DNA from: Desulfoluna spongiiphila
GTDB lineage: Bacteria; Desulfobacterota; Desulfobacteria; Desulfobacterales; Desulfolunaceae
Assembly (NCBI RefSeq): GCF_900101345.1
Contig: NZ_FMUX01000010.1
Span: forward strand, 1 to 64,000
Reading direction: 5' to 3'
DNA length: 64,000 nucleotides
Notes under the pieces: model-generated
Told to the model about the DNA's origin: nothing
Databases searched by the model: none
What the model saw: only the letters and a program-made list of their open reading frames with translations
Position numbers and translations under genes: made by a program
In this document: in pieces, positions 1-64,000 of the stretch
Position numbering within the stretch: the stretch's first letter is position 1
Layout: each line of letters opens with the position of its first letter

Positions 1-89
1 CCCGGCAGGGCCGCCGGAGGCTTCTTTAAGACCTGTTTGTTAAACTTTTCAAAAGTTTAGCCCCCGGCAGGGCCGCCGGAGGCTTCTTT
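1..89 (+). repeat. Dispersed intergenic repeat, right-end modules in tandem
   Basis: Two copies of the right terminus GGCCGCCGGAGGC lie about 60 bases apart. Between them is the AAACTTTTCAAAAGTTT hairpin module that recurs through the window. The left part of the element is cut off by the window edge. Confidence 0.75.
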
Positions 90-194
90 ACACCATACCC
101 CGTGCGTGGTATGACGGTTCTCACTGCTGAAGCAGGCCTTTGGCCCACGGGACCACCCAACAGGCAGAACCCCTTACCGCACCACGGAGCCCCC

Positions 195-950
195 ATGATG
201 TCTTCACGTCTCAACGGGTTTGGTTTCCTTGCCGGGCAACCCCACCCCGATCCGCACCGGAAAACCCTTCTTTTCATTCACGGCGCCGCACAAAACAGCC
301 TGTTCTGGAAACACCAGGTGAGCGGGCTGGCCTCGCACTTCAACACTGTGGCCCTGGATCTTCCCGGTCACCATCAGAGCAAGGGGCCCCTGTGCACAAC
401 CGTTGAAGCCATGGCCTCAGCCGTCCTGGAGTTTGTGGACGCCGCCGGACTTTCCTCGGTGGTGCCCTGCGGCCTCAGCATGGGGGGCGGCATCGTCCTT
501 CGGCTTCTCCTTGATCACCCGTCCCGGTTTCCCGAAGCGATCCTTGCCAATACCGGGGCCCGCCTCAAGGTCCTGCCCGATATCCTGGAGGCGGCTCGCA
601 CCAACTACGACGCCTACCAGAAAGCCCTCTTCCACTTTGTGGTTCCCGAACCCCATCGCACCCCGGCCCTCCAGGCTGCCCTCGGCACCGCCACAGAACC
701 CGACAATGCCCCGGCTGTTGCGGACCTTTCAGCCTGCGATAGCTTTGACGTGATGCACATGCTCACCGAAATCCAAAGCCGGGTGCTGGTGCTGGCCGCG
801 GAAAAAGATATCTCCACGCCCCTAAAGTACGGACAGCTTTTGAGCGATAAGATACCTGATGCCTCCCTTCGAATCATTCAAGGATGTGGCCATTTCTCCC
901 CCATGGAATCCCCGGAGGAGTTCAACAATCATATTTCGGCGTTTTTCTGA
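195..950 (+). CDS. Alpha/beta hydrolase
   Basis: This is a 251-residue cytoplasmic alpha/beta-hydrolase-fold protein, probably an esterase, lipase-like or C-C hydrolase; the substrate cannot be told. An HGAAQN segment near residue 30 fits the oxyanion-hole loop. The nucleophile elbow is GLSMGG, the acid is the Asp in AEKDIS, and the catalytic His is in GCGHFSPME near the C-terminus. The length is typical of the family. I chose the ATG at 195 because GGAG (186-189) sits five bases upstream; an in-frame ATG at 102 would add a low-complexity leader with no ribosome site. There is no signal peptide. The gene stands alone between a repeat and the HDOD gene. Confidence 0.85.
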   Translation: MMSSRLNGFGFLAGQPHPDPHRKTLLFIHGAAQNSLFWKHQVSGLASHFNTVALDLPGHHQSKGPLCTTVEAMASAVLEFVDAAGLSSVVPCGLSMGGGIVLRLLLDHPSRFPEAILANTGARLKVLPDILEAARTNYDAYQKALFHFVVPEPHRTPALQAALGTATEPDNAPAVADLSACDSFDVMHMLTEIQSRVLVLAAEKDISTPLKYGQLLSDKIPDASLRIIQGCGHFSPMESPEEFNNHISAFF

Positions 951-1054
951 TGACACGGCAACGGTCAGGACACCTTTCATAACGTATGGCTGAACCAGCA
1001 CGTCCCTGCCCCTGTCAACGTCGTCGTTTTTGATCACCCTGGAGTGTCGAGTCA

Positions 1055-2065
1055 ATGAAAGTCACATGCAGCGGATGCGGCAGAAGCTATAACGTGGATG
1101 ATGAAAAAATCCCCGAGGGGCGACGAATCGAAACCCCCTGTCCGGGATGCAAGACCCCCATTGTGGTGGTAAAGCGCGGAGTGGATGCGCAGTGCAAAGA
1201 AGCAGCCCACGGACTGCCCGACCACGGAGAGGCCCTCCTCAGAAAAATCGTTCGGGAATCAAGGGCCCTGCCCCCCATGCCCGAGGTCATGGGAAGAGCC
1301 ATCACCGTCCTGGCCGATGAGACCTGCGGATTCAACGAAATAGGCGAGGTGATCAAAACCGACCAGGCCCTGGCCACCCGGGTCCTTAAGATTGCCAACT
1401 CCGCGTACTACAGCCTGAGCGTTCCCGTATCCACGGTGAAGCAGGCGGCCGCCATCATGGGCTGCCAGGCCATTTCCGATCTCATCACCGTGGTCAGCAC
1501 CTCCAAGATGCTGGGGAAAAACCTTTCGGGCTACAGGCTCTCTTCACGCCAGATCTGGGAACACAGCCTGGCTTGTGCCTACACCTCCCGGCTCATTGCC
1601 GAAGCCAAGGCCCCCTCCCTTGCCAACGATGCCTTCAACGCAGGCTTGATCCACGACTCCGGCCTGCTGATGCTCGACCCCTTCATCGGCATGCTCAAGC
1701 CCGCCTTTGACGAGGCCATGAAACAGGACGGCACCACCTTCTGCGATGCGGAAAAAGAGCTCTTCGGGTTCACCCACGCAGAGGTGGCCGGTCTCTTCTT
1801 TCAGAAGTGGAACCTCCCCAAGGTCCAGACCGAAGCGATCCGCTTTCAGCACACCCCCGAGGAGGGAAACAGCCCCCTGGCCCACATCATCCACGTGGCC
1901 GATGTCATCGCCATGGGCATCATGGAGAGCCCTGACCCCACAGGCGCCCACAGCCGCACCAACCCTGTTTCGGTGCAGGAGCTGGCCCTCTCGCCCGAGG
2001 AGATGGAAGAGATCGGCGCCAGGGCCAAAGGGGCGGTGGCCTCGGTCACCCAGTCCCTGGACTGA
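1055..2065 (+). CDS. Zinc-ribbon / HDOD domain protein
   Basis: The 336-residue protein opens with an MJ0042-type zinc ribbon: CSGCGRSYNV and, about 25 residues later, CPGCKTPIVV, so two CxxC knuckles. A HDOD domain follows (about residues 65-270) with LPPMPEVMGRA, TRVLKIANSAYYS and the degenerate metal-site region HDSGLLML. HDOD proteins act in signalling, often with GGDEF, HD-GYP or chemotaxis outputs, and here no catalytic domain is fused. The zinc ribbon may bind nucleic acid or protein. It starts at an ATG after GGAGTG. The product is soluble and its partners are unknown. Confidence 0.85.
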   Translation: MKVTCSGCGRSYNVDDEKIPEGRRIETPCPGCKTPIVVVKRGVDAQCKEAAHGLPDHGEALLRKIVRESRALPPMPEVMGRAITVLADETCGFNEIGEVIKTDQALATRVLKIANSAYYSLSVPVSTVKQAAAIMGCQAISDLITVVSTSKMLGKNLSGYRLSSRQIWEHSLACAYTSRLIAEAKAPSLANDAFNAGLIHDSGLLMLDPFIGMLKPAFDEAMKQDGTTFCDAEKELFGFTHAEVAGLFFQKWNLPKVQTEAIRFQHTPEEGNSPLAHIIHVADVIAMGIMESPDPTGAHSRTNPVSVQELALSPEEMEEIGARAKGAVASVTQSLD

Positions 2066-2296
2066 CCCGCCCTCGCCCTCGGCAAAGGCAAATTCGGGCC
2101 CGTCGCCCAAAAAAATCTATCCCGCCCCCCCACAGCCCAACCCGCTGTGGGAACGGAACATTTCGCCTGCCGCAGGCACAACGCGGGGGGTTGCCCGGCC
2201 CTGCCGGTACATTTTCCAATTGACAGACCCACCCGGTTTTCCCTATGTAAAGAGCCACGCGTCACCGCAGTCCTGCTGCGGTCGCCACCCGGTTTC

Positions 2297-2372
2297 GGGG
2301 CTGTAGCTCAGCTGGGAGAGCGCATGACTGGCAGTCATGAGGTCAGGGGTTCGATCCCCCTCAGCTCCACCA
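2297..2372 (+). tRNA. tRNA-Ala (anticodon GGC)
   Basis: A 76-base cloverleaf can be folded by eye. The acceptor stem GGGGCTG pairs with CAGCTCC (one G-U), the anticodon stem CATGA pairs with TCATG around loop CTGGCAG with anticodon GGC, and the T arm AGGGGTTCGATCCCCCT is canonical. CCA is encoded at 2370-2372. It reads GCC alanine codons, which are frequent in this GC-rich sequence. Confidence 0.97.
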
Positions 2373-2382
2373 AATATAAAAA

Positions 2383-2415
2383 AGCCTGCTGATAACATAT
2401 CAGCAGGCTTTTTTT
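2383..2415 (+). terminator. Rho-independent terminator of tRNA-Ala
   Basis: A 12-bp perfect stem (AGCCTGCTGATA / TATCAGCAGGCT) with a three-base loop is followed by a run of T, eleven bases after the tRNA CCA end. Confidence 0.95.
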
Positions 2416-2434
2416 GTCTTGTACCGATTCAAAT

Positions 2435-2714
2435 TGCCTCCGGCGGCCCTGCCGGGGGCCAAACGTTTAAAAAGTTTCACAAACAGCTTTTAAGCAAGCC
2501 TTTCCAGGATCCGCCGAAACAATGTCGCCTTTTTCCATTAGGAAAGTTTTTTGCGGAGCTTTTTTTTAAAAAAAGCGACCCGCCGGAGGCAAGCTGAACA
2601 GTCACCATCCCCATTGCATTTCATTTTAAAGGGGACTGTGATTTGACCCGAGGAACGAGGGGCAAATCACAGTCGCAACCCGCTTTCAAGGTGGCACACC
2701 CTGCCGCCGGAGGC
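2435..2714 (-). repeat. Dispersed intergenic repeat, two adjoining elements
   Basis: The first element (2435-2592) starts GCCTCCGGCGG and ends CCGCCGGAGGC. It contains the AAGTTT hairpin and the GGAAAGTTTTTTGCGGAGC / AAAAAGCGACC module. The second (about 2636-2714) carries the GAGGAACGAGGGG and TTTCAAGGTGGCACACC modules and again ends GCCGCCGGAGGC. Both are in reverse orientation relative to the copy at 12619. This fills the gap between the tRNA terminator and the efflux operon. Confidence 0.85.
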
Positions 2715-2720
2715 TGGTTT

Positions 2721-3869
2721 TTATTCCCTGCCTTTTTTGTAAAACACCCAGGTCGCGGTGATAAAATAGACCAGGGTCAGACCGAGCAGAATCGTTACAT
2801 CCCCAGCCACATCCCCCAGACCGGCCCCCATGGTGGAAACCCTTAAAAAACCATCGATACCCGCAGTGCTTGGGATCACGAGAGAAGCAGCCCTCAGCCA
2901 GGCCGGAAGGGCCTCCACCGGCCAGGAGATGCCGGAGAGAAAAATCGCCGGCATGGAGGTGCCGATGAGCACAAACAGGCTGGTCTCCCGGTGGGGAAAA
3001 AGCACGGACAGGGTCAGGGCAAAGAGGATGACGGCGGCCAGGAACAGGGCCATCATCAGGGCCATCTCAAAAACGGCACCCCGCTCCACAAAATCGTAGA
3101 ACCGGTGCAACACCCCGAAATAGGCCAGGGCGTGGATGCTGTAGAGGAGCAGATAGGCCGCAAGCTTTGCCGACACCATGGATACCGCCCCGAAGAGGCC
3201 CGGGCCTGCTGAAAACCAGGCGCTGTCCCCGGCCTCAGACCGCGCCCCGGCCACCATCCCCACCCCCATGAGCAGGGTCTGTTGAAGGATCAGGGCAAAC
3301 ACCAGGGGCACCACATAGGTGCCGTACCCCCCTGCGGGGTTGAAGAGCTGAACAATCTGCAGGGGAAGGGGATCCATGGCGGCAAAGGCCGCCTCCCCAC
3401 CCAGACCCGCCGCCCTCAGTCGCTTGATCTCAATGCCTGCCGAAAGGGTTTTGGAAGCGGTCAAAAGCCCCGTGGCCACCTGCCGATAGGTAAAAAAACT
3501 CAAGGCCTCGCTCCATACGCCCACCTCGGCCTTTTCTCCTTTAAGGACCTTGCCCTGGAACCCTTCGGGTACGAGAAGGATGCCCTGGACCTCTCCGGCA
3601 CTGCACAGCGCCTTGGCCTCGGCAAGGGTGGCGGTCCGCCGGGCCACCCGCACCCTGTCCCCTGCACCTGCCATGCGGATCAACTGCCGGGAGAGGCTGG
3701 AGTGGTCCAGGTCCACCACGGCCACCGGCACATGGGTCTGCACCTCCGGCGAGTAGGGATACGGATAAAAAAACGCGTAGAGCGCCACTGAGCCCAGCAG
3801 CAGCAAGCGGGTAGACGAGTCCCTCAACGTAAGGCTCAGCTCGTCTGCAATCAATCGAAACCAGTTCAT
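2721..3869 (-). CDS. ABC-2 type transporter permease (second of pair)
   Basis: The 382-residue inner-membrane permease is of the YhhJ/YbhR type. One N-terminal transmembrane helix (around residues 20-38) is followed by a large periplasmic domain beginning VPVAVVDLDHSSLSRQLIR, then five or six C-terminal helices, with GTSMPAIFLSGISWPVEALP typical of ABC-2 exporters. It overlaps the upstream paralogue by four bases, so the two are probably translationally coupled and form a heterodimer. It is the last gene of the operon TetR-TolC-HlyD-ABC2-ABC2. No ATP-binding subunit is encoded here, so the ATPase must come from elsewhere. Likely export of a drug or other small hydrophobic molecule. Confidence 0.88.
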   Translation of the reverse strand: MNWFRLIADELSLTLRDSSTRLLLLGSVALYAFFYPYPYSPEVQTHVPVAVVDLDHSSLSRQLIRMAGAGDRVRVARRTATLAEAKALCSAGEVQGILLVPEGFQGKVLKGEKAEVGVWSEALSFFTYRQVATGLLTASKTLSAGIEIKRLRAAGLGGEAAFAAMDPLPLQIVQLFNPAGGYGTYVVPLVFALILQQTLLMGVGMVAGARSEAGDSAWFSAGPGLFGAVSMVSAKLAAYLLLYSIHALAYFGVLHRFYDFVERGAVFEMALMMALFLAAVILFALTLSVLFPHRETSLFVLIGTSMPAIFLSGISWPVEALPAWLRAASLVIPSTAGIDGFLRVSTMGAGLGDVAGDVTILLGLTLVYFITATWVFYKKGRE

Positions 3870-5056
3870 GCCATCCCTCCTGCGCTGCCCGGCACCGGCT
3901 CACCTACGGCCAGCCTTCGAATAAGCCTGGCCCAGGCCGGGGCCCCGCACACCAGCCCGATGGCCACAAGGGCCCCCAGGGTATTCACGGAGCCTCCGGG
4001 GTCAAGTCCCTTTAAGGCCTGCTCGTTGATCAACCGCACCATGTGGGTCAAGGGCAGCGTGGCATGCCAGATCCGTGCGGCAAGGGGCATGGCCGCCGCG
4101 GGAAACGTGACCCCTGCAAAGACAAAGGCCGACCCCGCGTAAAGACTCATCATGCTCACCGCCTTGGCCAGCTCCCCGGTAAAGGCCACCAGAAAAAGGG
4201 CGGCTGCCTGACAGGCCGCAACAAAAAGAAAGGTGCCTCCCATGAGCGTTGCCACGCCATGGGGGCGAGGAAGTTCCATGGCCCCGAAAAAAAAGGCCAG
4301 CATGGCCCAGCACACCAGGGTAAACCAGAGCGTCAGGGGCAAGAGCTTCCCGAAGAGGGCCAGGTGAACCCGCCCTTGGGCCGCCCGGAGCCATCCGGGC
4401 ACCGTTTCCCTCTTCATCTCTTTTCCCACGCTCCAGACCGTGGCGCTCATGATAAAAATTTTCATGAGAAAGGGGCAGATGGAGGCATACAGGTACCACC
4501 GGTAATCAAGGTTGGGGTTGTATAGAATCCGGGACGCGACATGGATGCCCGAAAGACGCTCCCTGGCCCGGGTCTCGGGCATCCCCTTTGCCAGGTTCAC
4601 CTTCAGCTTCACTCCGGCAGACACCCCGGAAAAAACGTTCAGCATGGCCCGCTTGATCACCCCGGCGGGCAGCATGATCTGGTTGTTGATATAAAACCGC
4701 GATGCCGGAGCCCTGCCGGACAGCACCTCCCGTTCCATCCCCTCGGAGAGCACCAAAAGGCCGTAGGCCCTGCCGGAGAGTACCGCCCGACGCCCCTCCC
4801 CCAGGTCCTCCACCGAAAACAGGGCCATGGAAGAGCTGGCATCTGCCATGCGGATGATGGACCGGGAGAGGGCGGTCCTGTCCATGTCGCACACGGCCAC
4901 CGGCAGGTTTTCCGGGCTCCCCTGCTGGAACATGGCGGTAAACAGGCCAAAGGCGGCAAGGGGGAACACCACCATCAGCAGGCGAAACAGCCTGTCGGAC
5001 AAAAAGGCCCGCCACTCCCGGCCCACCACCTTTGCAACACGCTTTGCGGCATCCAT
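3866..5056 (-). CDS. ABC-2 type transporter permease (first of pair)
   Basis: The 396-residue permease has the same architecture as its downstream neighbour: an N-terminal helix (LFRLLMVVFPLAAFGLFTA), a periplasmic domain starting LPVAVCDMDRTALSRSIIRM, and a C-terminal membrane bundle. The shared VAV(V/C)DxDxxxLSRxxIRMA motif shows the two are paralogues. It lies one base after the HlyD stop codon and overlaps the next gene by four bases. The predicted role is the transmembrane part of a tripartite TolC-dependent exporter. Confidence 0.88.
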   Translation of the reverse strand: MDAAKRVAKVVGREWRAFLSDRLFRLLMVVFPLAAFGLFTAMFQQGSPENLPVAVCDMDRTALSRSIIRMADASSSMALFSVEDLGEGRRAVLSGRAYGLLVLSEGMEREVLSGRAPASRFYINNQIMLPAGVIKRAMLNVFSGVSAGVKLKVNLAKGMPETRARERLSGIHVASRILYNPNLDYRWYLYASICPFLMKIFIMSATVWSVGKEMKRETVPGWLRAAQGRVHLALFGKLLPLTLWFTLVCWAMLAFFFGAMELPRPHGVATLMGGTFLFVAACQAAALFLVAFTGELAKAVSMMSLYAGSAFVFAGVTFPAAAMPLAARIWHATLPLTHMVRLINEQALKGLDPGGSVNTLGALVAIGLVCGAPAWARLIRRLAVGEPVPGSAGGMA

Positions 5057-5057
5057 A

Positions 5058-6044
5058 TCAGCTGCCCATGTCCCAGGTCACCACGGCGCTCATGCCGGGA
5101 CGCAAGCCGTCGATTGCCCCCTCGGGGACGGCACGCACCTCAAAGGTCTTCATGTCGAAATCACCGGTGGCCTTGGTGGCGTGCCAGGTGGCAAAGGCTC
5201 CAAGGGCTGCGATGTGATTCACCCGAAGGGCCACCTCCCGGTTTCCCAGGGCGGGGATCTCCGCGTGGAGGACGCTCCCCATGCGGATGCCGGCCAGGAG
5301 GTCTTCCCTCAGGTTAAAGGTGACCCACACATCGGAAAGATCCACCAGGGTCACCACCGGGCACCCGGTGGCGGCCAGCTCACCGGGGTCCACCACGATG
5401 TCGGATACCTCGGCGGACCGGGGTGCCTGGAGCCGGGTCTCCTGCTCAAAGGCCGTCACTTCGGCAAGGGCACCTGCGGCCTTGTTCACCAGGGCCCGGG
5501 CCGCCTCCTTGTCCTCTTGACGAGCCCCCTTTTCCGCCATCTCATACGCGGCGCGGGCCGCCTCGGCACTCTGGCGGGCCGCCTCCATACGCGCCACGGC
5601 TTCGTCGAGTTTCTGGGCAGGCAGCACCCCGTCCGCATGCAATGTCTTGACCCGTGTGTGGGTCTTCCGGGCCAGTTCCAGCCCGGCTTTTGCCTTGTTC
5701 CAGAGATTTCGCGCCGCCCGGATCTCCTCTTCCCGAGCCCCGAAGTTGGCCTTGTCCAGTTGGGCCGTGGCCCCTTCCACCGCCGCTTCAGCCTGACTGA
5801 GCTTGGCACGGATCTCGGGGCTGTCCAGCACAAACAGGAGCTGCCCTTTTTCCACCTGCTCTCCCCGGGAAACCAGCACCTCGGAGACCCGGCCGGGCAC
5901 CTTGGAGGCCACATCGATCCGGGTGGCGTCCACCTCCCCCTGCACCACCAGGGGGGCGGGCTTCATGGCCAAAAGAAAGGCGGAAGAGCAGGCGATGCCG
6001 AGCCCCACCAGAACCATCATCACGGTTGTGTATTGTTTCTTCAT
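5058..6044 (-). CDS. HlyD-family periplasmic adaptor (membrane fusion protein)
   Basis: The 328-residue adaptor is anchored by one N-terminal helix (VMMVLVGLGIACSSAFLLA). The biotinyl-lipoyl halves are VQGEVDATRIDVASKVPGRVSEVLVS and LQAPRSAEVSDIVV, separated by a long Ala/Glu-rich coiled coil (about residues 75-200). A beta-barrel domain follows. It would connect the ABC-2 permeases to the TolC-like channel. The start codon follows AGGAGGTGA at good spacing and overlaps the TolC stop by one base. Confidence 0.92.
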   Translation of the reverse strand: MKKQYTTVMMVLVGLGIACSSAFLLAMKPAPLVVQGEVDATRIDVASKVPGRVSEVLVSRGEQVEKGQLLFVLDSPEIRAKLSQAEAAVEGATAQLDKANFGAREEEIRAARNLWNKAKAGLELARKTHTRVKTLHADGVLPAQKLDEAVARMEAARQSAEAARAAYEMAEKGARQEDKEAARALVNKAAGALAEVTAFEQETRLQAPRSAEVSDIVVDPGELAATGCPVVTLVDLSDVWVTFNLREDLLAGIRMGSVLHAEIPALGNREVALRVNHIAALGAFATWHATKATGDFDMKTFEVRAVPEGAIDGLRPGMSAVVTWDMGS

Positions 6045-7474
6045 CAGAAGGTCACCTCCTGTTCCTTGTCGTTGCGATACGTGTGAAAAGCCGTGGCCAG
6101 CCCCGCCGTCTCCAGAAGCCGGGCAAGGGCCACGTCGTAACCATAGACAGCCTGCAGTTGCTCGATCTCCACCCCGGACAGGGTAAGCCGGGCATCCACC
6201 ACATCCAGCGAGGTGGCATAGCCCTCCTCAAAGGCCCGGGTCTGGACCCGCACCGCCTCCTCGGCCAGAGCGCGGGAGGTTTTCAGCGCATCGTGCTGCT
6301 CCAACTGCGCCACCACCTCGTGGTAGAGCTTCTCCGTCAGGGTTGCGATGTCTTTTTTCGCCTGGGCGGATATGTGCGCCACCTGTGATGTCCGCACACG
6401 GGCCGATCGAAGGCGGTTCACCGACGAGAAGCCTTCAAAAAGAGACATCTCCATGCCCACGCCCGCCGCCCACTCGGGCTCAAGCATGGTGAGATCGTCG
6501 GTCACCAGCTCCTGCCGGGCAAAAAGATAGACCTTGGGAAGGAGGGTCCCCTTCTCCGCTTTGACACCGGCCCTTGCCTGCACCCCTTTTTCATCGATTT
6601 GCTGCAACATGGGGTTCAAGCGCAGGGCCGCAGAGACAAAATAATCCATGGGCTCAATGTCCCGGGTCAGAAACAGGGGGGAGACAGGGTGAATCGTCCC
6701 ATGGACGCCCTCTTCCCCGGCCAGCAGGTTGACAAGGGCCGTCTCGGCGATGGCCTGGTCCCGCACGGACCGCTTCAGCAGGCGATCGGCTTCAGCCCGG
6801 GCCACCTCCGCATGGAGACGCTCCGAACGGGAGATCATCCCCTGGGCCTCCAGCTGCCTGGCCTCCGACACATGCTGCTCCATGCCTTCCAAATAGGAGG
6901 CCCGAACCTCCACCACTTTTTTGGCAAACCGAAGGCCGTAGTACCGCGTCACCATGTCCCGCATCAACCGGTTTCCCGTTGCCCGGAGCTGGGCCCCGGC
7001 TTCCTGCACCCTGGAGGAGGCCGCCTGGTTGGCCGCCTGGATCCGCCCCCCCGCATACAGGGGCAACGAGGCGGTGATGCGCCCTTTGACGAAGGTGTCG
7101 TTCTGGACCGGCATGGTGAACGCAGGCACATAGGCCAGTCGGGGATCCCCGGGGCTTCCCGTGATAGGATTCGGCCCGTGGAGAAAGCTCATGGCGTCAT
7201 GAATACCTGACAAATCGATCTCAATGGGTTCATCGATGCGCGTCCAGCGCATGGTGGCCGCCACCGTGGGCAGGTGAAGCCCGAAGGCCGCCTCCTTTTC
7301 ATACTCTTTGGCCGCCTTGGCCTCCCGGGCCGCGGCCAGGGTGTCGTTGCCCGCCTCCATGCTGGAGAGGGCCTCATCCAGGGTGAGCTCGCCCGCCGTG
7401 CCGACCGCCGTCCAGAGAAACGCCACAGATAAAAGCACCAGCCATGCCCCTGCAAAACGTCGCTGCCAGTCCAT
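6044..7474 (-). CDS. TolC-family outer membrane efflux protein
   Basis: The roughly 476-residue protein has an N-terminal signal sequence ending near TAVGTAGELTL and two repeats of the outer-membrane efflux protein domain. These are rich in long Ala/Glu/Arg helices, as expected for the trimeric channel tunnel. Either GTG at 7477 or ATG at 7474 could start it; the ATG overlaps the TetR stop as TGATG and is preferred. It is co-directional with and upstream of HlyD, giving a self-contained outer-membrane exit duct for the ABC-2 pair. Confidence 0.9.
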   Translation of the reverse strand: MDWQRRFAGAWLVLLSVAFLWTAVGTAGELTLDEALSSMEAGNDTLAAAREAKAAKEYEKEAAFGLHLPTVAATMRWTRIDEPIEIDLSGIHDAMSFLHGPNPITGSPGDPRLAYVPAFTMPVQNDTFVKGRITASLPLYAGGRIQAANQAASSRVQEAGAQLRATGNRLMRDMVTRYYGLRFAKKVVEVRASYLEGMEQHVSEARQLEAQGMISRSERLHAEVARAEADRLLKRSVRDQAIAETALVNLLAGEEGVHGTIHPVSPLFLTRDIEPMDYFVSAALRLNPMLQQIDEKGVQARAGVKAEKGTLLPKVYLFARQELVTDDLTMLEPEWAAGVGMEMSLFEGFSSVNRLRSARVRTSQVAHISAQAKKDIATLTEKLYHEVVAQLEQHDALKTSRALAEEAVRVQTRAFEEGYATSLDVVDARLTLSGVEIEQLQAVYGYDVALARLLETAGLATAFHTYRNDKEQEVTF

Positions 7475-8079
7475 CACACCAGCACCCCCCGTCGAATGAT
7501 GGCCTTGATATGGGTGCGCAGGGTGGCCCAGTCATTCTCCTGGTCACTCGTCACCCGTTCGTACAGGGACTTGCGGATCCCCCCGAGGATGAAATCACAG
7601 ATCACCGACCCGGGGAGATGGGGGTTCATCACCCCTTCGGCCTGGCCTTCCGTCAAAATGGAGAGGAAAGCCCCCTGGAATTCGGTGTAGTGACGGGAAA
7701 AGCTCACCTCTTTGTTTTTCATAAAGTTGTTGAACTCATTTGCAAAGACGATGATCAGGTGCCTGTCGCCGGTCAGCACGTCAAAGATCAGGTCGATGGC
7801 GGCCTCCAGCTTCTCCCCGGGACCAAGGTCCTCCCGCTCTGCCAGGGGCATCAACCCGGCCCAGTCCTTTTTCCAGAGCACTTCGAAAATCCGATCCAGG
7901 ATATGGTCCTTGTCACTGTAATAGGTGTAGAGGCTTCCCGCACTCACCCCGGCCACTTCGGCTATCTTGGCCATCTTGGCCTTGTGAAAACCGTACTCGC
8001 TGATCACCTGAATGGCCGCCTTGTGAATGGCCTGCTCTTTGTCAACGCTGACTGCCACGTCTCTGTCCTCCCGATACAT
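7474..8079 (-). CDS. TetR-family transcriptional regulator, first gene of the efflux operon
   Basis: The 201-residue regulator has an N-terminal helix-turn-helix (AAIQVISEYGFHKAKMAKIAEVAGVSAGSLYTYYSDKDHIL) and a variable ligand-binding C-terminus. I place the start at the ATG at 8079. Extending upstream to a TTG at 8151 would put the start inside a perfect operator-like palindrome. It is the promoter-proximal gene of the efflux operon and probably autorepresses it through the sites at 8136-8151 and 8322-8339. The effector is unknown. Confidence 0.88.
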   Translation of the reverse strand: MYREDRDVAVSVDKEQAIHKAAIQVISEYGFHKAKMAKIAEVAGVSAGSLYTYYSDKDHILDRIFEVLWKKDWAGLMPLAEREDLGPGEKLEAAIDLIFDVLTGDRHLIIVFANEFNNFMKNKEVSFSRHYTEFQGAFLSILTEGQAEGVMNPHLPGSVICDFILGGIRKSLYERVTSDQENDWATLRTHIKAIIRRGVLV

Positions 8080-8107
8080 GGGGCCGGTTCCCGGCGGCCC
8101 TGAAGAT

Positions 8108-8130
8108 GGCCCGCAATAATGCTGCGGGCC
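8108..8130 (-). promoter_or_regulatory. 8-bp hairpin in the TetR leader
   Basis: GGCCCGCA and TGCGGGCC pair perfectly around a seven-base loop, 29-51 bases upstream of the TetR start. It lies between the proximal operator and the coding region, so it would be in the mRNA leader. It could be an extra binding site or a leader structure; no T-run follows. Confidence 0.45.
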
Positions 8131-8135
8131 CTGTT

Positions 8136-8151
8136 TTGAACCGTGGTTCAA
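8136..8151. promoter_or_regulatory. Putative TetR operator, proximal site
   Basis: TTGAACCGTGGTTCAA is a perfect palindrome with 7-bp arms around GT. Its near copy lies at 8322-8339. Position just upstream of the TetR start suggests autoregulation. Confidence 0.7.
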
Positions 8152-8321
8152 TATCTGATTATTGCATCCCCGATTCGATCTCTATAGCCGGTGCATCCGC
8201 TCAGCCGGACGCCCCTTCAAAAACGATTTTTTATCGAACAATTGTTAGTTTGTGGAGTCAATAGCCACTGCCTGCCCACACCGGCCGGGACGTATCGCCA
8301 GCCCTGCTTGCAATATTGAAT

Positions 8322-8339
8322 ATTGAACCACGATTCAAT
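8322..8339. promoter_or_regulatory. Putative TetR operator, distal site
   Basis: ATTGAACCACGATTCAAT has arms matching at 7 of 9 positions. Read on the minus strand, its core differs from the site at 8136-8151 by one base in 16. The 186-base separation suits either looping or a second promoter. Confidence 0.65.
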
Positions 8340-8523
8340 CTAAGGCTGCCCAGAGATGCTGTAAAGGGGCGAACGCCGTTTTTTTTCTGGATATCGAATC
8401 CCCGATCCGATAGGCTCCCCCATGGATTCCCTGTTGGGGAACCATTTTGTAATCCATCGGCCTGTGGTATGATGAATCAACCCTTTACCGAAGCGCCACA
8501 CCCCCTCTCCTTAGTTGCGGAAG

Positions 8524-8673
8524 GGGCGAAACCCGTAGGTTTCACCCAACACTGGTGCGCCTGATTCAGATGCGGTCTCTCGAATGCCGGTGCCCGAAAT
8601 GCCTCAAGGGCACCTTAGCGGCTTTGCTGCCGCGCGTGACCGTACCCTGCGGAGAAGCGACATACCCCGCTTC
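8524..8673 (+). promoter_or_regulatory. Hairpin-rich leader upstream of the HD-GYP gene
   Basis: Four successive hairpins are visible. 8524-8547 has GAAACC/GGTTTC extended by GGG/CCC. 8589-8614 has GGTGCCC/GGGCACC. 8618-8633 has GCGGC/GCCGC. 8654-8673 has GAAGCG/CGCTTC. The last ends 66 bases before the start codon. The region has no convincing coding frame. I do not recognise a known riboswitch class. Confidence 0.4.
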
Positions 8674-8739
8674 AGGCTTTCCTAGGCCATCACCGCCATC
8701 CGCCGCGCGACAATCCTGAGGCCTTTTAAGGAACGCACC

Positions 8740-9810
8740 ATGGAGATGCAACTCAAAACCACCCGAATCCTCGTCGTGGACGACGACCCGGCAACCCTCC
8801 TGCTCCTCAAGCGAACCATTGAAAAACAGGGCGCCCAGTGCCTCACCGCCACCTCGGGGGAAGAAGCCCTTACCGTCATGCGCACCACCCCCATGGACCT
8901 GGTGCTCACCGACATCCACATGCCGGGCATGGGGGGGCTGAGTTTTCTGAAACAGCTGAAAGAAGAGATCCCGGTGGACGTGGTGGTGATGACCGGGGAC
9001 ATCAAGGGATTTCGATACGATACCATCATCCACATGGGGGCCGTGGACTTTCTGGTCAAACCCCTGGAACTCAACGAGGTGGTCCTCAGGCTGCAACGGG
9101 TTATTCGGGAAAGGCGGTTGATGCGCGAGCTGGAGAGGGCCCACACCACCATCAAGCACTCTTATCTTGATACGGTCCGTCGCCTCGTGGTGGCCGCCGA
9201 ACACAAGGACGAGGGCACCGGGGACCACATCGTCCGCATGGGAGACTACTGCGTGCTTTTGGCCAGCATGATGGACCTCCCCGATGACTTCATAGAGCTC
9301 CTGCGCTACGCCTCCCCCATGCACGACATCGGAAAAATCGGGATCCCCGATGCCATCCTCTCCAAACCCGGTCGCCTCACCGATGACGAGTTTGAAATCA
9401 TCAAGACCCACACCACCATCGGCGCCAAGATCCTTGCCAACTCAAGCTCCGAAGTGATCCGACTCGGGCAGGACATCGCCCTGTCCCACCACGAGCGCTG
9501 GGACGGCAGCGGGTACCCCAGGTGCCTCAAAGGGGAGGCCATTCCCCTGGCCGGCCGCATTGTCTGTGCCGCCGATGTCTTTGACACCCTCACCTCGCGA
9601 CGGCCTTACAAATCCATCTACCCACCCCATGTGGTCTATGAATTCTTCGAAAAGCAGCGGGAAGAGCACTTCGACCCGGATATTGCCACCCTCATCCTGG
9701 ACAACTTCGACCACTTCATTGCCCTGGCCAACCTCAACCAGGCCGACCCCTATCCGGGAGACTCGGACCTCTTCTTCCTGAGTGAACGGGACATCGCGGA
9801 AATGCGATAG
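8740..9810 (+). CDS. Response regulator with HD-GYP domain (cyclic-di-GMP phosphodiesterase)
   Basis: The 356-residue protein has an N-terminal receiver (about 6-125) with the acidic pocket DDD, the phospho-acceptor Asp in LVLTDIHMPGMGG and the Lys in DFLVKPLEL. A short helix links it to an HD-GYP domain (about 145-345). The metal and signature motifs are intact: AAEHKDEGTGDHIVRM, MHDIGKIGIPD, HHERWDGSGYP and CAADVFDTLTSRRPYK. It should hydrolyse cyclic di-GMP under control of an unlinked histidine kinase. ATG follows AAGGA at seven bases. Confidence 0.94.
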   Translation: MEMQLKTTRILVVDDDPATLLLLKRTIEKQGAQCLTATSGEEALTVMRTTPMDLVLTDIHMPGMGGLSFLKQLKEEIPVDVVVMTGDIKGFRYDTIIHMGAVDFLVKPLELNEVVLRLQRVIRERRLMRELERAHTTIKHSYLDTVRRLVVAAEHKDEGTGDHIVRMGDYCVLLASMMDLPDDFIELLRYASPMHDIGKIGIPDAILSKPGRLTDDEFEIIKTHTTIGAKILANSSSEVIRLGQDIALSHHERWDGSGYPRCLKGEAIPLAGRIVCAADVFDTLTSRRPYKSIYPPHVVYEFFEKQREEHFDPDIATLILDNFDHFIALANLNQADPYPGDSDLFFLSERDIAEMR

Positions 9811-9819
9811 TCGCACCAA

Positions 9820-9866
9820 AGGGACGGACCGAAACAATCCCCGGGATGTTTTCCGGTGTCGTCCCT
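9820..9866 (+). terminator. Imperfect long hairpin after the HD-GYP gene
   Basis: AGGGACG pairs with CGTCCCT, and inner segments ACCGAAAC and GTTTTCCGGT add further pairing. The structure begins nine bases after the stop codon. There is no T-run, so it may be a 3' stabiliser or a Rho-type end rather than an intrinsic terminator. The rest of the gap to 10111 becomes AT-richer and shows nothing else I can name. Confidence 0.35.
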
Positions 9867-10111
9867 GTGCCAAGGACACAGCCCCCCCTCACACCGAATG
9901 CCCTGTTCCCGCCAACATACCGCACGGTTATAAACGACGTTAACATTGACGATCCCGGATCATCACCTGTCAACCAGAAACCACTGAAAAATCTTCATAT
10001 CTCTACTAATGATTTGATTTCCCGGATTTGTCGCTGTAGTATATGGTTTACAAACTAAATTGCTTTTGATTGATATATGAAGCAGTCGCTACGCCCCCCC
10101 CGGAGCGACTC

Positions 10112-10927
10112 ATGCGGATAAAAAATGAAATCAATGAATTAGATTTTACGTACAAACCAATCCATACCACAGAGACTCGATACCAACCACAAACTCGGCT
10201 ACCAAACATGACACCAAAACGACTTAACCCCATTGCGGGCGCTGCCCTTCGCTTTGTTTTCTATATCCTTTGCCTGGGAACCATGGTTCTTCTGGTGACC
10301 TGGGAAGCCAAAAGGCACACAGGAGACATCCTCTTTAATGAGAATTCAATCCTTGAGAGCCTTCAGGCCACCCTTCTCTTCCTCACCGCGGCATCGGCCT
10401 ACCTGGCAGGCCACCTCAACGACTCCGACAGCCCCCTGGCATCGCTCCTTGTGGGTGTCGCCAGCATCGCAGCCATCCGCGAATTTGATTTTGCCCTGGA
10501 CCGGTATGTCTTCGACGGTGCCTGGCAGGCCATGGCGCTCATCGTCGCCGCCTTTACCTTTATCCACGCCTGGCATCACCGAACGGCGTTAAAAGAGGCC
10601 GTCCTCAGCTTTATAGGGCGCCCCAGCTTCGGGGTCATGGCCGCAGGCGGCATCACGGTTCTGGTTTTCTCTCGCCTCCTCGGACGGCAGGTGCTCTGGC
10701 AGGCCGTCATGCATGAAGGGTACATGCGGTCCGTTAAAAACGCGGTGGAAGAGAGCTGCGAACTTCTGGGCTACAGCCTGATCTTCTTCGGGACCCTCGA
10801 ATTTCTCTACGAAGCGATCCTCGCCAGAAAAAATGCCCGCCACACCGCACCGAACAAGGCCCCCCAGGCACCCAAAAAGGACAAGGCATCCCCATACCTC
10901 CGGAAAAACTCCGGACTCCACTTTTAG
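10112..10927 (+). CDS. Conserved-type integral membrane protein, function unknown
   Basis: The product has about 271 residues and six predicted membrane segments (for example FVFYILCLGTMVLLVTW, MALIVAAFTFIHAW, GVMAAGGITVLVFS, LLGYSLIFFGTLEFLYEAI). It ends in a Lys-rich cytoplasmic tail. I chose ATG 10112 for its GGAG at 10102-10105; ATG 10208, which begins just before the first helix, is possible and would drop 32 residues. Acidic and His residues within the helices (EFDFALDRYVFD, HAWHH) are notable. I do not recognise the family. It stands alone. Confidence 0.7.
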   Translation: MRIKNEINELDFTYKPIHTTETRYQPQTRLPNMTPKRLNPIAGAALRFVFYILCLGTMVLLVTWEAKRHTGDILFNENSILESLQATLLFLTAASAYLAGHLNDSDSPLASLLVGVASIAAIREFDFALDRYVFDGAWQAMALIVAAFTFIHAWHHRTALKEAVLSFIGRPSFGVMAAGGITVLVFSRLLGRQVLWQAVMHEGYMRSVKNAVEESCELLGYSLIFFGTLEFLYEAILARKNARHTAPNKAPQAPKKDKASPYLRKNSGLHF

Positions 10928-10936
10928 TGCCCCTCC

Positions 10937-10958
10937 CCAGGCCTCCCCGGAGGCCTGG
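10937..10958 (+). terminator. Strong GC-rich hairpin after the membrane protein gene
   Basis: CCAGGCCTCC and GGAGGCCTGG form a 10-bp perfect inverted repeat with a two-base centre, nine bases after the stop codon. No T-run follows, so intrinsic termination is uncertain. Confidence 0.45.
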
Positions 10959-11095
10959 CGCGATGCCCTCGTTTCACCCGGATATTTCATGAGAAAACGA
11001 CCAGGGACTCGTGAATGCCCCCCCTTCTGCAGAAACTCTCCCCATGCGTTTCCAGTGCCCACCCCCGGCCCCCAGGGCCAACGCATTTAAATTTT

Positions 11096-11266
11096 GCCTC
11101 CGGCGGCCCTGCCGGAAGCCAACCCTTTTAAAATTTTAACAAACAGACATTGAATGCCATATTGGTTCATTCAAGTGTACTCGTATTTCGATTGATCTCG
11201 CCTGATGTGCAAGGCAACCGAAAAGTTTTTGCGGAGCTTTTTTCAAAAAAGCGACCCGCCGGAGGC
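11096..11266 (-). repeat. Dispersed intergenic repeat
   Basis: It starts TGCCTCCGGCGGCCCTGCCGG and ends CGCCGGAGGC, and includes the AAATTTTAACAAACAG segment and the GTTTTTGCGGAGC / CAAAAAAGCGACCC module near the right end. The middle (about 11140-11215) is AT-richer and diverges from other copies. A degraded fragment (AAGGTGGCCTACCTTGCCTCCGG, in two parts) follows at about 11483-11506. Confidence 0.75.
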
Positions 11267-11438
11267 AACTTGCAGTTAAATACGTTTGCCCTGCCCCGTC
11301 CCCCATTCCCCCTTGATATTTCTATCCGCCAAAGATAAGAGTTTAACGTTACACGGCATGATTGATACATTTCACACCCCACTACCAGGGCCCATGCAAA
11401 AAACAAACATACGAATTCCATAAGAATGCCGCTGTGAG

Positions 11439-11461
11439 TTAACCCCAGAAGCGGGGGTTAA
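11439..11461 (+). promoter_or_regulatory. Hairpin upstream of the tungstate transporter
   Basis: TTAACCCC and GGGGTTAA form an 8-bp perfect stem with a seven-base loop, about 105 bases before the wtpA start. It may be an operator or a leader hairpin. It is not a recognisable Moco riboswitch. Confidence 0.35.
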
Positions 11462-11565
11462 ATCGCTGCGGCAACCAGCTGTGAAGGTGGCCTACCTTGC
11501 CTCCGGAGACATCGATTTCTGTATGTTTTTTTTTACGCCAGCCCCTCACATGGAGACACCCACCC

Positions 11566-12537
11566 ATGAACCGATTCCTTCGACTGATCCTCGTCAATGC
11601 ATTCCTCTTTTTTCTCCCGGCAGCCCTTTTGGCAGCCCCGTCGGGAAAAGTGATCATCTTCCACGCTGGCAGCCTCACCGTCCCCTTTGCAAAAATCGAA
11701 AAGAACTTTGAGGCGATCCACCCGGATATCGACATCCAGCGGGAAGCCGGAGGCAGCACCAAAATGGCCCGCATGATCTCCGAGCTGGGAAAACCCGCCG
11801 ACATCATGGCCTCCGCCGACTACGCCGTCATCGACAAGGGCCTTGTCCCGGCCCATGCCGACTGGAACATCCGCTTTGCCACCAACCGCCTGGTCCTTTG
11901 CTACACCGAAAACAGCCAGTATGCAGGAGAGATCACCGGGGCCAACTGGCATGAGATCCTCCAGCGCAAAAACGTGGTCTGGGGCCACTCCGACCCCAAC
12001 CTCGACCCCTGCGGTTACCGCAGCGTCATGGCCCTGAAACTGGCTGAAACCCACTACGGACAAAAAGGGCTCTATGACAGCCTCATTGCCAACCGCCCGA
12101 AAAAAAACATCCGCCCGAAATCCGTGGAGCTGATCTCCCTGCTCAACACCGGCAACATGGACTACGCCTTTGAATACCTCTCCGTGGCCGTCCAGCACGG
12201 CCTCAACTACGTGGAGCTCCCCGCCACCGTCAACCTGGGGGATTACCGCTACGACGACACCTACAAAACAGCCGAGGTAAAGGTGACCGGTAAAAAACCC
12301 GGCACCTTCATCACCCGAAAAGGAAAATCCTGCACCTACGGCATCACCCTGGTCAAAGACGCCCCCAACAAAGAGGCCGCCGTCCTCTTCCTCGACTACC
12401 TCCTGGACCCCGAAAAGGGCCTGAAGGTCCTCAAAGAGATGGGCCAGCCCCCCTTTGTCCCCTGCCGGGTTCCCTCCGATGCCGCCTTGAGCAAGCTGCC
12501 CGCCGATCTTAAAAAAAGGGTTGAAGTGAACATGTAG
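11566..12537 (+). CDS. wtpA: Tungstate/molybdate ABC transporter, substrate-binding protein
   Basis: The 323-residue periplasmic protein has a signal peptide (residues 1-22, ending LLAAPSG). The WtpA/ModA hallmark [18 protein letters not shown] follows, then [30 protein letters not shown] and [12 protein letters not shown]. This pattern matches the WtpA branch, which prefers tungstate, rather than TupA. GGAGA sits nine bases before the ATG. It is followed, after a double repeat, by the permease and ATPase genes. Tungstate or molybdate would feed enzymes such as the formate dehydrogenase at 45393. Confidence 0.9.
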
Positions 12538-12618
12538 GGCAACACATGCAACTTGCCTTCTATGGTTAAAGTCGGATGAACCACAGGGTCAAGAGGGTTC
12601 AGGAAAAAACAAAAAGAT

Positions 12619-12788
12619 GCCTCCGGCGGCGAGGTGTGCCACCTCGAAAGCAGGTTGCGAACGCGATTTGCCCTTCGTTCCTCAGGGAAAATCACATTCG
12701 CTATTGATTCAGATGATACTGAATCTGTTTTTAAAACCTGTTTATCAAACTTTTCAAAAGTTTGGCCCCCGGCAGGGCCGCCGGAGGC
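12619..12788 (+). repeat. Dispersed intergenic repeat, near-complete reference copy
   Basis: This 170-base copy shows all modules in order: terminus GCCTCCGGCGGC, hairpin AGGTGTGCCACCT, the TTCGTTCCTCAGGGAAAATC segment (first 20 bases), AAACTTTTCAAAAGTTT, and terminus GCCGCCGGAGGC. The termini are exact inverted repeats of 12 bp. A further conserved segment resembling CTTCTATGGTTAAAGTC lies to its left (about 12556). Confidence 0.9.
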
Positions 12789-12802
12789 ATCTTTAACTTG
12801 GT

Positions 12803-12962
12803 TGTCTCCGGCGGCAAGGTTTGCCACATTGAAAGCAGGTTGTGAATGCGTTTGTCCCCTCGTTCCTCGGGGAAAATCCCATCCGCATTTAATCCAGGTT
12901 GGTCTGAAACTGTTTGCCAAAACCTGTTTGTTAAACTTTTTAAAAGTTTAGCCGCCGGAGGC
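12803..12962 (+). repeat. Dispersed intergenic repeat, second tandem copy
   Basis: This is a second copy in the same orientation, 14 bases after the first. It begins TCTCCGGCGGCAAGG and ends GCCGCCGGAGGC. Together the two fill the wtpA-wtpB gap, so the operon is interrupted by about 350 bases of repeat. Confidence 0.88.
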
Positions 12963-13001
12963 TATGTCGAGCTGAACAGCCACAATAAAAAGGCGATTTT
13001 C

Positions 13002-13805
13002 GTGAAACGATCCTTTTCCCGCGTTCATTCAGGGCCGGTTCTCTGGCTCATGGTGTCTGCCAGCGTGATGGTGGCCCTGGTGATCCTGCTGCCCCTGATC
13101 CAGATGGTCACCGGGCCCACCCTTGCCCACCTGGCCGAAGCCATAAAGGACCCTGACGTGCGCGGGGCCATCGGCCTGAGCCTGGGCACCTCCTTTGGGG
13201 CGGCCACCCTCTGCCTTGTCTTCGGTACCCCCTTTGCCTACCTGCTGGCCCGAAAAAATTTCCGGGGCAAGCACCTGGTGGAGAGCATCGTGGACCTTCC
13301 CATCATGATCCCCCACCCGGTCATCGGCATCGCCTTTCTGGGCATCGCAGGAAAGGGCCATTTTATAGGCGATCTGATGCACGCCCTGGGCATTCGCATC
13401 ATGGGCACCACCACGGGCATCGTGGCGGTCCTCACCTTTGTGGGCCTGCCGTTTTTCATCGGCAACGCGGTGAGCGGGTTCAAAAAGGTACCGGAACGCC
13501 TTGAAAACGTGGCCCGAAGCCTCGGTGCCTCCTTTCCCCAGACCTTCCTGCGCGTCACGTTGCCCCTGTGCTGGCGCTCCATCCTCGTGGGGTTTATCAT
13601 GAGCGCGGCCCGCGCTTTGAGCGAATTCGGCGCCGTCATCATCGTGGCCTACCATCCCATGACCGCACCGGTCATGGTGTACGAGCGATTCACCGCCTAC
13701 GGCCTCTCCTACTCCCAACCCGTGGCCTTCTGGCTTATTGCGGCAAGCCTCCTGCTCTTTGTGGCCTTGCGGTTCCTCACCCTGCGCGGAGAAACAGCGG
13801 AATGA
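13002..13805 (+). CDS. wtpB: Tungstate/molybdate ABC transporter, permease
   Basis: The 267-residue inner-membrane permease has about six helices. The cytoplasmic loop for the ATPase is RSLGASFPQTFLRVTLPLC (EAA-type). I chose the GTG at 13002, just before the first helix and after the repeat. The open frame extends upstream to 12846, but those codons belong to the repeat and are unlikely to be translated. It overlaps wtpC by four bases (ATGA). Confidence 0.88.
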   Translation: MKRSFSRVHSGPVLWLMVSASVMVALVILLPLIQMVTGPTLAHLAEAIKDPDVRGAIGLSLGTSFGAATLCLVFGTPFAYLLARKNFRGKHLVESIVDLPIMIPHPVIGIAFLGIAGKGHFIGDLMHALGIRIMGTTTGIVAVLTFVGLPFFIGNAVSGFKKVPERLENVARSLGASFPQTFLRVTLPLCWRSILVGFIMSAARALSEFGAVIIVAYHPMTAPVMVYERFTAYGLSYSQPVAFWLIAASLLLFVALRFLTLRGETAE

Positions 13806-14512
13806 TCAAAATCACCAACCTCTCCATCCATCTTCCCGACTTTGCCGTCCAAGGGGTCTCCCTGGCCATCACCCCCGGAGACTTTTTCATTCTCCTGGGC
13901 CCCACCGGGGCAGGGAAAAGCCTGATCCTGGAAGCCCTGGCTGGCCTTGTGCCCATCAATGACGGTTCCCTGCACCTCAACGGCCACGAGATCACCCACC
14001 TGCCCCCGGAGAAACGCCACCTTGCCATTGTCTACCAGGACGGCGCCCTGTTTCCCCACCTCACCGTGGAAGAGAACATTGCCTTTGGCCTGCGCTACCA
14101 AAAAAAAGAGGCGGACGATGCCTGTCAAACGGTCCATGACCTCATGGACCGCCTGGGCATCACCCACCTCAAAAACCGAAAGCCAAAAACCTTGAGCGGC
14201 GGTGAAAAACAGCGCACCGCCCTTGCCAGGGCCCTTGCCGTAAAACCGGATGTCCTGCTCCTGGACGAGCCCTTGTCCGCCCTGGACCCCGTCACCCGAA
14301 AAGAAATATCTGCCCTTCTGAAAACCCTCCACCACGAGGAAAACATGACCTGTCTCATGGTCACCCACGACTTTGACGAAGCCCGGTACCTCGGCCAGTC
14401 CATGGCCGTGATCCGTGACGGCCGCATCGAACAGTCCGGCCCCGTCCACACCCTCTTCCACCACCCCAACACACCCTTTGTGGCCCGATTCCTGGGCGCG
14501 GCCACAGGGTAA
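13802..14512 (+). CDS. wtpC: Tungstate/molybdate ABC transporter, ATP-binding protein
   Basis: The 236-residue ATPase has Walker A GPTGAGKS (about 35), the Q-loop in VYQDGALFPHLTV, signature LSGGEKQRTALARAL, Walker B VLLLDEPLSALD and the switch His in MVTHDFDEA. It lacks the C-terminal TOBE regulatory domain found in longer ModC proteins. It overlaps the permease stop codon and completes the ABC importer. Confidence 0.9.
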   Translation: MIKITNLSIHLPDFAVQGVSLAITPGDFFILLGPTGAGKSLILEALAGLVPINDGSLHLNGHEITHLPPEKRHLAIVYQDGALFPHLTVEENIAFGLRYQKKEADDACQTVHDLMDRLGITHLKNRKPKTLSGGEKQRTALARALAVKPDVLLLDEPLSALDPVTRKEISALLKTLHHEENMTCLMVTHDFDEARYLGQSMAVIRDGRIEQSGPVHTLFHHPNTPFVARFLGAATG

Positions 14513-14527
14513 AACAAAGAAAAAATG

Positions 14528-14570
14528 CGCCTCCGGCGGCAAGGTGAGCCACCTTGAAAGCTTATTTCCG
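14528..14570 (+). repeat. Dispersed intergenic repeat, left-end fragment
   Basis: GCGCCTCCGGCGGC is followed by the hairpin AAGGTGAGCCACCTT. The rest is missing, but the flanking segment TTAACCATAGAAGGC at 14578 recurs next to other copies. Confidence 0.7.
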
Positions 14571-14641
14571 CAACGCTTTAACCATAGAAGGCTGCTTTTC
14601 CACCGACGTCATCCTCGAATGACATGCTTAACAGTCACTGT

Positions 14642-15481
14642 TCAGGCAAAAGATGCAGCGGGCAGACCGGTTTCCGTGCGGATGCGGGAGACGATGGCTT
14701 CAAGGGCGGGGGCGTCAAGAGCCGTGATGTGGGATAAGCGGGGCTGCCGGGCCACGGTGTAGACCTGGACCCCGGCAATGACCGCCCCGGCTTCCGTAAG
14801 GCGATTCAGGCACCCGATGTAGCGGTCCACGGCCTCGTCGGAAGGGGGCTGTCCCCACCGCTTCATGAACATGGACTGAAGGGTGACGGGAAGGACCCGG
14901 CTGGCATCGAAGATGTTCTCTTCCAGTTTTTCGAGGGGAAAAAGGGTGCTGTTGATGCGGGTCATGCGCTCCTGGTCCCCGGCATCCAGCTTGATCCATA
15001 CTTCGCCCCCAGCGGCAGCCAGACGGGCCAGAGCCCGCTTTCCCCAGGGGCGATGGATAAAGGTGCCGTTGGTGATAACCACCACGGGGATATCGGCAAA
15101 CCCCAGGGCGTCCAGGGTGTCTGCGGCCAGATCGATGCAGTGATCCAGGCAGCGGACGGCCATGGGTTCGCCGTTTCCGGCAAAGGTGACATCCCGCAGG
15201 GCCGGGGAGTGGGGTGACAGATCGGAGAGCATCTGGTAGAGCTCCTGGCCTAAAGCTTCCGGATCCACCTGCGCCGCTGCGGCCGGTGCGCTCCGGTCCA
15301 CCTCACAGTAGATGCAGTTATAATTGCAGCGGTTGTCCAGGCTCAGGTTGACCCCGATGGAAAGGCCCCGGGAACGGCGGGAGATCACCGGGTAAATATA
15401 GCTGAAGTGGCCGTAGGCCCTTGAGTGGCGTACCGTGGAAAGTTGAGAGCGTTGGGTAAACACGAGACATTCCTCACACAT
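14642..15481 (-). CDS. Radical SAM protein
   Basis: The 279-residue protein carries the radical SAM cluster motif CNYNCIYC (about residues 53-60). A GNGEP motif follows (VTFAGNGEPMAV), then VVITNGTF and WIKLDAG. Two extra cysteines sit at the N-terminus (MCEECLVF). There is no recognisable C-terminal Fe-S domain, so it is a compact family member whose substrate cannot be assigned. It lies alone, with 158 bases to the diguanylate cyclase gene behind it. Confidence 0.85.
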   Translation of the reverse strand: MCEECLVFTQRSQLSTVRHSRAYGHFSYIYPVISRRSRGLSIGVNLSLDNRCNYNCIYCEVDRSAPAAAAQVDPEALGQELYQMLSDLSPHSPALRDVTFAGNGEPMAVRCLDHCIDLAADTLDALGFADIPVVVITNGTFIHRPWGKRALARLAAAGGEVWIKLDAGDQERMTRINSTLFPLEKLEENIFDASRVLPVTLQSMFMKRWGQPPSDEAVDRYIGCLNRLTEAGAVIAGVQVYTVARQPRLSHITALDAPALEAIVSRIRTETGLPAASFA

Positions 15482-15605
15482 GGCAGGCCCCTGCCGAGGC
15501 CCGGAAAAACGATCATGCCAGGGGGACGAAAGCCAAGGGTCCTATCCCCCTCTTTTTTTGATATCTGATATACCACAAAATTCGGACCGCCATCCACCCT
15601 TTCCC

Positions 15606-15633
15606 AAAAAAAACATTACCCGCAGGAGGGGTA
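15606..15633 (-). terminator. Probable terminator of the diguanylate cyclase gene
   Basis: On the minus strand TACCC pairs with GGGTA around seven bases, and a run of eight T follows after three bases. It begins seven bases after the GGDEF gene stop codon. Confidence 0.55.
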
Positions 15634-15639
15634 GCGTCA

Positions 15640-16845
15640 TCAAAGGGTTACCTGGGCCTGCTTTCGGATCACCACCCGGTTCCTCCCCGCCTCCTTTGCT
15701 GCGTAAAGGGCTTCATCGGCCCTGCCGATCAGCCTCTCCCGCGAGTCGCCCGGCCTCGGGACCACCACGGCACCACCGACGCTGATGCTCACGTGCCCCC
15801 AGGGCAAGGAAGGATGGGTGATGCGCAAGGCCCCCACCCTTCGCCGCAGGGACTCTCCCACGACGGCCAGGGCATCGGTGTTTCCCCCCGGACAGATCAC
15901 GGCAAACTCTTCCCCGCCATAGCGCGCAACCACCTCGCCTTGGCGCCGTGCCACGGCCCCCAGGGCACCCGCCACCTGCTTCAGGCAATCGTCCCCGGCC
16001 TGATGGCCGTAGGTGTCATTGTAAGCCTTAAAAAAATCGATATCCACCATCAGCAGTCCCAGGGGCGCCTCCCCCCGCATGGCCCGCCGCCACTCCCCTT
16101 CCAGGGCCTCGTCAAAGGCCCGCCGGTTGCTCACGCCGGTGAGCCCGTCGAGGTATGTGATGGTCTGCAGCCGGCCGTTGGCCTCAAGGAGTTCCCGGTT
16201 CGTCTCCTTGAGCTGCCGGTGCTGCTCTTCCATGGTACGACTCGTCAGATAGCCCCCCACGCGATCGGAAAAGCGGAACCGAACCATGATCAGCCCCACA
16301 AGGGCGGTAAGTACCACATCTCCGATATCGAACCAGGAAAACCCTGTCCACCCGCCTGTCCATGCCGAACCAAGAAAAAAAAACAGCAGGGCGCACAGGT
16401 AAAGCCCCAGGGAAAACATGGGGGTAATCACGATGAGAAGGGAGCTTAAAAGAAGGACGGTTTCAAACACAAAGGGGGTCCCCGCAAGGATGGCCGTCCA
16501 TGCGGCCCCGAACATCAGAAGAATCAGGTTCAGGCGATGGATAACAAAGAGCCGGGGAGACTCATAAAGGAACCGCCTGGCGTAAAACGAGATACCCACG
16601 GTGAGAAGCGGGGGCAGGAAAACCACCCCGAAAAAAAGACCCCGGTCCATGGCAGGCACCACAGCGGAGAGAAGCGCCCCCATGTCTTCCGTAAAGCCCA
16701 CCCACAGAAGAGACAAAAGGTACTGGGCGATGACCAGAAGGGCAATGGCCTGCTCGCGGACAACGTTGTGCCGTGCGGCCCGGTGGTTGAACCCCGGCAC
16801 ATCCCGTGGCGGAATATCTTTTCTGTTTTTCAGGTTGCATCGCAT
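15640..16845 (-). CDS. Membrane-bound diguanylate cyclase (GGDEF)
   Basis: The 401-residue protein has about six N-terminal transmembrane helices (residues 30-205), a short coiled linker (MEEQHRQLKETNRELLEANGRLQ) and a GGDEF domain (about 225-395). The active-site motif is RYGGEEFAV, and DGLTGVSNRRAFD and MVDIDFFKAYNDTYGHQAGD are intact, so it should make cyclic di-GMP. The inhibitory site five residues before GGEEF reads RQGE instead of RxxD, so product inhibition may be weak. ATG 16845 has GGGGGA five bases upstream; a longer frame to 16935 is less likely. The 315 bases upstream hold nothing I can name. Confidence 0.9.
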   Translation of the reverse strand: MRCNLKNRKDIPPRDVPGFNHRAARHNVVREQAIALLVIAQYLLSLLWVGFTEDMGALLSAVVPAMDRGLFFGVVFLPPLLTVGISFYARRFLYESPRLFVIHRLNLILLMFGAAWTAILAGTPFVFETVLLLSSLLIVITPMFSLGLYLCALLFFFLGSAWTGGWTGFSWFDIGDVVLTALVGLIMVRFRFSDRVGGYLTSRTMEEQHRQLKETNRELLEANGRLQTITYLDGLTGVSNRRAFDEALEGEWRRAMRGEAPLGLLMVDIDFFKAYNDTYGHQAGDDCLKQVAGALGAVARRQGEVVARYGGEEFAVICPGGNTDALAVVGESLRRRVGALRITHPSLPWGHVSISVGGAVVVPRPGDSRERLIGRADEALYAAKEAGRNRVVIRKQAQVTL

Positions 16846-17160
16846 CGTGGTCCCCCTTTTTATTCCGGCCCCGGCACACTTCGCGTCATCCCATACAGGC
16901 CTGCCGCTGTCATGTTCTATCGGATGAACGCTCACGGAACATGAGAGGGTTTTTTACAAGGGCCCGGCACGAAAACGCCGTCGCCGTTAAAAGGGCGCCC
17001 CGGCGGCCGGGGGCACCAATCCGATGAACTTTAAGGACAAAACGGTGGCCCTCACCGGATGAGCCCACGGAATTCACCTTCCGTCACCGATTCACATTGC
17101 AGGGAATAGAGCGCTGGAGTATGGTAAGAAAATACCCCCTGAACAACCAAGGAGTGCATC

Positions 17161-17628
17161 ATGGATATTCAAATCGGCATCGGCATCGGCCCGATACATT
17201 TCGGCCAGGAAGAAGAGAGCGTGACCGAACACCTGGGCCTTCCCGAATCCCGGGAATACATCGAATTCGAAGATGCCCTGGGAGACGGCACGAAAGTCCT
17301 TGGATACTATGGGGACGGCCTCGTCTTCAATTTTGACTCCGACGACGACTTCCGGCTCTCCACCATCGCCATCCGCGAGCCGGGGCACACCCTCTTCGGC
17401 ACCGACCTCTTCGGCCTGAACAAGCTGCAGGTCCTTACCCACCTTGCCGGGCATATCGACGAAGAGCCCCAGGAAGAGGTCCACACCGAAGACGACGCAC
17501 CGGATTACCTGCTGGTGGAATACGTGGACCAGAGCCTCTTTCTCTGGTTTGACGCCGACACCCTGGTTGAGATTGAAATCGGCTACAGGTTCGACAATGA
17601 TGAGCCCGTCTGGCCGAAGAAGGCTTAA
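17161..17628 (+). CDS. Small acidic protein, function unknown
   Basis: The 155-residue protein is strongly acidic, with clusters such as NFDSDDDF and HIDEEPQEEVHTEDDAPD. It has no signal peptide or membrane segment. Alternating hydrophobic strands (IQIGIGIGPIHFG, YLLVEYVDQSLFLWFDADTLVEIEIGYRF) suggest a compact beta-rich fold. ATG follows AAGGAGTGCATC. It is isolated and ends in a strong terminator. I do not recognise the family; SMI1-like or immunity-type folds are possible but unproven. Confidence 0.75.
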   Translation: MDIQIGIGIGPIHFGQEEESVTEHLGLPESREYIEFEDALGDGTKVLGYYGDGLVFNFDSDDDFRLSTIAIREPGHTLFGTDLFGLNKLQVLTHLAGHIDEEPQEEVHTEDDAPDYLLVEYVDQSLFLWFDADTLVEIEIGYRFDNDEPVWPKKA

Positions 17629-17677
17629 GCCGTAAGCAGGCCCTTCCCCTCACCGAGGGGTACAAGGCCCCCCCGAC

Positions 17678-17710
17678 AAAAAAGCGGCGTGAGGATCCTC
17701 CGCTTTTTTT
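17678..17710 (+). terminator. Rho-independent terminator, possibly bidirectional
   Basis: AAAAAAGCGG pairs with CCGCTTTTTT, with GAGGATCCTC between them partly self-complementary. The T-run ends two bases before the -35-like TTGACA of the MarR gene, so it insulates the two units. Confidence 0.85.
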
Positions 17711-17711
17711 C

Positions 17712-17740
17712 TTGACAAAAATAGTTAAGCACCTTTACCA
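17712..17740 (+). promoter_or_regulatory. MarR gene promoter with overlapping operator
   Basis: TTGACA (17712-17717) is 17 bases from TTACCA (17735-17740). The spacer holds AAAATAGTTAAGCACC, matching the operator-like sites at 18487 and 18657. Transcription would start at about 17747, essentially at the ATG at 17748. Confidence 0.6.
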
Positions 17741-17747
17741 TTGCCCC

Positions 17748-18242
17748 ATGAAACAAAAAGAAGCCCCCATAAAAAACCTGATACAGAAAATCACCCAGGT
17801 CCTGCACAAATACGAGCGCATGGAAAAGCTGCCCCTTGTCATCACCATCGACGGGGGCGACCCCTTGACCGTCTCCACCAAAGAGGTCCACACCATTGAG
17901 GTCATCGGCAACCACCAGGAAATCAACATCACCGATGTGGCCGGTCACTTCGGCATCACCAAAAGCGGGGCATCCCAGATGGTTTCAAAACTCGAAAAAA
18001 AGGGCTTTGTGGAACGCCGGCAATCGGCTCACTCCAACAAGGAGTACTGGCTCTACCTGACCCAAACCGGATGGGCCGCCTACCACACCCATGAACGAAT
18101 GCACGGGGAGGAGCGGGTTGACCTTTTCGAGCACCTCTCCGAGTTCCCGGTTTCCGAACTGGATAAAACCGCGCAGATCCTTGGAGCCTTGGAAAAAACC
18201 CTGGATGCCCGACTGGAACAGGCGGATTTAAAAAAAGCGTAA
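17748..18242 (+). CDS. MarR-family transcriptional regulator
   Basis: The 164-residue protein has a winged helix-turn-helix (INITDVAGHFGITKSGASQMVSKLEKKGFVERRQ, wing SAHSNKEYWLYLTQTG). Flanking helices fit MarR dimerisation. It directly precedes the RND trio, and TAGTTAA-type sites lie in both its own promoter and the RND promoter region, which suggests it represses itself and the exporter. No ribosome site precedes the ATG at 17748, and the predicted transcript begins there, so it may be leaderless. The TTG at 17712 belongs to the -35 box. Confidence 0.86.
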   Translation: MKQKEAPIKNLIQKITQVLHKYERMEKLPLVITIDGGDPLTVSTKEVHTIEVIGNHQEINITDVAGHFGITKSGASQMVSKLEKKGFVERRQSAHSNKEYWLYLTQTGWAAYHTHERMHGEERVDLFEHLSEFPVSELDKTAQILGALEKTLDARLEQADLKKA

Positions 18243-18311
18243 CAAGGTAGCCTTCTTAGGTAAAAGTCAGATAAACCACAGAGTCACAGGCTCAGAAAAA
18301 ACAAAAGCAAT

Positions 18312-18453
18312 GCCTCCGGCGGCGAAGGCGCTTTCCCCCTCGTTCCTTGGGGAAAATCACATTCGCCTTTGATTTTGGATGGCCTGAATCTGTTTTTAAA
18401 CCCGCTTTTCATCAATCAGGCAAACGTTTATCCCCGGCAAGGCCGCCGGAGGC
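18312..18453 (+). repeat. Dispersed intergenic repeat
   Basis: It begins GCCTCCGGCGGCGAAGG and ends GGCCGCCGGAGGC. The AAGGTG hairpin is shortened, while TTCCTTGGGGAAAATCACA and the AAACGTTTA region are present. The left flank (about 18250-18311) matches the flank of the 12619 copy. Confidence 0.85.
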
Positions 18454-18486
18454 ATAAACCGGACAGGTGTGATTTTTGCAAGAAAA

Positions 18487-18505
18487 TAGTTAAGCATATT
18501 AACTA
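18487..18505. promoter_or_regulatory. Perfect TAGTTAA operator palindrome
   Basis: TAGTTAA-GCATA-TTAACTA is a perfect 7-bp inverted repeat, 252 bases before the RND start. It is the best-formed of three related sites and typical in size for a MarR dimer site. Confidence 0.65.
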
Positions 18506-18644
18506 ATAAGCACCCGTTTCGTCACGAAAAAAGCCAGACACAAAATAAATGGTCACATCCGCCGTTGATGCTGCTGTGATTTACACCATGAACGGGGGTT
18601 AAACACCTTGCGCCCGGGCAGGACCGGCATCTCTGCTCCCTGCC

Positions 18645-18675
18645 TTGACGCTAAAATAGTTAAGTGGGTTAATCT
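18645..18675 (+). promoter_or_regulatory. Probable RND promoter with TAGTTAA half-site
   Basis: TTGACG (18645-18650) is 17 bases from GTTAAT. The spacer contains AAAATAGTTAAG, the same 12 bases as in the MarR promoter, with a weak second arm TTAATCT. Confidence 0.5.
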
Positions 18676-18756
18676 TTTTATCGCATACCCATCACGCAGC
18701 CCCCCTGCCGGGCTGTCCCCAACGAAAACCCTTCACCCAAGGATTTGGAGATCCCC

Positions 18757-21510
18757 ATGAACGGATTGAAACGATTCCTGATCAACGCGGCCATTATCCA
18801 CGCCAAAAGGGTGGCCCTGCTCATCCTGGCAGCCACCCTTGCGGCGGCGGCCTTTTTCCCCCGGGTGGTCATGGACACCGACCCGGAAAACATGCTGAAG
18901 ACCACCGAGCCGGCGCGTCTTTTCAACGATGAGACAAAAAAAAACTTCACCCTGAGTGAAATCGTCATCGTGGGCATCGTCAACGAAGAAGACCCCGACG
19001 GCGTCTTCAACCCCGAAACCCTGTCCAAGATCCATACCCTCACCCGGTTCGCTTCCACCCTCAGGTGGCCCGATGCATCGGACCCGTCAAAAACCCACGG
19101 AGTCATCGCCGCCGAGGTTGTGGCTCCCTCCCTGGTGGATCACATGAGCCAGGACGCACCGGGCTCCCTTCGCTTTGACTGGTTGATGCCCGAGCCCCCC
19201 AAGACCCGGGAAGCAGCGCGGAGCATCCGGGACAAGGCCCTTTCCAACCCCCTCATCAAGGGCCGCATGGTCTCTGAAGACGGACGCGCCGTCAGCCTCT
19301 ACCTGCCCCTCACCGAAAAACTCATCAGCTACAAGGTCTACACGGCGCTCCGGGAAAAAATCGCCGAGCTCAACACCTCCCCGCAGGGCGATGTCTTCCA
19401 CATCACCGGCCTGCCTGTGGCTGAGGGTGCCGTGGGCGTTGAGATGTTCACCCAGATGAGCACGGCCTCCCCCCTTGCCATGGTGGTCATCCTGGGCCTT
19501 CTGGCCCTTTTCTTCCGGAAATGGGAGCTCATCATCCTTCCCATGATCATCGCCACCGTCTCCATTGTCATCACCATGGGCCTGATGATCGGCGCAGGGT
19601 ATCCCGTCCATATCCTGAGCTCCATGCTGCCCATCTTCCTGATGTCCATTGCCATGGTGGACTCGGTGCACGTGTTGTCCGAATTCTTCGACACGTACAC
19701 CCCCAGGGCCGGCCGGGCCGACACCATCCGTTCCGTCATGGAGACCCTGTTTGCCCCCATGCTCTACACGTCCCTCACCACGGCAGCCGGATTTTTGTCC
19801 CTGACCCTGGCGCCCATCCCCCCTGCAAAGGTCTTCGGCGGATTTCTCTGCATCGGGGTGATGGTGGCCTGGCTGCTCACGGTCCTCTTTGTCCCGGCCT
19901 ACGTCATGATGATCCCGGAAAGACGCCTTGAATCCTTCGGCCACAGACACCAGTCCGGCCAGAAGGTTAAGGGACTGGCACGCCTCCTTTCGGCCCTGGG
20001 CCGCTTCACCTTTGCCCACGCCAAGGTCATCCTGGCCGGTTTCTGCCTGGTGGTGGCCATTTCCATCTGGGGCATCACCCGCATCCAGGTCAACGACAAC
20101 TACGCCAAACGATTCGACACCAGCCACCCCATCCGCCAGGCGGACACCGCCTTGAACCGTCACTTTTCGGGCACCTACACCGCCTACCTGGTTCTGAGCA
20201 ACACCCGGGACGAGGTTCTCAACCAGCAGGATATCCAGGAGCTGATGCGCCGGTTGGCCCACTTTGCCGATGCACACGAGAATCCCCTTGTCCGATCCCT
20301 GGCAACCCAGATGGGGCCGAAACTCTCGGCATTGGGTCATGGGGGTCCGTCCGCCACCGAGCTGGCCGAGGGCATCGCCCAATCCATCGAGAAGGCATCG
20401 TCCACCGCCGATGACGCCCAATACGATGCCTGGCTCGACATCCAGACCTTTCTCGAAGTCGAACTCCAGAACCACGCCATTTTCAAACGGCCGGACCTCC
20501 TGGCCTATGTGGCGAACCTCCAGGCCGCCATGGACGCTGAACCGTATATCGGAAAAACGGAGTCTGCCGCCGACGTGGTCCGCAAGGTCAACCAGGAGCT
20601 CACCACCGGCAAACCAGAGGACTTCACCCTCCCGGACAGCCTTCCCAAGGTGGCCGAATGCTACCTGCAATTCCAGCAGAGCCATCGGCCCAACGACCTG
20701 TGGCACCTGGTCACACCGGACTACAAAAACGCCATCATCAACCTGCACTTCAACTGCGGGGACAGCATGGCAACCCGCAAAGCCGTGGAGGCGGTCAACG
20801 CCTACACAGCCATCCATCCGCCCCCCGTGCCCCTCTCCTTTAAATGGGCCGGCCTGCACTACATCAACCGCGTCCTGGAGATCAAGCTGGTGGGGGGCTT
20901 CCTTCGCTCCTTTGCCGGCAGTTTTCTCATGGTGCTGATCATGATGGCCGTTCTCTTCCGGTCCCCCTTGTGGGCAATGCTCTGCATGGTCCCGCTGGCC
21001 ATTACCCTGCCCCTGATCTACGGCGCCACCGGCCTGATGGGCAAAGACTACGACCTGCCCATTGCCGTGATGAGTGCCCTGTCCATCGGCATGGCCGTGG
21101 ACTTTGCCATCCATTTCCTGGAACGCAGCCGAAAGGCCGTGGCCCTCACCGGCAGCTGGGAGTCGGCCCTGCCCATGGTCTTCGGCGAACCCGCCCGGGC
21201 CATCAGCCGCAACGTCCTGGTCGTCGCCTTCGGCTTTTTGCCCCTGCTCGTGGCCTCCCTGGTGCCCTACAAAACCACCGGAGCCATGCTCTTTGCCATC
21301 ATGGCAGCCTCGGGCCTCATCACCCTGGTGGTCCTGCCTGCGATCCTCACCGTCTGGGAAAACCGATTCTTCCCCGAAAAAAAACCGCGCCTCCGGCGGC
21401 CAGGGGATGATCCCCTGGACCCCAGATTCGCAAATGCTCCCGGCCTTCGTTCCTCAGGCCGATCACATTCGCAGACGGGCTTTGCCCGCAGACAACAAGA
21501 AAGGCTCTAA
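18757..21510 (+). CDS. RND/MMPL-family transporter with repeat-derived C-terminus
   Basis: The 917-residue inner-membrane transporter has two repeated units, each a periplasmic domain followed by about six helices (about residues 230-400 and 710-875). Motifs include FLMSIAMVDSVHVLSEFFDTY and SALSIGMAVDFAIHFLERS, the sterol-sensing-like part of MMPL proteins. It belongs with the next two genes in a set often seen in proteobacteria and thought to move lipids or hydrophobic molecules between membranes. ATG 18757 follows GGAG. The membrane domain ends near NRFFPEKK; the last 35-40 residues are translated from a copy of the dispersed repeat. Confidence 0.9.
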   Translation: MNGLKRFLINAAIIHAKRVALLILAATLAAAAFFPRVVMDTDPENMLKTTEPARLFNDETKKNFTLSEIVIVGIVNEEDPDGVFNPETLSKIHTLTRFASTLRWPDASDPSKTHGVIAAEVVAPSLVDHMSQDAPGSLRFDWLMPEPPKTREAARSIRDKALSNPLIKGRMVSEDGRAVSLYLPLTEKLISYKVYTALREKIAELNTSPQGDVFHITGLPVAEGAVGVEMFTQMSTASPLAMVVILGLLALFFRKWELIILPMIIATVSIVITMGLMIGAGYPVHILSSMLPIFLMSIAMVDSVHVLSEFFDTYTPRAGRADTIRSVMETLFAPMLYTSLTTAAGFLSLTLAPIPPAKVFGGFLCIGVMVAWLLTVLFVPAYVMMIPERRLESFGHRHQSGQKVKGLARLLSALGRFTFAHAKVILAGFCLVVAISIWGITRIQVNDNYAKRFDTSHPIRQADTALNRHFSGTYTAYLVLSNTRDEVLNQQDIQELMRRLAHFADAHENPLVRSLATQMGPKLSALGHGGPSATELAEGIAQSIEKASSTADDAQYDAWLDIQTFLEVELQNHAIFKRPDLLAYVANLQAAMDAEPYIGKTESAADVVRKVNQELTTGKPEDFTLPDSLPKVAECYLQFQQSHRPNDLWHLVTPDYKNAIINLHFNCGDSMATRKAVEAVNAYTAIHPPPVPLSFKWAGLHYINRVLEIKLVGGFLRSFAGSFLMVLIMMAVLFRSPLWAMLCMVPLAITLPLIYGATGLMGKDYDLPIAVMSALSIGMAVDFAIHFLERSRKAVALTGSWESALPMVFGEPARAISRNVLVVAFGFLPLLVASLVPYKTTGAMLFAIMAASGLITLVVLPAILTVWENRFFPEKKPRLRRPGDDPLDPRFANAPGLRSSGRSHSQTGFARRQQERL
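21388..21476 (+). repeat. Dispersed repeat inside the 3' end of the RND gene
   Basis: GCCTCCGGCGGCCAGGGGATG is followed by a CAGGGGATGATCCCCTG hairpin and TTCGTTCCTCAGGCCGATCA, matching the variant at 48540-48592. The gene's reading frame continues through it. Its right-end module is missing. Confidence 0.85.
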
Positions 21511-21598
21511 GGAGGGAAAAACCAATGCTCAAATCACAGCGGCATTTTTTGTAAAATTGTCTGTTTGTTTTTTACGTGAGCCCTACCTATTCCGTTCA

Positions 21599-21722
21599 CC
21601 TCCGGCGGGTCGCTTTTTCAATGAATACAGCGTTAAAGGCAAATGTGATTTTCCCTGAGGAACGAAGGGGAAAGCGCATTTACAACCTGCTTTCAAGGTG
21701 GCACACCTTGCCGCCGGAGGCT
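21599..21722 (-). repeat. Dispersed intergenic repeat
   Basis: It begins CCTCCGGCGGGTCGC and ends TTGCCGCCGGAGGC, with TGAGGAACGAAGGGGAAAGCG and AAGGTGGCACACCTT in between. It separates the RND gene from the LolA-like gene. Confidence 0.85.
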
Positions 21723-21808
21723 TTCTTACATGCACTTTCACCATAGAAGGCATCTTTAACAAGAGGCCCTTCGCCCTTTGTTACCCCAACCCCATGCAAG
21801 GAGACACC

Positions 21809-22657
21809 ATGAACACACACAGAACCACCATCCCGGCCTATTGCCTGGCCCTTTGGATACTGGTCCTTGTCATTCCCTTCGGCCCGGTCTTCGCATCCGG
21901 TCTCACCGACGCCGATGAAATCATCCGGCGGGCAAACCATGCCGCCCTCTACCCCGGAGACGACAACAGCGCAAGCGTCCGTATGGTCATCACGGACAAA
22001 CTCGGCCGAACCCGGAAACGGGCCTTCAACACCCTGAGAAAAAACCACCCCGCCGGCAACGGGGATCAGTTCTACCTCATCTACTTCAAGTCCCCGGCCG
22101 ACGTCCGCAAGATGACCTTTATGGTGCACAAACACGACAGCCCGGCCAAGGACGACGACCGGTGGCTCTACCTGCCCAACCTGGACCTTGTCAAACGCAT
22201 CGCAGCCGGTGACAAGCGGACCAGCTTTGCAGGCTCCGACTTTCTCTACGAAGATATCTCCGGGCGGAACATCCACGAGGACCACCACGTCCTAAGGGAG
22301 GTTACCCACCGGTATTATGTCATCGACAACATCCCCGTGCGCCCGGAGAGCGTCTCCTTTTCCCACTACACCGCCACCATCGACAAAGAGACCTTCCTGC
22401 CCGTCAAGCAGGAATTCTTCGACAAGACAGGTGCCGTCACCCGGGTCATCGAGGCCACCGAAGTGGAGGCCATCCCTGCCGTGGAAAACGGACAGGAACG
22501 GCACTACCCCGTTGTCACCTGCTCTGTGGCGACGAACCTTGAGTCCGGCAGTGTCACGGAAATGAGGGTCTCCGGCATCCGGTTCAACACCGGGGTGTCC
22601 GACACCGTCTTTTCGGAACGGTACCTGCGCCGCCCCCCGAGGAGACTCCTGAAATGA
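21809..22657 (+). CDS. Outer-membrane lipoprotein-sorting (LolA-like) protein
   Basis: The 282-residue periplasmic protein has a signal peptide (about 1-30, ending GPVFASG). The body matches the LolA-like family that accompanies MMPL transporters: DADEIIRRAN, ASVRMVITDKLGRTRKRAF, FKSPADVRKMTFM, WLYLPNLDLVKRI and GSDFLYEDISGRN. It probably carries a hydrophobic cargo from the RND pump. AAGGAGAC precedes the ATG, and the gene overlaps the next by four bases. Confidence 0.88.
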   Translation: MNTHRTTIPAYCLALWILVLVIPFGPVFASGLTDADEIIRRANHAALYPGDDNSASVRMVITDKLGRTRKRAFNTLRKNHPAGNGDQFYLIYFKSPADVRKMTFMVHKHDSPAKDDDRWLYLPNLDLVKRIAAGDKRTSFAGSDFLYEDISGRNIHEDHHVLREVTHRYYVIDNIPVRPESVSFSHYTATIDKETFLPVKQEFFDKTGAVTRVIEATEVEAIPAVENGQERHYPVVTCSVATNLESGSVTEMRVSGIRFNTGVSDTVFSERYLRRPPRRLLK

Positions 22658-23880
22658 AGGAGATCTGTCGCACCGCACTATTAGCCCTTCTCTTTCTCTG
22701 CCAGGCCGGTGCAGCCCGCGGGGAACACGCCCTGCCGGCCTGGCTCCAACCCGTGGAGATCCACGGGTACGCGGAGACTCGCGTGGGCTGGCGGCCGGAA
22801 AAGGGCCCGGAAGAGACAGGATGGTCCCCTGTTGAAGCCCGTTTTCAAGGGGACCTTTCGGCCATGTACGATGGGTTTGAGCTGAAGCTGAAAGGGGATA
22901 TCTGGGCGGATGGGGTCACCGATAAAGTGGAGGATGATCTGCGGGAAGCCTGGGTTTTCACACGGGTGGGCGAGTACACCGACCTGACGGTGGGACGCCA
23001 GGTCCTCACCTGGGGCACCGGGGACCTGGTCTTTCTCAACGACCTCTTTCCCAAGGACTGGCAGGCGTTTTTCATCGGGCGGGACGGCGATTACCTCAAG
23101 GCCCCGTCCGATGCGGCAAAGGTGAGCCTGTTCACCCCCCTGGCCGGTGTCGACCTGGTCTATACCCCCCGGTTTGACCCGGACCGGTACACGGACGGCA
23201 CCTATATTTTGCCTGGGAACAGCGGCCCAACGGACACCCCGGACCGCTGGTTCAGGGACGACGAAATCGCCCTTCGGATCCATCGGACCGTAAAAAACTA
23301 TGAAATCGCAGCCTACGGTTACAAAGGATTCTGGAAACAGCCCTCTGGCACCACGCCCCAGGGCACGGCTCTCTTCCCGGCCCTTGAGGTGTACGGGGCA
23401 AGCGCTCGGGGCCAGCTTGGCCAGGGCATCGCAAACCTGGAGGTGGCCTGGTATCGATCCTTAGACGACCTCTCAGGCACCGATCCCCTGGTCAACAACT
23501 CCGAAAGACGCTACCTCATCGGTTACGCCCGGGACCTGGCCCACGAGCTGACGGTGAGCCTCCAGTATTACGTGGAAGAACTCCTCGACCACGGGGCATA
23601 CGCCCGCGATCCGGAGGCCACCCGCGACCACCGGCGCCAGGTGATCACCTGCAGCCTGGAGCAGCTGCTCTTCAACCAAAACCTGAGCCTCGGCTTCTCC
23701 GGCTACTGGTCGCCCACGGATGAAGACGCCTACCTCCGGCCCCTGATCGTGTACAAGGCATCGGACCGGGTGCAGCTCACGGCCGGGGCCAATGTGTTCA
23801 CCGGACGCCATAACACCACGTTTTTCGGGCAATTCGAAGACAACACCAACATCTACGCCTCGATTCGATGTGCCTATTGA
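22654..23880 (+). CDS. Outer-membrane beta-barrel protein (DUF1302/alginate-export-like)
   Basis: The 408-residue protein has a signal peptide (about 1-23) and a beta-barrel pattern to the end, closing IYASIRCAY. Features such as LREAWVFTRVGEYTDLTVGRQ and LTWGTGDLVFLNDLFPKD resemble the porin-like partners of RND/LolA sets. It overlaps the LolA-like gene by four bases, so the three are one export unit spanning both membranes. The cargo is unknown. Confidence 0.85.
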   Translation: MKEICRTALLALLFLCQAGAARGEHALPAWLQPVEIHGYAETRVGWRPEKGPEETGWSPVEARFQGDLSAMYDGFELKLKGDIWADGVTDKVEDDLREAWVFTRVGEYTDLTVGRQVLTWGTGDLVFLNDLFPKDWQAFFIGRDGDYLKAPSDAAKVSLFTPLAGVDLVYTPRFDPDRYTDGTYILPGNSGPTDTPDRWFRDDEIALRIHRTVKNYEIAAYGYKGFWKQPSGTTPQGTALFPALEVYGASARGQLGQGIANLEVAWYRSLDDLSGTDPLVNNSERRYLIGYARDLAHELTVSLQYYVEELLDHGAYARDPEATRDHRRQVITCSLEQLLFNQNLSLGFSGYWSPTDEDAYLRPLIVYKASDRVQLTAGANVFTGRHNTTFFGQFEDNTNIYASIRCAY

Positions 23881-23928
23881 AAAACCGGGTAAGGGCCAGC
23901 GCAAAAACAACAAAAAAAGCAAAAACAT

Positions 23929-24101
23929 GCCTCCGGCGGCAAGGTGTGCCACCTTGAAAGCAAGTTGCGAATGCGCTTTCCCCTTCGTTCCTCGGGGAAA
24001 ATCACATTCGCCTTTCATTCAGAGTATGTTGAGAAAATCTTGTCAGACATCTGTTTGTCAAACTTTTCGAAAGTTTGGCCCCCGGCAGGACCGCCGGAGG
24101 C
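23929..24101 (+). repeat. Dispersed intergenic repeat, near-complete copy
   Basis: It starts GCCTCCGGCGGCAAGGTGTG and ends GACCGCCGGAGGC. All four hairpin modules are present. It lies between the convergent outer-membrane and LysR genes. Confidence 0.9.
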
Positions 24102-24138
24102 TCTGTCCTTATGATGAGCTGAATGGTTACAAAAGGAA

Positions 24139-25035
24139 TCAAATCGGGTTCTGCCCTTGAAGCTCTGCGGTGATCCAGCTCTTGAAGGCCAGCACCTTGG
24201 CATCCCGGACTTTGATCTCCGGGGTGAGGAACCAGTACGAAACCGGGGAGATCACCCCCACCTTGAAGGGCACCACCAGGGTCCCGGCTTCGATGTGGTC
24301 ATAAATCTGAAGGGTGCTGCCCAGGGCCACGCCCTGACCATTGGCAGCGGCCTGGATAGCCATGTAGAGCAGGTTGAAGGTGGGCCCCTGCCGCATCTCG
24401 GCCAGGTTCATCCCCACGCTTTCGAGCCACATGGGCCACAGGCAGAGCTCGCTGTTCCTGAGGAGAAGGTGGTGCTTCAGGTTCCGGATGGTTGTCAGGC
24501 CGTGGGGCCCTTCCAGGAGCTCCGGACTGCAGACGGCATAGACCCTGCCGTGGGAGAGCTTGGTGCAGTGGACCCCCGGCCAGGGGCCGGCGCCATACCG
24601 GATGGCCACATCCACGTCCTCCTTGCCGAACTCCGTGCGGATGGGGGTGGCGTTGATTTTCAGATCGATGTCGGGGTACTCCCGGCAGAACAGGTGAAAC
24701 CGTGAGAGCAGCCACTGATTGGCAAAGCTGGGGGAGACGTTCACAGACAACACACCCCGGGCGTCTTTCCGAGAGAGAGAGGCCGTGGAAATCCTGATCT
24801 TATCCAGTGCCTCGGTGACGGACGGCAGGTAGTCGGCGCCGGCCTGGGTCAGGCTCAGGGACTGATGTCCCCGCCGAAAAAGGGGAAGTTCCAGAAAATC
24901 TTCAAGTTTCCGGATCTGCTGGCTCACCGCGCCCTGGGTGATGCAGAGCTCCCCGGCAGCGGTGGTGAAACTCAGGTGCTTGGCCACCGTTTCAAAAACA
25001 ACCAGGGCGTTTAAAGGGGGTAGATTCTGTGTCAT
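24139..25035 (-). CDS. LysR-family regulator (GcvA-like)
   Basis: The 298-residue protein opens PPLNALVVFETVAKHLSFTTAAGELCITQGAVSQQIRKLE, a helix-turn-helix of the GcvA branch. The effector domain begins near residue 92 (GVLSVNVSPSFANQWLL). Its target is not obvious. It is divergent from the Ni-SOD gene across 583 bases, so control of that gene is possible but unproven. Confidence 0.9.
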   Translation of the reverse strand: MTQNLPPLNALVVFETVAKHLSFTTAAGELCITQGAVSQQIRKLEDFLELPLFRRGHQSLSLTQAGADYLPSVTEALDKIRISTASLSRKDARGVLSVNVSPSFANQWLLSRFHLFCREYPDIDLKINATPIRTEFGKEDVDVAIRYGAGPWPGVHCTKLSHGRVYAVCSPELLEGPHGLTTIRNLKHHLLLRNSELCLWPMWLESVGMNLAEMRQGPTFNLLYMAIQAAANGQGVALGSTLQIYDHIEAGTLVVPFKVGVISPVSYWFLTPEIKVRDAKVLAFKSWITAELQGQNPI

Positions 25036-25618
25036 TAGTTTTTCTAATAGGCGGTTAAGTATTTATGGTTTGTCAATTTTCGGCCCGGAGGCTATCACTG
25101 TTGTCACTCCAACATGTAACGGCGCCTGCCGGCTCCAGCCATCCTGTTGCCGGCCAGCGTAAAGAACAGATTGATTCTCCTCCTAAGTAGATTTCTGGCC
25201 GCCGGCAACGCCGGCGGCGGCCAGGAATTTCCTTCTTCCGCCACCTCAGTTCCACGCATTTTTCCCATTGCAGACTCTCGGTTCCTCCAGAAGGGACACC
25301 TGACGACACCATACACCAGGAAACGACTCGGGTAAAAAAGTATTCACAGGTTGCGACCATTCTACCAGACCGTCCACTGCAAGGTGGTTCACTGCGCCTC
25401 AGCTGTGATATAGTAAGGACCTGGAAAAACATCGCTGGCACCCATTGCCGCCCATCTTCCCAGCGCCACAAAACTGTTGCCCCTTACCGTCCAGGCGGCC
25501 TCTCTCTGCACCCCCCTTTTTCCAATCAGCCGTGCCTCACCCAACCGGGCGTACCACGCCCTCCACCGTGAGAGCCCATCCCCTCTCCGGGTTCTCCCCA
25601 AGCTTACAGGAGACAACC
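25036..25618. other. 583-base gap between LysR and Ni-SOD genes
   Basis: No convincing gene is seen. A GC-rich inverted repeat lies at about 25196-25223 (CTGGCCGCC ... GGCGGCCAG). Promoters for both divergent genes should lie here, but I cannot place them with confidence. No copy of the dispersed repeat is present. Confidence 0.5.
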
Positions 25619-26086
25619 ATGAAACGATCCTTTTTCGGCCTGTTCCTGGCATGGGCCGTGCTCCTTTCAACACCCACCGCCGCCCTCGCCCATTGCGAAA
25701 TCCCCTGCGGTATCTACAACGATGAGATGCGCTTTGAAATGATTTTGGAGCACATCAAAACCATCGAAAAAAGCATGAATGCCATCAACGACCTCTCCCT
25801 GGCCGATAAGGGCAACACCAACCAGGTTGTCAGATGGGTCTCAAACAAGGAGCGACACGCCGAAGAAATCCAGGAGATCGCGACCCAGTATTTCCTTGCC
25901 CAGCGGGTCAAGATCCCAAAGGGTACCAAAGGGATGAAGGACTACGTGGAGAGCCTGAAATACATTCATCAGCTGGTTGTCTTCGCCATGAAGGCCAAAC
26001 AATCCACGGATATTAAACACGTCAAGGCCCTGCAGGAGACCACGGAAGCGTACCGGGCACTCTATCGTAAAATGACGGGTCACTGA
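25619..26086 (+). CDS. sodN: Exported nickel superoxide dismutase
   Basis: The 155-residue protein has a Sec-type signal peptide (residues 1-24, ending TAALA). Cleavage would leave HCEIPCGIY, the nickel hook of Ni-SOD: His1, Cys2, Cys6 and Tyr9. The rest is a four-helix bundle type sequence (MRFEMILEHIKTIEKSM ... QYFLAQRV). Classical Ni-SODs are cytoplasmic and need SodX to trim a propeptide; here signal peptidase could expose His1. No sodX is in the window. The mature length of about 131 slightly exceeds the usual 117. AGGAGA precedes the ATG. Confidence 0.92.
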   Translation: MKRSFFGLFLAWAVLLSTPTAALAHCEIPCGIYNDEMRFEMILEHIKTIEKSMNAINDLSLADKGNTNQVVRWVSNKERHAEEIQEIATQYFLAQRVKIPKGTKGMKDYVESLKYIHQLVVFAMKAKQSTDIKHVKALQETTEAYRALYRKMTGH

Positions 26087-26094
26087 TCACATCC

Positions 26095-26121
26095 GGGGCG
26101 TTCTTCCTGAAAGAACGCCCC
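26095..26121 (+). terminator. Strong hairpin after the Ni-SOD gene
   Basis: GGGGCGTTCTT and AAGAACGCCCC form an 11-bp perfect stem with a five-base loop, nine bases after the stop codon. No T-run follows, so termination is likely but not certain. Confidence 0.55.
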
Positions 26122-26257
26122 CCTGCCCCATGCGGTCGCCTGAAAAGCAGGCGCACGCCCATCGATCTTATCAATCCATCCCCGAAAACCATCGATATTA
26201 CCAATTTGACCCATGTATTGCCGGATTATATAAAATCGTTTCTGAAGGCATACCGAC

Positions 26258-26316
26258 CGTTTAAAACCTGTTTGTCAAATTTTTCAAAAACTTGACCCCG
26301 GGCAGGGCTGCCGAAG
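26258..26316 (+). repeat. Dispersed intergenic repeat, degraded right-end fragment
   Basis: It shows AAACCTGTTTGTCAAA, a mutated AAATTTTTCAAAAACTT hairpin, and CCCGGGCAGGGCTGCCGAAGGC (in two parts), a worn form of the right terminus. Confidence 0.65.
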
Positions 26317-26372
26317 GCTTTTTTTAACTGAGTGTTTGCTTCTTTTATTTTATCACCAAACCAGGATACTCG

Positions 26373-27239
26373 ATGCAGCGACCAGGCAAGTGCACCACAC
26401 ACACCGTAGAGGCTGAGACCATCCACGACCAGGGAACCGGCGCCATGAACGAAGACGCCGTGCGGGTCAACGGCACCCTCTTCGGGGTCTTTGACGGCGC
26501 CACGAGCCTTAACGGAAAAACCTTCGACAGCGGCGCGACCGGGGGATACCTGGCCGCCACCACCGCCGGCGACATCTTTAGCAGAAACGACGGGCCCCTG
26601 ATGGACCTGGCCCACAGGGCCAACGCCGCCATTCGCTGCATGATGCTTGAAAACGGAGTGGATGTGACCTGTAAAGAGAACCTCTGGAGCACCAGCGCAG
26701 CCGTGGGCAGAATCGAAGGAGACAGATTCCACTGGGTTCAATCCGGGGACAGCCCCATCCTGGCAATCTATGAAGACGGCTCCTGCGACCTGCTGGCCAC
26801 GGGGGACGACCACGACCTGGAGACCCTGAAGCTGTGGAAAGAAACCGCAGCCAGCCGGACCGGTTCCATCCTGGATGAGCTCAAGGACCAGATACGCAAG
26901 GTGCGCTCCGGCATGAACATCACCTACGGGGTCATGAACGGCGAGGCACAGGCCATGGACTTTCTCAACCACGGCAGTGTGAGCCTTGAAGGCATCAAGC
27001 ACATCCTCCTGTTCACCGACGGCCTGTTCATCCCCCGGGAAGACCCCGAGGCAGGCATGGATTTTAAAACGCTGGTCTCTCTCTTCCTGGCCGGAGGCCT
27101 ACAGGCCGTAAAGCACCATGTACGGTCCGTGGAACACACCGACCCCGGGTGCCGAAGGTACCCCAGGTTCAAAACCCATGACGACATGGCGGCCATCGCC
27201 CTCTCCTTTTCCTCAACTGGGCGACGTGCCGCCGCCTGA
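26373..27239 (+). CDS. PP2C-type protein phosphatase
   Basis: The 288-residue soluble protein matches the PP2C/SpoIIE-like fold. Metal-binding motifs are MNEDAVRVNG and FGVFDGATSLNG near the N-terminus. WVQSGDSPILAIYEDG and LLFTDGLFIPRED follow, and the last is in HDDMAAIALSF. It probably dephosphorylates Ser/Thr on an unidentified partner. No kinase or anti-sigma factor is adjacent. It starts at ATG after AGGATACTCG and is convergent with the glycosyltransferase. Confidence 0.85.
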   Translation: MQRPGKCTTHTVEAETIHDQGTGAMNEDAVRVNGTLFGVFDGATSLNGKTFDSGATGGYLAATTAGDIFSRNDGPLMDLAHRANAAIRCMMLENGVDVTCKENLWSTSAAVGRIEGDRFHWVQSGDSPILAIYEDGSCDLLATGDDHDLETLKLWKETAASRTGSILDELKDQIRKVRSGMNITYGVMNGEAQAMDFLNHGSVSLEGIKHILLFTDGLFIPREDPEAGMDFKTLVSLFLAGGLQAVKHHVRSVEHTDPGCRRYPRFKTHDDMAAIALSFSSTGRRAAA

Positions 27240-27250
27240 TCCCCAGACCG

Positions 27251-28516
27251 TCACCCCAAACGCATCCCGCCTGCACTGCCGCCACCGGCCTGTCCGCCTT
27301 CCGTCACCTTGTCATACACCCCTTGGATACGCTCAAAGACCCCTGCCCAGGTAAACGGGGCAAGGATCCTGCTGGCCGAGGCCACATCAATCTCCGGGCT
27401 ATCCATGGCCGAGAGAATCTGATCCTTAAGGGCCCCTGCCAGCATCACCTCCAGTTGGGGTTCATCGGCCCCATGGGGCTCGTCCGCCGATTTAAGGGAA
27501 GGCAGGTCCACGAGGCGGACACATCCCGCCGGAGCCTCTCCCAAGACCTCCCGTACCCCCGGCAGCGAGGTGGCCACGATGCGGCATCCCGAGGCAAGGG
27601 CTTCCAAAAGCACCAGGGGAAGGCCCTCAAAAAAAGAAGGGAGGACAAAAAGGTGGGATCGTGCCATCAAGGCCGCCAGGGCATCGTGATCGAGCATGCC
27701 GTGGAACACCACCCGCCCCTTCAAGGGTTCGGCCAGGTCCCGGCACAGGCCCAGTTCCGTGCCGGTGCTGCTGCCGGCCAGGTGAAGCCGCCAGGGAAGG
27801 TCCGTAAGCAAGGACAGGGCCCTCAAAAGCCAGGGCACCCCTTTGGCGCGGCTGAGTTTTCCCGCAAAGAGGATCTCCACGGGGGGTGGGGCGCTTTTCC
27901 CTGCCGGGGCAAAGCGCGCATCGTCGTAACCGCCCCCCACCACATGGATGCGCGCCCCAGGAATCCCATACACAGAGGCAATCTCCCGGGCCTGGGCGCG
28001 GGTCAGGGCCATGACGCCGTCGATACGGCTGCATGCAGGCTGCACCCGCTCCCCCAGGTGGGGGCACGTCTTGAACTGCCGGAGGTCGGTGCCGTGGCAG
28101 CTGGTGACCATGGGGATACCCGGAAAAAGCTCCCGCGCAAGGGCGCTCACCACCCAAAGGTGATGGCTGTGGATGAGATCCGGGGAAAAGGCCTCCACGG
28201 CCCGGGCCAGGGCCTCGGAAAAGGTGGTCTCATAGGCGTCCACCTCCCGGGGGCACAAGGCTGAAAACCGGCGGCTCCTGTAGGGCATCACATCGCTCAT
28301 CCCCACAACGGGAAACGGAAGATCGCCCCCCTCAAACCGGACAAAGGCACACTGCTTCGGGTCAATGCCCGCAAGCTCCGGCGCGTCTTTCTCAGGGATC
28401 CCGGAGAGAAAATAATTGTCATGCCCCCGCTTTTCGGCCTCGCGAATGACCGCCTGGACATACATCCCGCTACCGGTGAGCTCAGGGCGCTGACTGATCA
28501 GATGCAAAATTTTCAT
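27251..28516 (-). CDS. Family 4 glycosyltransferase
   Basis: The 421-residue GT-B enzyme has an N-terminal acceptor domain (LISQRPELTGSGMYVQ, DLIHSHHLWVVSALAREL, TSCHGTDLRQF). Its C-terminal nucleotide-sugar domain has ILFAGKLSRAKGVPWLLRAL, the donor-site motif PSFFEGLPLVLLEALASG, and TSLPGVREVL. It probably adds a sugar to a glycan or lipid. It is not in a polysaccharide cluster, so the acceptor is unknown. AAAGGGA precedes the ATG, and the stop is 11 bases from the convergent PP2C gene. Confidence 0.9.
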   Translation of the reverse strand: MKILHLISQRPELTGSGMYVQAVIREAEKRGHDNYFLSGIPEKDAPELAGIDPKQCAFVRFEGGDLPFPVVGMSDVMPYRSRRFSALCPREVDAYETTFSEALARAVEAFSPDLIHSHHLWVVSALARELFPGIPMVTSCHGTDLRQFKTCPHLGERVQPACSRIDGVMALTRAQAREIASVYGIPGARIHVVGGGYDDARFAPAGKSAPPPVEILFAGKLSRAKGVPWLLRALSLLTDLPWRLHLAGSSTGTELGLCRDLAEPLKGRVVFHGMLDHDALAALMARSHLFVLPSFFEGLPLVLLEALASGCRIVATSLPGVREVLGEAPAGCVRLVDLPSLKSADEPHGADEPQLEVMLAGALKDQILSAMDSPEIDVASASRILAPFTWAGVFERIQGVYDKVTEGGQAGGGSAGGMRLG

Positions 28517-28667
28517 GCGTCCCTTTCCATTTCAAAAACCCGATGACTCGGCTACATGTTTCCGATACCTTAAAAAAGCACACCCCGACACGGGGGGCAC
28601 GCTCCATAAGAGTCATACCCCGGGCCACCGGTTCAACGCCAGACCAATTCCAACGAAGGAGACACCA

Positions 28668-29270
28668 ATGACAGGCCATGGAAACACCGCATCACCCCAC
28701 CACGTCATCCAGCGCGGCGTTGACGGACAACCCCTCTTCTTCTCCGACGACGATTACGCCGACTACATCCGCATCATTGCCGAGGCCTGCAGGCAACGCA
28801 ACGTCCGCGTCTGGGGTTACTGCCTCATGCCCGACCACATCCACCTCATCGCCGTCACCGAAGAGCCCGCCACCCTCGACGCCTGCCTCCACGAGGCAAC
28901 CCTTGGCTACACCGCCTGCCTTGCCCAGCGAAACGCACCGGTCGTGCCCAGTTTCAAGGAGAGACCGGCACGGCACGCCCTTGACGAAACCTACCTGATC
29001 CGCTGCGCACGCTACGTGGAGATCAATCCCGTCAAACGCAACTACGTCCGTGTCCCCGAGGCATGGGCCTTCAGCAGCGCCGCCGCCCACATCAGCGGAA
29101 AAGACGACGCCCTGGTCACCGTGGCCCCGCTGCTGGATCGCGTCCGGAAAAACTGGTCTGACTTTCTCGCCACCCCCATCCCCAGCGAAGAGGCCGACCT
29201 CTTCTACGCCCACGAACAAAGCGGCAAGCCCATGGTTCGCAAGCCTTCCGATTCCACGTTGACGCAGTGA
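28668..29270 (+). CDS. REP-associated tyrosine transposase (RAYT, Y1/IS200-like)
   Basis: The 200-residue protein belongs to the Y1 HUH transposase superfamily. The HUH motif is in YCLMPDHIHLIAV (about residues 58-70). The probable catalytic Tyr is in EATLGYTACLAQRN (about residue 94), and ARYVEINPVKRNYV is the usual downstream motif. AAGGAG precedes the ATG. RAYTs are single-copy domesticated transposases linked to REP palindromes. Two copies of the dispersed repeat lie just downstream (29308 and 29499), so it is the natural candidate for spreading the family. No IS ends are visible. Confidence 0.88.
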   Translation: MTGHGNTASPHHVIQRGVDGQPLFFSDDDYADYIRIIAEACRQRNVRVWGYCLMPDHIHLIAVTEEPATLDACLHEATLGYTACLAQRNAPVVPSFKERPARHALDETYLIRCARYVEINPVKRNYVRVPEAWAFSSAAAHISGKDDALVTVAPLLDRVRKNWSDFLATPIPSEEADLFYAHEQSGKPMVRKPSDSTLTQ

Positions 29271-29307
29271 ACATGTTTTAAATTTAAAAGGGAAAAACGA
29301 AAGCAAT

Positions 29308-29340
29308 GCCTCCGGTGGCAAGGTGCGGGCACCTTGAAAC
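29308..29340 (+). repeat. Dispersed repeat, left-end fragment beside RAYT
   Basis: GCCTCCGGTGGCAAGGTGCGG is followed by GCACCTTGAAA, 37 bases after the RAYT stop codon. Confidence 0.75.
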
Positions 29341-29498
29341 CCTATGGCGAATGCATGAAGGCAACTATTATGCGATCGTTCTCGGGGCATTCGCGTGATG
29401 TATGGCATGTTGCAACTGTTTTTGCAGGAGAGGCCCATTTCACCCTTCTGGAAACACGATGAAGGGCGTTTGGGATTCGCTTGACTTTAACCAGAATA

Positions 29499-29683
29499 GC
29501 TCCGGCGGCAAGGTGTGCCACCTTGAAAGCAAATGGCGAATGCGCTTTCCCCTTCGCTCCTCAGGGAAAATCACATTCGCTATCGATTTTGATTGCTCTG
29601 AACCTGTTTTTTAAAGCCTGTTTAGTAAACCCGTCGATCTAAGATCAGGCAAAAGTTTAGCCCCCGGCAGGGCCGCCGGAGGC
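29499..29683 (+). repeat. Dispersed repeat, full copy beside RAYT
   Basis: It starts GCTCCGGCGGCAAGG and ends GGCCGCCGGAGGC, 185 bases with every module and a small insertion (GTCGATCTAAGATCAGG) in place of the AAACTTTTC arm. With the fragment at 29308 it fills most of the 467-base gap. Confidence 0.88.
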
Positions 29684-29737
29684 ACGTTTTCCCCCACATG
29701 AACCATAGAAACCCGGGAGCAGTCGCGCACCGGAGGG

Positions 29738-30832
29738 TTACCCGCACTCACACGCCGGGTCGGAGCACGACCCGTGACCGCCCCTACCGAAAAGAACGAG
29801 CCCGAAGAGAACCAGGGCGCTGACCGTGCCGATCAGGGTGCGCCCGGCATGTTCGGCACCTGCCTGCCAGCCGGCGGTGAGGCCGGTCATGGAGTAGACG
29901 GCGTCCACGGCAAAGCCCAGGATAAAGGAGGAGACCATGATTCCTACAAGGTAAAGAATCATGGATTTTTTCCCCAGGATGCCGGTGATGACGGAAAGGG
30001 CCGCGGCATTGGTGGCGGGCCCTGCCAGGAGAAAAACCAGGGCGGCGCCGGGGTTCAGCCCTTTGAGAACCAGGGCGGCGGCGATGGGGGTAGAGGCCGT
30101 GGCACACACGTAAAGGGGGGTACCGATGACCAGCATCACCAGCATGGCCACCAGGTGGTTGCCGAGGTAGGCATCCACAAGCTCCGGCGACACAAAGACG
30201 GTGATGAAGCCTGCGATAACCACGCCCACAAAGAACCATCCGGAGATATCGGTAAACAGGTCGCCGAAGGAGAACCGCATGCCCATGCGCAGGCGCTCCA
30301 TGATCGTAGGCTTGCTGGCCGGTGCGGAACACCCGCACCCGCAGGAGGAGGGCTCATCCCCGGCCGGAGCCATGGTAAAGACCTCCATGGGGGCCGGGAC
30401 GGGCGCCACTTTTTTCACGTCCGGATCCAGGCTGCGCACCAGCTGACCGGTGACCATGGCCGTCAAAAAGGCGGAGAGGGGACGCAGAAGAGCCATCAAC
30501 GGGTCCAGAAGGGCCCAGGTCACGGCAATGGAGTCCACGCCGGTTTCCGGTGTGGAGATCAAAAAAGAGGTGGTGGCCCCTTTGCTGGCCCCCTGCTTGC
30601 GAAGGCCAGCGGCAGCCGGCAGCACCCCGCAGCTGCAAAGGGGGATGGGCACCCCGAAGAGTGATGCTTTCAGAAGGCTTGCCCCGTTCTCCCGTCCGAG
30701 GTGACGCGCCACAAAATCATCCGGGATAAAGGCCTTGAGAAGGCCCGCGATAAAAAAGCCAAACAGCATGTAGGGTGCTGAAAGACACAGGACATTCCAG
30801 CTTTCCGCGAGAATCCGTTCCAGTAATATCAT
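29738..30832 (-). CDS. SO_0444-type metal efflux permease (DUF318 family)
   Basis: The 364-residue inner-membrane protein has about eight helices in two halves. The family motifs GVPIPLCSCGVLPAAAGLRKQGASKG (in two parts) and GTPLYVCATASTPIAAALVLKG carry conserved Cys and Pro within membranes. A loop SSCGCGCSAP and the tail CSDPACECG add soft-metal ligands. Members are annotated as Cu/Zn efflux transporters, mostly by association. An ArsR regulator lies directly upstream on the same strand but is separated by a terminator and a second operator-like site. Confidence 0.86.
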   Translation of the reverse strand: MILLERILAESWNVLCLSAPYMLFGFFIAGLLKAFIPDDFVARHLGRENGASLLKASLFGVPIPLCSCGVLPAAAGLRKQGASKGATTSFLISTPETGVDSIAVTWALLDPLMALLRPLSAFLTAMVTGQLVRSLDPDVKKVAPVPAPMEVFTMAPAGDEPSSCGCGCSAPASKPTIMERLRMGMRFSFGDLFTDISGWFFVGVVIAGFITVFVSPELVDAYLGNHLVAMLVMLVIGTPLYVCATASTPIAAALVLKGLNPGAALVFLLAGPATNAAALSVITGILGKKSMILYLVGIMVSSFILGFAVDAVYSMTGLTAGWQAGAEHAGRTLIGTVSALVLFGLVLFGRGGHGSCSDPACECG

Positions 30833-30848
30833 ATCGTTTCCTTTGGCT

Positions 30849-30872
30849 CATGTGTGACCACATGTTCACATG
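30849..30872. promoter_or_regulatory. Operator-like palindrome before the metal permease
   Basis: CATGTG and CACATG flank 12 bases that include another CATGTT; the region is 17-40 bases upstream of the permease start. It resembles the site at 31296-31315 in its CACAT half. Confidence 0.4.
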
Positions 30873-30879
30873 TTGTATC

Positions 30880-30905
30880 AAAAAAAAGCGGGAGAGCCCT
30901 CCCGC
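30880..30905 (-). terminator. Rho-independent terminator of the ArsR gene
   Basis: On the minus strand GCGGGAG pairs with CTCCCGC around four bases and is followed by eight T. It separates the regulator from the permease. Confidence 0.9.
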
Positions 30906-30921
30906 GATCAGCCTGTCCCAA

Positions 30922-31278
30922 CTATTCATTCACGTGCTGAAGCCCCTGTTCAAAAAGGGTCTGCACATGCATGTCGTCCAGGCTGTAAATAGCATTCTTT
31001 CCGTCCTTGCGGTACTTGACCAGCTTGTGGGAACGAAGCACCCGAAGCTGGTGGCTCACGGCCGATGAACTCATGTCCAGAATATCCGCCAGGGCGCACA
31101 CGCAGAGTTCCGAAAAGGAGAGGGCATGGAGGATCCGTACCCTTGTGGAGTCGCCCAGGGCCTTGAAGAGCTCCGCAAGGTGAAACAGGGTCTCATCCGG
31201 TTCCATCCTGGTTCTGACTTCATCTGCGACTTCCGGGTTCATGCACTCGATCTGGCAGGTATCGGGTCTGTTGTCCAT
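30922..31278 (-). CDS. ArsR/SmtB-family metal-responsive regulator
   Basis: The 118-residue winged-helix regulator has LAELFKALGDSTRVRILHAL, the metal-site motif ELCVCALADIL in the alpha-3 position, and the recognition helix SSSAVSHQLRVLRSHKLVKYRKDG. The CxC pair suggests a thiophilic metal such as Cd, Pb, As or Cu. An N-terminal pair (CQIEC) could add ligands. It probably represses itself and the SO_0444-type permease, with release on metal binding. TAAGGAG precedes the ATG. Confidence 0.92.
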   Translation of the reverse strand: MDNRPDTCQIECMNPEVADEVRTRMEPDETLFHLAELFKALGDSTRVRILHALSFSELCVCALADILDMSSSAVSHQLRVLRSHKLVKYRKDGKNAIYSLDDMHVQTLFEQGLQHVNE

Positions 31279-31295
31279 TGAAACTCCTTACACTT

Positions 31296-31315
31296 GAATA
31301 TATGCTCACATATTC
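31296..31315. promoter_or_regulatory. Putative ArsR autoregulatory operator
   Basis: GAATATATG-CT-CACATATTC is an inverted repeat with eight of nine arm positions matching, 18-37 bases upstream of the ArsR start. Size and AT-rich arms fit ArsR/SmtB sites. Confidence 0.65.
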
Positions 31316-31384
31316 CAATACGCAACCCCTGTCAACAAAATCCGGGATTACCCTGTGAAAATATCTAAAAAAACGCCCTGACGT

Positions 31385-31846
31385 TTACGCCGAAGCCGGC
31401 AGCTGGTCCAACTGAATGTTGCGGGGATAAAACCCCAGGCGGCGGTAAAATGCAAGGGCAGCGTCGTTGCCGTACACAACCGAAAGGGACCTCCGGGTCA
31501 CCTTTTTTTCATCCATCCAGGCAAGCCCCCGGCGGGCCAGGGCCTCTCCCAGGCCGCAGCCCCTGAAGTCCTCCTCCACATAGAGGGAGTCCACCTCCCC
31601 CGTCCCGGAAGGCGAAATCGTGCAGACGCAGTACCCCACGTCCCGGCCGCTCCGGACGGCCAGGTCCACCCGCACCTCTCCGCCATGGCACAGGATATCG
31701 GCGGTTCGGTCGACAAAGGTGCGCCCCGCCAGAAACTCCGAGAAATGGACCGAATGGGCCGCATGATGAGTTTTAAGTTTCTCCCACAACGGCCCCACCC
31801 GCCCCAGGAGCTCTTCGCCGCCGGTGTCAAATCCCACCTTGCTCAT
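31385..31846 (-). CDS. GNAT-family N-acetyltransferase
   Basis: The 153-residue protein has the acetyl-CoA site EEDFRGCGLGEALARRGLAWMDEKKV and the usual end YGNDAALAFYRRLGFYPR. The N-terminal half is less conserved, so the substrate cannot be told. It starts four bases after the stop of the upstream sensor gene and is probably co-transcribed with it. Confidence 0.88.
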   Translation of the reverse strand: MSKVGFDTGGEELLGRVGPLWEKLKTHHAAHSVHFSEFLAGRTFVDRTADILCHGGEVRVDLAVRSGRDVGYCVCTISPSGTGEVDSLYVEEDFRGCGLGEALARRGLAWMDEKKVTRRSLSVVYGNDAALAFYRRLGFYPRNIQLDQLPASA

Positions 31847-31850
31847 CTCA

Positions 31851-33455
31851 CTACTTCCCGGCCCCTAAGTATTTCAACATCTGGCGCATGGTCAGGCTCA
31901 GGCTGGAGGGCCCGCTGCGCACATAAAACGACTCATCCTTCTTGTTCAGAAGAAACACGGGCCGATCCGCCCGTTCACATTCGATGACCAGCACGGTGTG
32001 GCCGTCGATGGTGCCGATGGACAGGTGAAGGTACTGGGTGAACTCCAGGCCGATGTGCTGGTTCATGAGATTCCGAAAGTGCAGCCGGCATTTGTCCTCG
32101 CTTTCAAACCCGTCCGGGGCCGTGCCCACGATCTCCCCGTCATCGTTGACGCCGATGGCAATGATCCCTCCGGCCGTGTTCATAAAGGCCACCACGGTTT
32201 TCAACCAGGCGATTTCGATGTTTTTGTCGTTTTTGTCCGTCTTGAGGTTCATGCGCATGGTGGACTTGAACTCCAGGGAGGAGCCTTCACCCCGGGCAAT
32301 CAGACGCCGCACGTCGTCTTCAAAATGCGCGTCCCGGATCACCTGGTTCGGCATGTCCCGGAGCTGGTGCCTGTATTTCCAGGTGAGGAACCCGGCCATC
32401 ACAAAGCCCGCCCCCAGGATGATCAGCCCGATGAGCAGGATTCCCCACCGCCGCTCCAAAACCTTCTGCAGGAAGTCGGATTGCGGCACCACCACACCAA
32501 TCCAGAACTCCCTGGTGTCTGCGGTGATGGGCTGTACCCCCGCCCAGTAGGTCCGGCCTTCGATAGTAAAGGTAAAGGCATCTGTGGGCTTGCCCTTGGC
32601 ATGCCAGGCACCCATGGCCTGACGGACATCCGGGGCCTCCACCTCGGTGTGGTCCAGGTAAAACTGATGGGTTTCGGTACGTTTTTCGCTGCTCACCGGA
32701 TGGTAGACCGAGGCATCGCCGTCAAAGAGAAACGCCGTGCCGTTGGGCCCGACGTTGGTTTCGGAAATCCGGTTGAACAAATCGTTGACGGACACATCAA
32801 GGGCCAGCACGGAGGTGAGGGGGTCCTTCTCCTCCGAGGTCCAGGCCATGATCGCCGATAACCCGGGGAGATCTATGTAGTCCAGCATGTAGGGGGGAAG
32901 CCAGGTGACATCGGCCTGGTTGCCCGAGGTAAGGGAAAGGCCTTTCTTGTACCAGAACCGCTGGGTCACATCGTAGGGTTTTTCTTCCACCCGGGTGTCG
33001 ATGAGCTGGCCGTTCACCCACTGCTTCCAGGTGGTGACCCCGGGTCGCTTCGGGGTGACGGTCCGGGTGATCCAGATATTTTCATTGGCCGTCAGCAGGT
33101 AGGAACGGCCGTCGGTGTCTCCGAACTTCACCGCCGCCGCCTGGGGCATGTTCTCCATCATGGGAATTAGCTTGGCGGTGATGGAGGCAATGTCGTCCAT
33201 CTGCCAGATCCCTGCGACTCCCCACTTTTGTATCAGGAGCGCATTGTTCCGCACCGGCTCGTAAAACTGAAAAATGGCATCGGATGTGGCCCGCAGGTTC
33301 TGGCGGATATGCTCCTGGGCGATGTCGTTGCGTATGTTGGCCCCCTGGATGAGGGTCACCGCCGTGATGGCCCCGGTGGTCAACAGGATCACCACAATCA
33401 GGTCGCGCAACAGCCTTTGCCGTGTCCCGGCGGGGTTGAGCAGTGTTTTTATCAT
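31851..33455 (-). CDS. Membrane sensor with Cache domain fused to AlbA_2 (Schlafen-like) domain
   Basis: The 534-residue protein starts with a helix (LRDLIVVILLTTGAITAVTLI), then a periplasmic double-Cache-like domain (about 40-325) with FWYKKGLSLTSGNQADVTW. A second helix (GILLIGLIILGAGFVMAGFLTW) follows. The cytoplasmic part (about 385-530) is an AlbA_2/divergent AAA-4 type domain: EGSSLEFKSTM, FMNTAGGIIAIGVNDDGEIVG, SFYVRSGPSS. No kinase, GGDEF or methyl-accepting domain is present, so the output is unusual. I chose ATG 33455 after GAAAGG; the frame extends to 33506. Confidence 0.82.
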   Translation of the reverse strand: MIKTLLNPAGTRQRLLRDLIVVILLTTGAITAVTLIQGANIRNDIAQEHIRQNLRATSDAIFQFYEPVRNNALLIQKWGVAGIWQMDDIASITAKLIPMMENMPQAAAVKFGDTDGRSYLLTANENIWITRTVTPKRPGVTTWKQWVNGQLIDTRVEEKPYDVTQRFWYKKGLSLTSGNQADVTWLPPYMLDYIDLPGLSAIMAWTSEEKDPLTSVLALDVSVNDLFNRISETNVGPNGTAFLFDGDASVYHPVSSEKRTETHQFYLDHTEVEAPDVRQAMGAWHAKGKPTDAFTFTIEGRTYWAGVQPITADTREFWIGVVVPQSDFLQKVLERRWGILLIGLIILGAGFVMAGFLTWKYRHQLRDMPNQVIRDAHFEDDVRRLIARGEGSSLEFKSTMRMNLKTDKNDKNIEIAWLKTVVAFMNTAGGIIAIGVNDDGEIVGTAPDGFESEDKCRLHFRNLMNQHIGLEFTQYLHLSIGTIDGHTVLVIECERADRPVFLLNKKDESFYVRSGPSSLSLTMRQMLKYLGAGK

Positions 33456-33557
33456 TGAAAACCTTTCGTCTCTCAGCTGGCATGCAAAAAAGAGGCAGTA
33501 TGCCACAAAAACCCAAGAGTCTAAACCTCTGACCGGCCTGGATCTCGGACGTTGTGG

Positions 33558-34154
33558 CTACACATGCCCTTCCACGCATCGCACGATGGCCCTCTCGTGA
33601 TAGTCAACGATTCGTTGCCGTCCCTCGACGGACATCAGGAGCTGCCGGCACTCCTCTTCATTGTCCATAAAAAAATTTTCCGTAAGAACGGCGGGCATGG
33701 CGGTGTTCCTCAGCACAAAAAAATTCCTGTCCTTGTCATACTCCCCGTCCCTTAAATCAGCACGCAGGGGCTTTTCGGGAAATTCCCGAACAAACTCTTG
33801 GCCAAAACAGTGGGCCGCCGCATCACTTTGTGTGGTCCCTTTGGACGTGAACACCTCAAAGCCGGAGCCGCCCCCTGCGTTGGCGTGCACGCTCACAAAA
33901 AGAGACGGCCGGCCTTTGTAGCGGTTTGCCCTGTTGACCCGGGTCCGCAGGGTGACGTCCCGCTGCTCGGGAGCAATGAGGACATAGGGGATATGTCTCC
34001 GGCTCAGCCGCTCGGACAGCCCGTTGACAATCCACCGATTGAACTCCCCTTCAAAGAGCTGGCTCCCGTCGCTCCATTTGGGGGACCGCTTCCCCGGGGT
34101 CTGGTAAACGCCATCGATCACACCGCCATGACCTGCATCCAACAAGATCAACAT
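33558..34154 (-). CDS. N-acetylmuramoyl-L-alanine amidase (Amidase_3)
   Basis: The 198-residue zinc amidase has LLDAGHGG with the first zinc His, a catalytic-type Glu in LFEGEFNRW, SVHANAGGGSGFEVF with the second His, and AVLTENFFMDN with the terminal Glu. There is no signal peptide or cell-wall-binding domain, unlike typical AmiA/B/C. It may be exported another way or act in lysis or spore-like recycling. No other phage gene is nearby. Confidence 0.85.
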   Translation of the reverse strand: MLILLDAGHGGVIDGVYQTPGKRSPKWSDGSQLFEGEFNRWIVNGLSERLSRRHIPYVLIAPEQRDVTLRTRVNRANRYKGRPSLFVSVHANAGGGSGFEVFTSKGTTQSDAAAHCFGQEFVREFPEKPLRADLRDGEYDKDRNFFVLRNTAMPAVLTENFFMDNEEECRQLLMSVEGRQRIVDYHERAIVRCVEGHV

Positions 34155-34182
34155 GAAAATATCTTCCTTTGTCTAAAAACCT

Positions 34183-35505
34183 TTACGTGCACTCTTTAAA
34201 GGCAGATGCCGGGAAAAAACAATACGGACAGGCCTCCGGAGGCTCGTCTCCCTCATGGACGTACCCGCAGACGCGGCACCGGAAGGCTTTCCCGCCCTGA
34301 TCCCCCATGGGATCTGAGTCGCGCCGGACCGGAAGCTCCTCCATGGATGGCATGGCCGGCTTGTAACCGGACAGCAGCCAGCCCGAGACAATAAGGCGCT
34401 GGATTTCACTGGTGCCTTCGTAAATCCGCAACAGACGGATGTCCCGCATGAATTTCTCCACGGGGAACATCTTGGTGTACCCGTAGCCACCCAGGATCTG
34501 CATGGCCTCGTCCACAACCTCCCAGGCAGCTTCCGTGGCATAAAATTTGGCGATGGAGGCTGCAATGGTGGGATCTTTTCCCTCATCGGCCTTCCAGGCG
34601 GCTTTCCAGGTCAGGAGACGGGCCGTCTCCACCTTCTGGTACATCTCGGCGAGTTTGAACTGCACGGCCTGGAAGCCGGAGAGGGGGGAACCGAAGGCAC
34701 GCCGCTTCTTGGCGTAATCCAGGGCGAACTCCATGGCGGAACGGGCAGCGCCCACGGCAAAGGCACCGATCATGGGCCGGGTGCGGGAAAAGGTCTTCAT
34801 GGCCAGGACAAAGCCCTTGCCCGGTTCGGCCAGCACGTTGGTCTTGGGGACCTTGACCTCCTCAAAACGGACCCCCACGGTGTTGGAACACCGCTGCCCC
34901 ATCTTGGGAATGGGCTTGCCCACGGTGATCCCCTTGCACCGCATGTCCACGAGCAGGGCACAGATTCCCTCGTGGCCTGCCTTTGGATCCACCGTGGCAA
35001 AAACCGACATGAAATCGCAGGCTCCCCCGTTGGTGATCCAGTACTTGGTGCCGGTAAGAAGGTAGTGATCCCCGGCGTCCGTTGCCCGGCACTTGATGGC
35101 CGACACATCCGATCCCATGGTGGGCTCCGAGGTGGCAAAGCTCACCCGGGAGCCCTCCACCAGCACCTGGGCGAAAATCTTCTTTTTTAAGGCTTCGTTG
35201 TCGGAGAGAATCAAGGGTTCCAGGCCCAGGGAGCTGTCGAAAATACTGGTGGCAATGCCGGGACAGGCCGCGGCCAGCTCCTCGGTGACAATGGCCGCGT
35301 CCACAAGCCCATAGCCACGCCCTCCGTAGCTTGAGGGGATATCGGCGTTCATGAACCCGGCGTCCAGGGCCTTTTCCAGCACCTTCACCGGCATCTCATC
35401 TTGTTCATCATAATACCAGGCCACGGGCAGCACGTGGTCCATGGCAAACCGCCGGGCACGCTCACGAAGCGCCAGTTGAGCGTCTGTCAGATGAAAATTG
35501 AGCAT
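34183..35505 (-). CDS. Acyl-CoA dehydrogenase with C-terminal rubredoxin-like domain
   Basis: The 440-residue protein has a complete acyl-CoA dehydrogenase core (residues 1-380): FATSEPTMGSDVSAIKC, YWITNGGACDFMSVFA, the GGYGYTKMFPVEKFMRD region and the catalytic Glu in RIYEGTSEIQR. Residues about 408-440 form a rubrerythrin-type rubredoxin domain, CRVCGYVHEGDEPPEACPYC, with four Cys for one iron. The fusion suggests that electrons from the FAD pass to an internal iron centre instead of, or before, ETF. The substrate is unknown. An upstream spacing to other genes suggests a single-gene unit. Confidence 0.92.
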   Translation of the reverse strand: MLNFHLTDAQLALRERARRFAMDHVLPVAWYYDEQDEMPVKVLEKALDAGFMNADIPSSYGGRGYGLVDAAIVTEELAAACPGIATSIFDSSLGLEPLILSDNEALKKKIFAQVLVEGSRVSFATSEPTMGSDVSAIKCRATDAGDHYLLTGTKYWITNGGACDFMSVFATVDPKAGHEGICALLVDMRCKGITVGKPIPKMGQRCSNTVGVRFEEVKVPKTNVLAEPGKGFVLAMKTFSRTRPMIGAFAVGAARSAMEFALDYAKKRRAFGSPLSGFQAVQFKLAEMYQKVETARLLTWKAAWKADEGKDPTIAASIAKFYATEAAWEVVDEAMQILGGYGYTKMFPVEKFMRDIRLLRIYEGTSEIQRLIVSGWLLSGYKPAMPSMEELPVRRDSDPMGDQGGKAFRCRVCGYVHEGDEPPEACPYCFFPASAFKECT

Positions 35506-35763
35506 GAATCGCCTCCTGTCATGGGTTGGGGAAAGGGAGCTTTTTTATGATCAATCACGTCCTTGGGTACGTGTTTTTTTCATGACACTGTAGGGTACTG
35601 CGCCCACGCCGCGTGCAGGAAAAGCGGCGTCACTCCGGCAACAAAGGGGGGGAAACGGTCAAGAAGTAAGGTGCCGGTAAAAGTGGAAAAAGTATACCAC
35701 AGGGAAGATACCCTGTGCAAAGACGGGGACAAGGGGCCGTGAAAAAAGGCGACAGCCCGCCTG

Positions 35764-36663
35764 TCAGGTTGGAGGAAGGGACCGTGTTAGAATCCCGGAA
35801 AGGGACTCGGCCAGCCACTCTGCGGCAGGGGTCAGGGGCCGCCCCTTTTCCCAGATAAAGTAAATGTCGCTCTGGAAACAGGACCCTGCAAAGCCAACGG
35901 GCAACGCCACAAGGCGCCCGACCCGGACATCTTCGGCCACCTGGTGCCGGGCAAGGGCGGCCCACCCATGGCCCCGCAGGACAAGTTCCCTGATCACGTG
36001 GCTGCTCTCGCATTGCCAGATCCGCCGACCGAACCGATAGGCCTCGGGCTCCCTCTCCCCCTTCCGGCTCACCGTCACCAGCTGCCTGTGGGGAGCCAGG
36101 TCCCGGGGAGAGACCTTTTTGAGGGCGGCCAGGGGATGGTGGGGAGCGGCCATCACCGAAAACCCCATGCGCCCCAGAAGGCGCCAGTCACAATCATCCG
36201 AAGGGATCCCCAGGGGCAGCTCTATGCCTGCGTCAACCCGGCCCGAGGAGACCATCTCACCCACGTCCCCCATCACGCCGGTGAGGATCTCCACGTCGGT
36301 GTCGGGAAAGTGCCCGGAAAAACCCTCCAGCAGATCCGCCAGGATCGATGAGGGCAGCAGCTCGTCCACGGCCAGGCGGATCATGGGCTCAACGCCCCCT
36401 GCCAGGCGATCGGCATGGTCTGAAAAGGCCCGGCAACGCTCACGGATCTCCCGGGCTTCCCGCAGGAGCCGCTCCCCTGCAGAAGTCAGTACCGGGTACT
36501 TTCCCGACCGATCGAAAAGGGGCACCCCCAGATCAATCTCCAGGTTGGCAATGGCCGTGCTCACGCGGCTCTGGGCCTTGCCCAGGCGACGCGCCGCCGC
36601 CGAAAACGAACCGGTCTCCACCGCAGCGACGAACGCATCCAGATACTCCAGGCTGAATCCCAT
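35764..36663 (-). CDS. LysR-family transcriptional regulator
   Basis: The 299-residue protein opens EYLDAFVAAVETGSFSAAARRLGKAQSRVSTAIANLE, the LysR helix-turn-helix. An effector domain follows. ATG 36663 has AAAGGAG six bases upstream. It is divergent from a PACE efflux gene across 208 bases, the arrangement known for aceR/aceI, so it probably controls that gene. Confidence 0.9.
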   Translation of the reverse strand: MGFSLEYLDAFVAAVETGSFSAAARRLGKAQSRVSTAIANLEIDLGVPLFDRSGKYPVLTSAGERLLREAREIRERCRAFSDHADRLAGGVEPMIRLAVDELLPSSILADLLEGFSGHFPDTDVEILTGVMGDVGEMVSSGRVDAGIELPLGIPSDDCDWRLLGRMGFSVMAAPHHPLAALKKVSPRDLAPHRQLVTVSRKGEREPEAYRFGRRIWQCESSHVIRELVLRGHGWAALARHQVAEDVRVGRLVALPVGFAGSCFQSDIYFIWEKGRPLTPAAEWLAESLSGILTRSLPPT

Positions 36664-36871
36664 GGTGACTCCTTTAAAACGAAAAAAACGGGTACCTGCT
36701 TCAGCGGCATGCATGGTGGCTTGTACATTTTTTTTCTCTGATTCCTTAATCGCGCCAACCTATCCGCATATCGGATGGTATCAAACTTTTACCCAACCGA
36801 AAACACGATTATAAAGCAGGGAAAGCGGTCAAACCATTTCACCTTAAACAGGCCGAGGCCAAGGAAACACA

Positions 36872-37351
36872 ATGAACACCACCATGCGAACAACAAGGGA
36901 TCGACTCCGTCACGCCCTTCTCTTTGAAATCACCCTGCTCATGATCTGCGTCCCTCTCCTCTCCTGGGTCATGCACGCCCCCTTAGAAAAAATGGGCGCC
37001 TTGAGCATCACCATGAGCCTGATGGCCATGGCCTGGAATTACATCTACAACATCCTCTTCGACCACGCCCTGCTCCGGGCGGGCATGCCGCTTTACCCGC
37101 GAAGCATGGCCCTGAGGACAGCCCACGCCATGCTCTTTGAGGCCGGGCTCATGTGTGCCACCATCCCCTTGGTCATGTGGTGGCTTCACCTCTCATTTTA
37201 CAAGGCCCTGATGCTTGATCTGGCTTTTCTGGTGATGGTGCCCATTTACACGATACTTTACAACGGGCTCTATGATCGGATGTTTCCGGTGGGAGGACTC
37301 CCTGCAGACCGCAAGGGGATGGAAGGAAAGCCGGCAGGGGCAGGAAACTGA
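36872..37351 (+). CDS. PACE-family (AceI-like) efflux transporter
   Basis: The 159-residue inner-membrane protein has four helices arranged as two BTP repeats. The hallmark residues are present: FEITLLMICVPLLSWVM, MAWNYIYNILFDHAL, RTAHAMLFEAGLM and DLAFLVMVPIYTILYNGLYDRMF. PACE proteins export cationic biocides such as chlorhexidine and polyamines. AAGGAAAC precedes the ATG. A LysR gene lies divergently upstream. Confidence 0.93.
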   Translation: MNTTMRTTRDRLRHALLFEITLLMICVPLLSWVMHAPLEKMGALSITMSLMAMAWNYIYNILFDHALLRAGMPLYPRSMALRTAHAMLFEAGLMCATIPLVMWWLHLSFYKALMLDLAFLVMVPIYTILYNGLYDRMFPVGGLPADRKGMEGKPAGAGN

Positions 37352-37385
37352 GTCCACCCACGCACCGACAACTATTTCAGGTGGG

Positions 37386-37694
37386 TTATTTCCAGAACTC
37401 CCACCACTTTTTTTCAGGATAAAACGTCCGCTCCATGTCGATGCGGGAGTCGTCATAGGCCACGTCAAGCTCCCAGAGGGTGTGCAAAGAGACCTTCTGG
37501 GGGTTCTCCGGCGGATTCAGGGTCCGGGCCTTCAGCTCTCCGTCATGCCAGATGCGTGAGATGGCCTGGAGTTCTGCCTGCCGGGGACTGTCTGCTTTGA
37601 TGATCATGTTCTGGAAAAAACCCTGTCGTACGGTTTTTCCATCCACCGCCATCAGATAATTGCTGCCGTTCATCAGCAAACGGTACTTTTTCAT
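37386..37694 (-). CDS. Small protein of unknown function
   Basis: The 102-residue protein has no signal peptide or membrane segment and ends in an aromatic cluster, KKWWEFWK. A central DSPRQAELQAISRI helix and an acidic stretch DVAYDDSRIDMER are seen. ATG 37694 is preferred to the GTG at 37700; the ribosome site is weak. It is convergent with the PACE gene. I do not recognise it. Confidence 0.65.
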   Translation of the reverse strand: MKKYRLLMNGSNYLMAVDGKTVRQGFFQNMIIKADSPRQAELQAISRIWHDGELKARTLNPPENPQKVSLHTLWELDVAYDDSRIDMERTFYPEKKWWEFWK

Positions 37695-38066
37695 CGTCAC
37701 TCGTCAGTTGTATCGGGTTACGGAGCATGGGCAGGGAAAGTCAAACAAACACCCACAAAGGATGCAAGGCCGCTGGCCACGAAGACAAACCGGACGGTTT
37801 GCCGCTGAAATGGCTTGCGTGATAAATGGCGACCCATTGCTCATGTGCCCGATTCCCCACCAAAGGAAATGGGTACATAGCACAAGATGGCTTTTCAGAG
37901 AAGAAAAAAAAGGTGGTATCACCAGCCGTTACCATCTACGGAGAACACCGGTTGCCAAACGTCTTCACATTCCTCTCGGATGAGGGGCAGTCTCCTTTGC
38001 CTAAATTGACATAGACAGAAAACACCCCCTGCACCCGAAGGCCTTTGCCTTCCTTTGCCAGAAAGC
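37695..38066. other. Gap of 372 bases without a supported gene
   Basis: Overlapping short frames exist on both strands, but none has a ribosome site or protein-like sequence. A short GGTG/CACC hairpin at about 37912-37923 is the only structure I see. Confidence 0.45.
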
Positions 38067-38702
38067 TCACCGAGCGCCCCGGGTCAACTCAACCCCCGGG
38101 GCAAGGAAGGGAACCAGAACCCCCATCACCGCATACTCAAGGGTGGTCAGGGCCCAGGCCCGGGGGTGCGTCTCCGGCGCCAGGAACCACCGCTGCCCCA
38201 CCCCCTGGTAGATGGCGGAGATGGACCGGGCCACCGGCTCTGGATCCATGCCGATAAAAAGGCCCTGGTCCATGCCCTCTTGAAGGGTTCCCGTCAGAAG
38301 CGCCACACAGCCCTCCACCCATCCGGCAAAAAGCGGCCGGTACTCGGGATGGTGCATGGCCTGGTACATGAAGTCGGCAATGAGGGGGTAGCCGGTGCCC
38401 ACCTCCTCCCGCTCCCTGTCAAACAGCAGGTGAATGCGGGCAAGGCGGGCAAAGACCGACGGCTCCCGGTCGAGCTCCCGGGACACCGCCTCAAAGACAG
38501 ACTCAAAGTGGGCGGTGAACGCCGCCTTGATCAGGGACTCTTTGGAGGAAAAGTAGTAGGCGATGCCTCCTTTTGAGAGGCCGGAACGTCGTGCGATATC
38601 GTCCATGCGAACATTGGTGCTGCCTTTATCGGCAATGGTGCGCACGGCGGCATCGAGGATCTGGGACTTACGAATCGCTTCCAGCTCAGACAGGTGGGCC
38701 AT
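38067..38702 (-). CDS. TetR-family transcriptional regulator
   Basis: The 211-residue regulator has AIRKSQILDAAVRTIADKGSTNVRMDDIARRSGLSKGGIAYYFSSKESLI as its DNA-binding domain and a BetI-like C-terminus. ATG 38702 has AAAGGAG five bases upstream, which overrules the longer frame to 38864. No target gene is adjacent on either side. Two CCGACTG-type repeats upstream suggest autoregulation. Confidence 0.88.
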   Translation of the reverse strand: MAHLSELEAIRKSQILDAAVRTIADKGSTNVRMDDIARRSGLSKGGIAYYFSSKESLIKAAFTAHFESVFEAVSRELDREPSVFARLARIHLLFDREREEVGTGYPLIADFMYQAMHHPEYRPLFAGWVEGCVALLTGTLQEGMDQGLFIGMDPEPVARSISAIYQGVGQRWFLAPETHPRAWALTTLEYAVMGVLVPFLAPGVELTRGAR

Positions 38703-38813
38703 GGGGCTCCTTTTATTCGTATGAATACATGGCGTCGTCGTATCTGTGGCGGCAGGGTGGCCCCTGCGTTTCGCGCTGAGGGAGATCGCAGAACTTGGGC
38801 TGTTCATAGGCAT

Positions 38814-38845
38814 CCGACTGTCCGGTCGGCAAGCCGACTGATCGG
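38814..38845. promoter_or_regulatory. Putative TetR operator, tandem CCGACTG repeats
   Basis: CCGACTGTCCGG (38814-38825) and CCGACTGATCGG (38834-38845) match at 10 of 12 positions and start 20 bases apart, two helical turns. Between them GTCGGC-AA-GCCGAC is a perfect palindrome. The block is 112 bases before the TetR start. Confidence 0.6.
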
Positions 38846-38944
38846 ATTTTTTGAAAGTTAACACTGTTCACACTATCTTGTCAACCCGATGTCCGATGGG
38901 AGCCCCATGGCCCCTTGCCGGTATCACGTCGCCTGCCCGCAGAC

Positions 38945-38979
38945 AAAAAAGCCGACCCGTTTTACGGACCGGCTTTTTT
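38945..38979. terminator. Bidirectional-type terminator
   Basis: GCCG-AC-CCGT pairs with ACGG-AC-CGGC with one internal mismatch, flanked by six A and six T, so it can end transcription on either strand. It lies about 250 bases beyond the 39232 gene stop codon. Confidence 0.8.
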
Positions 38980-38984
38980 GTGTC

Positions 38985-39028
38985 ACCCGGCAGAGACACG
39001 ATGAGTCAAAAGGTTTTCTCTGCCGGGT
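38985..39028 (-). ncRNA. Candidate structured RNA, long hairpin before a terminator
   Basis: ACCCGGCAGAGA and TCTCTGCCGGGT form a perfect 12-bp stem around 20 bases. On the minus strand it is followed at once by the terminator at 38945-38979. This could be a small RNA or the 3' UTR of the gene at 39232-39546. No protein frame explains it. Confidence 0.35.
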
Positions 39029-39090
39029 AACTCCATTCAGTTACGACGCACACAAGAAAACACATGCGCACGCCACGAAAAAGTACCGCT

Positions 39091-39168
39091 GCGATTTGGC
39101 CCGAGGAACAAGGGGTAAGGCGCTACGGCCACCCCCTGTATGGATGGCCCACCTTGCCGCCGGGGGCA
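39091..39168 (-). repeat. Dispersed intergenic repeat, worn copy
   Basis: It shows GATTTGGCCCGAGGAACAAGG and CCCACCTTGCCGCCGGGGGC, recognisable forms of two modules and the terminus. Confidence 0.65.
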
Positions 39169-39231
39169 TGGCTTTTTCAGCGTTTTATTTTTGCGCCAGC
39201 CCTTACGTCCTTGCGGGTCTGTCCGCTGGCC

Positions 39232-39546
39232 TTACCCGCCAAAGTTTCCGCCCCCGATGATCCCGTCGCTTTCATCCGGCTTCAGGGCAAAGCCGGTGAA
39301 TTCACCGCCGGGTTCCATGACATTTTCCGCATTTTCCGGGCCCCAGAAGGTGGGGCATTCGGTTCTCAACTGATCAATGCGTTCGTCCATCTCCGCCTCA
39401 AGCATCCTCAGGTCCTCCACAAAGGGCAGTATGTGCTGCTTCTCCGCTGAGGAAAGTTTTGCGATGATTTCGTTTTCCTTGTGGATGGCATCCCGCCACC
39501 TCTGGAGCTCCGAACTCAGGTTGGCACAGTATTGCTTGGTATCCAT
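39232..39546 (-). CDS. Small helical protein of unknown function
   Basis: The 104-residue protein is helical and charged through residue 70 (SSELQRWRDAIHKENEIIAKLSSAEK ... DLRMLEAEMDERIDQL), likely a short coiled coil. It ends in a Gly-rich tail, SDGIIGGGNFGG. ATG 39546 has AAGGAGG five bases upstream, a strong start. It has no close neighbour on its strand, and I do not recognise it. Confidence 0.75.
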   Translation of the reverse strand: MDTKQYCANLSSELQRWRDAIHKENEIIAKLSSAEKQHILPFVEDLRMLEAEMDERIDQLRTECPTFWGPENAENVMEPGGEFTGFALKPDESDGIIGGGNFGG

Positions 39547-39986
39547 GGCCCCTCCTTGCTTTTTTTCGTCGTTTTCATCGTCACCCGGACAGGCAGCACC
39601 AGCCCGAAGTGGCGCCATACAAAAGTCAAAAGGCACAATGATCGTCGAAGACACCTCTGTCACAAAAACCGTGTGCACCGCCCGGGAGTTAAGGAGCTGG
39701 CGACGATTTTTATCGCGTGCATTCGCGTTGGGTGATGTGCCGGTACAATGATAAAAGGAAAAGGGGGGGCATGCATTTCATGGAATGCTTGCTGCAAATC
39801 CGGGACAGGAAACGATCTGGAGGTGTCTGTCAAAAGAGGAAAGAGACGGTGAGGGTTGGGCTGCCCTGCCGGTCACATCTGCCTTATTCTTAATCAGGGG
39901 CAAGGGCAAGTCAACAGGAAAAAGACAGCGATCTTCTATATTTATATTAAATTTAGTTCACGACATCAGACAAAGATGACGCCGCC
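39547..39986. other. Gap of 440 bases without a supported gene
   Basis: No gene, repeat or strong hairpin is seen. The right part (about 39930-39960) is AT-rich, TCTATATTTATATTAAATTT, and may hold a promoter or terminator that I cannot orient. Confidence 0.45.
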
Positions 39987-40430
39987 TTACACCACAGCGT
40001 TCACCATGGCCACAATAAAGGCATACCGACCAAGTTTTCCAATCAAAACCAGGAAAGCAAACCGGAAAAATGGGATTCGGAAAAGCCCGCCCACGAGGCA
40101 GAGGGGGTCCCCTATGACGGGCACCCAGGAGAGCAGAAGCGACCAGCTCCCCCACCGCCGATACACCGAGCGGGCCCTGGCCTGGGCTCTGGGGTCGATG
40201 CGCAGCACCCTCTCCATCAAAAAAGGCCCGCCCCATACCCCGATGGCCCAGGTGGTCAGCGCCCCCAGCACATTGCCCGTGGTGGCCGACGCAAGGAGCA
40301 GCCCGGGATGCAGCCCTTCCGTCAGCAGGGCGACAAGGAGCCATTCGGACCCCAGGGGCACCACCGTTGCCGCCAGAAAGCTCACCACAAAAAGTGACAG
40401 GTAGCCGTGTGCGACTAAAAATTCCAGCAT
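39987..40430 (-). CDS. YqaA/DedA-like membrane protein (VTT domain)
   Basis: The 147-residue inner-membrane protein has about four helices. It contains the SNARE-associated/DedA signature: ATVVPLGSEWLLVALLTEG, GNVLGALTTWAIG and SWVPVIGDPLCLVGGLFRIPF. Family members are linked to lipid scrambling and membrane homeostasis. I chose the Met at 40430 just before the first helix; a longer frame to 40484 is possible. Confidence 0.88.
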   Translation of the reverse strand: MLEFLVAHGYLSLFVVSFLAATVVPLGSEWLLVALLTEGLHPGLLLASATTGNVLGALTTWAIGVWGGPFLMERVLRIDPRAQARARSVYRRWGSWSLLLSWVPVIGDPLCLVGGLFRIPFFRFAFLVLIGKLGRYAFIVAMVNAVV

Positions 40431-40578
40431 GTGCAATGGGGCCCTTTCCCTGTGCGGCGCAACGCATGGACGCTTTGGTTTCACGCCATTGGTCGGCGCA
40501 GGTAACGCGATGTGCCCAAGAATACATCACCGGGCCCCTCAAGGGAAAGCCTTTAAAGGGGGCCTTCAAGGCTCCTGG

Positions 40579-41136
40579 TCACTCAAGCAACCGCACCCCG
40601 AAGACCAGGGAGACGGAAACGTCCAGAATGTCGATTTCACTGGTGCGACCGATCCCCGTGGTGTAGCCGGTGCTGAAGCGAAGGGACAGGTGGGGGGTGA
40701 GGGCCTGGTCCACACCGACGCCAAATCTAGCCGCCCCGCCGGAACGACTGGACGTGGTGGCCTTGCCCTTGGGATCCAGATCCATCATCCCGCCGGCAAG
40801 GTCCACGAACCCGCGCGTCGTACTCTCCGGGTTGAAGAGCCAGCGGGTCTGAAGCATGAGGGTGGAGATCTCCACCTCACCGTTCGTGATATCGTTTTCG
40901 GCTTCAAAATTGCCGGTCCTCATGAATATGGCGCCGATCTCAACATGATCCGTGACACCGGCAGCATAGGCAATCTGCCAGCCCACGGAGGTGTCACCGC
41001 CGGACACATCGTATGGGGCCAGCACACCGCCCGACAGTTCGATGGATCCGACGTCGCCGTAAGCGGTGCCCACGACGGCACACACCCCGAGGAGACAGAC
41101 CAACGGGATCCAAAGGGAAAAAAGGATGCGCTTCAT
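40579..41136 (-). CDS. Small outer-membrane beta-barrel protein
   Basis: The 185-residue protein has a signal peptide (about 1-27, ending GTAYG). Alternating strands follow (VGWQIAYAAGVTDHVEIGAIFMR, HLSLRFSTGYTTGIG) and it closes with an aromatic-hydrophobic strand, VSVSLVFGVRLLE. It looks like an eight-stranded OMP such as the OmpW/OprG-size barrels, but I cannot name the family. GGGAGGA precedes the ATG at 41136. Confidence 0.75.
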   Translation of the reverse strand: MKRILFSLWIPLVCLLGVCAVVGTAYGDVGSIELSGGVLAPYDVSGGDTSVGWQIAYAAGVTDHVEIGAIFMRTGNFEAENDITNGEVEISTLMLQTRWLFNPESTTRGFVDLAGGMMDLDPKGKATTSSRSGGAARFGVGVDQALTPHLSLRFSTGYTTGIGRTSEIDILDVSVSLVFGVRLLE

Positions 41137-41914
41137 AGCGTCCTCCCGATCAAAACCCGGCTGCCGAATCACCTGGAACACACAAAAACAAATCTCAGGG
41201 CAACACGCGGAAGGCACGGGCACCGCCAAAAAACTGCGGCACCGTGGACCGAATTCATGGAATCAATAATGATGGGGATACCCCGGAGCCTGTGAAGACC
41301 ACAACGATCCGGGATGGAAGGCAAGCAGGACAAAGCGGAGGGAACCAACGGCAGGAAACGAAGGCAATGGATATAATGGGGTAACGATAAGTGACTAACG
41401 GTGAAAAAATCCTGTAAGCCTGACAATGATTTATCTTCTCTGATATCGCGCGATATGTCAACAATAACCCATTGTCATTGCAAGAAATACCAACACACCA
41501 ACCGCCTTCTTTACTGGCAGTTTCACTATGCAATGCGAAACGTCCCTTCGCGGAGAAACAGTCCCCACCGCAATCTCCGGTATCGCGGCAACCGTGCCCC
41601 CGACAGCCGCTCTTTACACGACCCCAATAACCTGTTAAAAATAAATACGTTACCACAAACCCACGTGAATGGATTTCATTTTAGGGGCGGATGTGATGTT
41701 CCCCCAGGAACGAGGGGAAAACGCATTCGCAACCTGCTTTCAAGGTGGCAGACCTTGACGCCGTCAGCTTTTTAAGGGCTGCGTCTCCAGGCGGCCACGT
41801 TCCGTCCGTTTTTTGCCAGAGCCTTTTCACCCATAAACATCCCAAGGCACCATCCGGCAGCCCCCCAGGCGCTGTGATGCCGAATGTACACCACCAACAA
41901 ACCCGGGGCTCGTC
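41137..41914. other. Gap of 778 bases; AT-rich part with a palindrome and a repeat copy
   Basis: No gene is supported. The stretch from about 41260 to 41680 is distinctly more AT-rich than its surroundings. It holds the perfect 14-bp palindrome ATATCGCGCGATAT at 41443-41456. A copy of the dispersed repeat follows at 41686-41767. Confidence 0.5.
41686..41767 (-). repeat. Dispersed intergenic repeat, partial copy
   Basis: It contains CCAGGAACGAGGGGAAAACGC, CGCAACCTGCTTTCAAGGTGG and ACCTTGACGCCGTCAGC, the last a mutated right terminus. Confidence 0.75.
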
Positions 41915-42295
41915 ATGATTCGTAACCCTGCCCACATGCTTGTGTGTGCCCACATCCTCCTCAGCTTAGGGGGACTGTTTCTTCACGCCGGCCTGCACCC
42001 GCCCATGAAGAGCCTCTTCTTCTGGTGGGCCGCCCCCATGAGCACGGTGAGCCTTCTTCTGCTGCCTCCCCTGTTCCTTCGGCCCGCCACCGTGGGCGTG
42101 GCTGTCTTGATGAATGCCTTTACCGTGACCGCAGGGGTCGTGGGCATGGCCTACTTTTCCCTTCTCAACCCGCCCCTTCCCCTGACCCCGGGAAGCCTTC
42201 TGGCACACTCCACCCTGGCCCCCGTCTGTATCCTCCTGTGCAAGCTCCCCCTGGCCCAGGCCATCTTCATCGTGATGCAGCAGGAGGCGCCATGA
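41915..42295 (+). CDS. Small membrane protein, function unknown
   Basis: The 126-residue protein has four hydrophobic segments (MLVCAHILLSLGGLFLHAG, AAPMSTVSLLLLPPLFL, VAVLMNAFTVTAGVVGMAYF, LAPVCILLCKLPLAQAIFIVM). Its stop overlaps the start of the flavoprotein by four bases (ATGA), so the two are translationally coupled. It may be an accessory or heme-protecting subunit of that reductase, an inference from position only. Confidence 0.75.
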   Translation: MIRNPAHMLVCAHILLSLGGLFLHAGLHPPMKSLFFWWAAPMSTVSLLLLPPLFLRPATVGVAVLMNAFTVTAGVVGMAYFSLLNPPLPLTPGSLLAHSTLAPVCILLCKLPLAQAIFIVMQQEAP

Positions 42296-43632
42296 GCATC
42301 CGCACGGCTCCTGTCCGGCCCCGGGGTGTACGCTACGGCCTTTTCATCGGCTGCCTGGCTGTGCTGCTCCTTCTCTTCTGCGGTGCCTTTTCCATCCCGT
42401 TTCTCTTTGAGTCCTTTTCCATCAAATACAAATTCGGCATTGCCAAAGGCCTTCTCAGGAGCGGCAAGCTCATGGGCATGGCTGCGGCCCTTCTTCTGGG
42501 AGTACAGCTCGTCCTGGCATCGCGCCTCACCTGGGTCAACCGCATGGCTGGCATGGACAGCCTCCTTGCCGTGCACAAGGCCAACGGCATCCTCATCGCC
42601 CTCATCGCCCTGGGTCACCCCCTCCTCGTCTTCGCCCCCGAAGAGCTCACCGCCCTTCCCCTGAAAGCAGACTACTGGCCCGAAATCGTGGGAGCCTTTC
42701 TCCTCATGGGGCTTTTTTACATGACCGCTGCCGCCCTGTTCAAAAAGCCCCTGGGGTTTCCCTTTCATCTCTGGATGCGAGCCCATCAGGCGGGCGGGGT
42801 CCTTGTGCTGGCCCTGCTCGTCGTCCACCTTCTCTTCTCCAGCGAAACCTTTGAAGAGGGCCTCCCCCGAGCCCTCGGCCTGGCCTTCGGGGCCCTTTGC
42901 CTGGGGCTCCTCCTCCGCCGCCACCTCCCTGCCCTTCGCCCCCTCTCCCCCTGGAGGGTCTCACGGGTCTTTCCCGCCGGAAAACGTGCCACCCGCATCC
43001 ACCTCAAACCCGAGGGCAAAGGGACTTTTTCCTATCTCCCCGGGCAGTTTGCTTTTCTCTCCTTCCCCTCTTCTGTGGTATCATCTGAAGAACATCCGTT
43101 CACCATCGCCTCTTCCCCGACCCGAACCGACACCCTGGAGTTCATCATTGGAAAAAGCGGAGACTGGACCCGGGGCATGGACTGTGTGAGAGAGGGTGAT
43201 CCCGCGATCATCGACGGACCCTACGGCAGCTTTTCCCATCTGCTGCTGCCCGACGGCTCCCCGGTGGTCCTCATTGCCGGGGGCATCGGCGTTACCCCCA
43301 TGCTCAGCATGCTCCGGTACATGGACGATACCCGGGACAGCCGCCCGGTCATCCTGATCTGGAGCAACCGCACCCACGACTCCCTGTTCAACGCCGAGGA
43401 GCTTGTTCGGATCAAACGAAATCACCCGACGCTTTCGGTACACCTCCTCTTCACAGGGGAGCCGGAAAAAGAACGGCTCACTGCCGGAGCCCTGAACACA
43501 TTCATCGGCCACCTCTCCCTGCCTCAGGTCTTTCTCTGCGGGCCCCCCCCCATGATGACCGCCGTTGAAACCATGCTCAAAGGAATCGGCATCCCCAAGG
43601 GACGGATCCATACCGAGACCTTCGGTTTTTGA
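42292..43632 (+). CDS. Ferric-reductase-like flavoprotein
   Basis: The 446-residue protein has about six N-terminal helices with paired heme-type His residues (LAVHKANG, IALGHPLL, RAHQAGG, VVHLLF), as in ferric-reductase-like domains. A cytoplasmic FAD domain has GTFSYLPGQFAFLSF and HPFTIASSP, and the NAD(P) domain has VVLIAGGIGVTPMLSMLRY and FLCGPPPMM. It should move electrons from NAD(P)H through FAD and b-type heme across the membrane to iron, oxygen or another acceptor. YceI follows 35 bases later. Confidence 0.88.
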   Translation: MSIRTAPVRPRGVRYGLFIGCLAVLLLLFCGAFSIPFLFESFSIKYKFGIAKGLLRSGKLMGMAAALLLGVQLVLASRLTWVNRMAGMDSLLAVHKANGILIALIALGHPLLVFAPEELTALPLKADYWPEIVGAFLLMGLFYMTAAALFKKPLGFPFHLWMRAHQAGGVLVLALLVVHLLFSSETFEEGLPRALGLAFGALCLGLLLRRHLPALRPLSPWRVSRVFPAGKRATRIHLKPEGKGTFSYLPGQFAFLSFPSSVVSSEEHPFTIASSPTRTDTLEFIIGKSGDWTRGMDCVREGDPAIIDGPYGSFSHLLLPDGSPVVLIAGGIGVTPMLSMLRYMDDTRDSRPVILIWSNRTHDSLFNAEELVRIKRNHPTLSVHLLFTGEPEKERLTAGALNTFIGHLSLPQVFLCGPPPMMTAVETMLKGIGIPKGRIHTETFGF

Positions 43633-43667
43633 TATGTTTCATCTTTTATATTAAGGAGAATACCGCC

Positions 43668-44252
43668 ATGAAAACCAGGCACCTCGCCATCCCCATACTG
43701 CTTCTTTTCATCACCGCCGCAGCCCAGGCCGCACCGGCCACCTGGAAGCTGGATACCGCACACTCCGGGATCTACTTCGATTCCCGGCACATTTTTTCGA
43801 CGGTCCGGGGCCATTTCGAAGACTTCTCGGCCACACTCACCATCGATCCCGACGCCATGGAAAACTCCCAATGCCGCTTCACCGTCAAAACCAAAAGCAT
43901 CACCACCTTCAACCGGAAGCGGGACACCCACCTGCGCTCCGCCGAACTCTTCGATGCCGGCAAACACCCCACCATGACCTTTGAAAGCACCCGGGTCACC
44001 CCTAAGGGAGGAAACCGCTACCTGATCGAAGGAGACCTCACCATCCGTGGCATCACCAAAAAAATCTCCGCCCCCCTGATCTTCCACGGGGTGAAACCCA
44101 ACCCCTTCAAACCCTCACAGCAGGTGGCGGGGTTCACCACCCAATTCACCGTCAACCGCCTCGATTTCAAGGTGGGCGACGGCACATTCTTCAACATGGG
44201 AGTCATGGACAAAGAGGTGGACATCACCATCTCCATTGAAGCCTTGAAGTAG
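43668..44252 (+). CDS. YceI-family periplasmic protein
   Basis: The 194-residue protein has a signal peptide (about 1-21, AQAAP). The lipocalin-like YceI fold is shown by WKLDTAHSGIYFDSRHIFSTVRG (in part), FNRKRDTHLRSAELFDAGKHPTMTFES and GDLTIRGITKKISAP. YceI proteins bind isoprenoid-type lipids or quinones. AAGGAGAA precedes the ATG. Its place beside a membrane b-type reductase suggests shared quinone chemistry. Confidence 0.93.
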   Translation: MKTRHLAIPILLLFITAAAQAAPATWKLDTAHSGIYFDSRHIFSTVRGHFEDFSATLTIDPDAMENSQCRFTVKTKSITTFNRKRDTHLRSAELFDAGKHPTMTFESTRVTPKGGNRYLIEGDLTIRGITKKISAPLIFHGVKPNPFKPSQQVAGFTTQFTVNRLDFKVGDGTFFNMGVMDKEVDITISIEALK

Positions 44253-44348
44253 CACGTCACCATTACAGGCCGACCTCTCTGTTGCCCTCTCCCTTTGTTC
44301 GGTGATAAAACAAAGGCCACCACACCAAACACCACACAGGGAGGCCCC

Positions 44349-45146
44349 ATGGATATCCACGCTCTGTTTGATGCCGCCACAGGCGACGACACCGGAGTCA
44401 ACCTCACCATCCCCGACACCTGGCTCCAGGGCCGCACCGCTTTCGGCGGCCTCGTGGCCGTCGTCGGACTCGCCGCCATGCGTCAACAGGTGGGGCACGA
44501 CCTTCCCCTGCGAAATCTCCTCATCGCCTTTGTGGGGCCCACGGGCACCGGCGGCATCCGGGCCGAGGGGACGATTCTCAGGCAGGGCACCTCCGTTACC
44601 CACGCCCAGGCGCAGGTGGTCACCTCCCAGGGAGATCTCTGCGCCACCCTCCACGGGTGCTTCGGCGCGGACCGCCCCTCACGCATCCGCCGCCAGGACC
44701 ACACCGCCCCGGCCTGGACACCCCCCGACGAACTCACCGAGCTCCCCTTTATGGAAGGGCTGGCCCCGAGTTTCACCCAATACTTCCGCTACCACTGGGC
44801 CGAAGGGCCCTACCCCTTTGAGGGCCGCTCCGAAGGGGCCTACGGCGGCTGGATCAGCTTCCGGGGAGAAAAAAAAGAGACCCACGAAGCCCATCTTCTT
44901 GCCCTTATGGACGCCTGGCCTTCCCCGTCATTGTCCATGCTAAACGATATTGCACCGGCCAGCACCCTCACCTGGCACCTTGAGATGTGCGACACCGGAC
45001 GGGGATTCGCCACCACCGACGAATGGCGATTCAAAACCCGGGTGGACACCGCACAGCACGGCTACGTGGGCGAAGAGGCCAGGCTCTGGGCTCCGGACGG
45101 AAAGCTGGCGGGAATCTCAAGGCAGATGGTTACGGTGTTTGGTTGA
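44349..45146 (+). CDS. Acyl-CoA thioesterase family protein (TesB/double hotdog)
   Basis: The 265-residue soluble protein has GRTAFGGLVAVVGLAAMRQQV near the N-terminus, the hotdog helix, and WHLEMCDTGRGFATTDEWRFKT in the second half, ending GKLAGISRQMVTVFG. This matches the two-hotdog thioesterase-like family. It probably hydrolyses acyl-CoA of unknown chain length. GGGAGG precedes the ATG. It is 96 bases after YceI. Confidence 0.82.
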   Translation: MDIHALFDAATGDDTGVNLTIPDTWLQGRTAFGGLVAVVGLAAMRQQVGHDLPLRNLLIAFVGPTGTGGIRAEGTILRQGTSVTHAQAQVVTSQGDLCATLHGCFGADRPSRIRRQDHTAPAWTPPDELTELPFMEGLAPSFTQYFRYHWAEGPYPFEGRSEGAYGGWISFRGEKKETHEAHLLALMDAWPSPSLSMLNDIAPASTLTWHLEMCDTGRGFATTDEWRFKTRVDTAQHGYVGEEARLWAPDGKLAGISRQMVTVFG

Positions 45147-45392
45147 TCCTTGCGACGTGAATCAACCTGAAATTTGGGACTTATCCCGGATATTTATATT
45201 GACAATTGGTGATATTCCGATTAACCGTTATGACAATTATGGCATCATGGATCCGACCTTTTTTGGCTCTCCATGCATTGCGTAACACACGAGCGTTTCA
45301 AAACAGAGACATCCGTCCCAGAAGAACCCTATTCTCCGAATCTGCAGCGGGCGCCCCGCAGCCGAGCGGATCATCCAGCGGAGGTTCATCCC

Positions 45393-48218
45393 ATGTCTGA
45401 CGGCACCATTGTGATCAACGGCAACAGCCACCCCTTCAAACCCGGCCAGACCATCCTCGAGGCGGCGGAAGATGCGGGAATTCCCATTCCCACCCTCTGC
45501 CATTTAAAAGGCGCCACCCCCACCGGAGCCTGTCGCCTCTGCGTGGTGGAGGTCGCGGGAGCCAGGAACCTTTTGGCCTCCTGTTCCACTCCGGCAGAGG
45601 CCGGAATGGAGATCCAGACCGAATCCCCGACGGTCGTCCGGTCGCGGAAAATGACCCTTGAACTCCTCCTCTCATCGGGGAACCATGACTGCATCGACGA
45701 CGGCTCCGTCAAAGACCCCAAGGCCCTTTTCGACGCCAGGGCCGAGGCCGACGGACACTCCGAGCACCTCTGCCCCTCCTGGGGGGATTGCAAGCTTCAG
45801 GAATACGCCCTTGAATACGGGGCCACGGGAACCGCCTACCCGAAAACCCCGCCCCTTTACCCGCCGGAACTCAAGAACCCGCTGATTATCCGTGATTTTT
45901 CCCGGTGCATTCTCTGCGGGCGTTGCGTGCAGGCCTGCAACGAGGTTCAGGTCAACGAAGCCATCAGCCATGGTTACCGTGGCGCAGAGAGCAAAATCGT
46001 CGCCCTGGGCGACCTGCCCCTGTCCGAATCCTCCTGTGTCTTCTGCGGGGAGTGCATCCAGGCCTGCCCCACCGGGGCCCTGGTGGAAAAGAAAGCCAAG
46101 GGCATCTGGCGGCCCTGGGACGTGGAGACCATCCGCACCACCTGCCCCTACTGCGGGGTGGGGTGCCAGCAGACCCTCCATGTCAAGGAGGGAAAAATCG
46201 TCAAGGTCACCGGCGACGAAGAGGCCCTTCCCAACAAGGGCCGCCTCTGCGTGAAAGGGCGTTTCGGCTACGACTTCATCTACTCGGAGGAGCGGCTTAA
46301 AACGCCCCTCATACGGGAAGACGGGGAACTCCGGGAGGCCTCCTGGGACGAAGCCCTGGACCTTGTTGCCGACAAACTCAAAACCATCATCGGCGAAAGC
46401 GGTGCCGACGCCGTGGCCGGTGTCAGCTGCGCACGAAGCATCAACGAAGACTCCTATCAGATGCAAAAACTCTTCCGGGGGGTGTTCAAGACAAACAACA
46501 TAGACCATTGCGCCCGCACCTGACATGCCCCCACCGTCGCCGGTCTGGCGACAAGCTTTGGTTCCGGTGCCATGACCAACTCCTTCGGGGAGTTTGATCG
46601 CGCCAAGATGTTCTTCGTCATCGGCTCCAACATGACAGAGGCCCACCCCGTGGCGTCCACCTTTCTTAAAAACGCCGTTAAAAAAGGGGCAAAGCTCATC
46701 GTGGCCGACCCGCGGCGCCACAAACTGGTGGATTACGCGGACCTTCACCTTCAGCTCAAGGTGGGCAGCGACATCGCCCTTTTGAACGCCCTGATGCATG
46801 TGATCATCGAAGAAGAGCTCTTCGATCCCGCCTTTGTCGCGGAAAACACCGAAGGGTTCGAGGCCCTGTCTACGGAGGTCTCCAAGGCCACCCCCGAGGC
46901 CATGGCCCCCATCTGCGGCATTGAGGCCGATACCATCCGACACGCCGCCCGCATGCTCGCCTCGGTGCGCCCGGCCATGCTCTGCTACACCCTGGGCATC
47001 ACTGAGCACACCTGCGGGAAAAACAACGTCATGTCCGTGGCCAACCTCCAGATGCTCCTGGGGAACATGGGCGTGGAGTGCGGGGGGGTCAACCCCCTGC
47101 GCGGCCAGAACAACGTCCAGGGCGCCTGCGACATGGGCGCGCTTCCCGGGGTCTTCCACGGGTACCAGAAGGTCACCGATCCTGCGGCCCGTGAAAAGTT
47201 CGAGAAAGCCTGGGGCGTCACGGACCTTCCCGCCACCCCGGGCCTCATGATCCCCCACATGATGGAAGGCCTTGAAGACAAAAAAGTCCGGGCCTTCTGG
47301 ATCTTCGGAGAAAACCTGGCCAACACCGAGCCGGATATCCGAAAAGTCGAGCATGAGCTCGCCGCAGCCGAATTTCTCATCTGCCAGGATATCTTCCTCA
47401 ACGAAACCACCGAGTTCGCCGATGTGGTCCTTCCGGCTGCCGCCTGGAGCGAGAACGACGGCACCTTCACCAACAGCGAGCGCCGGGTCAGCCGCGTCCG
47501 CACCGCCTCCACCCCGCCCGGTGAAGCCCGGCCCAACTGGTGGATCTTCCGAGAGATCGCCAAGCGCTTCGGCCAGGAGTGGCCGTCGGTGAGCGCCCAG
47601 GAGATCTGGGACAACGAGATCGCGGCCCTTGCCCCCAACTTCAAGGGGATCACCTACAACCGCATCGAAGGCGACGGGCTCCAGTGGCCCTGCCCGGATG
47701 CCACCCACCCCGGCACCGCCTTCCTCCACAAAGACGGACGGTTCACCCACGGCAAAGGGATCTTCAACCCCACGGCCTGGACCCCGCCCGCCGAGGTAAC
47801 CGACGAGGCCTACCCCTTTGTCCTCAGCACCGGACGGCGGCTCTACCACTACCACACCCGCACCCAGACCGGCCGATGCGACGGTCTCAACGACCTGTTG
47901 GGCGAAGAGACCTGCGACATCTCCCCGGTTGACGCCAGGCGCCTGGGCATCCGACAGGCAGAGCCCGTCCGGGTCTCCTCCAAGCGCGGAGCCGTCACGG
48001 TGAAGGCCCGGATAACCCATGAAATCCCCGAAGGCATGATCTGGATGGCCTTCCACTTCCGGGAGGGCAACGCCAACTGGCTCACCAACCCGGCCTACGA
48101 CCCGGAAACCCTCACCGCCGAATACAAAGCCTGTGCGGTCCAGGTGGAGAAGGTCACAGCCCCTGTTGAAGGGACGGCCGAAACCACGGAAAGCCTCACG
48201 GCCGCGGCCGGTTCCTGA
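45393..48218 (+). CDS. fdhA: Selenocysteine formate dehydrogenase, NAD-linked type, catalytic subunit
   Basis: The gene is one 941-residue frame with an in-frame TGA at 46521-46523 (residue 377) read as selenocysteine in DHCART-U-HAPTVAGL. The N-terminal [2Fe-2S] domain has Cys at 36, 47, 50 and 64, followed by EHLCPSWGDCKLQ, two [4Fe-4S] motifs (CILCGRCVQAC near 172, CVFCGECIQACP near 215) and the Mo/W-bis-PGD domain starting TCPYCGVGC near 249. This NuoG-like front end is typical of enzymes that hand electrons to a NADH or ferredoxin module, but no such subunit gene is adjacent. GGAGG at 45380 precedes the ATG. Confidence 0.95.
46521..46552 (+). promoter_or_regulatory. Selenocysteine UGA and bacterial SECIS hairpin
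   Basis: After TGA (46521-46523), GTCGCC (46536-46541) pairs perfectly with GGCGAC (46547-46552) around the loop GGTCT. The apical GGUCU and 12-base spacing match the SelB-binding SECIS of fdhF. Confidence 0.95.
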
Positions 48219-48243
48219 TCGACAAAGCCATCAAACCAGAAAA

Positions 48244-48277
48244 AACCCTTTGCACGGAGACGTGCAAAGGGTTTTTT
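48244..48277 (+). terminator. Rho-independent terminator of fdhA
   Basis: AACCCTTTGCAC and GTGCAAAGGGTT form a 12-bp stem with a six-base loop, followed by T residues, 25 bases after the stop codon. Confidence 0.93.
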
Positions 48278-48296
48278 GGTTGAAGCGATGCCGCTT

Positions 48297-48404
48297 GCCT
48301 CCGGCGGCCCTGCCGGGGGCTAAACTTTTAAAAAGTTTAACAAACAGGCTTTAAATACAAATTCGCAACTTGCTTTCGAGGTGGCACACCTCGCCGCCGG
48401 AGGC
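48297..48404 (-). repeat. Dispersed repeat, short complete copy
   Basis: It starts GCCTCCGGCGGCCCTGCCGG and ends CGCCGCCGGAGGC, only 108 bases. It lacks the GAACGAAGGGG hairpin module but keeps AAACTTTTAAAAAGTTT and GAGGTGGCACACCTC, which shows that the elements lose modules cleanly. Confidence 0.88.
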
Positions 48405-48409
48405 AACCC

Positions 48410-48592
48410 GGTTAAAGGTGCCTTCGTTGACCCTGCCGAGGGCCAGACTTTTGCCTGATTTATATAAACCGGTTTTAAAAACAGATTCAATTCAACCTGA
48501 TTCAAAGGCGAATGTGATTTTCCCTGAGGAACGAAGGGGAAAGCGCATTCGCAACCTGGGGTCCAGGGGATCATTCCCTGGCCGCCGGAGGC
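48410..48592 (-). repeat. Dispersed repeat, variant copy
   Basis: The right part has GAGGAACGAAGGGGAAAGCG, then the CAGGGGATCATTCCCTG variant hairpin also seen inside the RND gene, and ends GGCCGCCGGAGGC. The left terminus is mutated. Confidence 0.82.
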
Positions 48593-48650
48593 AGGCTTTT
48601 CCATGCACGTTGGCCATGGCAAGGCAACCGTGCTCCGGGGCGATTAGGTC

Positions 48651-49871
48651 TTACGAAAATTTATCAAAAAGGATCATCTCCTCTTCCACACCGAGGCTTT
48701 CCAGCATGGCAAGGACGGCGTCGATCATGAGGGGAGGCCCGCAGAGGTAGTACTCGATCTCGGCGGGATCGGGGTGATTTTTGAGGAAATTTTCGTAGAC
48801 GGCGTTATGGATAAACCCGCGATAGCCGCTCCAGTCGTCTTCGGGATGGGGGGCGGAGAGGGCCACATGGTAATCAAAATTGGAATAGTCCTCTGTCAGT
48901 TGGTTGTATTCATCGTCGTAAAACATCTCCCGCTTGGAACGTGCGCCGTACCAGAAACTCATGGTCCGTTTGCAGTCCAGGGTATGCAGCTGGTGGAAAA
49001 TATGCCCGCGCATGGGGGCCATGCCCGCACCGCCGCCGATGAAGCAGAGCTCCCGCTCTGTCTCCTTGACAAAAAACTCCCCGTAGGGCCCGGAAAGGGT
49101 CACCTTGTCGCCGGGCTTCAGGTTAAAAAGATAGGTGGTCCCCACCCCGGGGGGGGCATCGGGTGCGTTGGGCGGGGGCGTGGCAATACGGATGTTGAGC
49201 ATCACGCGGCGGTTGTCCGAGGGAGGATTGGCCATGGAGTAGGCCCTGAAGGAGTTCTCCTCATTCTTATGGGAAAGGGACCACAGGTTCTGGGCATCCC
49301 AGTCTTCCCGGTACTCCTCGGCGATGTCGAAATCGGTAAATCGGATGTCGTAGGGGGGAATATCGATCTGGACATAGGAACCGGCCTTGAACTCCATGAC
49401 CTTGCCGTCGTCCAGGTCGATGATGAGTTCCTTGATAAAGGTGGAGACGTTGTCGTTGGAGACCACGGTGCCGTCGTATTTGCAGATACTGAAGATCTCG
49501 TCGGGCACATGGATCTCCATGTCATCCTTCACCTTGAGCTGACAGGCCATGCGGACGCTTGCCATGCGTTCCTTGCGTGAGACGTGGCTGAGTTCCGTGG
49601 GTAAAATATCCCCTCCCCCCTTGCTCACCACGCATTTGCACATCCCGCAGGACCCGCTGCCCCCACAGGCGGACGGCAGCAACACCCCGCGCCCCAGAAG
49701 GGCCGAGAGCAAAGTGGGGGTACCCTCCACCCGAATGGGGTTGCCGGTATCCTCGTTGATGATGATGGTCCGCTCCCCCTGAATCGTGACGAAGCGCTCC
49801 ACGATGATCAACAGGATCACCAGAAAAAGAATGATGCCCACAAACACGCACAAGCTGACCAGGTAAATCAA
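48651..49871 (-). CDS. nqrF: Na+-NQR subunit F (NADH dehydrogenase, FAD and [2Fe-2S])
   Basis: The 406-residue subunit has an N-terminal membrane anchor (LCVFVGIILFLVILLIIVE). A [2Fe-2S] domain follows with SACGGSGSCGMCKC and MACQLKV, then the FAD motif RAYSMANPPS and NADH-binding GGGAGMAPMRGHIFHQL and YLCGPPLMIDAV. It takes electrons from cytoplasmic NADH into the pump. It is the last gene of the operon nqrABCDEF, 16 bases after nqrE, and is convergent with fdhA. Confidence 0.96.
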   Translation of the reverse strand: MIYLVSLCVFVGIILFLVILLIIVERFVTIQGERTIIINEDTGNPIRVEGTPTLLSALLGRGVLLPSACGGSGSCGMCKCVVSKGGGDILPTELSHVSRKERMASVRMACQLKVKDDMEIHVPDEIFSICKYDGTVVSNDNVSTFIKELIIDLDDGKVMEFKAGSYVQIDIPPYDIRFTDFDIAEEYREDWDAQNLWSLSHKNEENSFRAYSMANPPSDNRRVMLNIRIATPPPNAPDAPPGVGTTYLFNLKPGDKVTLSGPYGEFFVKETERELCFIGGGAGMAPMRGHIFHQLHTLDCKRTMSFWYGARSKREMFYDDEYNQLTEDYSNFDYHVALSAPHPEDDWSGYRGFIHNAVYENFLKNHPDPAEIEYYLCGPPLMIDAVLAMLESLGVEEEMILFDKFS

Positions 49872-49887
49872 GGGTGCCTCCTTGCGT

Positions 49888-50496
49888 TTACGTCCCCATC
49901 CCCGAAAAGATCATAAAACTCATGGCCATGAGGCCGCTGACGATCATGGTGATGCCGAACCCCTTGAGCCCGTGGGGCACATGGGCATAGCGCATCTTCA
50001 CGCGAATGGCGGCCATGGTGATGATGGCCACCATCCAGCCGGTGCCGGACCCGAAGCCAAACACCACGGACTCCGTGAAGGTGTAATGCCTCTCCACCAT
50101 AAACAGGGAGGTGCCCAGGATGGCGCAGTTCACGGCAATAAGGGGTAGAAACACGCCCAGGTTGGTGTAGAGGGTCGGCGAATACCGATCGATGATCATC
50201 TCCACCACCTGCACCATGGCGGCGATGGTGGCGATAAAAGTGATGTACTTCAAAAAATTGAGATCCACCTCGGGCAGGCCTGCCCAGGACAGGGCTCCGG
50301 GGGCCAGGAGCAGGTGGTAGATCAACCAGTTGGCAGGCGAGGTGATGGTCAGCACGAACACCACGGCAAGCCCCAGCCCCACCGCCGTGCGCAAGGTCTT
50401 GGAGACCGCCACAAAGGAGCACATCCCCAGGAAGTAGGCCAGCAGGATGTTGCCCACGAACACCGAGTTGAAAAACAGATCGAATAAGTCGCCCAT
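49888..50496 (-). CDS. nqrE: Na+-NQR subunit E
   Basis: The 202-residue subunit has six helices, including [20 protein letters not shown] with the conserved Cys that with NqrD holds an iron centre. [19 protein letters not shown] and the end [13 protein letters not shown] are family-typical. It is an inner-membrane core subunit, three bases after nqrD. Confidence 0.95.
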
Positions 50497-50499
50497 CCT

Positions 50500-51123
50500 T
50501 TAGTCCTCCTCCTCCGGCATGCCACCCTGGATCCAGACCAGGAGACCGATGACGATAAACGCGCCCGGTGCCAGGGTCATGAGGCCCATGTTCATGAACC
50601 CTGCATCGTACAAGGCCTGGGGCACCACGGAGACGCCGAAGATCTTGCCGGCCCCTAAGAACTCCCGGAGAAAGGCCACCCCCACAAGCACAAGGGCGTA
50701 GCCCAGGCCGTTGCCCAGGCCGTCGGCCACGGCAAGGGGCGGAGGATTGGCCATGGCAAAGGATTCGGCGCGGCCCATGATGATGCAGTTGGTGATGATA
50801 AGCCCCACAAAAATAGAGAGCTGCTTGCTGATGTCGTAGAGGTAGGCTTTCAGGATCTCATCGGCCACCACCACCAGGGAGGCGATGACGGTAAGCTCCA
50901 CGATCATGCGGATGTTGCGGGGAATCTGGTTGCGAAGGATGGAGATGATCAGGTTTGAAAAGGTCAGCACCGCTGTCAGGGCAAGGGCCATGACCAGGGC
51001 GGTTTTCATCTGGACCGTCACGGCAAGGGCCGAGCAGATCCCCAGGATCTGACGGGAAATGGGGTTGTCTTCCCAGAGGGCCGCCTTAAACGTTCGAAAC
51101 AGTCGGGTTCGGGTAAAGCCCAT
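50500..51123 (-). CDS. nqrD: Na+-NQR subunit D
   Basis: The 207-residue subunit has six helices. Family motifs are NPISRQILGICSALAVTVQMKTAL with the conserved Cys, and IIMGRAESFAMANPPPLAVADGLGNGLGYALVL. I chose the ATG at 51123 with GGAG five bases upstream; the GTG at 51129 would overlap nqrC. It pairs with NqrE around an intramembrane iron site. Confidence 0.94.
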   Translation of the reverse strand: MGFTRTRLFRTFKAALWEDNPISRQILGICSALAVTVQMKTALVMALALTAVLTFSNLIISILRNQIPRNIRMIVELTVIASLVVVADEILKAYLYDISKQLSIFVGLIITNCIIMGRAESFAMANPPPLAVADGLGNGLGYALVLVGVAFLREFLGAGKIFGVSVVPQALYDAGFMNMGLMTLAPGAFIVIGLLVWIQGGMPEEED

Positions 51124-51125
51124 GA

Positions 51126-51842
51126 TCACTCCAGGGGTTTCAGGTTATCCAGGTGTTTTTTTATGAGGTTCTGGCGAAACCTCAGGGAAATTCTCTCGTA
51201 GGTGGCAAGGTTGGTGGCCAGCCCCTCGCTGAGGTAGCGCCCGGTGAGGGTGGCCCCGCTGATGCCGTCCACCTCATTGTCCAGGTCTCCCAGGGCCTTG
51301 CCCTTGGCAATTTTGATGGCGGCGAATTCACCGGATTTTCCCACGATCTTTTTGCCCACAAAGTTCTTCTGGAACCAGTCGCTTTCGATTTCGCCCCCCA
51401 GGCCGGGTGTCTCCTGGTGGGAGTAGACGGTGAATCCCTTGATGGTGCTGCCGTCGGCTTCGATGGCCATGTAGCCCTTGATGCGCCCCCAGAGGCCCCG
51501 GGAATCCACGGGCAGGATGTAAGAGACGATCTCCCCGTCATCCAGGGTCAGGTACAGGGGCAGCCGCTGCTCACCGCCCTCGGTGGGTTCGGGGTAGAGC
51601 TCTCCGTCGCTTCCGGCCCACACCTGGAAGATGTGGGCCTTGAACAACCCTTCGATCTCCGCAGGAGTCGCCTTTGCTGGATCATAGTCAATGGACGCCG
51701 CTTTGAGGATATTCTTCTGGCGGTCGAGGCGCATGTTGACCTGCTGCCTTGCTTTGAGCCCCGTGGACGCCGCCGTGATGCAGAGGCAGCAGACCAAGGC
51801 AACAACCAGGGCAAAACCGATGGCCTGTTTCGTATCAGACAT
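51126..51842 (-). CDS. nqrC: Na+-NQR subunit C (covalent FMN)
   Basis: The 238-residue subunit has an N-terminal helix (GFALVVALVCCLCITAAS) and a periplasmic flavin domain. The flavinylation motif is DGISGATLTGR, in which the second Thr-type residue carries FMN, attached by ApbE encoded upstream. ATG 51842 overlaps the nqrB end by eight bases; the frame to 51878 would overlap it further. Confidence 0.93.
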   Translation of the reverse strand: MSDTKQAIGFALVVALVCCLCITAASTGLKARQQVNMRLDRQKNILKAASIDYDPAKATPAEIEGLFKAHIFQVWAGSDGELYPEPTEGGEQRLPLYLTLDDGEIVSYILPVDSRGLWGRIKGYMAIEADGSTIKGFTVYSHQETPGLGGEIESDWFQKNFVGKKIVGKSGEFAAIKIAKGKALGDLDNEVDGISGATLTGRYLSEGLATNLATYERISLRFRQNLIKKHLDNLKPLE

Positions 51843-52998
51843 TGGGCACCCGTTTTCCTGTCCGGAGTTTGATTTCAAGGATCTCCAGCATGGGAGAGAA
51901 AAGGTTCATAAACAGGATGGCCAGCATCACCCCTTCGGCATAGGCCAGGTTATAGGCCCTGACGATGACCGTGAGGACCCCGATGAAAAACCCGTAGACC
52001 CACCGGGCGCCATCGGTGCCGGGGGCAGACACCGGATCGGTGGCCATAAAGGTAATCCCGAAGGCAAAGCCCCCCATGATCAGGTGATTGACGGGGTTGA
52101 TCCAGTGCCAGGGGGAAAGCTCCGAGGAGAGAAACACCACGGCCGAGCCCATGGCGCACACCCCCAGAACCCCGCCCACGATGATGCGGAAACTCGCCAC
52201 CCCCACCATGCAGAGAAACACAGCGCTGATGAGGCACAGAAGAGCCGAGGTCTCCCCCACGCTCCCCGGGATCTGTCCGGAAAACATGGTCCAGAAGGTA
52301 TACCCGTTTCGAACAAGGGCTTCGGGTACCGCCTCCCCTTTGGCCCCTAAGGCCAGGGAGAGGGGCGTGGCCGCGGTGACGGCATCCACGGCCTTGGTGG
52401 CCACCCACACGTTGTCCCCGCTCATGGACACCGGGTAGGAGAAAAAGAGAAAGGCCCGGGCGGTGAGGGCCGGGTTCAGGATGTTGCGCCCGGTGCCCCC
52501 GAACACCTCTTTTCCAACCACCACCCCGAAGGAGATCCCGGCGGCCACCTGCCAGAGGGGCACACTGGGGGGCAGGGTCAACGGAAACAAAAGGCCGGTC
52601 ACAAGAAAGCCCTCGCTGATCTTGTGGCCCCTGACCACGGCAAAAATCCCCTCCCAGGTAAGGCCCACCCCATAGGAGACCACCAGCATGGGAACAAACG
52701 CTTCAGAGCCGCGGTAGAGGGCATGGCCCCAGGTGGGGTCGACCCCTTCGGCCACAAGGGCCATGGTGCCGGTGTTGATCATCCCGAAGAGGGTCTGGGG
52801 AATAAGGGCCACGATCACCAGGGACATGAACCGTTTCAAGTCCAGGCTGTCCCGGACTGCCGGCATGCGCACGGTGGCCTCGCCGGGCACAAAAAAAATG
52901 GTGCGGATCGCATCGTAGACGGGATGCAGGGCCTGGAGTTTCGTCCCCTCCTGAAAATAGGTGCCCAGGCGATCCAGGGCGTTTTTGACGTTTTTCAT
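51835..52998 (-). CDS. nqrB: Na+-NQR subunit B (covalent FMN, quinone site region)
   Basis: The 387-residue subunit has about ten helices. The flavinylation site is in DAVTAATPLSLA, the counterpart of SGATAL in Vibrio. GGTGRNILNPALTARAFLFF and MGGFAFGITFMATDPVSAPG are family-typical. It holds FMN and riboflavin-related centres and forms the main sodium path with NqrD/E. It starts one base after the nqrA stop codon. Confidence 0.95.
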   Translation of the reverse strand: MKNVKNALDRLGTYFQEGTKLQALHPVYDAIRTIFFVPGEATVRMPAVRDSLDLKRFMSLVIVALIPQTLFGMINTGTMALVAEGVDPTWGHALYRGSEAFVPMLVVSYGVGLTWEGIFAVVRGHKISEGFLVTGLLFPLTLPPSVPLWQVAAGISFGVVVGKEVFGGTGRNILNPALTARAFLFFSYPVSMSGDNVWVATKAVDAVTAATPLSLALGAKGEAVPEALVRNGYTFWTMFSGQIPGSVGETSALLCLISAVFLCMVGVASFRIIVGGVLGVCAMGSAVVFLSSELSPWHWINPVNHLIMGGFAFGITFMATDPVSAPGTDGARWVYGFFIGVLTVIVRAYNLAYAEGVMLAILFMNLFSPMLEILEIKLRTGKRVPNV

Positions 52999-52999
52999 G

Positions 53000-54337
53000 C
53001 TATCCGTCTCGCTCCTTCCGGTACTGGGCCTTGGCGGTTTTCAGGGTATCGAGCAGTTCGATTTTCGACGGGCAGACATAGCTGCAGAGTCCGCACTCAA
53101 TGCAATCCAGGAGCCCGTGGGCCAGGGCCTCCTCCACCTCTCCGGCCACCATGCACTTCATGGTGTACTGGGGCAGAATCGCCACCGGACAGACCTGGGC
53201 GCACCGGCCGCAGTTGATGCAGGGACGTCCCTCCCCATGCATGCCGCAATCCAGGTTCAGTGGCTTTTTGTTGAACACGGACAAAAAGGTGCGGGACTGA
53301 CTGGGCCGTGTGTACCCGGCCCGGAGAAACCCGAACAGGTCCTCCTCATCCCCCACGGGCAACAGGGTCAAGCCCTTGTCGAAGAAGTTCATGTAGCCCG
53401 TGGCCGGAAGAAACAGCCCGGAAAAAGGGGAGCCCCCGATGCGCCGACGCCGCTTTTCCTGGGGATCCAGGGAGGAGACAGGGGCACCGACACGGGTGCG
53501 GACGTGCCCGCACACGGTGGCACCGTTGCCCCCCACCGCCATGACCCGTTTGGGGTAGAAGCATCCCTCGGTGACAAACCGGGCCAGGGCCACAAGGTCC
53601 TGGCCTTCGATGTACCAGCTGCGGTTCTCCGAGGGCTCTTTGCGGATGTGGTAGAGGTAGTGGCCGGGATCACCGGCAGGGTAGCCCCCCCGGATATGTG
53701 CGGTGACGGTTTTTAAAATGGGTTCGGAGAGCTCGCCGGTATGGGCCGGGGTGATGACATGCACCGACGGACAGAACTGCTTAAGGATGGCCAGGCCGTT
53801 TTGAAAGGCCATCTCTTCCCCTTCCAGGGCCAGGGCGGGCAAGGCCAGGTGCCCCCCGGCCCAGCCCAAGGTGACGATGATATGGGCGGGACGGCTTGCG
53901 GGATCGGGGTGATCCCGAAAGGGAAGCTCCCGAAGCAGGGGCCAAACCCCTCCTTTAAGGAGCATGTGACGAAGGGTGTCCGGGTCCGTGGCGGCGATCC
54001 GGTTGGGCGAAACAGGCTCGAAGCGCTCCCAGCGCTCCTCCTCATCCAGGGTGATCACCACCTCGTCAATGCGTCGACGCGGCCCGTAGACAATGCGTTC
54101 CACCACCCCGCCCCCCGGGCTCGGGTAGGTGACCACGGGGTTTCGCTTGTCTTCGAACAAGGGAGCGCCCCCGTTGACGGCATCGCCCTCTTTCACCAGA
54201 AGGCGCGGCTTGACATGGGGGATCCATCCCGGCATCAACGCCACCGTGGTCGGAACCGGGGATTCTGCCACACACTCGGCCACCTGCCCGGAGGTGTTGA
54301 GAGAAAAACCGTTCGTTAGGGTCAGGGTTTTCATCAT
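53000..54337 (-). CDS. nqrA: Na+-NQR subunit A with extra 2[4Fe-4S] domain
   Basis: The 445-residue peripheral subunit has the NqrA front part: SPVPTTVALMPGWIPHVKP, LVKEGDAVNGGAPLFEDKRNP, SPGGGVVERIVYG. Its C-terminus carries two ferredoxin-type motifs, CINCGRCAQVCP (about residues 372-383) and CIECGLCSYVCP (about 410-421). Those are usual in RnfC but not in the well-studied NqrA. It is the first gene of the operon. The remaining genes are clearly Nqr (nqrF rather than rnfB follows), so this is a hybrid-looking subunit. Confidence 0.88.
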   Translation of the reverse strand: MMKTLTLTNGFSLNTSGQVAECVAESPVPTTVALMPGWIPHVKPRLLVKEGDAVNGGAPLFEDKRNPVVTYPSPGGGVVERIVYGPRRRIDEVVITLDEEERWERFEPVSPNRIAATDPDTLRHMLLKGGVWPLLRELPFRDHPDPASRPAHIIVTLGWAGGHLALPALALEGEEMAFQNGLAILKQFCPSVHVITPAHTGELSEPILKTVTAHIRGGYPAGDPGHYLYHIRKEPSENRSWYIEGQDLVALARFVTEGCFYPKRVMAVGGNGATVCGHVRTRVGAPVSSLDPQEKRRRRIGGSPFSGLFLPATGYMNFFDKGLTLLPVGDEEDLFGFLRAGYTRPSQSRTFLSVFNKKPLNLDCGMHGEGRPCINCGRCAQVCPVAILPQYTMKCMVAGEVEEALAHGLLDCIECGLCSYVCPSKIELLDTLKTAKAQYRKERDG

Positions 54338-54683
54338 CGAGACACAGCTTTCGGGAATGCGGCGCCTTTCTCCGGGGCATCAAGGGGAAGACGCGTTGGT
54401 TAGGGGCATGGGAACCATGAAGATATCGCTTAAAGTCAGCCCGGTGAGGGGCTGTTGACGGCACACGCGTTTTTGATGGGTTCAAGGGGTGCGACGGGCA
54501 ATGGAGAAGAGGCAAAAACGGTAGAATAAACGGTTGCCCATGGCATGGGACAGACCCACATCGTGTCTGACAGAGTACACCAGGCAAAAACAATGTGTCA
54601 ACCAAAGGAACCAAATCAAACCAGATGGTGGGGCTCCTTCTGAATAAAGCCTTCCATGGTCAGAGTGTAAGGATTCAGTTTAT

Positions 54684-54855
54684 GCCTCCGGCGGCCCTGC
54701 CGGGGGCTAAACTTTTAAAAAGTTTAACAAACAGGCCGTAAAAAAACTGCTTGAATGAATTTCGTTTTATAGGCGGATGTGATTTGACCCGGGGGACGAG
54801 GGCGAAAGCGAAGCGACAAACAGCTTTCAAGGTGGCTCACCTCGCCTCCGGAGGC
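54684..54855 (-). repeat. Dispersed intergenic repeat, near-complete copy
   Basis: It starts GCCTCCGGCGGCCCTGCCGG and ends TCGCCTCCGGAGGC. It lies between apbE and nqrA. The right flank ends AGCATAGAAGGCATC, as at other copies. The rest of the 583-base gap (54338-54683) shows no gene; the nqr promoter should be there. Confidence 0.87.
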
Positions 54856-54920
54856 AGGCTTTTTCCCGCCACGTTGAGCATAGAAGGCATCGCTTTTGCC
54901 TGTTTCCTTTTGTCCCGCTC

Positions 54921-56012
54921 CTAAGAAAGGGGCCGGGCCACCCAGCCATCCGAGGCAGACACCTCCAGGGACCCGTCGGGCTTGCGGACGATGAGCAGGC
55001 ACTCCACCCCCTTGAGCCCGTTGACCAGGGCGAGGCCTTTTTCCGGCCCCATGACCATCAGGGCCGTGGCCAGACCGTCTGCAAAGACCGTGGAATCGGC
55101 CAACACAGAGGCGCTGGTGACCCCGTTTTCAACGGGATACCCGGTGAGGGGGTTGATGACGTGGGTCCAGATGCGCCCCTCTACCTTTCGATAATTGCGG
55201 TAATCTCCGCTGGTGGCAAGGGCCTGGCCCTTCAGGGTCCGAACCTGAAAGAGGTCTCCCACCATGGCCCCGCGCTGGGGCGTGTTGATTCCCACGCGCC
55301 AGGGTTTACCGTCCAACCGAAAGCCCTGGCCGTACACCTCGCCCCCGATCTCCACCAGAAAATGGGCGATCTTTTTCTCACGGAGCAGGGCTGCCACGGC
55401 ATCCACGCCGTACCCCTTGGCGATGGAGCCAAAATCCAGGTAAAGGCCCTCCCGGTCTTTGACAAGGGCCCCTTCCCCTTTGCGTGAAATGGCGGCAAAC
55501 CCGACCCGGGACAGGGCATGGGCCACCTCGTCCTCCCGGGGGAAGCGCTCCTCAACCTTGCCCGGTCCAAACCCCCAGAGGGTGACCAGGGGCCCGACGG
55601 TGGCGTCCCACGCTCCGTCGGTGAGATCATGGATACGCGAGCCCACGGAAAAAACCGTGAGCAGGTCCTGGGAAACGTGCACCGCAACGCCTTTGCCTGC
55701 GCGGTTGAACCGGGAAATCTCGCTTTCCGGGTCGTAGACCGACATGCTGCGGTTGATGGCCTCAAGGCGCCGGGTCACGGCAAGGCCCAAGGCATCCGCC
55801 GACATCTTGCCCGATACCACGGCTTTTATATGGTAGGTGGTGCCCATGGTCCGCCCGGACAACACCACCTCCTGCTTCGTATTAAAGCCGGTGGTCACCC
55901 CGGCGGCCACCACCAGGGTAAAGACCCCGAAGGCCACCACGATGGCTGCCAGGAGCTTGTTTCTGCTTATTTTCTTTGACGCGTGTCGCGTGTTGGTTGT
56001 CTTCATGGTCAC
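54921..56012 (-). CDS. apbE: FAD:protein FMN transferase
   Basis: The 363-residue protein has an N-terminal anchor helix (LLAAIVVAFGVFTLVVAAGV) and a periplasmic catalytic domain. Motifs are LSGRTMGTTYHIKA, DGAWDATVGPLVTLWGFG, YLDFGSIAKGYGVDAVA, ATSGDYRNY and THVINPLTGYPVE. It attaches FMN to Thr in NqrB and NqrC. GTG 56012 overlaps the DHH stop by four bases; ATG 56006 is an alternative. No lipobox is seen, so anchoring is by the helix. Confidence 0.95.
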   Translation of the reverse strand: MTMKTTNTRHASKKISRNKLLAAIVVAFGVFTLVVAAGVTTGFNTKQEVVLSGRTMGTTYHIKAVVSGKMSADALGLAVTRRLEAINRSMSVYDPESEISRFNRAGKGVAVHVSQDLLTVFSVGSRIHDLTDGAWDATVGPLVTLWGFGPGKVEERFPREDEVAHALSRVGFAAISRKGEGALVKDREGLYLDFGSIAKGYGVDAVAALLREKKIAHFLVEIGGEVYGQGFRLDGKPWRVGINTPQRGAMVGDLFQVRTLKGQALATSGDYRNYRKVEGRIWTHVINPLTGYPVENGVTSASVLADSTVFADGLATALMVMGPEKGLALVNGLKGVECLLIVRKPDGSLEVSASDGWVARPLS

Positions 56013-56986
56013 CGTGATTCAATGCGCCCGATAATCCAGCGCTGCATTTTTACATCATCTTCGCTGACGGCATCGATCCCGCACTCCGCCACCACCATCT
56101 CCGCCCGGGCCATATCCTTGTGGCCCCCTGCGCTGCCAAAGCAGCCGAAACTCTTCTCGGCAAGGCGTCCGGCATTTTTCCTCACCCCGTCGTTTCTGAA
56201 AATCACCACCAGCTTTTTGCCGTAAATCCCGGAGACGATGCTCCAGCTCACGGCATCCACCTTCATGAAAAAATCGGCGATGAGGACCAGCACATCCGGT
56301 GTGGGCACCGTGCCCACATGGGCGTACATCCGGCTTCGCCTGATGATCCGGTTTTTAAGGGCCCTCTGAAAATACTTAAGAAAACTGGGTTTGAGCTCGG
56401 CCTGCTCCACCTTCTGGAGCATGTGCACATTGCAGAGGCGGTACAGGTATTGAAAGGCCCGGACATCTTCCACCAGGGTCTGCCGCTGAAAGTTGTTGGT
56501 ATCGGTCTTGATGGCGTAAAAGAGGCCCGTGGCCAGGCGCACCGACGGCTTGATGTGGGCCCCCCGGAGGTATTCGGTCATCATGGAGGCCGTGGCCCCG
56601 TAATCCGGGCGAATATCGGTGTAGCCGTCGCGTCGCCCCCCGTCGGGGTGGTGGTCGATCACCACGTCAAAATTGATTTTTTCAAACACCTCCGAGTGGT
56701 GAGGCTGGGAGTCCACCAGCACAAACCGGTTGAACCCCTCCATGAGGGAATGGGAACACGGCTTGATATCGGCCTTCATGTACCGCACCAGGGCCAGGTT
56801 GTCGGGCCGCTTGATCACGTTGATGGAGGCAATGACCACATGGCTGACCCGCCGCCACAGGAGCCGTTTGAACGCCACAGCGCTGGCGATGGCATCGGGA
56901 TCGGCGTTGATGAGGATCAACACATTGTCGTCCCGGTTGAACCGCGAATAAAGGCCGGCCAGTTTCTCTTTTATTTTTAAGCTCAT
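56009..56986 (-). CDS. DHH-family phosphoesterase
   Basis: The 325-residue cytoplasmic protein has LINADPDAIASAVAFKRLL (Asp29, Asp31), FVLVDSQPHHSEV, VVIDHHPDGG and, in the DHHA1 part, FGSAGGHKDMARAEM. Family members cleave nano-RNA, pAp or cyclic dinucleotides; here no partner domain tells which. It overlaps apbE and is probably co-transcribed with it. The link between the two functions is unclear. Confidence 0.9.
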   Translation of the reverse strand: MSLKIKEKLAGLYSRFNRDDNVLILINADPDAIASAVAFKRLLWRRVSHVVIASINVIKRPDNLALVRYMKADIKPCSHSLMEGFNRFVLVDSQPHHSEVFEKINFDVVIDHHPDGGRRDGYTDIRPDYGATASMMTEYLRGAHIKPSVRLATGLFYAIKTDTNNFQRQTLVEDVRAFQYLYRLCNVHMLQKVEQAELKPSFLKYFQRALKNRIIRRSRMYAHVGTVPTPDVLVLIADFFMKVDAVSWSIVSGIYGKKLVVIFRNDGVRKNAGRLAEKSFGCFGSAGGHKDMARAEMVVAECGIDAVSEDDVKMQRWIIGRIESR

Positions 56987-57377
56987 GAATCACTTTTCAG
57001 GTATCAGGTGTCTGCTTTTTCAGGGTTGACCTCAAGGTCTCCGATTTCACCGCCCGGCGAACATCACCGACGCATCAGCGTTTCTCCGGGTGGGTCTCCA
57101 TACACCTGCATTCACCGGCAAGCTTGGCATGGGTGATTTTCGTCAACAGCGTGGAAGTCCCGTGAAGTGCAAGGTCATCGGCAATGTCCCCGCGGGTCAA
57201 CCCGAAACAATAACAAAGGATCTCTTGGTGATTGATTGGTTTCATAACCATTTATTATGGGGCCCCTGCCCCCTCGAATGCAAGGAGAAAGGTGGACAGC
57301 CCCGGCCCCGGGATGTACCCTTGCACAGAAGTGTCCCCACCTTCGATGGTTAAACCCAAACACCCCGAGGGACCCCC
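56987..57377. other. Gap of 391 bases between divergent genes
   Basis: No gene or repeat copy is seen. Both the DHH and DUF2064 genes should have promoters here. A short segment CCTTCGATGGTTAAA at about 57341 resembles the flank of the dispersed repeat, but no element is attached. Confidence 0.45.
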
Positions 57378-58100
57378 ATGCCCCTGATCATTCTTTTTGT
57401 CAAAGCCCCGGAGCCCGGCAAGGTCAAAACCCGGCTGGCGGCCCGCCTGGGCAATGCCATGGCCCTTGACCTCTACCGTCACTTTGTGGAGACCTCCCTT
57501 GCCCGCCTTGCCCCGTTGGGCCCTGTCCGCATCGCCTACACCCCTGACAACCGAAAAGAGTTCATGGAAGACTGGCTTCCCGGACACCCCGAGATGCGTC
57601 CCCAGCGGGGAGACGACCTCGGCCAGCGCATGGAAAACGCCCTGATGGAGGCTTTTTCAGACGGTCACGACAAGGCGGTGGTCATCGGAGGAGACATCCC
57701 GGACCTTCCCGAGGACCGAATCCGCGGGGCCTTTCGGGAATTGAACACCCACGACATGGTGGTCGTGCCGGTATCAGATGGGGGGTACTGCCTGGTGGGA
57801 GCGCGCAGAGGAACCCTTCTTGCGCCTGTGTTTGACAAGATGCGGTGGAGCTGCAGCTCGGTGACCGAGGAGACCGTCAGAAGGGCAAAGGCTCAGGGGA
57901 TAACCCTTCGCCTCCTTGACGGCTGGCACGACATCGACACAGCCGATGACCTGCTGGCCTTTGTCCGGCGCCATAAGCGCCGGGCCGATGTGCCCGCACT
58001 CTACCGGGACGCCATTCGCCGCCTCAGTGATGGTGATGGGGATTGTCCCCGTGGCGATGGACGTGGGCATGGCGATGCAGGTGAAGCCCCCCGTCCATGA
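57378..58100 (+). CDS. TIGR04282/DUF2064 glycosyltransferase-like protein
   Basis: The 240-residue cytoplasmic protein has the family signature LIILFVKAPEPGKVKTRLAARLG. QRGDDLGQRMENAL, VVIGGDIPDLPEDRI, SDGGYCLVGAR and DGWHDIDTADDL follow, a GT-A-like fold related to CofC/MobA transferases. Its exact role is unsettled. The last 25 residues (DGDGDCPRGDGRGHGD...) lie antisense to the His-rich tail of nikO; the genes overlap by 77 bases. Confidence 0.85.
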   Translation: MPLIILFVKAPEPGKVKTRLAARLGNAMALDLYRHFVETSLARLAPLGPVRIAYTPDNRKEFMEDWLPGHPEMRPQRGDDLGQRMENALMEAFSDGHDKAVVIGGDIPDLPEDRIRGAFRELNTHDMVVVPVSDGGYCLVGARRGTLLAPVFDKMRWSCSSVTEETVRRAKAQGITLRLLDGWHDIDTADDLLAFVRRHKRRADVPALYRDAIRRLSDGDGDCPRGDGRGHGDAGEAPRP

Positions 58101-58749
58101 CGATCTTTCCCCGCACGAGGCTGTGCAGGGAATCGGTCACCTGCTCCAGGAAATCAAAATCGTGGGAGATCACCACCCGGGCCACCTTGGATGCCTGAAG
58201 CACCGCCACCAGCCTCGAAAAAGTATCCCGGTCCAGGCCCGTGGTGGGCTCGTCCAGAAGCAGCAGGTCCGGGTCCATGGCCAGCACCGTGGCCAGGGCC
58301 ACCATGCGCTTCTCCCCGCCGGAAAGGCGAAAGGTGATCCGCTCTTCGTAGCCGGAAAGCCCCAGATCCGACAGCACGTCCCTGGCTTTGGCCCGGGCCT
58401 CGTGCCGTCCCATGCCCAGGTTCATGGGCCCGAAGGCCACATCCTCCAGCACCGTCGGGCTGAAAAGCTGATCATCGGCATCCTGGAACAACAGCCCCAC
58501 CCGACGCCTCACCTCCTTAAATCCCTTCTCACCGCTCACCTCACGGCCAAAGGCCGTGATCACGCCCGCCTGGGGCTTGAGAAGCCCCATCATCAGATGA
58601 AACAAGGTGGTCTTTCCGCTGCCGTTGGGGGCGATGAGTCCGATGCTGGCCCCCTGGTCCACGGCAAAATCCAGCCCGTTGATCACCGGTTCCCGGTCAC
58701 CGGGGTATCGGTAGGTAAGCCCTGAAAGATGCATCAACTGTTCAGCCAT
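58024..58749 (-). CDS. nikO: Nickel ECF-type transporter, ATP-binding protein
   Basis: The 241-residue ATPase has Walker A APNGSGKTT, signature LSGGEKRMVAL, Walker B LLLLDEPTTGLD and the switch His in VISHDFDFL. It ends in LHLHRHAHVHRHGDNPHHHH, a His-rich tail likely to bind or store nickel. ATG 58749 follows AAGGTG. It is separated from nikQ by a repeat copy, unlike the other tightly overlapping genes of the operon. The tail overlaps the convergent gene. Confidence 0.92.
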   Translation of the reverse strand: MAEQLMHLSGLTYRYPGDREPVINGLDFAVDQGASIGLIAPNGSGKTTLFHLMMGLLKPQAGVITAFGREVSGEKGFKEVRRRVGLLFQDADDQLFSPTVLEDVAFGPMNLGMGRHEARAKARDVLSDLGLSGYEERITFRLSGGEKRMVALATVLAMDPDLLLLDEPTTGLDRDTFSRLVAVLQASKVARVVISHDFDFLEQVTDSLHSLVRGKIVMDGGLHLHRHAHVHRHGDNPHHHH

Positions 58750-58770
58750 CACATATCACCTTCTGTGGTT

Positions 58771-58879
58771 AAAGGTCTTAAGCAAAACGTTCCAGGCTCC
58801 GCCGAAACAGTGTCGACTGTTTCAAAATCAGGAAAGTTTTTTGCGGAGCTTTTTTTCAAAAAAGCGACCTGCCGGAGGC
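58771..58879 (-). repeat. Dispersed repeat (poly-T module type) inside the nik operon
   Basis: It has CTCCGCCGAAACAGTGTCGAC, AAAGTTTTTTGCGGAGC, CAAAAAAGCGACC and the terminus TGCCGGAGGC, as in the copy at 2500-2592. It lies between nikQ and nikO. Confidence 0.8.
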
Positions 58880-58952
58880 AGGCTTTTCCATGCACTTTAA
58901 CCATAAAAAGGCTTTGCTTTTTGTGCATTTATTTTTTTTTCTGCAGCCTAAC

Positions 58953-59723
58953 CTAAATCCCGCCCAGCCGCACGGCCACCTCAAGGCCCACAAGGGCCAC
59001 CACGGAACCGGCCATGCAGGCGGTCTGGGGAAGGCACCCTGCCATCCTCTCGGAACGCCGGGCCGTCAGCAGGTTGAACCGGCCGTCAAACCCCCGCAGC
59101 ACCATGGCGTTGTGCACCCGTTTTGCGCGAAGGTGGGAGCGCACCAGAAGCATGGCGGCCATGTGGGCAAAGGTCCGGTAGGCGTGCAGGGAGGTGTCGG
59201 ATTGAAAGCCCCTCATGCGGGCCGCGTTTCTCAGTTTTCGGTACTCCCGCTCGATGACGACGATATACCGGGCGCTCATCACGATGAGAAAGGTCAGCTT
59301 CGTGGGCATGCCCAGGGCATTGAGGGCGTGGCCCAGGTCAAAGGTGTGCATGGTGGAGACCAGGGCCATGAGAATCAGGAGAATGGAAAAGGACTTCAGG
59401 GAGATCAGGCAGGCCAGGGCCAGCCCGTCGCCTTTGACGGTCAGGGGACCCAGGGAGCCCAGGGCCGGTCCCTCCCCGGTAAAGGGCAGCACCACCCAGA
59501 GAACAAACAGAAACAGGCACAGGGGCATCAGTCGCCTGACAACCGCCCCCAGGGGCAGCCTTGCAAGGAGAAGAAAGCAGCCCCCCAGCCCCAGGGCGGC
59601 AAGGGGCACCGTCGGGGTTGAGGCAAGGGCCGTGACCAGGGAGAGGACAAAGGCCACCGCCACCCTCACGGTGGGGGCCGTGCGATGAATAGGTGAAGAG
59701 ATATCCACAAAGGGCTCGTTCAT
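58953..59723 (-). CDS. nikQ: Nickel ECF-type transporter, transmembrane (T) component
   Basis: The 256-residue CbiQ-like protein has four or five helices in the N-terminal half and the two coupling motifs in ARMRGFQSD and VLRGFDGRF (the Ala-Arg-Gly type). These contact the ATPase. It overlaps nikL by four bases. Confidence 0.9.
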   Translation of the reverse strand: MNEPFVDISSPIHRTAPTVRVAVAFVLSLVTALASTPTVPLAALGLGGCFLLLARLPLGAVVRRLMPLCLFLFVLWVVLPFTGEGPALGSLGPLTVKGDGLALACLISLKSFSILLILMALVSTMHTFDLGHALNALGMPTKLTFLIVMSARYIVVIEREYRKLRNAARMRGFQSDTSLHAYRTFAHMAAMLLVRSHLRAKRVHNAMVLRGFDGRFNLLTARRSERMAGCLPQTACMAGSVVALVGLEVAVRLGGI

Positions 59724-60286
59724 GCAGCCCCCTTCCGGCTGCGATACCAGGCAAACGCCCCCAGCAGGCCCACGATGTAGCCGAGGCCACCCACGACGTC
59801 CCGAACCCGCGTCTCCGCCTGTTGCCGGTGCAAGGACCTGGTCACGGCGCTGTCCACCACCTGCTCCAGGCGCGTCCAGTCCCCGGCGGAAAGCCCTTTT
59901 TCCACAGCAGCGGCCTGGGAAGCCGGTGCGTCCGGCACCACCTCAGCGCCCACATCCTTATAGGCCTGCGCGCCCTCTGCAGGCTCCAGCTCCCACCGGC
60001 TCTTGTGGCCCATCCCCGCATCCACTTCCACGGTCAGGGCCCCGGACTCGGGCCGGGAAAAGGTTAAGAGGCCCGCATCGTCTGTCTTCCCGGTGAATAC
60101 CTGGGTGCCGTCCGCGTTGAACACCCGGATCACCCCGTTTTTCACCGGACGCTTTCCGGCAAAGGTGCTTTCGGTATACACCTCGCCCCCTTCATCCAGG
60201 GCAAAGATGTTGATCCGGTGGGCCAGGGCCGGAGAGGCCATGGAAAGAAGAAAGCTTAATATCACCAGCCATCGCATGGGGTTCAT
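59720..60286 (-). CDS. nikL: Nickel transporter auxiliary component NikL
   Basis: The 188-residue protein has a signal peptide (about 1-22, SPALA), so the mature part starts HRINIFALDEGGEVYTES. An Ig-like periplasmic domain follows, and a C-terminal helix (GLGYIVGLLGAFAWY) anchors it. The N-terminal His may be a ligand. It overlaps nikM and nikQ by four bases each. The arrangement matches NikKMLQO systems. Confidence 0.85.
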   Translation of the reverse strand: MNPMRWLVILSFLLSMASPALAHRINIFALDEGGEVYTESTFAGKRPVKNGVIRVFNADGTQVFTGKTDDAGLLTFSRPESGALTVEVDAGMGHKSRWELEPAEGAQAYKDVGAEVVPDAPASQAAAVEKGLSAGDWTRLEQVVDSAVTRSLHRQQAETRVRDVVGGLGYIVGLLGAFAWYRSRKGAA

Positions 60287-60915
60287 CGGTCCTCCTTTTT
60301 CTCTTCCGGGGCCCTGATGAGCCCCCCCAGTAACTCAGGGTAGACGCGCAGGAGAAAGGAGATCACAAAGGCGGTGAAGATCCCTTCCACAACCATCACG
60401 GGTGTGTTTCCCACCACCGACGCCCAGGCGATCACTGTAAAATTTTCTCCGGTAAACACGAGGGCGGCGGCCAGGAGCAGGGACGAGAAAAGAACGGCAA
60501 GGAACCCGCACCCGAAGGAGGCGGCCATGCCCACGCGCCCGTTGCGGGACACCAGGGGCCCCAGCAGCAGGGAGACCCCCACGGCAGGCGCTGCCATCAC
60601 CACGGTGTTGACCCCCAGGGTGGTCAGGCCCCCGTACTGGAAGAGAAGGGCCTGGAGAAGCAGGCCCGTAAAGATGGCGGGAAATGCCGCCCAGCCCAAG
60701 ACCAGGCCCACCAGCCCGTTTAAGACAAGGTGAACGCTGGCCGGGCCGATGTTCAGGTGGATAAGGGACGCCACGAAAAACGCAGAGGTCACCAACGCGG
60801 CGCTGACGGTTGCCTCCCCGTCCATCCGCTTCAGGCCGTAGGCCACGCCGCCTGCGGCGACGGCAGCCCCGGCCAGGAGCACCGGGGCGGACAACACCCC
60901 TTCCGAAATATGCAT
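60283..60915 (-). CDS. nikM: Nickel transporter substrate-binding membrane component NikM
   Basis: The 210-residue CbiM/NikM protein starts MHISEGVLS, with Met1-His2 the family's metal-binding start. About seven helices follow, including AGVNTVVMAAPAVG-type conserved segments (NTVVMAAPAVGVSLLLG). It captures Ni2+ for the ECF transporter. Confidence 0.93.
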   Translation of the reverse strand: MHISEGVLSAPVLLAGAAVAAGGVAYGLKRMDGEATVSAALVTSAFFVASLIHLNIGPASVHLVLNGLVGLVLGWAAFPAIFTGLLLQALLFQYGGLTTLGVNTVVMAAPAVGVSLLLGPLVSRNGRVGMAASFGCGFLAVLFSSLLLAAALVFTGENFTVIAWASVVGNTPVMVVEGIFTAFVISFLLRVYPELLGGLIRAPEEKKEDR

Positions 60916-60959
60916 CGCTGAATTCCTTGGTCAATCAAACATGTCTGTGGTGCCCGGCA

Positions 60960-61730
60960 TCATCCCTGCCACTTGGAAAACTCCACCCAGAGGACGGCGC
61001 CCAGCTCGACACCCTTTTTCTCTCCGTCGACCTCCAGGCTGTAGTCCGCTTCATTGAGGGCGGAAAAGCCCCACCACCCCTCGGTGGGCACGGTAAAGGA
61101 AAAAATCCCGTTGGCGTCGGCCTTCACCACCTGGGTCACCAGGTACTCGTTGGCGGCCTTTGCCTTGCCGTCCCGGTTATAAAACTCCACCTCCACTTCG
61201 GCCCCGGGAACGGCCTTGCCGTTGAGCTTCACCACCCCCTGGAACAGGTTGCCTGCATACAGCCCGAAGGGTCGGGTCAGGGGGACGATCTCGGTCTTCA
61301 GGCCCAGCTCGTCATCCCAGCCCTCTTCCCCGCCGTAGGCCGGAACGATGGTCTTGGTATAATGGATGATAAAGATATCCTCGGCAGGTTCCCAGTAGGG
61401 CTTCGGGGTCATGACAAAGGAGTAGACCCCTGGCCTTTTGACGGCGTAGGTGGATGTCCAGGAAGGCTTGCCCATGATCTCTGCGGGGGTCAGGGTCCCG
61501 GTGAGGTCCCGCTTCTTGCCGTCCATGACCACGGAAAACTCCGCGGGCTTTTCAAGGGGCATGCCGATCCCTTCAAAGGGATGCGAAAAGGACAGGGAGA
61601 GATCGAGTTGTTTTCCGGTTTTCTGGGAGACAACGGATGTATCGGGGATCACCATGCCAAAATGGGCCAGGGCGGACGTGGGAAGGCAGACCCCAAGGGT
61701 CAGGGCAACGACTGCTGCGAAGCGTTTCAT
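60960..61730 (-). CDS. nikK: Periplasmic nickel transport component NikK (DUF4198)
   Basis: The 256-residue protein has a signal peptide (about 1-22, TSALA), giving a mature start HFGMVIPDTS with His first. The DUF4198 body has LSLSFSHPFEGIGMPLEKP, YWEPAEDIFIIHYTKT and GWWGFSAL. It is the first gene of nikKMLQO, 44 bases before nikM, and probably captures nickel in the periplasm. Confidence 0.88.
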   Translation of the reverse strand: MKRFAAVVALTLGVCLPTSALAHFGMVIPDTSVVSQKTGKQLDLSLSFSHPFEGIGMPLEKPAEFSVVMDGKKRDLTGTLTPAEIMGKPSWTSTYAVKRPGVYSFVMTPKPYWEPAEDIFIIHYTKTIVPAYGGEEGWDDELGLKTEIVPLTRPFGLYAGNLFQGVVKLNGKAVPGAEVEVEFYNRDGKAKAANEYLVTQVVKADANGIFSFTVPTEGWWGFSALNEADYSLEVDGEKKGVELGAVLWVEFSKWQG

Positions 61731-62365
61731 CTTGATTCCTCCATTTCAGAAAGCAAAAAACCACCTTAAGTAAACCACGTGACGGCACCGCAAAAAACCA
61801 AAACCGGCCATGCCCTTTCAGGCCATGCCCCGGTCTTCCCTGCCGAACCCTCCCGGGGGAGGTGCTTCCGGCGGCGTTTTTGCGAACCCATCACATCAAA
61901 TGAAAGCCTTCGTGGCCGTTTACCTTCGTGGAGCGCCCATTCATGACAACTTCAGAACAACGACATTCGCAACAGACTTCGTGTCTGCTATTATTTAACA
62001 CAGATAGCGTGAAGGAATTGCTCTTGTCAAATCCAAAGTGAAAAACAAAATCCCCCGACTTTCGGGGCGAAGCGCCCTCCCTGCCTAGTCCCTCACCAGC
62101 ACACCCGATGCGATATATCACCCATAACCTGCTGAAATCCCAATTGACATGCACGCCACCAATTCGTTATATTTGGGGAAAGCATCTTATTTTAAAGGCA
62201 TCTCCAACCGACAAAGCCTCGTTGACAAGCAACCCTCTCCTGACAACAGGTGCCCCTTCACCAGACGCAGCTTTTCCCCGGACATCATTGCGATTCACAT
62301 CCGGCAATCCCCCAATGGTCCCCCCGGACCAGCGCCTTTGCACTGACGATGCAATGGAGACCATC
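61731..62365. other. Gap of 635 bases between nikK and the histidine kinase
   Basis: No gene is supported. Two direct copies of GGCCATGCCC lie at 61806-61815 and 61821-61830, 76-100 bases before nikK, a possible regulator site. No cobalamin or NiCo riboswitch pattern is recognised. CCCCGA/TCGGGG at 62053-62067 forms a small hairpin followed on the minus strand by a T-rich stretch; nothing is known upstream of it. Confidence 0.4.
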
Positions 62366-64000
62366 ATGACATCCACCCATCGCACACCCCGGGGCCCCAT
62401 CCTCGTCATTGACGAAGACGCCTCGGTTATCAACACGTATGCCCCACACCTGGAAGCCTGCGGATATGAGGTGATGACGGCAAGGGACGGTCACGCCGCC
62501 ACCCAGCTCATCGCCGTCAACCCTCCGGACCTTATCATTTCAGAGCTGCGCACCCCCGCCATGGACGGGCACTCCTTCTTCCGGCACCTCCAGAGACGAT
62601 GGCCTGAAATCCCCGTGATCGTCACCTCCACCACCTGCGAACCCACCGAGGTGGTGGCGTGCCTCCGCAAAGGTGCCAGCGATTTTCTGATCAAGCCCCT
62701 AAAAAATATGGACATGTTGTCCCTGTCGGTGTCACGGGCCCTGCGGGAAATAAAACTCAAGCACCAGAATCAGCGCTACAAAGAACTCCTGGAACAACGC
62801 GTCTCCCGCAGCTCCGAAGAATTGAAAACCACCAACCGCTACCTCACCGAACTGAACCGGCGCCTCACCGAGGTGGTGGACTCCTCCAGGCGCCTCTCCT
62901 CCTGCGTCACCATCGAAAGCTTCGGCACCCGCCTGCTCGAAGAGTTCAGCCACCACCTGGACGCATCGGGAGGGAGCCTCTACATCGCCGGCCAGGAGGG
63001 CCTGCGCCTCGTCCACTGCCTGGACGGGGGACACGCCCCCGGCCTCATCTCCTACCCGGTGGCCAAAAGCTCCCCCTTTGGGTACGCCCTCTACCGCAAA
63101 GAACCCGTCCTCATCGGAGACATTCGCAACGAAGGGGCGCTTCGCCCCAGCGGATACGGAGGGTACCACAACGGCTCCTTTGTCATTTTTCCCCTGCAGA
63201 ACCAGGAGGGCAAACCCTTTGGCCTCGTCTCCCTCCACGGCAAAAAACGCCCCCCCTTTGTCAACCAGGACCGCGAAGTGGGAGGGCTCCTTGCCTCCTA
63301 CAGCTCCGAGACCCTTCGAGCGGTCAGGGCCATGGAAGCCCTGTCCAAAAGTGAGGAGAAGTACAAGCTTGCCGCCCTCACCGCCAGCGACCTCATCAGC
63401 GAATGGAGCCCGGCCACCGACGACCTTGTCTGGTTCGGAAACATCGACGCCGTCATCGGCTCCGCCCCGGAAACCCGCCCCACCACCATGGAGGCCTGGC
63501 TCTCCCTGATCCATCCCGACGACAGGCAGCGCATTGCCGATACCTACCGGAACAAGACCCACTGCGCCACGGCCGCTCCCATGGACTATCGCGTACGCCA
63601 CCTCTCCCATGGCTGGCGCCATTTCCGGGAGCGCACCACCACCCTCAGGTCCAAAGGGGGGGCCACCAAGGTACTGCGCGCCTGCAACGACATCACCCGG
63701 GAAAAAAACGCCGAAGAGGAACGCATCATCTTCGAACTGAAGATGCAGCATGCCCAGAAACTTGAAAGCCTGGGCATCATCGCCGGGGGCATTGCCCACG
63801 ACTTCAACAACATCCTCATGGCGGTCCTCGGCCACGCGGACATCGCCCTGGAAGAGGTGGAAGGCAATCCCGGCCCACAAAAGGCCCTCAACAGTATTGT
63901 CACCGCAGGAAAACGGGCAACGGAACTGGCCCGGCAGCTCCTTGTCTACTCCGGCAAGGGAAAGCTGGAGACCAGCATCGTCAACGTCAACACCCTCGTC
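62366..64000 (+). CDS. Hybrid sensor histidine kinase with atypical N-terminal receiver, partial
   Basis: The first 545 residues are in the window and the frame runs off its end. Order: receiver (12-115) with acidic pocket IDED and IKPL Lys, but the phospho-acceptor is Glu60 (IISELRTPAMDG) instead of Asp; coiled coil (about 120-180); GAF-like domain (about 185-325); PAS domain (about 330-455) with PAC end CNDITREKNAEEE; and a HisKA-type dimerisation helix with phospho-His in GIAHDFNNILMAVLGHADIAL (in two parts). The ATPase domain must lie beyond. GGAG at 62356 precedes ATG 62366. Confidence 0.9.
   Translation, partial: MTSTHRTPRGPILVIDEDASVINTYAPHLEACGYEVMTARDGHAATQLIAVNPPDLIISELRTPAMDGHSFFRHLQRRWPEIPVIVTSTTCEPTEVVACLRKGASDFLIKPLKNMDMLSLSVSRALREIKLKHQNQRYKELLEQRVSRSSEELKTTNRYLTELNRRLTEVVDSSRRLSSCVTIESFGTRLLEEFSHHLDASGGSLYIAGQEGLRLVHCLDGGHAPGLISYPVAKSSPFGYALYRKEPVLIGDIRNEGALRPSGYGGYHNGSFVIFPLQNQEGKPFGLVSLHGKKRPPFVNQDREVGGLLASYSSETLRAVRAMEALSKSEEKYKLAALTASDLISEWSPATDDLVWFGNIDAVIGSAPETRPTTMEAWLSLIHPDDRQRIADTYRNKTHCATAAPMDYRVRHLSHGWRHFRERTTTLRSKGGATKVLRACNDITREKNAEEERIIFELKMQHAQKLESLGIIAGGIAHDFNNILMAVLGHADIALEEVEGNPGPQKALNSIVTAGKRATELARQLLVYSGKGKLETSIVNVNTLV

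Follow-up and report, generated by a model that had tools for sequence, protein, structure and literature searches.

The window, the whole 64,000-nt stretch analysed here from the genome of the marine sulfate reducer Desulfoluna spongiiphila, carries a family of hairpin-rich repeats in its intergenic regions. Profile searches detected 21 type-1 and 15 overlapping type-2 matches on both strands, in agreement with the many copies of the original prediction, and its second type, in which a GCGGAGC module occurs with poly-T/poly-A, proved to be real. The copy singled out at 12619–12788 is exactly 170 nt long and runs from GCCTCCGGCGGC to GCCGCCGGAGGC, and the short version at 48297–48404 has the claimed length of 108 nt. 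Copies are present at the sites that had been listed, those at 21599 and 58771 being partial only, and about 12% of core ends have the flank TTAACCATAGAAGGC, said to be shared by many copies, no more than 85 nt away. An Rfam search of the window gave no match overlapping a core at E ≤ 1. The sequences GCCTCCGGCGGC and GCCGCCGGAGGC had been taken for the termini of the element; they bound only its core, and the terminal inverted repeats (TIRs) lie outside GCCTCCGGCGGC. The window contains the following features:

22..83 (+): core right-end module
2421..2605 (−): type-2 element (nhmmer E 2e-50)
2607..2714 (−): type-1 core, left part (E 5e-26)
11096..11266 (−): type-2 core
11409..11508 (−): type-1 core, partial
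12555..12571 (+): outer shell module GCCTTCTATGGTTAAAG
12619..12788 (+): full type-1 core, 170 nt (nhmmer E 5e-53), with a predicted cloverleaf fold
12789–12803: recurrent 15-nt linker ATCTTTAACTTGGTT joining tandem cores
12804..12962 (+): second type-1 core, degenerate, in tandem with the 12619 copy
12970..12983 (−): right TIR, eroded, AGCTGAACAGCCAC (11/14), after the tandem pair
14529..14584 (+): left end and first hairpin only
18312..18453 (+): type-1 core without hairpin 1
21389..21473 (+): type-1 variant with CCAGGGG...CCCCTGG as hairpin 1
21616..21721 (−): type-1 core, partial
23929..24101 (+): full type-1 core, 173 nt
24117..24130 (−): right TIR AGCTGAATGGTTAC (13/14) belonging to the 23929 copy
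26255..26318 (+): right-end module, degenerate
28515..29270 (+): Y1_Tnp/RAYT-like ORF (251 aa) with an HIH motif; examined as a driver, unsupported
29308..29389 (+): start of a third variant (about 200 nt in all)
29498..29683 (+): type-1 core with a long alternative loop (CCCGTCGATCTAAGATCAGG)
39081..39167 (−): type-1 core, partial
41633..41763 (−): type-1 core, partial
48297..48404 (−): 108-nt core without hairpin 2
48420..48592 (−): type-1 core with the CCAGGGG hairpin
54667..54855 (−): full type-1 core (54684–54855) preceded by an eroded TIR, GTAAGGATTCAGTT (11/14)
58773..58884 (−): type-2 element, partial

The TIRs within the window are eroded (e.g., at 12970–12983 and 24117–24130). In the type-2 element at 2421–2605 this applies to both ends, which read GTACCGATTCAAAT (10/14) at 2421–2434 and AGCTGAACAGTCAC (12/14) at 2592–2605; the collinear site of D. 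butyratoxydans lacks this element. The third interior, GAATGCATGAAGGC...GAGAGGCCCATTTCA, occupies about 200 nt at 29284–29497 and has many copies in D. butyratoxydans at 79–87% identity.

A 3.65-kb segment (26087–29737), comprising a glycosyltransferase gene, the Y1 gene and repeats, has no counterpart at the collinear locus of D. butyratoxydans, in which its flanks lie 12 bp apart. The Y1_Tnp-like group of the D. spongiiphila genome comprises about 12 divergent loci of about 320 aa (e.g., C16:88794, C22:62292, and C15:33661). A SECIS_3 match at 46518–46576, below the gathering threshold (38.9 bits vs. 63), lies between two ORFs that jointly resemble the formate dehydrogenase alpha chain, and probably form one selenoprotein gene in which a TGA is read through.

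Abundance and Host Range

Counts were obtained from genome searches and from stretches of 624 kb of D. spongiiphila (G000, the genome of the window), 400 kb of D. limicola ASN36 (G001) and 240 kb of D. butyratoxydans MSL71 (G005). The genome-wide search for further copies, called for in the original prediction, detected the 25-mer of the right core end (up to 2 mismatches) 532 times in D. spongiiphila, with 260 and 272 occurrences on the two strands and none for a reversed control pattern. Five congeners contain 498, 322, 257, 174, and 33 occurrences of the same 25-mer, the count of 322 being that of D. butyratoxydans, and two sister genera contain 45 and 42. The 25-mer was found once each in two genomes of other families (G053 and G020) and was absent from all 394 other genomes drawn from the phylum.

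The 624 kb of D. spongiiphila contain 211 core ends (up to 1 mismatch), compared to about 1.4 expected per motif in random sequence. Type-1 profile matches alone make up 15.4 kb of this sample (about 2.5%) and 16.8 kb of the 400 kb of D. limicola (about 4%). Approximately 40% of the assessable clusters have no counterpart at the collinear position in the other species (16 of 38, and 9 of 25 in the reverse comparison).

Terminal Inverted Repeats and Target-Site Duplications

Target-site duplications (TSDs) directly at the core ends were not found above chance, and the search was therefore moved outward, to the outer TIRs. Tabulation of the flanks of complete cores revealed recurrent GTAACTATTCAGCT and AGCTGAATAGTTAC outside GCCTCC and GGAGGC. 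The intact unit is 190–245 bp long, carries the 14-bp TIRs GTAACTATTCAGCT...AGCTGAATAGTTAC and is flanked by an 8-bp target duplication. Such units are too short for a transposase gene. Identical ends are used by type-1 and type-2 interiors.

Among 19 D. butyratoxydans elements (191–245 bp), chosen solely by two exact TIRs, the TSD matches at 8 of 8 positions in 13 and at 7 of 8 in four, so that 17 of the 19 reach at least 7/8. In an independent 1.26-Mb sample, 6 of 31 TIR pairs have a direct repeat of at least 7/8, compared to 0.17 expected from shuffled flanks. A nested insertion in D. butyratoxydans (C6:384267–384460) lies inside a type-2 module and duplicates AAAAGCTC; its flanks, joined with one copy of AAAAGCTC, correspond to an uninterrupted D. 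limicola module at 50 of 50 nt. Comparison of orthologous empty sites with D. spongiiphila gave no base-exact reading, the intergenic flanks being too divergent between the species.

A TIR remnant is present within 30 nt of 14–17% of core ends, compared to about 0.1% for shuffled TIRs, while no TIR is recognisable at about 85% of the ends. Not all copies are thus bounded by TIRs, and membership in the MITEs is claimed for the intact copies only. These are short non-coding units with 14-bp TIRs and 8-bp TSDs, with a nested insertion for which a paralogous empty site exists and with species-specific presence, and for them the MITE suggested in the original prediction was the right guess. A 1,686-bp TIR pair in D. 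limicola (L262), considered as an autonomous element, was rejected, with no transposase-like ORF seen and no TSD.

Core Architecture and Predicted Fold

The cores, whose inverted ends are GC-rich, share a common frame, with GCCTCCGGCGG at the left end, CCTGTTTGT(C/T)AAACTTTT(C/T)AAAAGTTT(G/A)GCCCCCGGCAGGGCCGCCGGAGGC at the right end and interchangeable hairpins between them. Some cores form tandem pairs with a constant linker. At two places, L195:12801–12979 and around C13:88334–88604 of the D. spongiiphila genome, the left TIR lies inside a core, and the D. butyratoxydans site orthologous to C13:88334 holds only GCCTCCGGCaggtccGCCGGAGGC, a minimal hairpin. These cases show nesting and collapse. 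Both the exchange of modules and the loss of a TIR would be accounted for by recombination between the right ends that the cores share.

Fold prediction for the single strand 12604–12800 gave −89 kcal/mol (z −9.1), with an 18-bp closing stem and several arms. When the structure was placed on 24 copies, pairing was retained in 89% of cells, compared to 35–50% when it was slid, and 17 pairs had changed on both sides, whereas shuffles gave 10.0 (0 of 500). Variation in the closing stem is too slight to be informative on covariation. The core is thus predicted to fold as a covarying cloverleaf. Copying during repair of the palindrome could mimic compensatory change, so that the covariation leaves an RNA function unproven.

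Many TIR-less cores of D. spongiiphila share 91–94% identity with the 12619 copy, a similarity that agrees poorly with insertions that are old and decayed. In the sister genera (G006 and G007) the elements consist of the core only, being symmetric, about 140 bp long and without TIR or visible TSD. Either conversion homogenises the cores after loss of the TIRs, or the core spreads by itself. It is possible, although we are inclined to doubt it, that two mobile layers exist: a REPIN-like core of the Desulfolunaceae, spread independently and without TSD by an enzyme of its own, may have been captured in Desulfoluna by a MITE with IS66 ends, providing two routes of spread. Similar GCCTCCGGCGGCCAGGGG hairpins occur in Desulfovibrio. 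In the core-only elements of G007 (L312–L322) and G006 (L323–L331) each arm holds two hairpins and the middle varies, and several of these elements are located close upstream of apparent start codons.

Gene Context

The original prediction that the repeats fill the intergenic regions holds as regards their intergenic position, but not all gaps are occupied. In the sampled 624 kb of D. spongiiphila, the share of gaps holding a core was 64% for convergent, 32% for tandem, and 7% for divergent gene pairs, these percentages being approximate, as the gene map comes from a simple ORF caller. The same order, convergent above tandem above divergent, was observed in D. limicola and D. butyratoxydans, and the difference between convergent and divergent gaps is significant both in D. 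spongiiphila (p = 6e-10) and in the pooled data (p = 2e-13). Cores are thus located mainly at the 3′ ends of genes and avoid divergent promoters. In tandem gaps both orientations are equally frequent (90 vs. 95), with no strand preference. This context fits insertion followed by selection against promoter disruption, with no sign of a strand-specific role.

The tandem core pair (within 12540–12970) separates a gene for an SBP_bac_11 binding protein, of tungstate/molybdate type by similarity, from an ABC permease gene, and the corresponding D. butyratoxydans gap also holds a core end. A comparable placement is that of the REP between malE and malF.

Origin of the Ends

Elements of the ISBst12 type in other Desulfobacterales are 1.6–1.8 kb long and comprise one ORF with a DDE_Tnp_IS66 match. 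They end in GTAACTATTCAGC(A/C) or close variants (individually GTAACTATTCAGCA, GTAACTATTCAGCC, GTAACCATTCAGCG or GTAACTACTCAGGC) and are flanked by perfect 8-bp TSDs. The Desulfoluna TIR is identical at 13 of 14 positions to the TIRs of L303 and L304, and the ends of L300 and L301 are similar. For ISDge4, an ISBst12-group element that transposes actively, TIRs reading GTGACTACTCAGCA/GTAACTGCTCAGCA and a repeat of 8 bp are described (PMC12898284). The Desulfoluna units resemble the IS66 family/ISBst12 group (ISDge4; PMC12898284) in their 14-bp TIR of the GTAACTATTCAGC type and 8-bp TSD. Unlike the ISBst12 insertion sequences, they have no transposase gene, are only 190–245 bp long and contain a palindromic core that is, as far as seen, unrelated to the IS interior. 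The similarity of the ends suggests movement by an ISBst12 transposase.

A search for PF03050 (DDE_Tnp_IS66) revealed no match in D. spongiiphila or D. butyratoxydans, and D. limicola contains only a 74-position DDE_Tnp_IS66 fragment, located beside an end reading GTAACTACTCACAC. With no IS66 transposase found in the first two genomes, the family looks like an orphan MITE. Two intact IS66 elements of the genome G004 were rejected as a partner, their TIR being different (GTAAGCGTTCACG).

Proposed Mechanism and Alternative Explanations

We consider it probable that the family is an orphan MITE, whose units were mobilised in trans by an IS66-type enzyme and then shaped by nesting, recombination into a mosaic and purging from promoters. 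An IS66-family transposase, provided in trans by an IS that has since been lost or was passing through, would have cut out and inserted the units, and copies would then have inserted into one another. Deletion or homologous recombination between shared modules may have swapped, added and removed modules, and the same events would often have removed a TIR, giving rise to the observed mosaic. Purifying selection would have cleared promoters and left copies at the 3′ ends of genes, where any effect of the hairpins is probably no more than that of incidental structures at the ends of transcripts.

The BIME-like system offered as another option in the original prediction would imply that a REP-associated tyrosine transposase mobilises the palindromic cores in single-stranded form, as in REP/BIME/REPIN repeats, for example the product of the Y1 ORF at 28515–29270. 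This ORF lies directly upstream of two copies, its product matches the model of REP-associated transposases below threshold (44 bits, cut-off 80), and a core end likewise follows the homologue in D. limicola; the core-only elements of G007, symmetric inverted pairs without visible TSD, are likewise REPIN-like. However, RAYT genes have been described as flanked in every case by two inverted REPs, one on either side, which is their defining feature (PMC2817692), whereas here the copies lie downstream of the Y1 ORF only. Most of the other PF01797 genes of D. spongiiphila, about a dozen, have no adjacent repeats, the 322 copies of D. butyratoxydans coexist with no close homologue of the window Y1 protein (best 25%), and the homologues in D. 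limicola and G003 are interrupted by a stop codon. In addition, the core ends are GCCTCCGGCGGC, the tabulated flanks lack the GTAG/CGTC tag, the units measure 140–245 bp, no transposase gene has repeats on both sides, and the 8-bp TSD does not fit the REP/RAYT class. In the strict sense the repeats are thus not BIME or REP, and we regard this origin as unlikely.

Even less probable is that the repeats are not mobile as such, being bidirectional terminators or structures protecting RNA 3′ ends, selected and homogenised by gene conversion. Their bias toward gene 3′ ends, the very stable fold (−89 kcal/mol, z −9.1), the compensatory changes (17 pairs vs. 10.0), the A-rich and T-rich sequences beside the core stem and the position between the tungstate-type binding-protein gene and its permease gene would all agree with such a role. 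Mobility is, however, shown by the 8-bp TSDs, the nested insertion and the species-specific presence; tandem gaps reveal no strand preference, a simple terminator scan of about 10.9–14.7 kb found no excess (4 vs. 5.8 in shuffles), and palindrome correction is able to mimic compensatory change. That the copies are fragments of one tandem or segmental expansion, the case named in the original prediction as refuting it, can practically be dismissed: some cores do occur in tandem pairs with a constant linker, but the copies are dispersed over the whole genome, on both strands (260/272), and are flanked by 8-bp TSDs at unrelated sites.

Comparison with Known Systems

Short palindromic intergenic repeats that insert into one another and form RNA hairpins are known as BOX, RUP, and SPRITE in Streptococcus pneumoniae and as Correia elements in Neisseria. 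The Desulfoluna family is like them in all these properties and differs in its ends and hosts, in having two alternative interiors with one right-end module, and in the presence of the TIR-less core also in sister genera. With REP, BIME, and REPIN repeats and their RAYTs (PMC2817692, PMC3116915) it shares palindromic structure, hundreds of copies, location at gene 3′ ends and a mosaic character, but the Desulfoluna units are larger, have an 8-bp TSD, and lack the GTAG/CGTC tag and a repeat-bracketed transposase gene. A caution follows: hairpin families of REP-like appearance can turn out, once their true ends are found, to be cores of transposons with TIRs and TSDs.

The original prediction considered the system possibly new for the lineage. 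Among openly licensed PMC papers we found no publication on Desulfoluna repeats and none on MITEs of sulfate reducers matching this description, descriptions in other literature being possible. The repeats form a high-copy MITE family whose host genome yielded no transposase of the matching family, and we found no earlier account of it for the lineage. Its conserved ends point to a helper worth testing, and with its modular covarying cloverleaf and its present and absent states in different species the family lends itself to direct tests of growth through nesting and loss through recombination.

The Chunjie MITE of Geobacter uraniireducens is 178–235 bp long, has conserved TIRs and direct repeats, is intergenic and occurs in 38 full and 57 partial copies (review PMC10969869). 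The Desulfoluna family is similar in size, TIRs, direct repeats, intergenic location and the many partial copies without TIRs or repeats; unlike Chunjie, it has hundreds of copies; the likeness is one of description. In kind, the family is a MITE, with Chunjie of Geobacter being the closest in behaviour (PMC10969869), and it is set apart by its copy number, by its folded and modular core and by a missing helper.
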